Shown one piece after another: positions 1 to 37,617 of a stretch of 37,617 bases of DNA. The notes below the pieces were generated by a model. The model saw nothing but the letters and a program-made list of their open reading frames with translations, was not told where the DNA came from and made no database searches. This DNA comes from Thermoproteota archaeon (lineage in GTDB: Archaea > Korarchaeota > JAOZGF01 > JAOZFZ01): positions 1 through 37,617 of the forward strand of contig JAOZFL010000182.1 of the NCBI GenBank assembly GCA_027491455.1, in the 5' to 3' direction. Position 1 is the first letter of the stretch. Every line of letters starts with the position of its first letter. The position numbers and the translations under genes are program-made.

Positions 1-119
1 TTTGCCCTTGGTTGGAAGTGTTTGGGGGTAGTGGTAACTGTGACGCCTCCCTCACTTCACGTGGAACATTAATCTAACCATGAGATATTAATTGTTGGTG
101 TGCAGAGCATATCAATTTG

Positions 120-640
120 GTTTAAACATTTGCTTTGTCTCTTCACAGTGGATTATGGTGTAGGCAGTTAACCGGTACTATTATGACTCCATAACCCCCT
201 GGTAAATGACGCTAACCATGGAATCGATGTGTTCACCCACCTGGGTCTCCGCTGCACCTCAGAAATCAATTGCTTCTCCAATCCTCATAACCCCCCCTGG
301 GGGTATTCATCGCTAAAAATTCAGTGGAGGCTTAGATCAATGGAAGAGTAAAGGTTTCTAGGTTGGAAGACAGTTAATTTTTCGATGGCAGCAATTCTAG
401 GTTTCCAGTAGCTTTCAATGTATCCACTACATGTTTCCCCTGCAATGTAAATAGCTGTGAGGAAACCCGTGATGAACAGTGTCTGCTGCAGCTAAGCGAT
501 TCTAATTAAATTTGGAATCCACCAAGTAATCCAGGTGACCAGGGGGAAACTGTTTAAACCAGTAAAATGGTTACTAGTACTACCCATCCTTTTCAACTGT
601 GTTTCATAGTGTACCGCTACGAGTAAAGAAAAAACTATTC
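120..640 (-). pseudogene. Possible decayed membrane-protein gene (unidentified)
   Basis: One minus-strand frame reads ...IVFSLLVAVHYETQLKRMGSTSNHFTGLNSFPLVTWITWWIPNLIRIA*LQQTLFITGFLTAIYIAGETCSGYIESYWKPRIAAIEKLTVFQPRNLYSSIDLSLH*..., a coherent hydrophobic/charged pattern broken by several stops. No family recognised. Confidence 0.3.
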
Positions 641-1203
641 AAAGCCTCCCTCCCTTTAAATTTGAAGGATGGAGAACTTAGTAAAGGTGAATTCCAGTTA
701 ATATTGCTAAACCGTAACTTGTCTTTGGGTTTACATTTCCTTAACCATGTCCATCAATTTCTCTGAATATTATAAAGTGTTTTTCAGGGGGTGACAACGG
801 TAAATAAATATGTAAATCTGTCACTACTTGGTTTCAAGGCTATTAGCAAGGATTATGAAGAAGCATAGAGGCACAGCTGCGAAAAGTTTGAGAGGAAGCA
901 TCTTGGCAAGGGGGAAGACCAGTGGAAACTTAATGTATCTGAAAAAGGGTTAAGGCCAATGAAAACCCGGGTACAACACATGAATGATTTAAAACAAGTA
1001 GTTTAGATTTGGATGAAAGAAAACGGGTTCAAGGTAAACTAGTTCCCCTTTTTTTAGCGGTGGCAAGGTGTCCCCCTTAATTAGGTTAGCTCTTCTTTCC
1101 CTGAAACCGGGTTTCTAGGATCAATATTTTGTTCCATGTCCAATTTATAAGGGTTAAATTTTTCATCGTTGCAGAGTGAACTAGGTTTAATTTTGAGGTT
1201 TGT

Positions 1204-1779
1204 TTATGTTTTATCTGCTTCTTTTCCCCTTTGTTTTTCTTTTGACTTGCCTAGGACTTTTTTTATGTTTTCCAGGCCCATCATGTAGATTGTAAGGGCT
1301 GCTACAGCTATAGCTGTAGCTATTCTGCCTGGAACTGTTTGAGCGTACATGTAGAAGTATCCTAGTTTTGGGACCCAGTAAGTGACTTTCCCTATTATTT
1401 GGTCTCCTCTTGCAGGGCTTATGGGGGCCCATGTGTCTGGGTAGGGGTTTGTGTATTTGTTGTCTCCCTTGGTTGTAAAGTAGTATTCACCGTTTTTAAC
1501 CTCTATTTTTATGACTCTGTGAACTATTGGTTCTGGGTAAACCACTGATCTCCTTGTTTTGTATACTATGATGTCCCCTACCTTTATGTTGTTTAGAGGT
1601 GTTGTTTTAGCTATTAGTAGGTCTCCAACTTTTATGGTTGGCTCCATGGAGGGGCTTCCCACGTAGAGAACAGTTAAACCTGTTGATTGAAGTGTGAACC
1701 CTATGGTGTAGCTTAAAGCCACAGCTACAGCTACTGCTAAAGCTGTGTAGAGGATTTCCTTTTCTGCTTTTGACTGCAA
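1204..1779 (-). CDS. Signal peptidase I (S26B, archaeal Sec11-like)
   Basis: N-terminal TM, catalytic-Ser motif SPSMEPTIKVGDLL, downstream VHRV and GDNKYTNP motifs, C-terminal TM. Confidence 0.88.
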   Translation of the reverse strand: MQSKAEKEILYTALAVAVAVALSYTIGFTLQSTGLTVLYVGSPSMEPTIKVGDLLIAKTTPLNNIKVGDIIVYKTRRSVVYPEPIVHRVIKIEVKNGEYYFTTKGDNKYTNPYPDTWAPISPARGDQIIGKVTYWVPKLGYFYMYAQTVPGRIATAIAVAALTIYMMGLENIKKVLGKSKEKQRGKEADKT

Positions 1780-1794
1780 GTTTCAGTCGCCTTC

Positions 1795-1938
1795 CTAGAC
1801 AGCTTTCACCTTTTTCGTTATGGGTGGTCTTTTCTTTATGAAGACATGGTGTCCACAGTTTGGACATCTGAGAAGCCCAGGCATTGATTCAAGTTCCTTC
1901 ACTGAAACCTCTTTGCCGCATTTTTCACAGATATACAT
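1795..1938 (-). CDS. rpo12: DNA-directed RNA polymerase subunit Rpo12 (RpoP)
   Basis: 47-aa ORF below the track cutoff: MYICEKCGKEVSVKELESMPGLLRCPNCGHHVFIKKRPPITKKVKAV. CxxC...CxxCGxxxxxKxR zinc-ribbon pattern of Rpo12. Confidence 0.85.
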   Translation of the reverse strand: MYICEKCGKEVSVKELESMPGLLRCPNCGHHVFIKKRPPITKKVKAV

Positions 1939-2051
1939 TTCCCCCACCTTTTAAAAGCTGTGCAACTCCTCGACTCTTCTCCACCCTATTTTAACCATTA
2001 AACTTTTAAGTATTTGTTTTTCAATTTATAAAATGTGTCCAGAATAAACGG

Positions 2052-2375
2052 TTGAACGGTGGACTTTGTAGGATGAGCAGTATCAGTAAAAGATGGGGGC
2101 TTCCAAAAGAGCTTTTCGAAGGAGTGATTAAACAGGAGCAAATGATTTCCATTGTAGCTGAAAAGAAAAGGTTCGGTAAAATAGTTACAGTGATAAAGGG
2201 ATTGGATTACAGGGATATAGATATACAGGGGTTAGCCGCCAAGCTTAAATCTAAGCTTGCATGTGGAGGAACAGTTAAGGAAAACAACATTATTTTGCAG
2301 GGGGACCATAGGAAGAGAGCCTTTGAACTTTTGGTGAAATGGGGGTTTAACAGGGAAAACATCGAGGTTGAGTGA
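2052..2375 (+). CDS. Translation initiation factor aIF1 (SUI1 family)
   Basis: Motifs GKIVTVIKGLD, LKSKLACGGTVKENNIILQGDHR typical of SUI1/eIF1. True start may be the internal MSSISKRW. Confidence 0.92.
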   Translation: MNGGLCRMSSISKRWGLPKELFEGVIKQEQMISIVAEKKRFGKIVTVIKGLDYRDIDIQGLAAKLKSKLACGGTVKENNIILQGDHRKRAFELLVKWGFNRENIEVE

Positions 2376-2410
2376 CCACTAAAACAAGTTGAGAAATAAA
2401 CAGAGCAGTT

Positions 2411-3382
2411 TTATTTCGGGGAATATTCTTTTCTAACATCTTCAATGAATTCTTTTAACCCCTTTTTCAGGTTTTTATACCTGTTCCTAACCGTGACCTC
2501 TGTTACCCCTGCATATTCAGCTAGGCTCCTCTGAGTTCTTCTCTCCTTTAAAAGTCTGCATGAAAGGTAAACAGCAGCTGCAGATGTACCTATAGGGTCT
2601 TTACCTATAGCTAACCTCTTTTTCTTTGCTTCCTGAATTATTTTAATCGCAACGGTTTCAACCCTTGCAGGGAGCCTAAGCTTTGCACATAAACTTGGAA
2701 TATAGGATGCTGGGTCAGCTGGCAATATCTTTATGTCCATTTTCCTCATGAGGAGCCTTGCACTTTTACCCAGTTCCTTTTCCTTTATGGCAAAGGCATC
2801 TGAAATGTCCCTTAAAGGCCTTGGAACCCCGAGTTTCCTGCAGGCAATGTAAACTGCACCAGCTATCATTGGAACAACGCTTCTCCCCTTTATCAAGTCT
2901 TTTTCAAGGGCGAAACTGTAAAGCTTCATAGCTTCCTCTTTAATGTAGTTTGGCAAGGTTAAAATCGGTGAAACTTCATCGAGAACCTGGCTTGCCTTCA
3001 CAAAGTTCCTCCTTCTAGAAGTGTAAACCTTTGTTCTGCTATCCATTTTCTTAAGTCTTTGAACAAGTAGGGGATCCTTTATTTTCCCCTTGCTATACTC
3101 TGAACTGTTAACTGATATAATGGTGTTAATCCCTAAGTCGAGAACCTTGCTTGAAATAGGTGGACCTACCCTTATCTTCCCAGAGTCCTCAGAACCGAAA
3201 ACCCTGTACTCAGGCCCTGAATCAATGATTTTATCGTTTACCACTGTTCCACATTTACTGCAAATAATTTTTCCTTCCTTGTCGTTTCTGAAGAAGTTCC
3301 TCCTGTCAGCACCACAATAGGGACACCTAGAAGACTCCTTCACTATTCCACCCTCAACAGGGCTTTCTTCTCCCCCAGACAA
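2411..3382 (-). CDS. tfb: Transcription initiation factor TFB (TFIIB)
   Basis: N-terminal zinc ribbon CPYCGADRRN...CSKCGTVV, B-finger-like GPEYRVF, two cyclin-fold repeats (AGAVYIACRKLGVPR; SAAAVYLSCRLLKERRTQRSLAEYAGVTEVTVRNRYK). Confidence 0.93.
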   Translation of the reverse strand: MSGGEESPVEGGIVKESSRCPYCGADRRNFFRNDKEGKIICSKCGTVVNDKIIDSGPEYRVFGSEDSGKIRVGPPISSKVLDLGINTIISVNSSEYSKGKIKDPLLVQRLKKMDSRTKVYTSRRRNFVKASQVLDEVSPILTLPNYIKEEAMKLYSFALEKDLIKGRSVVPMIAGAVYIACRKLGVPRPLRDISDAFAIKEKELGKSARLLMRKMDIKILPADPASYIPSLCAKLRLPARVETVAIKIIQEAKKKRLAIGKDPIGTSAAAVYLSCRLLKERRTQRSLAEYAGVTEVTVRNRYKNLKKGLKEFIEDVRKEYSPK

Positions 3383-3541
3383 GTAGAAACACCATGAAAA
3401 ACGGAAAACTCACCCCTTTAAGGGAGGACGGCGAACAGAGACAATTTATAAATATTACTGTAACATTTAAAAAAATTCCCTTTTCCAATCACAGAGAAAT
3501 GTTCCTTAGAACTTTAAAAGACAAATAAAAAAGAAAAGAAA

Positions 3542-4180
3542 TTAAATGTTAAGGAAAGTGGAAACAAAGTAACCTGTCAGGAAACCGAAGAAATGAGCTG
3601 GAACATTTATACCGGGTAAACCTCCCCCTAAAACCAGGAAGACAGCAACAGCTAAGTCAAGTTTCCATTCCATGCCATGAACCCTTTTATACCTGAAAAC
3701 CCCGCCGAAAACCCCAAGTATAGATGCAGATGCACCTGCACTGTAGACCTTGGGGGAAATCGCAGAGGATAAAATGTTAGCTGCTAAACCAGAGATAAAA
3801 AACGTTAAAAAAGAAGCCTTTACCGATGAGACATGTTCATAGAAAACCCCGAAGAAGTAAAGGGCTAGCAAATTGAAGAAAAGGTGAAATACATTGAGAT
3901 GCGTGAAGATCGAGGTTAAAATAACCCAGGGTTTCCCATGGGTGAAACTGAACCAGTTCATTGAAAGTGAACGCACAGCTTCCCATGGAAGGGAAAGGAA
4001 AAAGGAGGGATATGAAAAGGAGAAATAGGTGAAGACACAGATCGAAAAAATTAAACTTGTAAACAAAGCCCCTTTCTCCCTGTAGAGGATGAAACCAGTT
4101 GAAAAAGAAATAATAAGGGCTAAAAACGAAGGCAAAAGAGAAAATAAACTGTTCAAGTCCATGCACCAAACAGAGATCAA
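3542..4180 (-). CDS. Rhomboid family intramembrane serine protease
   Basis: Multi-TM protein with FTHLNVFHLFFNLLALYFFG, catalytic GASA (YSAGASASILGVFG) and catalytic His in PAHFFGFLTGY. Confidence 0.85.
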   Translation of the reverse strand: MISVWCMDLNSLFSLLPSFLALIISFSTGFILYREKGALFTSLIFSICVFTYFSFSYPSFFLSLPWEAVRSLSMNWFSFTHGKPWVILTSIFTHLNVFHLFFNLLALYFFGVFYEHVSSVKASFLTFFISGLAANILSSAISPKVYSAGASASILGVFGGVFRYKRVHGMEWKLDLAVAVFLVLGGGLPGINVPAHFFGFLTGYFVSTFLNI

Positions 4181-4339
4181 CGTGACTACATGTATTAACC
4201 AATGGATTTTAAGATTTTAACCCTTTACATAAAGGTCAGCGAGGAAAACCCCCCTCTACTTTAGTGGAGAGATGAATCGCTGTTAAGAATGAAAATGGAA
4301 ACATATCTATAAAAAGTTGACACCATGTAAAGACTTCAA

Positions 4340-5450
4340 TTTGAGAGAGACAGATTTAAATGGCCAGAGGAAATAGTAGAGTTAATTTTCTCCCTGAATA
4401 CTTTAAGTAAAGAGTGAATAACGAAGTTAAAGACATAGAAGAAATTTATCAGGGGGAACCTTGGAAAGGTAAACTAGCAAAACACATTTAGATCAACCCC
4501 TCTGGCTACTGGAAGAACCTCAGAAGAGGTGGAAGAGCGTTGAGAATCCTTATCAGATGTGATTGCTATAAGCTAAGAGGTAATGTGTTAAAGTTACCAT
4601 TTGGTTTAAAAATAAAATGAGAGGGGAGAAACAGATGGATAGGGAAGCAAAGACGTTTAGAAACCATCCATGATGAACTATCCAAGTCATGGTATGCCTT
4701 CCAACCTGTATCGGTGAATCCGATGCATCAACCAATTGAGGATTAGAAGACACATGTTGACTTAGGTGTTGCGAATCTAATAAAAGCTTGGATTAAGGGG
4801 GATAGTAAAGCTACAATCTACTCCAACAGAATGTTGTTGGCAGACTGATGGTATTGGACTAAGCAAATAGCTGAACATCAATCCGTGTTAAGGAAGGTAA
4901 ACCACAAACACACATCTAAGAGGTTGAGGAAACTCTACTGCAAACAGAAAAGAAGGCTTAGGCATGCAGTAAACACCCTTGTTTACAGGTTCATCGAAGC
5001 CTGCTGGTTGAAGGAGGTATCAGAAATCATAATGGGTGATTTAAATGGGATTAGAGAAACAACGACAAGGGGAAGAAGACGAATTCAACGGTTCACAACT
5101 TTTAGAGTCATAGATACTTGGTGGAGGGGATAAAGATAACAGCGGAGAACCATGGCGTTCAGGTTAAGTCGAGAAATGAAGCATACACATCAATAACATG
5201 CAGTCTCTGCGGGGAAAGACATAGAAATAGACATAGGTATAGGGGTTTGTACACCTGCAAAACCTTTAACAAGGTGACGAATGCCAATGTTAATGTAGTT
5301 GTAAACATGATTGATAATTCTGAGCCATTCGGTAGGGATAACTGGGTGATGGCAAACCCATCGGTTGTTAAAGCAACCGTGAAACCCTCTAACCCTTTTA
5401 GGGGTAGAGAATATGCCAAAATTAAAAGTTTTCCATCGGTAAAGGTATAA
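4340..5450 (+). pseudogene. Degenerate TnpB (IS200/IS605-type OrfB) pseudogene
   Basis: One frame reads ...EPWKGKLAKHI*INPSGYWKNLRRGGRALRILIRCDCYKLRGNVLKLPFGLKIK*...HVDLGVANLIKAW...*WYWTKQIAEHQSVLRKVNHKH...IMGDLNGIRE, followed by a frameshift near 5118 into VEGIKITAENHGVQVKSRNEAYTSITCSLCGERHRNRHRYRGLYTCKTFNKVTNANVNVVVNM. RuvC-like blocks and a partial zinc ribbon are recognisable. About five in-frame stops. Confidence 0.85.
5362..5409 (+). repeat. Two tandem hairpins at the 3' end of the TnpB relic
   Basis: CGGTTG-TTAAAG-CAACCG (5362-5379) and CTCTA-A-CCC-TTTTA-GGG-G-TAGAG (5387-5409). Confidence 0.6.
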
Positions 5451-5469
5451 AGTGGTAGGGTGAAAAACA

Positions 5470-6996
5470 GTGAAGCTTGACTTCAAGGAAAAATCACCTG
5501 CAGATTTCTTCTCGGAAAACATGGATGTATGCGGCTTCGACAACCCAATAAGAGCTATCTACACAGCTGTAAGGGAACTCCTGGAAAACAGTTTAGATGC
5601 ATGTGAAGCCGCAGATGTACTTCCAAAGGTGAACTTAGAGATAAGGAAAGAAGGAGAAGGGATATACGTGATAAGGATAGAGGACAACGGGCCAGGTATC
5701 CCCCCTGAACATGTACCTGAAAGCTTCGGAAAAATTTTTTATTCATCTAAATACGTTATGAAACAGCAGAGGGGAAGATTCGGGATGGGAGGAACAATGG
5801 CTGTTATGTATGGACAAATAACAACTCAGAGACCAGTCCACATAGTCTCAATGACTGAGAAACAAATCGCAGATTTAAAAATTAAAATAGATATAATAAG
5901 GAACTCACCTATAACTGAACCTGAAAACATATGGAAAGCAGTTAAACCCAATGACACAGGGAAACAAGGAACAACCATAGAGTTAACCCTTGAAGGAAAC
6001 TATCAAAGGGCAAGAGAAAAAATCCTGGAGTACATAAAGCAAACAGCCATGATAGCGCCCTACGCAGAGATTTCCTTCACTGAGCCGGATGGATCTAAAC
6101 ATCTGTATAAGAGAGAAGTAGAGTATCTTCCACCCATCCCGAAAGAAGCAAAGCCTCACCCCCGAGGAGTAAACCTTGAACTGTTCAGGAGACTCATGGC
6201 CAAAGACCCGAGAAGCAAAGTTTCAAATTTCCTGGTTAAGGCTTTCCAGTCAATAGGGAGGAAAACAAGTCTAGAAGTACTTGGCAAAGCCGATGTGAAC
6301 CCGGATAAAAGAGTGAATAAACTTGGATCAGAGGAGATAAGGAGAATTGTTAAATCTCTCAGGAAACACAAAGGGTTCAGGCCGCCAGATGCCTCTTCCC
6401 TTGCCCCAATGGGAGAAGAAATGTTTGAAGCAGGTATAAAAAGGGTTCTGAAAAGTGAATTCGTTAAATGCATCCAAAGACCCCCAAAGGCATACGAGGG
6501 AAACCCCTTCATAGTTGAAGTAGCAATTGCATATGGAGGAGAAATAAAGGTGAAAGAGGGAGAAATAAAACTTTACAGGTTCGCTAACAGAATACCTCTC
6601 CTATACGATGAATGGAACGATGTTTCAACACGTGTCCTAAAAAGGATAAATTGGAAAAGATACGGGGTGAAACCAGGGGACCCCTTCGCTGTTTTCGTCC
6701 ATATATGCTCCACTAATATCCCCTATAAAACCCTTGGAAAGGAATACATAGCCAATAAACCCGAGATAAGAAGGGAAATCTACATGGGAGTGCTTCAAGT
6801 AGCAAGAGAAATGAGGAACTACTTGAACAAATTAGAGAGGAAAAAGAAAACGGAGAAAGCACTTAAAACCTTCATGAAATACGCTGAAACCCTTACATCT
6901 CTCCTTTCAGAGGCAGTTGAAGGAATAAACCAAGATGAAATTAAAGGTAAACTCAGAGAAATAATAGTTGAAAGATTAAAGGTGAATGAACAATGA
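5470..6996 (+). CDS. top6B: DNA topoisomerase VI subunit B (GTG start)
   Basis: GHKL ATPase motifs: RELLENSLDACE, IEDNGPGIP, GRFGMGG, plus TopoVIB transducer sequence. Confidence 0.96.
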   Translation: MKLDFKEKSPADFFSENMDVCGFDNPIRAIYTAVRELLENSLDACEAADVLPKVNLEIRKEGEGIYVIRIEDNGPGIPPEHVPESFGKIFYSSKYVMKQQRGRFGMGGTMAVMYGQITTQRPVHIVSMTEKQIADLKIKIDIIRNSPITEPENIWKAVKPNDTGKQGTTIELTLEGNYQRAREKILEYIKQTAMIAPYAEISFTEPDGSKHLYKREVEYLPPIPKEAKPHPRGVNLELFRRLMAKDPRSKVSNFLVKAFQSIGRKTSLEVLGKADVNPDKRVNKLGSEEIRRIVKSLRKHKGFRPPDASSLAPMGEEMFEAGIKRVLKSEFVKCIQRPPKAYEGNPFIVEVAIAYGGEIKVKEGEIKLYRFANRIPLLYDEWNDVSTRVLKRINWKRYGVKPGDPFAVFVHICSTNIPYKTLGKEYIANKPEIRREIYMGVLQVAREMRNYLNKLERKKKTEKALKTFMKYAETLTSLLSEAVEGINQDEIKGKLREIIVERLKVNEQ

Positions 6997-8090
6997 AAAA
7001 AGAAGAATACATTGTTTTAGCTGGCAAAGTTGAAAAAGAGAAACTTCTCAAGAAAATACTAGGCGAAGTTTTCCATAGAATACTTAAACAAATAAGTCAA
7101 GGGGAAAACCCTTCTCTTGAGATACCGGCTAGGAGAAAAGAATCCATAGTATATGATGAGGAGAGAGACATCATACTCCTCAAGAGAATCCTGATGAAAA
7201 GAGACTTCCTGAACATGAAAAACGTCAGGAAATTCACCCAGACAGTGGCTATAGGTGCAACAATGACAGAACTCCTTAAAAGACAAATACACGCCCAGTT
7301 AAGGGACATATTTTACAACAGAGCCTATCTCTTCGAGACTCAAAGCGAATCAGACTCCATAATAGAGGACATAGCCGCGATGATGGGAGTGTACAGGGAA
7401 AACCTTGGAGTAATAGCAAGTGCAAAAGGAGTTTGCGTAGGAGAAGTGAAAATAAGGGACAGAGGAGACATCATAGACTGTTCAAGGCTAGGCACAGGTG
7501 GATGGTCTATAACCCCCCTGGTAGATGAAGTAACATTCATCGACCACAAAGCAGAGTTCGCCCTTGTAATAGAGAAAGATGCAGCTTTCTTTAGACTTGT
7601 AGAAGATAAATTCTGGAGGAAACATAGATGCATACTTGTAACTGGAAAAGGACAGGCAGACATAGCCACGAGAAGATTTGTTAAAAGGATTAGAGAGGAA
7701 CTAGGCCTACCAGTTTACCTATTAGTTGACAGCGACCCATACGGGTTCTACATAGCAAGCGTCTATAAAAGGGGATCCATAAAAATGTCCTTCGACTCCC
7801 TGAGACTCTCAACAAAAGACGCTAAATTACTGGGTCTCCTACCAAGCGACTTAGACAAATACAAGGTTCCAAGCTATGCAAGACTTAAAATGAATGAAGC
7901 AGACCTCAAAAGACTCATGGAGATAAAGAACTACCCATGGTTCAAAGATGAAAAATACCAAAAAGAATTTGAAATAATGCTTAGGACGAAGCAAAAGGCA
8001 GAGCTTCAAGCCCTCTGCTCAAAAAACCTAACTTTCCTCTCAGACATATACCTACCCAGGAAAATTAAAGGGGAAGACTGGTTAAGCTAG
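6993..8090 (+). CDS. top6A: DNA topoisomerase VI subunit A
   Basis: Spo11/TopVIA: RDIFYNRAY, Toprim ILVTGKGQADIATRRF and LLVDSDPYGFYI. ATGA overlap with top6B. Confidence 0.96.
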   Translation: MKKEEYIVLAGKVEKEKLLKKILGEVFHRILKQISQGENPSLEIPARRKESIVYDEERDIILLKRILMKRDFLNMKNVRKFTQTVAIGATMTELLKRQIHAQLRDIFYNRAYLFETQSESDSIIEDIAAMMGVYRENLGVIASAKGVCVGEVKIRDRGDIIDCSRLGTGGWSITPLVDEVTFIDHKAEFALVIEKDAAFFRLVEDKFWRKHRCILVTGKGQADIATRRFVKRIREELGLPVYLLVDSDPYGFYIASVYKRGSIKMSFDSLRLSTKDAKLLGLLPSDLDKYKVPSYARLKMNEADLKRLMEIKNYPWFKDEKYQKEFEIMLRTKQKAELQALCSKNLTFLSDIYLPRKIKGEDWLS

Positions 8091-8605
8091 AAACCAACAT
8101 CGAATAAGGATAAAAGCTCAAAAGCTCTTTTCTTGGCTTCAAACGTTACTTCAACTAGGACTACACCTACACCGGGTTGACCGTAAAGTACTTTGTCACC
8201 GAAATCCCCTAGTATCACAAATGGAAATCCCATAAGGTCCTCTTCACCTTCAACGAAAAGACAAACCCTTAAACCCGACTTAGCTATTTTAAGCGCCTCC
8301 CTAACAGCTCTCCAAGCACGTGAAGACACTGTTCCCCTAGGATTAACCACTTTAATTCCCCAGTAAGTTGAAGGAGGCTTAAAATTAAACTTCTCCCTTT
8401 CAACTCTTCCATCAACAACCATTACATGTGGATACAAACCGTTTTCAACAGCTGAACAAGAAACAAAATCCCCAACTGTTACAAAGAAGGACTTGCTTAG
8501 TAAAGCCTTAAAGGACCTGTAATCCCCTTTAACCACTCCCTTAGGCTTCTTTATTTCAAGGTCAAGGAAAGGACATGAAACAACCAGGTCCATGAAAACA
8601 TGCAA
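8087..8605 (-). CDS. GTP-dependent dephospho-CoA kinase (DUF359 family)
   Basis: VGDFVSCSAVENGLYPHVMVVDGRVER, NPRGTVSSRAWRAVREAL, VEGEEDLMGFPFVIL, YGQPGVGVVLVEV. Confidence 0.85.
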   Translation of the reverse strand: MHVFMDLVVSCPFLDLEIKKPKGVVKGDYRSFKALLSKSFFVTVGDFVSCSAVENGLYPHVMVVDGRVEREKFNFKPPSTYWGIKVVNPRGTVSSRAWRAVREALKIAKSGLRVCLFVEGEEDLMGFPFVILGDFGDKVLYGQPGVGVVLVEVTFEAKKRAFELLSLFDVGF

Positions 8606-8644
8606 AGGTTTTCAACCCATGGTTTGAAAAGGAAACCCTTTAAA

Positions 8645-9232
8645 TTAAGGAACCTTCATGGCTTTCTCCTCAGATTTCTCTTTCCTGATAATTAAAACAT
8701 CTATTTCCCGGCCTGTAATAGCGTCCCTCCTCGTGACAGCCCCCATGACTTTCCTGACCAGTTTCAACCCTTCTTCAACTGTTAAACCCTCCCTATACTC
8801 CTTTTCAAGGATACCAGTAGCTATTTCAGTGCCAGAACCAATAGCTATGAACTTATCAGGGATCAAGGAACCCACAGGGTCTAAACCATACAGTTGAGGC
8901 CCCTCCCAGTCAACTCCCCCAATTAAAACTTGTGTGTAAAAGGGAAGAAGCCTCCTAGAGAAAAGCATAGCGCTTAAGAGGTTAGCTGATCCCTTAACAG
9001 ACATCATGCTCTTCTTTTCAGCCTCGTAAAGTTTAACATAGGCCTTTAAATATTCAACCACTTTGGAGGAATCAGCCATCAAACCCGCACATGCAGCACC
9101 AACATTGCCCGTAACCATAAAGACCTTTTTCCCTCTTTCACTAACAACATATGAACCATAGCTAACCCTTTTATCAGCTGCAAGTATCACTGCATCTCTA
9201 CAGGTTAATCCTAGAGCCGTTGCACCAAACAT
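8645..9232 (-). CDS. psmB: Proteasome beta-type subunit, predicted non-catalytic
   Basis: MFGATALGLTCRDAVILAADKRVSYGSYV... aligns to TTTVGLxxKDGVVLAADKRATxG; also ALGSGTEIATGILE-like block and TRRDAITGREIDVLII. The position aligned to Thr1 is Ala. Confidence 0.88.
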   Translation of the reverse strand: MFGATALGLTCRDAVILAADKRVSYGSYVVSERGKKVFMVTGNVGAACAGLMADSSKVVEYLKAYVKLYEAEKKSMMSVKGSANLLSAMLFSRRLLPFYTQVLIGGVDWEGPQLYGLDPVGSLIPDKFIAIGSGTEIATGILEKEYREGLTVEEGLKLVRKVMGAVTRRDAITGREIDVLIIRKEKSEEKAMKVP

Positions 9233-9422
9233 TTCAACCCCTCACTTAAAGAAGGAAAACCAGAATAAAAAGATAAATGGAACGACTTTAAAAATGATGT
9301 ATATATTAAGGTGGAAAAATGGAAAAGAGGGACAATGACAGCTGAAGCTTAACAAGGTCAAAGGAAACCAGGTAAAATGCCTTTAAGAAACATTGAGATT
9401 TTTTTAAAAGGGAAGAGCTTAA

Positions 9423-9764
9423 ATGGAGGGAGCAGTGGAGATCCTAGTTGAAGAGCTAAAAAACGTAAAGGAAGGAAAAAGGGTGCTATTCATAGGTTTA
9501 ATCAAGGAGGTACATGGAAAAATGGTTATTTTCCAAGGAGACCAAGAAGTAGAGGTTTACTTAGAAGGTAAAGTTAAAAAAGTTGAAAAATGGAAACCTG
9601 TACTCATAGTAGGTGTAAAATTGAAGGGATCAGTTGTAAAAGCTGAATTAGCCCTTACACTTGAAAACCTCGACTATAACTTGTATAGAAAAGTTTTAAA
9701 AATGGAGAAAGATGTATTGAGTAGAGTTGAAGGGGGTAATAATGTTCAGTTTCATGGTGGATGA
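9423..9764 (+). CDS. Uncharacterised small protein, predicted OB-fold-like, first gene of the PCNA-primase operon
   Basis: 113-aa ORF with alternating beta pattern (GKRVLFIGLIKEVHGKMVIFQGDQEVEVYLEGKVKKVEKWKPVLIVGVKLKGSVVKAELALTLENLDYNLYRKVL). Stop overlaps the PCNA start. Confidence 0.6.
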   Translation: MEGAVEILVEELKNVKEGKRVLFIGLIKEVHGKMVIFQGDQEVEVYLEGKVKKVEKWKPVLIVGVKLKGSVVKAELALTLENLDYNLYRKVLKMEKDVLSRVEGGNNVQFHGG

Positions 9765-10491
9765 TGTAAATCTCCTGAAAAGGGTGATCGACAGTTTACA
9801 CATCTTGGTGGACGAGGTATCCCTGAAAATCACAGATGAAAGTGTTTCCACAAGGTGCATGGATCTAAGCAAAGTAGCCCTTGTCGAGCTCTATATGCCC
9901 AGAGAGATGTTCGTTAAATATGAATGCGACAAAGAACACATTGTAGGCTTAAACATCCTTGATTTGAAGAGCAGAGTTAAAAGAGCAAGTGCAAACGATG
10001 AATTAACAATTTCCTACAACGATGAATTAAAAATGATGGAAATAATTATTCAAGGCGCATCGAAAAGGATCTTCAGGTTCAGAACACTTACAACTGTTGA
10101 AGGATACCTGGAAAGGGTACCTAAGGTCCAGTTCACAGCTAAAGCCAAGCTTCTCTCCGAAACATTTACGAACATGGTGCTAGACTCAGAAATAGTTTCA
10201 GAGGAGTTGATTTTGAAGGCCACCGAGAAAAAATTCATAGCTGAGGCAAAGGGAGAATCCGGTGAAACAATAGTGGAGCTTGAAAAGGAATCTGAAGGTT
10301 TACTTGAATTAAATGTACAGGAAGAAGCAACTTCAAGATACAAAATAGACATGTTAAAGAACATGGTTAAGGGAGCCAAGATATCTGAAACAGTGGATGT
10401 ATACATATCCAATAACCTACCCTTGAAAATAGAGTACGTTATCCCTGGAGGAGGAAAACTAGCCTATTACCTAGCCCCGATCACAGCTTAA
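9742..10491 (+). CDS. pcn: DNA polymerase sliding clamp (PCNA)
   Basis: MFSFMVDDVNLLKRVIDSLHILVDEVSLKITDESVSTRCMDLSKVALVELYMP...; C-terminal LPLKIEYVIPGGGKLAYYLAPI. Start moved to the ATG at 9742, preceded by a purine-rich GAAGGGGG. Confidence 0.95.
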   Translation: MFSFMVDDVNLLKRVIDSLHILVDEVSLKITDESVSTRCMDLSKVALVELYMPREMFVKYECDKEHIVGLNILDLKSRVKRASANDELTISYNDELKMMEIIIQGASKRIFRFRTLTTVEGYLERVPKVQFTAKAKLLSETFTNMVLDSEIVSEELILKATEKKFIAEAKGESGETIVELEKESEGLLELNVQEEATSRYKIDMLKNMVKGAKISETVDVYISNNLPLKIEYVIPGGGKLAYYLAPITA

Positions 10492-10516
10492 CCTGTTAAG
10501 GTGAAAACACCTGCCA

Positions 10517-11539
10517 GTGACAACTAGGTACCTAGCTAAATACCCATTCAGCCGAGAAGCAAAGGTTTTCCTCCAAGAGTACGGTGGAAACCTAGATCAA
10601 ATAATAAAGGAAAACCCAAACCTCATACAAACAGTGAAAGAAAGAGTTTCTTCAGCTCTCATAGGGAAAACCTTTGAAAACCAAGGGAAAACATTTGCTG
10701 ATTTCCTTTCCTACCCTTTAGCCCTTGCAGTCGTCAATTTCCTTAACGACCCTCTTTTAAAGGCTAAATTCGCTGTTTCAGAGTCCAAGAAACTTTACAT
10801 GACTCTTTTATCAGAGGTAAATGAAGAAAACATCGTAAAACTTGCAAGGGAAACATTTAACATGGACTTAATCAGAAGGGAAACTGTTGGGGGCAAAGGG
10901 CAGACAAGCGGTGTAACCTACTATCTCACGGTGGAGGACTACTTAAAATACAGTAAAAGGTTTAAGGAGCCTACTTGGAGGCTTATTAACAGGTACCTGA
11001 GAAAGGGGTTCGTAGAGGTTTACAGAAGAGAACTAATAAGGATCATCTGCGAAGCCTTAAAAGAGAAAATAATGGATAAAAAGATTAAAGTTAACCTAAA
11101 AGGAGAGCTTAGAGAAGCAGCTTTAGACCTCAAGAAGGAACTTGAAAGATTCAGGGAAAGTAAGGCTACATGGATGAAAGGCAGAAAAGGTGCAGAGGGA
11201 AAACCTCCATGCATAGAAGACTTAATGAACAAAATAAAAAGAAACTACGACCTTTCCCATGTGGAAAGACTTGTAGTGGCCACCTACCTTTTAAACACAG
11301 GTTACAGCGTTGAGGAAACAATAACGGTTTTCTCCTCCCTTCCAGACTTCGATGAAGAGAAAACAAGGTACCAAGTTGAACATTTAGGGGGGCTAAGAGG
11401 ATCTAAAAAGAAGTACTCTGCACCAAACTGTAAAACCATGCAAACATATGGACTGTGTAAAAGGAATGAAACATGTGAAGGGGTAAACCACCCCCTTCAA
11501 TACAGATATAGAAAAAGAAAAGAGAAAAAAAGCAGATGA
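10517..11539 (+). CDS. priL: DNA primase large subunit PriL
   Basis: C-terminal Fe-S domain Cys pattern PPCIEDL ... APNCKTMQTYGLCKRNETCEGVNHPLQYR. Confidence 0.92.
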   Translation: MTTRYLAKYPFSREAKVFLQEYGGNLDQIIKENPNLIQTVKERVSSALIGKTFENQGKTFADFLSYPLALAVVNFLNDPLLKAKFAVSESKKLYMTLLSEVNEENIVKLARETFNMDLIRRETVGGKGQTSGVTYYLTVEDYLKYSKRFKEPTWRLINRYLRKGFVEVYRRELIRIICEALKEKIMDKKIKVNLKGELREAALDLKKELERFRESKATWMKGRKGAEGKPPCIEDLMNKIKRNYDLSHVERLVVATYLLNTGYSVEETITVFSSLPDFDEEKTRYQVEHLGGLRGSKKKYSAPNCKTMQTYGLCKRNETCEGVNHPLQYRYRKRKEKKSR

Positions 11540-12801
11540 AAGAAAGGGAAACCTTATTTGCAAAGAAAATTTTCTCCAAATATTATAGACAAAGGAAAAA
11601 TGAAATAAAACACCCTGAAAGAGTTAACATGCGGGAATTCGGCTTCACCTTCTTTGGAAGAGAGGGAATGCATAGACACGTGGCTTTCAGCTCCCTAGAA
11701 GAGTTTAGAGGTTTCCTAGAGATGAACTCCCCGAGCAACTCAATGTATTCATCAGCCTACTTTGAAAACCCTGAAAACAGAGAAATGAACAGGAAAAAGT
11801 GGCTAAGTGCAGATCTAATATTCGACATAGATGCTGATCACCTTCCAGGAGTGAAAGAAGACCGGACAACAACTTGGAGCTGTAGAAAATGTGGAGAAAG
11901 AGGAATAGGGGAGAAGATTAAATGTCCAAGCTGTGAATCAATTGAAATCGACAAGGTGAAATGGCCGAATAAGGAGTCCCTTAGAAATGCGAGAAAGGTC
12001 GCTGAAAAACTTATCTTCGATTTCCTGATCGAGGACTTCGGCGTGGAGGAAGAGGAAATACTTATCAAGTTCTCTGGTCAAAGAGGATACCATATACATG
12101 TCCACAAGGAAAAAACACTTAAATTAACACAGGAAGAAAGAAGAGAAATCATAAATTATCTTAAAGGCCAAGGTTGGAGCTACGAAAAATGGTTCGAGAA
12201 AAGAGAAGGGAAAATAATTGGTCCAGGTATCTATGATGCTGGTTGGAGAGGCAGAGTAGCTAAGGGATTTATAAGACTCCTCATACATGCCAAGGAAAAA
12301 CTGGGTAAGGAACTAAATTTCCTGAGCCCCCGAAAAATAGAGGAACTTAAAAAGAAAAGAAAAGAAATACTGAGAAACCTTTCAAGGGAAACAGGTATTT
12401 GGTCTAACAGAGAAATAAACCTTTCAAAAACTCAAATAATGAAAATTGTTCAACACATTATAGAGGAAAATACATGTCAAATAGATGAAGCTGTTACCCT
12501 CGACATAAAGAGACTCATAAGAACCCCTAACACACTCCACGGCAAAACAGGTTTCATAGCTAAAACAATTGAACTGGAAAATCTTCGAAAATTTGAACCT
12601 TTGAACAAAGCAATCCTTAACTACGACTTCAACGTAAAAATAAAAACAAGGGTCATCCCTAAGATGGAAATAGGAAAAGAATCTTTCGGTCCATTTGAAA
12701 ACGAAGAAGTTGAAGTGCCAGTCTACCTGGCTTTGCTGGCTGTTTTAAAGGGAGGAGCCGATTTAATTGGTGACCATAGAAACCCTTTTAAAGATCCTTA
12801 G
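11536..12801 (+). CDS. priS: DNA primase small (catalytic) subunit PriS
   Basis: Catalytic DLIFDIDADHLPG, zinc motif CRKCGERGIGEKIKCPSC, SGQRGYHIHVHKE, IKRLIRTPNTLHGKTGF. Confidence 0.96.
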   Translation: MKERETLFAKKIFSKYYRQRKNEIKHPERVNMREFGFTFFGREGMHRHVAFSSLEEFRGFLEMNSPSNSMYSSAYFENPENREMNRKKWLSADLIFDIDADHLPGVKEDRTTTWSCRKCGERGIGEKIKCPSCESIEIDKVKWPNKESLRNARKVAEKLIFDFLIEDFGVEEEEILIKFSGQRGYHIHVHKEKTLKLTQEERREIINYLKGQGWSYEKWFEKREGKIIGPGIYDAGWRGRVAKGFIRLLIHAKEKLGKELNFLSPRKIEELKKKRKEILRNLSRETGIWSNREINLSKTQIMKIVQHIIEENTCQIDEAVTLDIKRLIRTPNTLHGKTGFIAKTIELENLRKFEPLNKAILNYDFNVKIKTRVIPKMEIGKESFGPFENEEVEVPVYLALLAVLKGGADLIGDHRNPFKDP

Positions 12802-13282
12802 AAGAGAAGCCTACACAGTGGAACCCCAGAAAATAGAGGGAAACATATACAAGGAAATAAGGGGGAAACTGAGGGAAATAAAGGATAGAATAATCTACAC
12901 AGAAAATAAAACAGAAAGAAAGCTTCTTAAAAGAAAAGCAGAAATTTTAAGGGAAATAGCCTGTGAACTCCTCATAATAAGAACCCAGAAAACCCTGTTA
13001 AAAAAGGGGAAAGGGGAAACACTGGAAGAAGAGAGAAAACTGATTCAAATAATTGAAAAAATGCTTTTCGAGGAAAAAAAACCAGTAAACCAGCTCCTAA
13101 TGGATCTTAAACCTGGAAAAATACTTGTAAGAGTTCTAGATGAAATCCCGCAATTCGTTGCACCAGAAGATTTAAAAATCTATGGTCCAATGAAAAAATG
13201 GGATCTCTTATTCACAGACAGAAAAAACATTATTCCATTGATTAAAGGCAAAAAAATAGAGTTAATAGGGGAGAAAAGATGA
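12767..13282 (+). CDS. GINS complex subunit (Gins15/51 type)
   Basis: N-terminal helical domain plus C-terminal ILVRVLDEIPQFVAPEDLKIYGPMKKWDLLFTDRKNIIPLIKGKKIELI (GINS B-domain). TTG 12767 or GTG 12770 start. Confidence 0.85.
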   Translation: MVTIETLLKILRREAYTVEPQKIEGNIYKEIRGKLREIKDRIIYTENKTERKLLKRKAEILREIACELLIIRTQKTLLKKGKGETLEEERKLIQIIEKMLFEEKKPVNQLLMDLKPGKILVRVLDEIPQFVAPEDLKIYGPMKKWDLLFTDRKNIIPLIKGKKIELIGEKR

Positions 13283-13554
13283 AGATGCCGAAGGAATTAA
13301 AGACATACTGTCCAAGGTGCAAAACTCACACAGAACACACAGTGAAGATTTTCAAGAAGGGAAAAAGCAGAATAACTTCTTGGGGGGAGAGACAGCATAA
13401 AAAATTGCTAAAAGGTTACGGTGGAAGCCCAAGAGGAAAACAAAGAACAGTTAAAACCACAAAGAAACAGTCAATGATGCTTAAATGCAAGAAATGCAGC
13501 TACACAGTTGTAAGAAAGGGGGTTAGACTTAAAAAAGCGGAAATAGCAAGGTGA
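13279..13554 (+). CDS. rpl44e: Ribosomal protein L44e (eL42)
   Basis: MKMPKELKTYCPRCKTHTEHTV...GGSPRGKQRTVKTTKKQSMMLKCKKCSY. Confidence 0.95.
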   Translation: MKMPKELKTYCPRCKTHTEHTVKIFKKGKSRITSWGERQHKKLLKGYGGSPRGKQRTVKTTKKQSMMLKCKKCSYTVVRKGVRLKKAEIAR

Positions 13555-13558
13555 TACC

Positions 13559-13747
13559 ATGAAGAAACCTGTTCCCTCACCTAAAAGCATGTTCTTAAAG
13601 GTTAAATGCCCAAAATGCGGAGCTGAACAGGTTATCTACAGCCATTCATCGATGAAAGTAAACTGCAAAGTCTGCGGAGAAACAATTGTAAAGCCTACAG
13701 GAGGAAAAGCTGAGATAATAGCTAAGAAAATAAAGAGGCTGGGTTGA
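13559..13747 (+). CDS. rps27e: Ribosomal protein S27e (eS27)
   Basis: FLKVKCPKCGAEQVIYSHSSMKVNCKVCGETIVKPTGGKAEI. Confidence 0.95.
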   Translation: MKKPVPSPKSMFLKVKCPKCGAEQVIYSHSSMKVNCKVCGETIVKPTGGKAEIIAKKIKRLG

Positions 13748-14559
13748 GGCTTAAAATGCTTAAAAAAGGCTTTCCAAGGAGAGGAGAACTAGTCATAGGA
13801 ACTGTTACGAAAATAGATAATTTCGGAGCCTACATAAATCTTTCAGACTACGGGAAGGAAGGCTTCATCCCAAGAGTTGAAGTAGCAAGTGTATGGGTAA
13901 AGGACATCAAACACTTTATAAAGGAAAACCAAAGGGTTGTGGCAAAGGTTATAAGGGTGAATCCGAGCAGAGGACTTATAGATTTATCTTTAAAAGCTGT
14001 AAAGGAAAGAGAAGCTATAAAAACACTTCAAGAATGGAAAAGGAGAAGAAAAGGAATCTATCTACTCAAAGAAGTAGCTAAAAGAACAAATCAGCCAATA
14101 GAGGAAATATATATCGAAACAGGTAAACAACTGGAGCAAAACTTTGGGGACATACTTGCAGCCTTCGAAAGCATCGTTTATGAAGGACCTCAAACCATTA
14201 AGCAATTAAAAATACCAGGGAAAATGAAGGAAGCCATAATAGAGGTAGCAAATAAACACGTCGAAATACCAGAAGTAACCCTGTCTAGATATGTTAAAAT
14301 TATAAGTTACGAGTCAAACGGGGTTGAAATAATAAAAAACGCCCTTATAAAAGCTAAAATGGAAAACGAAGAAGAGGGATATAAAACAGAGATAACAAAT
14401 GTGGGCTCCCCTCTCTACAAGATAAAGGTAACCGCAAACGACTTTAAAAAAGCTGAAAACAAACTGAGAGAAATGATTGAAACACTTAGAAAAGAGATAA
14501 AGGGGAAAAACAATATTTTAGAGGTAACTGAAAGAAAAGAGGCAAAAAAAGGTGCATAA
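13744..14559 (+). CDS. Translation initiation factor aIF2 subunit alpha
   Basis: N-terminal S1 domain FPRRGELVIGTVTKIDNFGAYINLSDYGKEGFIPRVEVASVWVKDIKHFIKENQRVVAKVIRVNPSRGLIDLSLK, plus eIF2-alpha helical/C-terminal domains. Confidence 0.96.
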   Translation: MRLKMLKKGFPRRGELVIGTVTKIDNFGAYINLSDYGKEGFIPRVEVASVWVKDIKHFIKENQRVVAKVIRVNPSRGLIDLSLKAVKEREAIKTLQEWKRRRKGIYLLKEVAKRTNQPIEEIYIETGKQLEQNFGDILAAFESIVYEGPQTIKQLKIPGKMKEAIIEVANKHVEIPEVTLSRYVKIISYESNGVEIIKNALIKAKMENEEEGYKTEITNVGSPLYKIKVTANDFKKAENKLREMIETLRKEIKGKNNILEVTERKEAKKGA

Positions 14560-14779
14560 CCTCCTTAAAAAATGTCCAAAATGCAAAAACTACTACTTAG
14601 AAGAGGAAACATGTCCAAAATGCAAAGAAAGAACCATTAATCCAAACCCGCCAAGGTTTAAACCTGAAACAATAGAGAAGACTGTAAAGGGGATAATGAA
14701 CAAAGCAGATGAAGAAACCCTGGAAAAAATAATAAACACCCTTTTTAAAGAGGAAACTGGAACTAAAAAAAATAAATAG
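14552..14779 (+). CDS. nop10: Nop10-like H/ACA RNP protein with an atypical C-terminus
   Basis: LLKKCPKCKNYYLEEETCPKCKERTINPNPPRFKPE matches the Nop10 core. The remaining ~40 aa (TIEKTVKGIMNKADEETLEKIINTLFKEETGTKKNK) is not typical. Confidence 0.82.
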   Translation: MHNLLKKCPKCKNYYLEEETCPKCKERTINPNPPRFKPETIEKTVKGIMNKADEETLEKIINTLFKEETGTKKNK

Positions 14780-14782
14780 ATA

Positions 14783-14869
14783 GCCCTGGTAGCTCAGCGG
14801 TAGAGCAGCTGCCTCGTAGCATAAATGCATGAAAGCAGCCGGTCGAGGGTTCAAATCCCTCCCAGGGCT
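14783..14869 (+). tRNA. tRNA-Thr(CGT) with ~15-nt intron (~14819-14833) after position 37
   Basis: Acceptor GCCCTGG/CCAGGGC with discriminator T; D arm GCTC/GAGC; anticodon stem GCTGC/GCAGC; loop CT-CGT-A + intron; T arm GAGGG-TTCAAAT-CCCTC. Confidence 0.93.
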
Positions 14870-15190
14870 TCCATTTTCATTGAAAAAGGAAAACAGGTAA
14901 AGTAATCGCCATCAAACAACGCCAAAGACATTTCTAGGTAAACATGAATTCCATGTCTTCATAACACTTTCACAGATCGAAAAACAACTCAGGAAACCGA
15001 GATCAACAAAGAAAAAACATATACTCCCATTTAAATCCACCACTCCGCCATGACACCTTAACCAAACGAGGAAAACTGCTCCACCTGCTGCTCCGCCAAC
15101 TAAAACCATTCAGCGAGGAATGGCAAACCTTTAAATCTAATCCATTCAAATAAACTATATTGATACAGGGATTTAAATACATGGAAAGAA

Positions 15191-15287
15191 GCGGGGGTTG
15201 CCGAGCCAGGTTAAAGGCGCCAGACTCAAGTAAAACCGAGAGATCTGGTGAGCTAGCTCTGCGTGGGTTCAAATCCCACCCCCCGCA
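15191..15287 (+). tRNA. tRNA-Leu(CAA) with ~12-nt intron (~15231-15242)
   Basis: Acceptor GCGGGGG/CCCCCGC, discriminator A; anticodon stem CCAGA/TCTGG; loop CT-CAA-G + intron; long variable arm GAGC-TA-GCTC; T arm GTGGG-TTCAAAT-CCCAC. Confidence 0.93.
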
Positions 15288-15443
15288 TTGAATTTTAATT
15301 TAGAGCCAGGATATACCATTAAACCTAAAGGAAACGGGATACTTGAAAAGGAACAATGGTTAATGTCCTTAAACACTTAGACATTTTACTTCTAAGAGAT
15401 TCGGTGTGGCTTTTTTATTGATTAACATCTCTCTAAGGGTTAT

Positions 15444-15691
15444 CTAGCATCCATGCCTACAAGTGTTTGGCATTCTTAAGGGGTTGAAAGGCTTTGTTAT
15501 GTTCCTTTTCACGGCGAACCCTTGTATCTCCATTTTAGCCGACTCTATATAGGTCCCCTCTTTTCTTCTCTTATCCATTAGTTCTTGTTTAATCCTAAGC
15601 AGTTCTTCACATAGAAACCTGTTTTTCTCCTTTAACGTCTTGAGTTGCTTCAGTATCTACTTTTCAAGGTTTTTCTCTCCATCATTGCTTA
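15444..15691 (-). pseudogene. Possible decayed coiled-coil gene remnant
   Basis: Minus frame ISNDGEKNLEK*ILKQLKTLKEKNRFLCEELLRIKQELMDKRRKEGTYIESAKMEIQGFAVKRNITKPFNPLRMPNTCRHGC*, an amphipathic heptad-like pattern interrupted by a stop and without an evident start. Confidence 0.25.
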
Positions 15692-16036
15692 TTCAATTTC
15701 ATTTTTGAAGGTTAATTTAGATTTTCCTCTCATGTCCTTGTATTTTAAGGTTATCCAGAAGCTTATCGCATTTCAAGGGTTTTCCGTATGGCAGTTTTCT
15801 CTTTTCAGATTATTCATAGAAAGAATTGAGAATTCATCTTTGAAAACCAAAATCACTGAGCTTAACTTTTCCAGTTTATCGCCAAAACATTTTTACTCCT
15901 CCTTTAACCCCTTGATAAAAAGATTTTAACATGAAGACTTTTTAAGCAGCCATATACAGTTGGAGGACATGTAAAATATCATTTCAGATAAACATCTTAT
16001 TTTTCCTTGCTCTTAAAGTAAAATGATAGAGAAAAT

Positions 16037-16085
16037 TTCAAGATGAACTTGCAAATAAAGCTCACAGCTTTTCTTTCATCTTGAA
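16037..16085. other. Strong nested hairpin (candidate terminator or small RNA element)
   Basis: TTCAAGATGAA ... TTCATCTTGAA is a perfect 11-bp inverted repeat enclosing AAAGCT-CAC-AGCTTT (6 bp). Confidence 0.5.
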
Positions 16086-16242
16086 CCTAAAACATGTAAT
16101 TCCCCTTAACGTTTGATCCAAAATTTAAAGGCCCCAAAATTTTTAGGTTGAGGAGAAGAGTCTGAAAGCTGCAAACCATAAATAAGTGTATATATGAGTA
16201 AGAACCATGTCTTCGAATTAAATACTCATCAAACAGTTGTAT

Positions 16243-16662
16243 TTAGGTTTGTTGTCTAGATGTCTTCACTGTTTCATAGCAAAAGATAAGCGCCGAAACA
16301 AATATTAAAAGAGTAGAGAAGAAATAACTGCTTGTTAAAACATGGGGTTTAAAAAGGGTTAACTGTATAGCTAAGGAGACAGTGAAAAAGGTTGCATAGA
16401 AAAGGTATCGAGGTAGGAGTATTGAGCCTAACCTGATCATTTCACCAATGACTAATTTATTAACCACGTAGCCACTTCCTTCACGTTTTAAGAAACCTGA
16501 TTCTTCAAGTTTAGCTAAATGATAGGAAGCCAGTGATGGACTGCTTAACTCCAGTCCTCTCTGCACCTCACGGACCCCAACTGGTTTCCTACGCTTCAAC
16601 ACAAATAAGTAAACCTTTAAAGTTAAACCTCTAAGGGTTTCTTTATTTCCACTAGAACTCAT
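16243..16662 (-). CDS. Membrane-anchored winged-helix transcriptional regulator
   Basis: N-terminal wHTH (GLTLKVYLFVLKRRKPVGVREVQRGLELSSPSLASYHLAKLEESGFLKREGSGYVV) followed by two hydrophobic segments (YLFYATFFTVSLAIQLTLF; YFFSTLLIFVSALIFC). Confidence 0.8.
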   Translation of the reverse strand: MSSSGNKETLRGLTLKVYLFVLKRRKPVGVREVQRGLELSSPSLASYHLAKLEESGFLKREGSGYVVNKLVIGEMIRLGSILLPRYLFYATFFTVSLAIQLTLFKPHVLTSSYFFSTLLIFVSALIFCYETVKTSRQQT

Positions 16663-16740
16663 GGATAAACCCCTTCTCTACAACCTCTGAGGAATCAGAA
16701 TTTACATGTTCAATTTTAAGTTTTCCCTTGTATAAATAAC

Positions 16741-16756
16741 TTGTACAACTGTACAA
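16741..16756. promoter_or_regulatory. Candidate operator palindrome TTGTACA-AC-TGTACAA in the divergent intergenic region
   Basis: Perfect 7-bp inverted repeat with 2-nt spacer, 11 nt downstream of TTGTATAAATAA (16728-16739 TATA-like), between divergent genes starting at 16662(-) and 16809(+). Confidence 0.55.
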
Positions 16757-16808
16757 AGACGTAGCATTTTAAACAATGGTGAAGAAATTTAAACCTGGTG
16801 ATTAAACG

Positions 16809-17441
16809 ATGCTGCTCAATAAATGGAGAAGTGTGTTCATAGTTTTAGCAGCTGTAACTTTAGCTTTGTCTTTAGCTGGTTTAAGCATCTATTTATTTCC
16901 AGAATCCAATTATTTGGTTCCAGAAACACCTATTCATCCCCCAGCACCTATGCCAGTGCCTAAGGGCCCCAGACTTCCAAGCTTTGATTTAATCGTAAAC
17001 AAGGATCTATCATATGGTTTCAGCAAGGTTTACCCAGCAGGCAATAAAATATATGGGACACCTGTTTTCGTCATTTCAAGAGGGGAGAAAGGAGCTGTTA
17101 TCGTTGAATTAATTTCACATTCAAATCATACATTAAACATTTCATTGAGCACAGGACTCCTCCCGGAAGGGGTAAAGGCCGAGTTCATACCTGAAAATGT
17201 CACCCTTCAACCAGGTGGAGAGATAAAGTTAAAACTAGTTCTGGAGGTTAGCCCCGATGCTAAACCATTTGCTTCGCCTAAAACTTCACTGCCTCCAGCC
17301 GCAACGCCATCTCCACCAACCCCTAAACCTGTTCCACTGCCTACACCTGAAAAAACCGAGCAGCCAGGTTTCTTCGTTGAAATATACGCTCGATGTAGAG
17401 ACCTTACAATTGGTACGGGTTTTTATTTAACGATAACTTAG
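16809..17441 (+). CDS. Surface/secreted protein: N-terminal TM, Pro-rich linkers, beta-sandwich (NEW3-like) domain
   Basis: TM VFIVLAAVTLALSLAGLSIYLF; GVKAEFIPENVTLQPGGEIKLKLVLEVSPDA ... GFFVEIYARCRDLTIGTGFYLTIT resembles an Ig/NEW3-like fold interrupted by a P-rich stretch. Confidence 0.6.
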   Translation: MLLNKWRSVFIVLAAVTLALSLAGLSIYLFPESNYLVPETPIHPPAPMPVPKGPRLPSFDLIVNKDLSYGFSKVYPAGNKIYGTPVFVISRGEKGAVIVELISHSNHTLNISLSTGLLPEGVKAEFIPENVTLQPGGEIKLKLVLEVSPDAKPFASPKTSLPPAATPSPPTPKPVPLPTPEKTEQPGFFVEIYARCRDLTIGTGFYLTIT

Positions 17442-17692
17442 CGTTTACAACTTTACAAAATAAACGAAAAGCTTAACACCACTATTTATGCTAAGACATC
17501 ATAACTTTACTCGGCAAAACAGCCGTTAACATCGATATACAGTATGTCTTGATGGAATGGGAACCTCGGCATGTTTATCTTATGATCGATGAAAAAGCTA
17601 AACATCTTCATATTTTAAAAAGAGATAAATTTTACAACTGTTAACGTTAACTTTCCTATCTCCACGAAAAGTAAACATTTAAACAAACATAT

Positions 17693-18553
17693 GTGGAGAT
17701 GATACCCTTGGATAAAGTAAAAATAGGGGTTATAGGTGGGTCAGGTCTATACGAGTTAATAGAAAACCCTGAATACATGGTGTTGAAAACACCTTTTGGT
17801 GAAACACCAAGGATAGAGGTGGGCCATGTTAAAGGGAGGAAAGTAGCCTTTCTTCCAAGACACGGTAAACCAGGGGTAAAAAAGAAAGTAGGTCACGCTG
17901 TCCCACCGTTTAAAATAAATTTTAAAGCTAATGTTTACGGTTTAAGGATGTTAGGTGTTGAAAGGATAATTGCAACTAATGCATGCGGCTCCCTTAATAT
18001 GAAAATAAATCCTGGAGACATAGTTTTACCAGATCAATTCATAGATTTCACTAAACTAAGGGAAACCACTTTTTTCGACGGAGAAACAGCTGTAAGCATT
18101 TGGAGGGATAAACCACCAATAAAAACAGTTGCACATGTGGATTTCACGGATCCATACTGTCCAGAATTAAGGAAACTGATATTTGAAGCTTGTGTTTCTC
18201 TCGGCCTTAAATGTCATGTTCAAGGGACATATGTATGTACTGAGGGGCCGCGTTTCGAAACACCTGCTGAAATAAAGATGTTCCGTGTTCTAGGAGGAGA
18301 CGTAGTTGGCATGACATCTATACCTGAAGCTGTACTTGCAAGGGAATTAACTATGTGTTATGCAAGCGTATCTGTTTCAACTAATTGGGCTGCTGGGATA
18401 AGTAAGGAGAAAATAACACATGAAGAAGTCGTGGATTTATTTTCGAAAAGGATCACCCAGGTGAGGGAAATAATTAAAAGAGCTATTTTAGCCATTCCTA
18501 AAGAGAGGAGATGTCGCTGTAAAGACGCATTAAAGGGGGCTTTACCGCGTTAA
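17693..18553 (+). CDS. mtnP: S-methyl-5'-thioadenosine phosphorylase / purine nucleoside phosphorylase family
   Basis: IGVIGGSGLYEL, ATNACGSLNMKINPGDIVLPDQFIDFT, YVCTEGPRFETPAEIKMFRVLGGDVVGMTSIPEAVLARELTMCYASVSVSTNWAAG. Confidence 0.94.
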   Translation: MEMIPLDKVKIGVIGGSGLYELIENPEYMVLKTPFGETPRIEVGHVKGRKVAFLPRHGKPGVKKKVGHAVPPFKINFKANVYGLRMLGVERIIATNACGSLNMKINPGDIVLPDQFIDFTKLRETTFFDGETAVSIWRDKPPIKTVAHVDFTDPYCPELRKLIFEACVSLGLKCHVQGTYVCTEGPRFETPAEIKMFRVLGGDVVGMTSIPEAVLARELTMCYASVSVSTNWAAGISKEKITHEEVVDLFSKRITQVREIIKRAILAIPKERRCRCKDALKGALPR

Positions 18554-18555
18554 AT

Positions 18556-20409
18556 TCATGGCTTCCTAATCCCTTCAATGGCTTTTCTAAACCCTGTTTT
18601 CACCGTTGTTTGTCGTTTAAGGGCTTCATTTAAGCTTTCACCTATTAAATCCTCTTTTTCCTTTAAAAGATTCATTATTTTAGCGATTTTCTCCTTTGCC
18701 TCTTTTAAAAAGTCTTCTTTATTTATTTTTCCGAAGCTAATTGCTTCCAGTTTCTCTTCCAGTTCCCTTGTTAAATCCTTTGAGAGAACGTCCCTGCAGT
18801 ATTTATTAAGGGCTTCAAAAACAGCTTTCCCTAGAGGAGTTATCTTTATGCTTTTCCTTCCCTCAATGTATTTCCTTTCGAAAAGCTTCTCGATTATTAA
18901 GGCCCTAGTTGCTTTTGTACCTAAATTGTTTCTTTCCAAGACTTTAATCAGTGAAGCAGGACTATACCTTTGTGGAAGCTTAGTTTCTCCCCTTTTAATT
19001 TGGATTTCCACGACCCTTACTTCATCGCCCACCTTGATCGGGGGTAATATAACCTCTGAAACCCTGTAGTATGGATAGTATCTTATCCACCCCCTTTCAA
19101 TTAACCTTTTACCTTTAAGGATGTAGAGATGTTTATTCAGGGAAATTTTCGCTGTAACGGTTTCAACCCTGCCGGTTTCGCCGAAAACAGCTAGAAACCT
19201 GTACACAATTAAATCGTAGAGTTTCCTTTCATCCAGAGATAGGTTTCTAGGTTTTAAACCAGTTGGGTAAATCGCTGGGTGAGCAGGGTCCTCTTTCCTT
19301 CCTTGATTGGGTTTCAAGTAGGGTTTCTCTAGGAGTTCCTCAGCTAAATCCTTGAATTTATCTTGCAAAAAAATTTTAGTTAATATTTCCCTGTAACCTA
19401 TGCTTTCCGGGAGTTTTTGAGAAGATGTCCTCGGATAAGATATTAAACCGTTTTCGTAGAGGTTCTGAGCTATCCTCTGTGTTTTCATGGGTGTAAAGCC
19501 GAGTTTAGAGTGGGCCTCTGTCTGTAGGTCTCCTAGGTTAAAGGGGGTGGGCGGCTTTATTTTAGCTTCCCTAACTGATACCTCTAAAACCACCGCCCTC
19601 TCCGTTTCACTTTCCCCTTTAATTTTCTCTGCTTCCCCCTTGCTCCAAATAACGGGTTTCTCGTATCCAGCTGTGACCCTTTCCCCCCTTATCAATAATT
19701 TAACTTGGAGTTTCCAGAAAGGAGTGGGTTTAAACCTCTTTATTTCCTCTTCCCTTTCATATATGAAGCTCAGCGTTGGTCCCTGAACCCTGCCCATGGA
19801 TAAAGTTTTATTGATCCCCTTCCTCCTCAAAGAAATCATCAGGGCCCTCGACGTGTTTATCCCCCACCACCAATCAATTATAGCCCTTGTTTCACCTGCA
19901 TATGCCAAGTTTAAATCGAAGGGCATGGGTTTCTGGAAAGCCCTTCTTAACTCTTCACTGGTTAAAGTCGAAAACTTCATCCTCGGTATGTAACGTATTT
20001 CGTTGTCGCTAAGTTTACATATATACCTTAAAATGTTATAGGCTATTGTTTGTCCCTCTATGTCATAGTCACATGCAACCATGTATTCCCTGGCTCTTTT
20101 AGAGATTTCTTCAAGTTGATCTAGGAACGGTTTAACGTATTCTGCTTTTCTATCGACCTCCGGCAACCTATCCCATTTCAAATCGAAAACTGGGTAGTAG
20201 AAACCACTTGAATTCTGTTTTAACCCGAAAACATGTCCAACAGCCGGTACAACAACTATTCTTTTACCGTTAACCTCGGTTTCATATCTATAAACGTTTC
20301 CATAAAACATTTTCTTTTTAACCCTGCTTCCACCGATGGCCTCAGCTATTTTTCCACTGACCCTGGGTTTCTCTGAGATCACCATTACATCGAAGTCTTT
20401 CTCGGTCAA
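18556..20409 (-). CDS. topA: Type IA DNA topoisomerase (TopA)
   Basis: Toprim VISEKPRVSGKIAEAIG and CDYDIEGQTIAYNIL; active-site LISYPRTSSQ; DPAHPAIYPTG. No C-terminal Cys clusters. Confidence 0.94.
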   Translation of the reverse strand: MTEKDFDVMVISEKPRVSGKIAEAIGGSRVKKKMFYGNVYRYETEVNGKRIVVVPAVGHVFGLKQNSSGFYYPVFDLKWDRLPEVDRKAEYVKPFLDQLEEISKRAREYMVACDYDIEGQTIAYNILRYICKLSDNEIRYIPRMKFSTLTSEELRRAFQKPMPFDLNLAYAGETRAIIDWWWGINTSRALMISLRRKGINKTLSMGRVQGPTLSFIYEREEEIKRFKPTPFWKLQVKLLIRGERVTAGYEKPVIWSKGEAEKIKGESETERAVVLEVSVREAKIKPPTPFNLGDLQTEAHSKLGFTPMKTQRIAQNLYENGLISYPRTSSQKLPESIGYREILTKIFLQDKFKDLAEELLEKPYLKPNQGRKEDPAHPAIYPTGLKPRNLSLDERKLYDLIVYRFLAVFGETGRVETVTAKISLNKHLYILKGKRLIERGWIRYYPYYRVSEVILPPIKVGDEVRVVEIQIKRGETKLPQRYSPASLIKVLERNNLGTKATRALIIEKLFERKYIEGRKSIKITPLGKAVFEALNKYCRDVLSKDLTRELEEKLEAISFGKINKEDFLKEAKEKIAKIMNLLKEKEDLIGESLNEALKRQTTVKTGFRKAIEGIRKP

Positions 20410-20632
20410 AACATAACCCCTTAGTTAAATTTCCCCTTTTAAACCCACCCTGAACGTTAACGATTTAAATTTTAAATGCGGTGTTTAACTAAATAAAGAT
20501 TAGGATTTTAAGAAATATTTAAACATAAGAGATGAAAGTAAAGGTGTCTTACACATATACTTAAAAATTTTAAAAGAAGAAAGTAATAGTTCAATTTGAA
20601 AGTACACCCAGTACATACAAGAGTGGAGAGAA

Positions 20633-22528
20633 ATGTTCTTCCCTGAATCTATGATGAAAGTCACGCTTGTCTCGCTTAAATCGGTTAAAGACGAATTAGT
20701 CTTAGCTATTGGAAAAGCAGGGTGTCTCCATGTAACTCCACTTGACAAGCTCAGACTTAGCCAATTTAAAAGCATCCCTGAAAACCCAGATTTACCGAAA
20801 TACCTTTCTATCACGGCTAAAGTTAAACGATTAATCGAAGAATATAAAAGGATAACTGGAGAGGAACACGGAGAAGACTTGGAAATGGATCCAAGATACA
20901 GAGAAATAAACAATGCATTGAAATATATAGATGAAGCAAATCAAAACCTAAATGAAATAATTAAACGCTACGATAAGGTTTTAGATGAATTAAAGGGGCT
21001 TGAAGAACAAAAAGAATCCATTGACCTGCTCATCCAACACGGTGTAGACCCTAGGTCTCTGGTTAAGGTTGAAGGGAGGGTTGCTAAAGTCGGTTTAATC
21101 TCCAATCGACAGGTACCTCTGCTAAGATACTACTTAAAGGATATAGAAACCATAAAATTTAACTTGAAATACACTAAAACCGTTGAGTCCCTTCTAACAA
21201 TAGTTTACCCAGAGAAACTTAAGGATTGGACTGAGAGGCTTCTAAAGCAGCTGGGCTTCAAGGAGTTAAAACTGCCTGGAACCTTAGAGGACAGCCTTGA
21301 ATCTATGAAGGAAAAAATCGAGGGGAAAATAAAGGAAAGAGGGGAGGAGTTAAAAGAGATAAGTAAAGATTTCAAGGAAAAATTTAAGCAGTTCCCATTT
21401 ATAAAATCCATCGGCAAATTCTACGAGGACCTTCATAAAATTGAAACGGTTAAGAGGGAAGCAGGTGAAACAAAGTTTCTCTTCGCGGTTCAGGGATGGG
21501 CCCCTAAATCAGCTTTAAATAAACTTGAAGGGAAAATAAAGGAAGTAGCCGACGATAAATTCATCATGGTCGTCGAGAAACCACGACACGAAGAGAAACC
21601 ACCTGTTAGACTCAGCAACCCAAGGATATTTAAGCCCTTTGAATACATCACCAACATGTACGGGGTCCCCGACTATAACGCAATGGATCCAACAATCATA
21701 TCCGCTGTCCTTCTCCCCTTAATGTTTGGAATGATGTTCGGGGATTTTGGACAGGGAATAGTTCTGTTTTTAGCTGGGCTACTTGCAACAAGGTTTAAAG
21801 GGGAATCGATGAAGTCCCTTGGAAAAATATTAATGGTTTGCGGGGTTTTAGCTTCGATCTTTGGTTTAATATACGGTGAATCTTTCCTGATGCATTTCGG
21901 GCACCCCGTGATTGAACCCTTAAAAGACGTCATGGATCTACTTGTAATCTCTCTCTGGTTCGGCGTTGCACAAATAGTCTTCGGCCTTGCCATAAACATA
22001 TATGTATCCCTTAAGAACAGGGAATTTATTGAAGGGTTTTTAGGGGAGAAGGGGTTAGCTGCCTTAATAACATACTTCTCAGGTGTGTACTTAGTTGCCA
22101 GTTTCGGCACGGACTTCAGTAAATGGTCTAAAGGTTTAACTATAATCCTCATACCATTACTGTGCCTAACAGCTATTGCCCTAAACAAATTAGTGGAAGG
22201 GATTAAGCACGGCAGCATAGCAGATGGGTTCTACGAGGGATTCGGGGCTACTGTAGACCTAGTGTTAAGTTTCTTCTCTAACTCACTTTCATATGTCAGG
22301 TTAGCTGCTTTCGCAGTTGCACACGTAGCGTTTGGATTAGTGGCCGAGATAATGGTCGGTGAACAATTAACGTTGTCAGGTCTCCCAATGCTTTTGATGC
22401 TGAACTTTCTGGTCTTATCCATCGAGGCAATAGTTGTTTTTATACAGTCGCTTAGGCTTCTTTTCTACGAGTTTTACGGTAAATTTTATAAAACAGGACA
22501 ATTAGTATACTCACCATTTACCCTTTAA
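20633..22528 (+). CDS. atpI: A/V-type ATP synthase subunit I (a)
   Basis: Long helical N-terminal half plus multi-TM C-terminal domain with FGMMFGDFGQGIVLFLAG, LSFFSNSLSYVRLAAFAVAHVAFG and IQSLRLLFYEFYGKFY. Confidence 0.95.
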   Translation: MFFPESMMKVTLVSLKSVKDELVLAIGKAGCLHVTPLDKLRLSQFKSIPENPDLPKYLSITAKVKRLIEEYKRITGEEHGEDLEMDPRYREINNALKYIDEANQNLNEIIKRYDKVLDELKGLEEQKESIDLLIQHGVDPRSLVKVEGRVAKVGLISNRQVPLLRYYLKDIETIKFNLKYTKTVESLLTIVYPEKLKDWTERLLKQLGFKELKLPGTLEDSLESMKEKIEGKIKERGEELKEISKDFKEKFKQFPFIKSIGKFYEDLHKIETVKREAGETKFLFAVQGWAPKSALNKLEGKIKEVADDKFIMVVEKPRHEEKPPVRLSNPRIFKPFEYITNMYGVPDYNAMDPTIISAVLLPLMFGMMFGDFGQGIVLFLAGLLATRFKGESMKSLGKILMVCGVLASIFGLIYGESFLMHFGHPVIEPLKDVMDLLVISLWFGVAQIVFGLAINIYVSLKNREFIEGFLGEKGLAALITYFSGVYLVASFGTDFSKWSKGLTIILIPLLCLTAIALNKLVEGIKHGSIADGFYEGFGATVDLVLSFFSNSLSYVRLAAFAVAHVAFGLVAEIMVGEQLTLSGLPMLLMLNFLVLSIEAIVVFIQSLRLLFYEFYGKFYKTGQLVYSPFTL

Positions 22529-22552
22529 AGGGAGTTCTTAAATAAGTTAGAG

Positions 22553-22936
22553 GTGCAAGATGACATGTCAAGCAAGAAGGGAGAAGTAAAACAGAAGAAA
22601 AGGATTTTTGCCTTATTTTTATTGTTGAACGTTGTTTTAACGACTACAATACTGATCATAGGGGTTTGGGCTTTAACTTCCCAGTTTAGCGGTGGAGCAT
22701 CTGACAAGGCCCAGGTAGCCGGTGAAAAGGGGTTCGGGTTACTTGCAGCTGCAATAGCTACAGGGTTAGCCACTATAGGAGCAGGTTACGCGGTTGGACA
22801 CAGTTCCGCCGCTGGCATAACAGCTCTAGTTGAAAACCCCGGGTTATTCGGTAGAGCATTGATCTTCATAGCTCTGGGTGAAGGAATCGCTATCTACGGG
22901 TTACTTGTAACCTTCATAATAATAGGGCTCCTTTAA
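22553..22936 (+). CDS. atpK: A/V-type ATP synthase subunit K (c, proteolipid)
   Basis: GLLAAAIATGLATIGAGYAVGHSSAAGITALVENPGLFGRALIFIALGEGIAIYGLLVTFII hairpin with the ion-binding Glu in ALGEGIAIYG; extra N-terminal hydrophobic helix. Confidence 0.93.
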   Translation: MQDDMSSKKGEVKQKKRIFALFLLLNVVLTTTILIIGVWALTSQFSGGASDKAQVAGEKGFGLLAAAIATGLATIGAGYAVGHSSAAGITALVENPGLFGRALIFIALGEGIAIYGLLVTFIIIGLL

Positions 22937-22979
22937 CTTGGAAAAATGGGTTTCGATAAACGGGCTGGGAGGAACATAG

Positions 22980-24008
22980 TTAAAGGAAAGGGGGTTTCCC
23001 CGTAACCCCAAACAATTTGCTGTTAGCTATAGCTACTAGGTTCCTTATCTCTGCTTCCTTAAGTAAGAGGTAACCGAGGACGTACCCGATACCGTGGGGG
23101 TCCTTCCTCATCGATTTAACAGTTATCCTCATTATCTGTTGTTCAATGGCCTCTTCAAAACGGTTAATAGCACCTGTTTTCTCGAGTTTTTCAATGGCTT
23201 CCCTGAGCTGGAACCCGATGGGGAAGCCGCGAAGGACATTAATTGCATCTTTTAGGTTTTTCGCCTTTATCATCGACTCTATCAGTTCAGTTTCCCTCGC
23301 CTTTAAAACATATTTCTCTATTTCTTCTGGTGGAATACCTTCCCCCTTTAACAAGATAACTGTAGAGACATCTTCAAGGGTGAAGATGCGGCTTAGGGAC
23401 TCAATTGTTTCCTTTGCCCCCTTAACCTTTAATTTTTGAAGAGACCTGAGAAGCTGCTTTTTATATGCCTTTTCAAGGGCTTTCTCCATGAAAACAACTT
23501 TACCTGTCTCCTTAAACATCATTAGGCTTTGCATTAGAAATACATGGTAAGGTGTAAACCTTAACAGGTTAATAGCTTCTTCAAGGTTCTCTGCCCTTAG
23601 TAAAGCATCGAAATTTATAGATGACAATCTAGGTGGAATTTTAACTATTAATCTCCTGTGTTCATCCCCTATCTCTTTGCCCTCAGATTTCCACCAAAGG
23701 ATTTTTTTAAGGTTCAGCACCTCTACTCTCCTTGAAAAGTCGCGAAGGAAGTCTCTGATTCCAGGTTCAGCTGTGGAGAAGAGAATGTAAAGTGAATTCA
23801 ACCAGTTCTTGGTGAGTGCAGCTTCTAACGCGTAAATGCTCATTTCCCCCTTTAAAAACTCGTCGATTTCACGTCTGTACCCTTTCTCCCTCAAAAAATC
23901 AGCTAATTCCACAATATCCTTTGTTTTCTCCAGTTTTCCATAGTCTTCCTTAGATAGAAACCTTGTTTTCAGGCCGTGAGCCCTGTAAAAAGTGTATTCA
24001 GATGACAT
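22980..24008 (-). CDS. atpC: A/V-type ATP synthase subunit C
   Basis: Helical VatC/Ac39-like ORF, YTFYRAHGLKTRFLSKEDYGKL...; C-terminal IGYVLGYLLLKEAEIRNLVAIANSKLFG. Confidence 0.92.
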   Translation of the reverse strand: MSSEYTFYRAHGLKTRFLSKEDYGKLEKTKDIVELADFLREKGYRREIDEFLKGEMSIYALEAALTKNWLNSLYILFSTAEPGIRDFLRDFSRRVEVLNLKKILWWKSEGKEIGDEHRRLIVKIPPRLSSINFDALLRAENLEEAINLLRFTPYHVFLMQSLMMFKETGKVVFMEKALEKAYKKQLLRSLQKLKVKGAKETIESLSRIFTLEDVSTVILLKGEGIPPEEIEKYVLKARETELIESMIKAKNLKDAINVLRGFPIGFQLREAIEKLEKTGAINRFEEAIEQQIMRITVKSMRKDPHGIGYVLGYLLLKEAEIRNLVAIANSKLFGVTGKPPFL

Positions 24009-24009
24009 T

Positions 24010-24630
24010 TCAACTCCTCCTTTCCAGTATTTGCTTCACCTTCTTTGTCCTCGCAAAATCCTCAAGCTCTTCTTCTTCAAGTTTTTCCTCAACATATTTT
24101 ATTGTTTGGGAAAGTTGGGGTAAAATTATTTTCCTAATTGCGTTCACTTTTCTGTTTGCCTCGGAAAGAGAGACAGCAAGCTTCTCAACTTTTCCTTCTA
24201 ACACCCCTATTTCAATGCATTCCCTTATCGAATCTTTCATTTCAGAAATAGCCAACCTTAGGGTGGCATCCCCCTTTAATAGTTTTTCATCAAGTGAACC
24301 ATTGGTTTTCACCCTAGGTATGTAGACTCCCATGAGGTTCTCAGGGGTTACATCGATTTCAATAGCTCCTTCATTTGCTTTAGCTGCAGCTTTCACTTCG
24401 TTACTGCCTAAAAGCAAGAAGGCATCTATCACGGTGCTGTAAGATCTACTGAGTTCTTCTTCAAGTTCTATTCTTTTCTCTAAAACCTCGGCTAAAACTG
24501 CTCTTAACTCCTTTGCCAGACTATCTCTTTTCCTCTCTATGAGTTCACCAGCTCTGATAACGTAATCTCTTCTCTTCTTAAGTTTTAAAAGCTCCCCCTT
24601 AGTAGGCCTAACCTTTCTAAGAGCACTCAA
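24010..24630 (-). CDS. atpD: A/V-type ATP synthase subunit D (TTG start)
   Basis: VRPTKGELLKLKKRRDYVIRAGELIERKRDSLAKEL...; C-terminal RKVNAIRKIILPQLSQTIKYVEEKLEEEELEDFARTKKVKQ. Confidence 0.94.
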   Translation of the reverse strand: MSALRKVRPTKGELLKLKKRRDYVIRAGELIERKRDSLAKELRAVLAEVLEKRIELEEELSRSYSTVIDAFLLLGSNEVKAAAKANEGAIEIDVTPENLMGVYIPRVKTNGSLDEKLLKGDATLRLAISEMKDSIRECIEIGVLEGKVEKLAVSLSEANRKVNAIRKIILPQLSQTIKYVEEKLEEEELEDFARTKKVKQILERRS

Positions 24631-24649
24631 TTACAACCCCTCAATTATC

Positions 24650-24669
24650 TAAAATGATGCATCATTTTA
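24650..24669. promoter_or_regulatory. 20-bp perfect palindrome upstream of atpD
   Basis: TAAAATGATGCATCATTTTA equals its own reverse complement; 20-39 nt upstream of the atpD start. Confidence 0.5.
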
Positions 24670-25038
24670 AAAAAGGGTTAACTAAATCGCGAATTAAAAA
24701 TTTTTACTGGTGTTATGAAAACACTTGTAAGAGTGTAATAAACCTATCTAAAGGGTTTTTCGGTGAAAATTCATGTTATACTTGTTTAGACTTTGCCTTA
24801 TACTCTCAGTTTTCCAGGTTTCATTTCTCTTATATAGGTGATTATTAGTTCATTCCTTTCCAGGGCTAGCTCTCCTAAAATCGCATTTTACAACTCTCTC
24901 GCCTCAACCATGTCCTTGCGGAAGAGTTAGTGATAGAAATCTGCTGTTAAGTATTATTAAGTAGGGGATCAGCTGAACATAACAGTTAAGCCCTTTTTCA
25001 GCGTCTCCTAAATTCTCTGTTAAGTAGCGCTCTTCAAG

Positions 25039-26445
25039 CTAGGCTTCTAAACGAATTCGCTCAGGGCCACGGTACTTCTTTATTAGGTCCTCAGTAATCC
25101 TGATTAACTCCTCAGTTGGGAATGTAGACAATAAGTCCCAGGCGATATCTAAAGTCCTCTCAATAGATCTATTCTCATAGAAACCCTGATTAACAAACTT
25201 CTTCTCAAACTCATTGGCGAATTCGAGATATCTCCGCTCTCTGCCACTAAGGCCTCTTTCGCCGATGATTCTAGCCAAATCCCTAGCCTTAACGCCTTCA
25301 GAATAAGCCAAGTAGAGCTGGTCACTAACACCTTTATGGTCCTCTCTGGTCTTACCTCTACCAATACCCTTCTGCATTAACCTTGAAAGAGAATCCAAGA
25401 CATTAATCGGAGGGTAGACTCCTTTTGCATCAAGTTCCCTACTAAAAACAATTTGCCCTTCAGTGATATAACCAGATAAATCTGGTACAGGATGGGTTAT
25501 GTCATCATCTTGCATCGTTAGGACGGGCATTTGGGTTATGGAGCCTTTTAAGCCTTTTACTCGGCCTGCACGTTCGTATATGGTGGCCAGATCTGTGTAT
25601 AAATAGCCTGGGTATCCTTTTCTACTTGGTACTTCTTCTCTTGCTGCACTTATTTCTCTCAGTGCTTCAGCATAGTTTGCCATGTCTGTGAGTATAACTA
25701 GGATATGCATCCCTTGGTCATATGCTAGGTATTCTGCCGCTGTTAAGGCTATTCTAGGTGTTATTATTCTCTCTATTGTTGGGTCGTTTGCTAGGTTTAG
25801 GTATACTACTGATCTTTCTAGGGCCCCTGTTTCTTGGAATTGACCCATGAAGAACCGGGCTTCTTCGTTTTTTATCCCCATTGCTGCGAAGACTAGGGCG
25901 AATTCTTCTTCTTTTCCTAGGATTGTTGCTTGCCTCGCTATTTGAGCTGCTAGTCGGTTGTGTGGTAAGCCTGCCCCTGAGAATATTGGTAATTTTTGTC
26001 CTCTGATTAATGAGTTCATGCCATCTATGGCTGATATCCCTGTTTGTATGAAATCCGTGGGGTATTCTCTTGCAGCAGGGTTTAACGGGGCTCCGTTTAT
26101 ATCTCTTTTATCTTCATACATGGGTTTCGGCCCTTTGTCTATAGGTTCTCCTATTCCGTTGAAGATTCTTCCTAGAAGTTCTGTTGAGACAGGTGTTTCC
26201 AGAGCTGTTCCTGTGAATCTAACTGAGAGTTTTTGAGTGTCCATTCCCTCTGTTTCTCCGAATATCTGGACAACTGCGTAGTTTTTAGCTGAGTCTAATA
26301 CTCTCCCCATTCTTGTGGATCCATCTGCCATGATTATTTCGACTACTTCGTCGTATCCTACATCAGTGATGTTTTCTATTATCATTAGGGAGCCCTTTAT
26401 TTCTTTTACTCCTACGTAGTGGAGACCAGCTGTTTCAATTGTCAT
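25039..26445 (-). CDS. atpB: A/V-type ATP synthase subunit B
   Basis: [93 protein letters not shown]. Confidence 0.97.
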
Positions 26446-29400
26446 ATGGTCACCTCTATCTTTGTTTCAAGTTCCTTTAACCTAGTCATTACTTTCTTCT
26501 CCGTGGTTTCTATTTCTTTTATTTCTTTTCTTTCTTTCATTCTTATTAGCTCAAATATTTCCTTTATTTTCCTTATTTCTTCGATGGGTGTTCCCTGCCT
26601 TACAAGTTCTCTAGCTTTTCTGTAGAAGTCCATTATTGTGTTAAGCATTTTTGCTTGTTTTTCAGGTAGACAGTAGGAGTCTATGGGGCTGAAGGCGTTT
26701 TGCATGAGGAATCCTTCTTTGACAACGTTGGCAGCTAGCAATGTGAGTTGCTGCTCGTCTGGTAGGGCGGCTTCTCCTATTATCCTAGCTATTTCCTCTA
26801 CTCTTTCTGCTTCTGTTAGGAGACTAAGCATTTCTTCTCTGTCGTCGTACCATGTTGGGAACTGCTTAATCCACCAGTCCTTAAGTATGTCTACGTATTT
26901 TGAGTAACTTACTATCCAATTTATGGCTGGAAAGTGTCTTCTGAATGCTAAATCTTTGTCTAGGGCCCAAAATACACTTATGAACCTCTTTGTATGCTGG
27001 GTGACCGGTTCTGAGAAATCTCCTCCCGGCGGCGAAACAGCCCCCATTATGGTGAGGGAACCTATCCAGTCTTTGCTACCCATCAGTTTTGCTCTTCCAG
27101 CTCTTTCATAGAATTCAGCTATTCTTGATGGAAGGTAGGCGGGAAATCCTCTTTCAGCAGGCATTTCCTCTAGTCTACCTGAAATTTCCCTGAGGGCTTC
27201 AGCCCACCTTGAAGTTGAATCTGCTACTAGGGCGACGTCGAAGCCTTGGTCTCTGTAGTATTCTCCTAGAGTTGCTCCTATGTATATACTTGCTTCTCTG
27301 GCTGCTACGGGCATGTTACTTGTATTTGCAATCATTATAGTTCTTTCAATCAATTTTTTACCGGTTCTAGGGTCTTCAAGCTCAGGAAACTCGGTTAATA
27401 CATCTGTCATTTCATTTCCTCTTTCACCGCAACCAACATAAATTATGACCTGTGCATCAGCCCATTTAGCTATTTGATGAAGCATAACTGTGTTATGTAG
27501 GAAAAATGGGCCTTCACCACCTATGAAGTTATGCTCCTCCGGTACTGTGAAGTCATAGACTATTGAGGGCCTATCTATAATTTTCTTTTTATCCACTCTG
27601 TCAATATAGACGTATTCAAGCATTTCTGCAACATACTTAAATCTCTTAAGCATGCTGTCCTCTATTTCTCCTAATGTTTCATACAGGGCTGAAACGATTT
27701 CCCTAAAGGTTTCCACTGTAGGTTTCTCTCCTAGTTTAATATAGTTGTTTATCTTTATCTTTCTTTTTCTAAGTTCTTTTTCAACTTTAAACTTTTTAAC
27801 GATGTAACTTAACATTTCTCTGTCCAGTGGAACCATGTCAACAGGGCAGCATCTCTCTTCTCCGTCTTCAATGTATCTTTTTATTTTTTCGAAAAATTTG
27901 TGTCCTTCAATGTTCGGCATAACGTTCAACAGCTTTTTCAGGTTTCTTTTTCCTTCTATAAATATTCTGTAATATCCTTTCTGTCTTCTCATTCTGTATA
28001 GTATTCCGAATCTTGTGAGAAGATAGGATAAGTCAATCCACATTTCTTTGCTTGCAGTGCCTATTTCCAAAGTGTACTTGTAGAATGTTCCATCCCCTAA
28101 GATATAACCCTTCAGAAAAGCCGCTGAAATGGGCTGTTTCGAAATTTTAATGGCTTCAGGTATTTTGCACTTCTCGGATTTCCTTTTTTTAGGTATCCCT
28201 AAGTTCTCCAGAAGTTTAACAAGTAAGCTGTTATGTATAACTACATATTTAACAGTCCTTTCTTCTCCAAAGGCTGAATTTAGATTGAAAAGTTTTAAAC
28301 AAAGCTTCCTAAACCTTTCAAGCAAAGCTTTGTCGTTATTGAAGAAATAAACGGATCGCTCTCCTTTTATCATCCCATCTGAAAGCAATAAACCTATAAA
28401 CTCAGCGAATTCTTCATTTAAATTTTCAGGTATTTTTAAAGGTTCACTTGTAGTTTCAGATTTGAAAACCATTGATTTAAGTTTTCCACCTGAAATGCTA
28501 CATAGCTTCTCGATAAACTCTGCGGTTGGATTTGTTCTTCTATGATAGTAGTTCATCAAGGTACCATAGTTTATTTTAAGTTTTTCTGCGATTTTTGACA
28601 AAGTCTCTCTTTCTCTCAGTTTATCTATCATCTTAACCATTTTATTTAACAGGTCTTCATCCTTCACTCTAACATTTTTCGGTAGGTAAGGTAATATCCC
28701 AACTTCTGAACCTTCATGTGGTATAAGCCTAGGGGCAACTATGTAGTCCCCCTCCTCCACTTTTCCGGCTGGGATCTCCCTAACTGTGAGATCTTTGTTG
28801 AAAATGAAGAGCTTATGACTGGGGGTTACCTTCACGCTTCTCCCGCTTCTAGTCCTGATTTCTATGAGTTTATCGGTGTAGCCTTGATAATTTAGAGTCG
28901 CAGTGCTCTCCTCTATTCTTCCATTTCTCAGAGAGTAAAGCTTGTATGGTTCTGAGGGGTTAATGAAACATTCGTATCCATCATTTATAAACACTCCTCT
29001 TTCAGCAGATGCTTCAAAAAGCTTTTCAATAGGTTTAACACCTCCATTTTTCAGGAGGACCGGGGTATCTGGACTTATACACTTCCCTGTCCCGAATCCT
29101 CCTGGTATAGCCGCTGTTCCCCCTTTAGGTATGGGGAAAACAGTGTCTATTATTCTTTGCCCTGTGAGTAGGGGTTCTGTTAATCTTAGCCTTTCCTTCA
29201 CAGGTCTTGGGACCCTGACAGGCCATTCCTGCTTCATGTAAAGTTCTCTTTTCTCTCCTTCAGGTGTTTTAATTATCCCTATGGGTTCCTCGATGGTATG
29301 TTTTCCCTCTGTTACCTCTAATATTTCTCCCCTGAGGTTTAGTGGGACGAGGACTCTGTGTAGGATGATGCTTGTCTCCTGGACAGTCCCTATTATGTCT

Positions 29401-29798
29401 CCTCCTCGAACCTTTTCTCCTTCACTCACAGCAGAAGTGAACTCCCATTTTTTCCCCCTTGAAAGGGGGGCAGCAGTTACACCTCTCCTTATCATGTACC
29501 CTGTTTTTTCTCTAATTGCTTCCAGGGGTCTTTGAATGCCATCGAAGACCATTCCTATGAGGCCGGGTCCTAGTTCAGCTCTTAAGGGTTTACCGGTCCT
29601 GTAAACATTTTCACCTGGTTTTATGCCGCTTGTGCTTTCATAGACCTGTATAACAGCTTTCGTCCCTGTTAAACGGATGATTTCCCCTATTAGTTTTTCT
29701 TCCCCTACATGGACGACTTCCCCTATTTCTGAGCCATACATATTTTCAGCCCATACAACGGGGCCTGAAACTCTTTCTATTACCCCTATTTCCATCAT
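26442..29798 (-). CDS. atpA: A/V-type ATP synthase subunit A, interrupted by an in-frame intein
   Basis: N-extein ...[15 protein letters not shown] (239 aa) and C-extein [28 protein letters not shown]... (349 aa) give a normal ~588-aa A subunit; intein between. Confidence 0.97.
27492..29081 (-). mobile_element. 530-aa VMA intein with LAGLIDADG homing endonuclease, in the Walker A motif (GTGK|T)
   Basis: Cys1 [14 protein letters not shown]; block [23 protein letters not shown]-like [12 protein letters not shown] and [12 protein letters not shown]; block [15 protein letters not shown]; terminal HN followed by +1 Thr. Confidence 0.95.
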
Positions 29799-29811
29799 TT
29801 AACCGACACCT

Positions 29812-30432
29812 TTACCCATATATGTTTTTGAGTATAATGTTTCTTAGATCTTCTTTCATAGATTTCACTCTGGCCTCTATTGTGTTTATGAGGATTCTTC
29901 CACCGTTAGGTGTCTTCATGGTGTAGCCTCCAATGGTTTTGATGGGTGGGCCAAGGGTTAGTTTGATGTTTAAGCTATTCTCCCTTAGTTTCTCAGATAT
30001 CTTTTTCAAGCCTTCTCTTTCAAGCCAAGCTCTGTCTTCCTCATTGGCTGAAATTACTGCTTCATGATGGTTGAGGTTTTTAAGCGAGTCGATGATCCAT
30101 GAAACCATGGTTTCCCTGTATTTTTCCCTTTTAGAGCTTATTACTTCGGGTATTTTGTTCATTGTCTCGTTGATTAGGCTATTGACGATTTTTTCTCTCT
30201 CAGCTAGGTATCTTCTTTTCTCATTGAGGGTTATGAGGGCAACTTCAGCCTTTGTCCTTTCCCTTGCTTCTTCCAAAATTCTTTTCTTGCTTATATCCCT
30301 TATTTTCTCTGCTTCTGCTTCTGCTCTTCTCAATATATCACTTGCTTTCTCCTTTGCCTCCTTTAAAATCTGATTTACTTCTTGCTTAACTGATGATTCA
30401 ATCTCTTTGAGCAGAGGTTTCAAGGTTTCCAT
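29812..30432 (-). CDS. atpE: A/V-type ATP synthase subunit E
   Basis: N-terminal coiled coil (IESSVKQEVNQILKEAKEKASDILRRAEAEAEKIRDISKKRILEEARERTKAEVAL) and C-terminal GGYTMKTPNGGRILINTIEARVKSMKEDLRNIILKNIYG. Confidence 0.92.
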   Translation of the reverse strand: METLKPLLKEIESSVKQEVNQILKEAKEKASDILRRAEAEAEKIRDISKKRILEEARERTKAEVALITLNEKRRYLAEREKIVNSLINETMNKIPEVISSKREKYRETMVSWIIDSLKNLNHHEAVISANEEDRAWLEREGLKKISEKLRENSLNIKLTLGPPIKTIGGYTMKTPNGGRILINTIEARVKSMKEDLRNIILKNIYG

Positions 30433-30752
30433 TAAACACTACCTCCCAAAATCTCACTTATTAGTTTACTCAGAATCCCTTCTCTTTTCTCCTCGAGTTT
30501 CTTTTTTATTTTAGCTATTTTATTGTCTGTTTCCCTTTTTATTTGTTCTATGTGTTCTTTGGCTACTTCTTCGAGTTTCCTTACTTCATCCGTGAACTCG
30601 GTTTTCTTTGCATCTTCAACTATTGCCTTTGCCTTTCTTTTCGCTTCACCCATTATCTCTTCAGCTTCACTTTTAGCTCTCTCTATTTCAGCTATAAACT
30701 TTTCCTCTTCAGATATTAAATGTTCTATTTCCCTGAAGCTTACTTCTGCCAT
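30432..30752 (-). CDS. A-type ATP synthase subunit H (peripheral stalk)
   Basis: Short, entirely coiled-coil 106-aa ORF between F and E: IEHLISEEEKFIAEIERAKSEAEEIMGEAKRKAKAIVEDAKK... Confidence 0.85.
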   Translation of the reverse strand: MAEVSFREIEHLISEEEKFIAEIERAKSEAEEIMGEAKRKAKAIVEDAKKTEFTDEVRKLEEVAKEHIEQIKRETDNKIAKIKKKLEEKREGILSKLISEILGGSV

Positions 30753-31072
30753 TAAAGCTTCACCTCAGCTCCAACAGCTGTACTAATTAAATCTGTAAGT
30801 TCCTTCCTCCTTAAACCTCTGGATCCCTTGAAGGACGATGCGATGATGATCAGTGGTATAACCCTTTTCTCATCCTCTCTTATCCTCCTCCTTTCTTTCT
30901 CCAAGGAAAGAGCATCTTCTTCACTTAGAATTATCGCCCCGAAATTTTTGTCGTTTATCAAGTTTTTAAAGACCCTCCTCAGTTCATCTCTGTCCTTTAC
31001 AGGGAAGCCGATTGCTCCTGCCAACATAAAAGCTGCAACCCAGTGTTCATCGCCTACCACGGCTACTTTCAA
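30752..31072 (-). CDS. atpF: A/V-type ATP synthase subunit F
   Basis: MKVAVVGDEHWVAAFMLAGAIGFPVKDRDELRRVFKNLINDKNFGAIILSEEDA...VIPLIIIASSFKGSRG. Confidence 0.9.
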   Translation of the reverse strand: MKVAVVGDEHWVAAFMLAGAIGFPVKDRDELRRVFKNLINDKNFGAIILSEEDALSLEKERRRIREDEKRVIPLIIIASSFKGSRGLRRKELTDLISTAVGAEVKL

Positions 31073-31110
31073 TTAGCTTCACCCATCAAATGTGCATCCA
31101 GTGGATATCT

Positions 31111-31148
31111 GAACCGCTAATAGCTGCTAAATTATCTTTAAGCGGTTC
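31111..31148. promoter_or_regulatory. Inverted repeat upstream of the ATP synthase operon
   Basis: GAACCGCT (31111-31118) and AGCGGTTC (31141-31148), perfect 8-bp arms with 22-nt spacer, 39 nt upstream of the atpF start. Confidence 0.4.
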
Positions 31149-31672
31149 CAATATAAACCTAGAACAAAATAAATAAATATGTTTTCAAATTTTTAAAGTT
31201 AAATAATCTACCTCAAAGCTGATTTCCTATGCTTAAATTTCTTCAATTTTAAAGGTAATTTACCTTTTAGGATGGCCCGGCATATCTCTAAAGGAAATGA
31301 AGACTTAGTTTACTTCATCACGCGGCCTCGCTCAACCTTGTTTTACATGAGATGCAAAGCTTCATGAAGAAGCCTTGAAATACCTTGTTTGTTTTTCAGA
31401 AGCCAGAAGAGAATCCTTGTTGCTTCATAAGAAGCCTCGAGTTGATGATCCTAAGGGAAATGTATTTACAACTGCATTTAGGTTTGTCCCTTGAACTACC
31501 CCTTTAATAAGTGGTTTATCTTGAGCGTGGTTGATTTATTAGCTGAGGTTTTTTGAAATTTAACATCTTTAAAGCAAAATTCATGAGGTTTTCTGTATAA
31601 AAATTGTTCAGTTAAAATAGGCCTGCTCGGTATCTTTTATCTTTTTAAAGAAAGATTTTTAAAGTATCTATA

Positions 31673-31689
31673 TAAGTATTTTATACTTA
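31673..31689. promoter_or_regulatory. Palindrome TAAGTAT-TTT-ATACTTA overlapping the TATA-like element of the HTH-ThiN gene
   Basis: Perfect 7-bp arms, 3-nt spacer; 37 nt between its end and the TTG start at 31727; adjacent CTATATAAG. Confidence 0.45.
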
Positions 31690-31726
31690 ACTTGATTTCG
31701 CAAATTTTAAAAAATAGTTTGGATTT

Positions 31727-32665
31727 TTGAGGGCTACTAAGTTGAGACCCCCATGTGAAGTTTTCGTGAAGGAAATTCTGCCTGAGCTTAGAACAGTTGT
31801 TGTGCAGAGGCTTGCAAGGGAGTACAATATGAAGCAAGTGGAGATAGCTCAGAGAATAGGGATAACTCAAGCCGCGGTAAGTCAGTATTTGTCAAGGAAT
31901 GAGCGATCTAGCTTGGACATAAGAACACTAGAGTTAGCGAACAGTTTAGCTGATTTCATAGTTTCTCAGAGGATCAGCGCCTGGGAAATCATGAAAAGGG
32001 TTTGTAACATATGCGGTGATTTAAGGAACAGAAAAACACTTTGCGAGGCGCATGTGACTCTTTATTCTGCTTTAAAGGATCTTGAACATTGCATATGCCC
32101 TGAGGCGACTCCTCCAAAGGATATCAGACCTGATAAATATGACGTTCTGATGAAAATGACTGATGCTGTTTATCTATTGGAGAACTCGGCATTTACCTAT
32201 AAATTGGTGCCTGAGGTAAGGATGAACATAGTGATGGCCGTTAAAGGTGCTGAAGACATAAAAGACATAGCAGCTGTCCCGGGTAGGTTAACTGTGATCA
32301 GAAACAAGGTTAAAGGCCTTGAAAAACCCAGGTTCGGGGCTTCAAAACATCTTTCAAGAGTTATCTTGGCTTACATGAAACATAGACCTGAGTTCGCAGC
32401 CTGTATAAATATTAGGAACACAGAGAACATAAGAAAGACTATCAAGAAATTGGGCTTCAAGTTAGCTGAAATCGACGAAGAAAAACTGAGCGTTGAAAAC
32501 AGGGAAAGAGATCTCTTAAGGGAAATAGAAATGGTTGCAGCTGAACAGAAAGTAGACGCCGTGGCTGATCCAGGGGGGAGATACATAGAGCCAGTGATCT
32601 ACTTGTTTGGGGTTGACGCTGAAGATGTTGCTAGGAAAGCGATCAGGATAGCTGATAAACTATGA
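31727..32665 (+). CDS. thiR: HTH-ThiN fusion, ThiR-type thiamine regulator (TTG start)
   Basis: N-terminal Xre-like HTH MKQVEIAQRIGITQAAVSQYLSR; Cys-rich linker CNICGDLRNRKTLCEAHV...HCICPEA; C-terminal ThiN-like domain FGASKHLSRVILAYMKHRPEFAACINIRNTENIRKTIKKLGF...VADPGGRYIEPVIYLFG. Confidence 0.82.
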   Translation: MRATKLRPPCEVFVKEILPELRTVVVQRLAREYNMKQVEIAQRIGITQAAVSQYLSRNERSSLDIRTLELANSLADFIVSQRISAWEIMKRVCNICGDLRNRKTLCEAHVTLYSALKDLEHCICPEATPPKDIRPDKYDVLMKMTDAVYLLENSAFTYKLVPEVRMNIVMAVKGAEDIKDIAAVPGRLTVIRNKVKGLEKPRFGASKHLSRVILAYMKHRPEFAACINIRNTENIRKTIKKLGFKLAEIDEEKLSVENRERDLLREIEMVAAEQKVDAVADPGGRYIEPVIYLFGVDAEDVARKAIRIADKL

Positions 32666-33988
32666 ACACTTCACTCTTGAAGCTAGTGCTTCACATGTAA
32701 TCTTTAGCGGGTGTCTAAGGGTTGAAAGGGGTGGGCAGTATGAAAACTCAACGTCGTCAATCTCAGCTACGTTAATTTTTTTCCTAATCAAGAAGCCGCC
32801 TAGATTTATTATTTCAGATACGTCTGAGCCTATGGCTTGGATGCCTAGGATTTTTCCTTCTCTATTGGCTAAAACCTTTACCTGTGTAGGGGTCTTTGAG
32901 AAAATTTTTTCCCGTGTATACCCTCTGTATTTAAAGGAAATTGTTTTTATGCCTAGTTTTTTGGCTTCTACACCTGTGAGACCAACTGCACCATACTCTA
33001 AACCGAATGCATGGCTTATGAAAGCTGGTAAAGCCCCCTTATAAATGGCTTTTCCACCCGCCGAGTTTATTCCAGCTACTTTTCCCTCTTCATAGGAGGT
33101 AGTTGCAAGCATCCAAGATCCTTTTATCCCTGTCAGGAAATGTTTTGACTCTGCACAGTCCCCAGCTGCATAAATATCTTCTATGTTTGTCTCCATTCTT
33201 TCATTTACATCTATTCCCTTGTTCCTGCCTAAAGATATATTTGTCTCCTCAACTAATTGAACATTTGGCTTCACCCCGGTTGAAAGCAAAACCATGTCTG
33301 TTTTGATTTCCCCCTTGTCAGTTACAACTCCTTCAACCTTTTCCTCACCCATGATTTCCTCTACTCTTGTTTCTAACATAACTTTAACTCTGTTTTCTTC
33401 AGCTGCCATCTTCAGCGTTTCAGCTAGATCCCTGTCAAGTCTCCCTGGAAGTAGAGAGTTCATTATTTCAATCAATGTTACATTTAAACCTCTCTTCCTG
33501 AATGCAAAAGCAGTTTCCACACCTATCGCCCCTCCTCCTATGATTACTGCGTTGCTAGCTTCCTCTAAGCAAGCGTTGACCTCTAAGCAGTCTTCCAAGG
33601 TGTGAAGAGTGAATACTCTCCTTAAATTCGTCCCTGATATCGGGGGAATAAAGGGTTTGCTTCCTGTAGCGATCACAAGTTTACTGTATCTCAGTTTCAT
33701 CTTGCCGTTTAAAGTTGAAACTTGAACCACTTTATTTTCAGGGTCTATTTTCTCAGCTCTACTCCCCCTGAAGAAATGAATTCTTTCCTTCATAGAGTAA
33801 TCTTCTTTCACCAAGGATTCCGGTAATTTTAAGTTGTAAGCTATTACGTAAGGCATTAGACATGGATGAAAGATCCCCTTTTCTTTACTGTCGACCACAA
33901 CGACTTCCGCTTCTCTGTTTGTCATCATAGTGTAACGAGCTGCTGCTGAACCTGCTGTTCCATAACCTACTATCAATATTTTCTTCAA
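32660..33988 (-). CDS. FAD-dependent pyridine nucleotide-disulfide oxidoreductase (CoA-disulfide reductase / NADH oxidase-like)
   Basis: ILIVGYGTAGSAAARY, redox Cys in FHPCLMPYVI, KLVIATGSKPFIPPI, VIIGGGAIGVETAFAF, DIYAAGDCAE. Confidence 0.9.
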   Translation of the reverse strand: MKKILIVGYGTAGSAAARYTMMTNREAEVVVVDSKEKGIFHPCLMPYVIAYNLKLPESLVKEDYSMKERIHFFRGSRAEKIDPENKVVQVSTLNGKMKLRYSKLVIATGSKPFIPPISGTNLRRVFTLHTLEDCLEVNACLEEASNAVIIGGGAIGVETAFAFRKRGLNVTLIEIMNSLLPGRLDRDLAETLKMAAEENRVKVMLETRVEEIMGEEKVEGVVTDKGEIKTDMVLLSTGVKPNVQLVEETNISLGRNKGIDVNERMETNIEDIYAAGDCAESKHFLTGIKGSWMLATTSYEEGKVAGINSAGGKAIYKGALPAFISHAFGLEYGAVGLTGVEAKKLGIKTISFKYRGYTREKIFSKTPTQVKVLANREGKILGIQAIGSDVSEIINLGGFLIRKKINVAEIDDVEFSYCPPLSTLRHPLKITCEALASRVKCS

Positions 33989-34030
33989 TTCGTTTCACCT
34001 GTCAATCAACGCACAAGGACCTTAACAGGG

Positions 34031-34528
34031 TTAGTAGGGTCTATCTTTTATCTTTAAAGAGTAAGCCAATAGGTTCCCTATTAGATGAGAGATAGGTGTA
34101 ACTATTAAACCAGTGAGGAAGATCTCTATTTCTAAATCATAAGCGATCGAGAAAAACAGAGAGGCAAAAAGATAGAAATCTAATTGATCAAGTAGGGGGG
34201 CGGGTTCTCCTCTTTCAAGCTTAAGCCTCCTCTTCAAGAAAGAAGCGAAGATGTCGCCTAATATGGATCCTGAAGCCAAGGTTAACCCCTCCCCTAATCC
34301 GCAAAGCAGGAAACCCACAACTCCCCCAAAGAGAAACCCTCCTATGGCCCCCCTGAAGGTTTTCCCGTCTCCTAGAAGTCTTCTTCCATCTATAAACCTT
34401 TTTCCCAGGTCTAAAGGTTTTCCTCCTCCCAGCAACAAGGCGAAGCTGTTCGCAACGTACATAGGAGCGAGAAAACAGAAAACCTCGTATATAAACCCCC
34501 ATGGATAATAGTTAGTGGAAGTCGTCAA
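34031..34528 (-). CDS. carS: CDP-archaeol synthase (CarS, DUF46)
   Basis: PMYVANSFALLLGGGKPLDLGKRFIDGRRLLGDGKTFRGAIGGFLFG; GSILGDIFASFLKRRLKLERGEPAPLLDQLDFYL. TTG start, 17-nt overlap with tgtA. Confidence 0.93.
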   Translation of the reverse strand: MTTSTNYYPWGFIYEVFCFLAPMYVANSFALLLGGGKPLDLGKRFIDGRRLLGDGKTFRGAIGGFLFGGVVGFLLCGLGEGLTLASGSILGDIFASFLKRRLKLERGEPAPLLDQLDFYLFASLFFSIAYDLEIEIFLTGLIVTPISHLIGNLLAYSLKIKDRPY

Positions 34529-36356
34529 CCCCGAATACCTCTCTAACCTTCACGGCGGCTCCTCTACGGAAAAACTTCATTTCTTCACAACTCATCAAGG
34601 CTCTTCCATACCCTACAAGGTTCCATTCCTTATTCACTATGAAAACTTCTTCTGCAGCTCTAATTTCATGATCACAATCCAACACAAATTTTGCAAATAA
34701 ACTCCTCCCCTTCTTTAAAAATTGTATCGCTTCGTCCTTTGCAACAATGCAGTATTTTCCCCTTGGAAGAGATCTAAAAAGCCTTTTTACCCCCTCTCCC
34801 TTAAGCACAAACAAGCCTCTGCCAGGTACAAGTGTGGCTATTAACTCATCTCCTCTGTAAATCCTTCTAACCCTTCCAGTTTTCTTCGAAAACTCTATTT
34901 TCACATTTAAATCGAAAATTTTTCTTCCCACTCCCTTTCCATACTGGTAGTCCAATATTTCTCTTATCTTTTCTAAGGAGTTTCTTCCTCCTCTTTCTAA
35001 CCGGTAATCGCTGAAATCCTCTTTCAATTTTTCAAGTAGACAAGGGTCTTCAGGCACCTTGCAAGCCATGTTAAATGGGTAGGTTTCCCTAAGTGAAGAA
35101 GGCACCAGGCCAAATGGGTAAACTATTTCTCCTTCCGCTGGGAGAACCCTTTCCTTAAGTCTTTTCCTAGCCCTGATAAGTTCAGGTCTAAAAAAGCTTT
35201 CTCTACCTGAATAGATGAAAGTTCTTCCCTTGACCACTGGGTCGTATTTCTCCAGTAGATCAGAGTATTTTTCGATTAGGGAGAGACACTCATATAGTTT
35301 CGGGTGGCACCTTGCTCTTTCCTGCAACAAGTTGAGGAGAGACCCCTCTTTAATAGCTTGCTTAATCGTTTTAATCTCTTGAAGAGAAACCCAAAGGTTA
35401 TGTTCAGCTATCTTCTTGACTTTCTCCTCTTCAGGCATCTCAACTAATTCTTTTAGTTCTATTTGGGAGCAGATGGGACAAGAGCAGGGTAGGTAGCTGA
35501 GGTTTTCGATTTTCCTTGTGCCAATAAGAGTCATGTACCTGTGTTGCTTTGCATACAGACTGTAGGCTGCAGAGTCAAATATATCGCAGCCGAAAGCTAC
35601 TGAGAAAGCAAAGAAAATTGGGTGGCCGGCCCCGAATAGATGGATAGGTTTATTGATTGGGATTTCAAGTTTTACAGGTATCACTTGACGCTCAATTATT
35701 TTACGGAACTCATAGCTCTCTAGAAAGGGGACCACTGTGCCAATAGCGTAGATGTCAAAGGGAAACCTAGTCATTTCCCTGCAAGAAAACTTTATTAGGT
35801 CTGGGAAACTTCCTCCCTGTATAGGGCCTACCCACAGGGTGCCGCTGGAAATGTTCATTTCAGAGAACTCTTTTGCTCTTTTTATGGTTTCCTTTACGGC
35901 TTTTAGGGTTTCTTCTCTTCCACCGTAAACGGGGACATCCAAGATAACTGCTATGTCACTTTCTATGTCTCTTTGGAAGAAAACGATGTCTCTGTTTGAA
36001 ACTTCTATGTCACCGTATGAGTAAAGCTGATATGCACCTGAATCCGTCATAACTGGAATGTTGACCCCTAATAAACCGTGAACACCTTTTTTTAGCGCTT
36101 TCTCCCTTAGGTCAGGTTTTTTCCAAATAATGTAGGCATTTGTAATTAACAAGTCGACCTTAAACCTCTCCTGCAAATCTCTTGATGATATGACCTCAAT
36201 ATTGGGGTTGATGACTGGCATTAAGCAAGGGGTCTCAATAGATCCGGATTTGGTTTTCAGCAAACCAATCCTTCCTAGTCCTTCTTTAGCCTTTACCTCG
36301 AACATCAATCCACCCGAGGAAATTGAAAAATTTTCCTTAGCTTTAATCATTTTCAC
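34512..36356 (-). CDS. tgtA: tRNA-guanine(15) transglycosylase (archaeosine TGT) with C-terminal PUA domain
   Basis: MTDSGAYQLYSYGDIEVSN, LDVPVYGG, VGPIQGGSFPDL, GAGHPIFFAFSVAFGCDIFDSAAYSLYA, zinc site LPCSCPICSQIE, PUA FRRGAAVKVREVFGVD. Confidence 0.95.
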   Translation of the reverse strand: MKMIKAKENFSISSGGLMFEVKAKEGLGRIGLLKTKSGSIETPCLMPVINPNIEVISSRDLQERFKVDLLITNAYIIWKKPDLREKALKKGVHGLLGVNIPVMTDSGAYQLYSYGDIEVSNRDIVFFQRDIESDIAVILDVPVYGGREETLKAVKETIKRAKEFSEMNISSGTLWVGPIQGGSFPDLIKFSCREMTRFPFDIYAIGTVVPFLESYEFRKIIERQVIPVKLEIPINKPIHLFGAGHPIFFAFSVAFGCDIFDSAAYSLYAKQHRYMTLIGTRKIENLSYLPCSCPICSQIELKELVEMPEEEKVKKIAEHNLWVSLQEIKTIKQAIKEGSLLNLLQERARCHPKLYECLSLIEKYSDLLEKYDPVVKGRTFIYSGRESFFRPELIRARKRLKERVLPAEGEIVYPFGLVPSSLRETYPFNMACKVPEDPCLLEKLKEDFSDYRLERGGRNSLEKIREILDYQYGKGVGRKIFDLNVKIEFSKKTGRVRRIYRGDELIATLVPGRGLFVLKGEGVKRLFRSLPRGKYCIVAKDEAIQFLKKGRSLFAKFVLDCDHEIRAAEEVFIVNKEWNLVGYGRALMSCEEMKFFRRGAAVKVREVFGVDDFH

Positions 36357-36440
36357 CGGAATCGTTTAAAAAATGTCTATTTGACAGATAAGGAGTAAAC
36401 CCTTAAAAACCCTTTACTCAATAAAAACATTTATAGAGGC

Positions 36441-37617
36441 GTGGAAACGGAGCTGATTGACATTCCAGCTAATCTACCCCCTGAAGCCTTAGCTATGCAG
36501 GAAAGATATCTGCAGGCTAAAACAGTTGAGGAAAGAATACGCTACTTGGAGAAATACCTTTCACTGATCCCCAAACATAAGGGAACAGAAAACCTGAGAG
36601 CAAACGTTAAAACAAGGCTTGCCAAGCTGAGAAGAGAACTTGAAGAAAGAAAAGTTAAGAGAAGGGTTTTGTATTCTAAAGAGGGGATAAAGAAAACAGG
36701 GTCTATAAGGATGTCATTGATAGGGTTTTCTAACTCGGGAAAAAGCTCAATAATGAAGGCTTTGACCAGCGCAAATGTGGAGGTAAGTGATGTTCCTTTC
36801 TCCACTAGAGAACCAACCCCAGGGATGTTTTTCTATGAAAACGGTAAAATACAGTTAATAGAGATACCATCAACATTTCTTGAAAGCAGTAGGATAGCTA
36901 AAAAGTTTTCTTCCGTGATAAGGAGCTCAGACGGCTTAATAATCGTTTTAGATCTATCGAGCGATCCTTCAGATCAATTAAAAAAGATAATTGAGAAAAT
37001 AGAGGGAATAGGTGTAAAAATAAACGTTGAAAGGCCAAAAGTGAAAATAAAAAGGCTTCCATCAGGTGGAATCCAGGTGACTGGTGAAAAACTTTTTAAA
37101 GGTGAAAAAGAGCAGATTTACAGCCTCTTAAGGGAAATGGGGTACATAAATGTCTCTGTTGAAATAAAAGGGGAAGTGACACCTGAGCAATTCGCAGAGG
37201 CACTTGACGAAAACATGGAGTACAAGAAAGCTGTTTTGATCGCGAACAAGGGGGATCTTCCAGGAACTCTTAAAAGATATGAAGGGCTCCTCGAGAAAAT
37301 TAAAGGGAAATTTAGGGTGATACCTGCATCTGCTTTGAAAGGGAAATTTCAAGGGGATTTGGGAGAAGTTCTCCTAAATGAACTGAACCTTATAAAGATT
37401 TATACGAAGCCTCCCAGGAAAGAACCTTCAAATGAACCGATATTCATGCCCCGAGGATCAAACATCAAAGACCTAGCGAAAAAGATAAATAAAACAATGG
37501 TTAAAAGCTTCGAATATGCAAGGGTGTGGGGGAAATCGGTTAAACATGGTGGAGAAAGAGTTAGTTTAGATCATAAACTGGAAGATGGAGACATAGTTGA
37601 GATTCACTATACTCTCC
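36441..37617 (+). CDS. DRG/OBG-family GTPase with TGS domain, partial at window end (GTG start)
   Basis: Frame open to window edge: IPANLPPEALAMQERYLQAKTVEERIRYLEKYLSLIPKHKGTENLRANVKTRLAKLRREL, P-loop GFSNSGKSSIMKAL, NKGD, C-terminal TGS RVWGKSVKHGGERVSLDHKLEDGDIVEIHYT. Confidence 0.9.
   Translation, partial: METELIDIPANLPPEALAMQERYLQAKTVEERIRYLEKYLSLIPKHKGTENLRANVKTRLAKLRRELEERKVKRRVLYSKEGIKKTGSIRMSLIGFSNSGKSSIMKALTSANVEVSDVPFSTREPTPGMFFYENGKIQLIEIPSTFLESSRIAKKFSSVIRSSDGLIIVLDLSSDPSDQLKKIIEKIEGIGVKINVERPKVKIKRLPSGGIQVTGEKLFKGEKEQIYSLLREMGYINVSVEIKGEVTPEQFAEALDENMEYKKAVLIANKGDLPGTLKRYEGLLEKIKGKFRVIPASALKGKFQGDLGEVLLNELNLIKIYTKPPRKEPSNEPIFMPRGSNIKDLAKKINKTMVKSFEYARVWGKSVKHGGERVSLDHKLEDGDIVEIHYTL

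Follow-up and report, generated by a model that had tools for sequence, protein, structure and literature searches.

Directly in front of the sliding-clamp and primase genes of an archaeon of the Thermoproteota (GTDB lineage Korarchaeota) lies a short open reading frame (ORF), and its position raises the question of which replication protein it encodes. The stretch of DNA analyzed here, hereinafter the window, comprised 37,617 nucleotides of contig JAOZFL010000182.1. The initial annotation had described the product as an OB-like protein that could not be assigned to a named family, with a possible ssDNA-binding or clamp/primase accessory role.

Gene organization in the window

The ORF (9423..9764, +) starts with ATG, encodes 113 aa and ends with a TGA stop codon at 9762-9764. 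Its product was recognized as an Rpa3 (RPA14)-like single-OB protein from the ORF, a sub-threshold Pfam match, a profile match, and AF2/Foldseek results. The PCNA gene (9742..10491, +) was identified by PF00705 (PCNA_N, 3.7e-18) and PF02747 (PCNA_C, 1.5e-13). Its ATG is at 9742, and a relative of this PCNA in genome G001 opens with the identical residues MFSFM, which supports the start codon and hence the 23-nt overlap of the two genes (9742..9764, +) proposed initially. The overlap suggests that the Rpa3-like gene and PCNA may be translationally coupled; at most homologous loci the two are separated by 0-50 nt or shortly overlapping. The ORF was not a chance frame, as homologs adjoin PCNA in the same family, the same phylum, and other archaea.

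Further downstream on the same strand were the genes for the large and small subunits of DNA primase, PriL (DNA_primase_lrg; 10517..11539, +; PF04104, 8.4e-29) and PriS (DNA_primase_S; 11536..12801, +; PF01896, 2.4e-18). A probable Gins51-like GINS subunit (12767..13282, +) was assigned from its position and a sub-threshold match to Gins51_C (E = 0.0013); its listed start overlaps PriS and is possibly too early. Within the PCNA-PriL-PriS-GINS operon of the initial annotation, PCNA and both primase subunits were thus confirmed by Pfam, whereas GINS reached a sub-threshold score. Genes for L44e, S27e, aIF2-alpha, and Nop10, detected by Pfam matches, occupied 13279..14779 (+) and correspond to the known LSIN block (PMC2643942). 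Genes for a proteasome subunit and a DUF359 protein (Pfam) lie upstream of the ORF on the opposite strand, so that the rightward cluster begins with the ORF, as had been claimed.

The downstream genes are those of the PPsG-LSIN replication-translation supercluster (PCNA, PriS, Gins15, L44E, S27E, aIF2-alpha, and Nop10), described together with a PCNA-TFS-NudF linkage by Berthon et al., 2008 (PMC2643942). Unlike the window locus, the accessible text of that study mentions no small OB gene at PCNA, and RPA14 appears there solely as part of the Thermococcales RPA cluster.

Topoisomerase VI subunits B and A are also encoded near the replication cluster, by adjacent and overlapping genes (5470-8090). 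Directly upstream of subunit B is a broken IS200/IS605-type TnpB gene (4885-5450), consisting of two overlapping ORFs matching OrfB_IS605 and the TNB zinc-ribbon domain.

Predicted structure

The protein was confidently modeled by AF2 (pLDDT 87.9) as an OB barrel followed by a C-terminal helix. By DSSP, the five strands of the barrel comprised residues 20-30, 34-38, 41-47, 59-66, and 71-79 (codons for residues 20-79 at 9480..9659, +), and the long helix comprised residues 85-105 (9675..9737, +). The segment ALTLENLDYNLYRKVLKMEKDVL takes in the C-terminal helix and the end of the strand before it. By analogy with RPA of Pyrococcus abyssi, this helix may be the counterpart of the RPA trimerization helix (PMC10122647).

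The best Foldseek match in the PDB was Ten1 of Schizosaccharomyces pombe (3k0x, E = 2.6e-8). RPA14 of P. abyssi (3e-6, TM about 0.7, about 21-22% identity over the structural match), human RPA14 (about 1.7e-5), and Tetrahymena p19/Teb3 were also matched. The top ~20 matches were almost entirely Ten1, RPA14, or Teb3/p19, ahead of other OB families, and the structural search placed Ten1, a eukaryotic telomere protein, slightly above RPA14. The OB fold with an RPA14-type layout, which had been proposed from the letters of the sequence, was therefore recovered in the model.

Sequence relationship to Rpa3/RPA14

With the Pfam family of eukaryotic RPA14/RPA3, Rep_fac-A_3 (PF08661), the protein shares the fold, but the sequence match was weak and missed the cut-off (E = 0.01, 16.6 bits; gathering score 23.5). 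A Thermococcales RPA14 itself gave no PF08661 match at E ≤ 0.1, so this score does not discriminate archaeal Rpa3. The NCBIfam search yielded chance-level matches only, and no relative was found in a single-sequence search of genome contigs with the protein. Using tblastn, six genomes were matched including its own, and the hits in the other five were all beside PCNA.

A profile (A1) was built from the protein and five homologs, with no Thermococcales sequence included. Against the PDB, it matched RPA14 of P. abyssi at E = 4.6e-15, far above any other chain; yeast RPA2 (0.003) and Ten1 (0.038) came next, and P. abyssi RPA32 was not among the matches listed. Ten1 is accordingly the best match in fold and a weak one in sequence. 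A held-out profile made from other phyla only, with the rows of the window, its phylum, and Thermococcales all excluded, ranked the window ORF first among the tested ORFs of its genome (E = 3e-9). A profile containing Thermococcales rows was set aside as independent evidence, since the target family is itself part of it.

In the reverse direction, the genome-wide best match of a Thermococcales-only RPA14 profile was the PCNA-adjacent ORF in many other archaea, at E-values down to about 1e-18, and about 1e-25 was reached on fetched ORFs. The window copy was missed by this profile in the genome-wide search; with filters off and a small ORF set, it ranked first at E = 0.024. Its link to Thermococcales RPA14 therefore runs via intermediates. 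The protein is a divergent member, tied to the family through the G001 relative and gene position, and it lacks the DDGTG motif found in most members. Weak RMI2 matches were also obtained with family members.

In a phylogenetic tree, Rpa2 OB domains clustered together (SH-aLRT 98) and were separated from the rows of PCNA-adjacent proteins and of Thermococcales RPA14, with few alignment columns and the window row not firmly placed. In place of the initial statement that no named family could be given, the profile matches and the tree assign the protein to the Rpa3 (RPA14) family. It resembles Rpa3 of P. abyssi and other Thermococcales (PDB 8aaj, 8aas, 8c5y) in its single OB fold, C-terminal helix, and length (about 112-122 aa), and differs in the loss of DDGTG and in gene position: the Thermococcales gene belongs to an RPA41-RPA14-RPA32 operon, and the window gene to a PCNA-primase cluster.

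Distribution and gene neighborhood

Homologs were found in 182 of the 394 archaeal genomes searched, and about 29 genomes of the organism's own small phylum were encountered. A broader profile recovered further PCNA-adjacent copies in genomes initially scored negative, so the absences are partly due to sensitivity limits.

Sixty homologous loci were inspected, not counting the window's own. The gene was co-directional with and directly upstream of PCNA in 50 (49 identified by script, and L082 on inspection), divergent from a neighboring PCNA in two, and elsewhere in six; in the remaining two, from Thermococcales, it lay between RPA41 and RPA32. Many loci also had PriL/PriS nearby, and the PCNA neighborhood persists over dozens of families. 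Neither a non-OB fold nor a failure of the homologs to associate with replication genes, the outcomes named in the initial annotation as contrary to its reading, was found, since the model contained an OB barrel and the homologs were associated with replication genes.

The PCNA alignment was too variable for searching, and transcription factor S (TFS) was therefore used as a locus anchor. The order TFS-OB-PCNA was found at named loci of Hadesarchaea, Methanofastidiosia, Nanohalarchaeota, and Aenigmarchaeota. TFS-PCNA with no OB gene between was found in Thermococcus, where RPA14 is in the RPA operon, and at named loci of many Thermoproteota and several Thermoplasmata.

Several individual arrangements were also recorded. 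In several genomes of the same phylum (L079, L081-L085), the gene for the PolD large subunit is directly in front, giving DP2-Rpa3-PCNA-PriL-PriS. In family f26 (G285:C1:1503934-1504614 and similar), an OB ORF of 104-116 aa lies away from PCNA and is immediately followed by another small OB ORF; the pair may represent an Rpa3 that has been relocated, together with a short partner. At L090:2610-4306, the Rpa3-like gene lies upstream of a gene for a protein that by eye looks NreA-like and has a terminal PIP-like sequence, which takes the place of PCNA.

Co-occurrence with Rpa2 and RPA subunits of the genome

Weak matches to the Rpa2 profile occurred in 384 of the 394 genomes, some of them being cross-matches to other OB proteins. 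The cut-off was therefore tightened to E < 1e-20, a value chosen after the scores were seen to be bimodal. On this basis, and with lists transcribed by hand, the OB gene and Rpa2 were both present in 169 genomes, OB alone in 13, Rpa2 alone in 62, and neither in 150. The corresponding family counts were 56, 5, 24, and 51 (Fisher p = 3e-13 at the family level, the families being not fully independent): among the 61 families that have the OB gene, 56 had a strong Rpa2 match, versus 24 of the 75 that lack it, and five families had the OB gene without such a match. With the broader profile, some of the 24 families scored as Rpa2 alone do have the OB gene at PCNA, and the link to Rpa2 would then be stronger. 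The OB gene does not track the near-universal PCNA: where a strong Rpa2 match is missing, the OB gene is absent from most families, although PCNA is nearly always present.

The genome itself encodes an Rpa2-like protein of 136 aa on a separate contig (L240:2849-3259), in a gene overlapping aIF2-beta; its AF2 model (pLDDT 93) had P. abyssi Rpa2 as the top PDB match (TM 0.88). In P. abyssi, the C-terminal winged helix of Rpa2 binds primase and PolD; the Rpa2-like protein here is without this domain. An Rpa1-like protein of 532 aa is encoded on another contig (L241:3078-4676), and no zinc finger was evident in it. The RPA of this organism may therefore be unusual. An SSB-like single-OB protein is encoded separately (L243:1613-1903; PF21473, 5e-12), and the genome thus has both SSB-like and RPA-like proteins.

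Discussion

The fold, the family relationship, the conserved position beside PCNA, the co-occurrence with Rpa2, and the Rpa1- and Rpa2-like genes carried by the same genome argue that the ORF very probably encodes a divergent archaeal Rpa3 (RPA14), the smallest subunit of heterotrimeric RPA. It would be a structural third subunit, probably not an ssDNA binder itself and probably co-expressed with the clamp and primase. Rpa3 of P. abyssi is described as structural, making no contact with ssDNA and binding none alone; it joins the helix bundle of the trimerization core and contacts the N-termini of neighboring Rpa1 (PMC10122647). By homology, the OB barrel and C-terminal helix of the window protein would pack against the Rpa2 (RPA32-like) and Rpa1 (RPA41-like) proteins encoded elsewhere in the genome, and would thereby form a three-helix trimerization core that holds RPA on ssDNA, the Rpa3-like protein itself contributing no ssDNA binding. 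The direct ssDNA-binding role suggested in the initial annotation is thus probably wrong, given these properties of the characterized P. abyssi protein; the clamp/primase accessory role also named there is hypothetical. As its gene heads the PCNA-PriL-PriS-GINS cluster and runs into PCNA, the protein is probably made together with the clamp and primase.

The persistence of the PCNA neighborhood, often with PriL/PriS, across dozens of families could also be expected of an accessory factor of RPA3/Ten1 descent working outside RPA, either partnering PCNA or recruiting primase in the manner of CST. The top fold match of the protein, Ten1, acts in the CST complex with Pol alpha-primase, and the window copy is divergent. 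Such an accessory factor is unlikely, however, because the OB gene tracks Rpa2 rather than PCNA, Thermococcales hold the same family within the RPA operon, and no PIP-like motif was visible by eye at the C-terminus of the protein.

A small single OB fold adjoining replication genes might equally suggest a stand-alone, SSB-like ssDNA-binding protein, but the fold matches were RPA3/Ten1 and not SSB, P. abyssi Rpa3 is reported to bind no ssDNA (PMC10122647), and the protein had no Pfam match to PF21473, the SSB-like protein of the genome being a separate one; we regard this as very improbable. Assignment to Rpa2 (RPA32) or to an RMI2/Stn1-type OB protein instead of Rpa3 seems scarcely credible: RMI2 was weakly matched by the family and Rpa2 OB domains are the nearest paralogs, but the genome already encodes a separate Rpa2, the tree splits Rpa2 from the Rpa3 rows, and the Thermococcales-free profile retrieved RPA14 and not P. 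abyssi RPA32.

For the tie between the Rpa3 gene and PCNA/primase, co-expression at the fork would be the simplest reason, and a physical link the more novel one. A rather unlikely extension of the Rpa3 assignment is that the Rpa3-PCNA pair is old in archaea and exists because of a second role of Rpa3, connecting ssDNA coated by RPA with the clamp and primase, in the manner of Ten1 within CST; heterotrimeric RPA with such a subunit would then be ancestral in archaea.

Heterotrimeric RPA has been characterized in Thermococcales and modeled for Asgard archaea (PMC10122647), and the case for Rpa1-Rpa2 heterodimers in other archaea was made in 2021 (PMC8329085). Rpa3 at PCNA is unmentioned in the accessible text of the 2008 context study and of archaeal RPA studies from 2021, 2023, and 2024; it may have been noticed in subscription journals or arCOG. 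Should the gene preceding PCNA be Rpa3, the RPA of many archaeal lineages would be complete with three subunits; the smallest of the three genes would have escaped notice because it lies apart from its two partners and its scores fall short of family thresholds. Lineages credited with at most two RPA subunits would thus gain a third. It would provide a named candidate for co-purification, and would raise the question of why a core subunit of RPA is tied to the clamp and primase.
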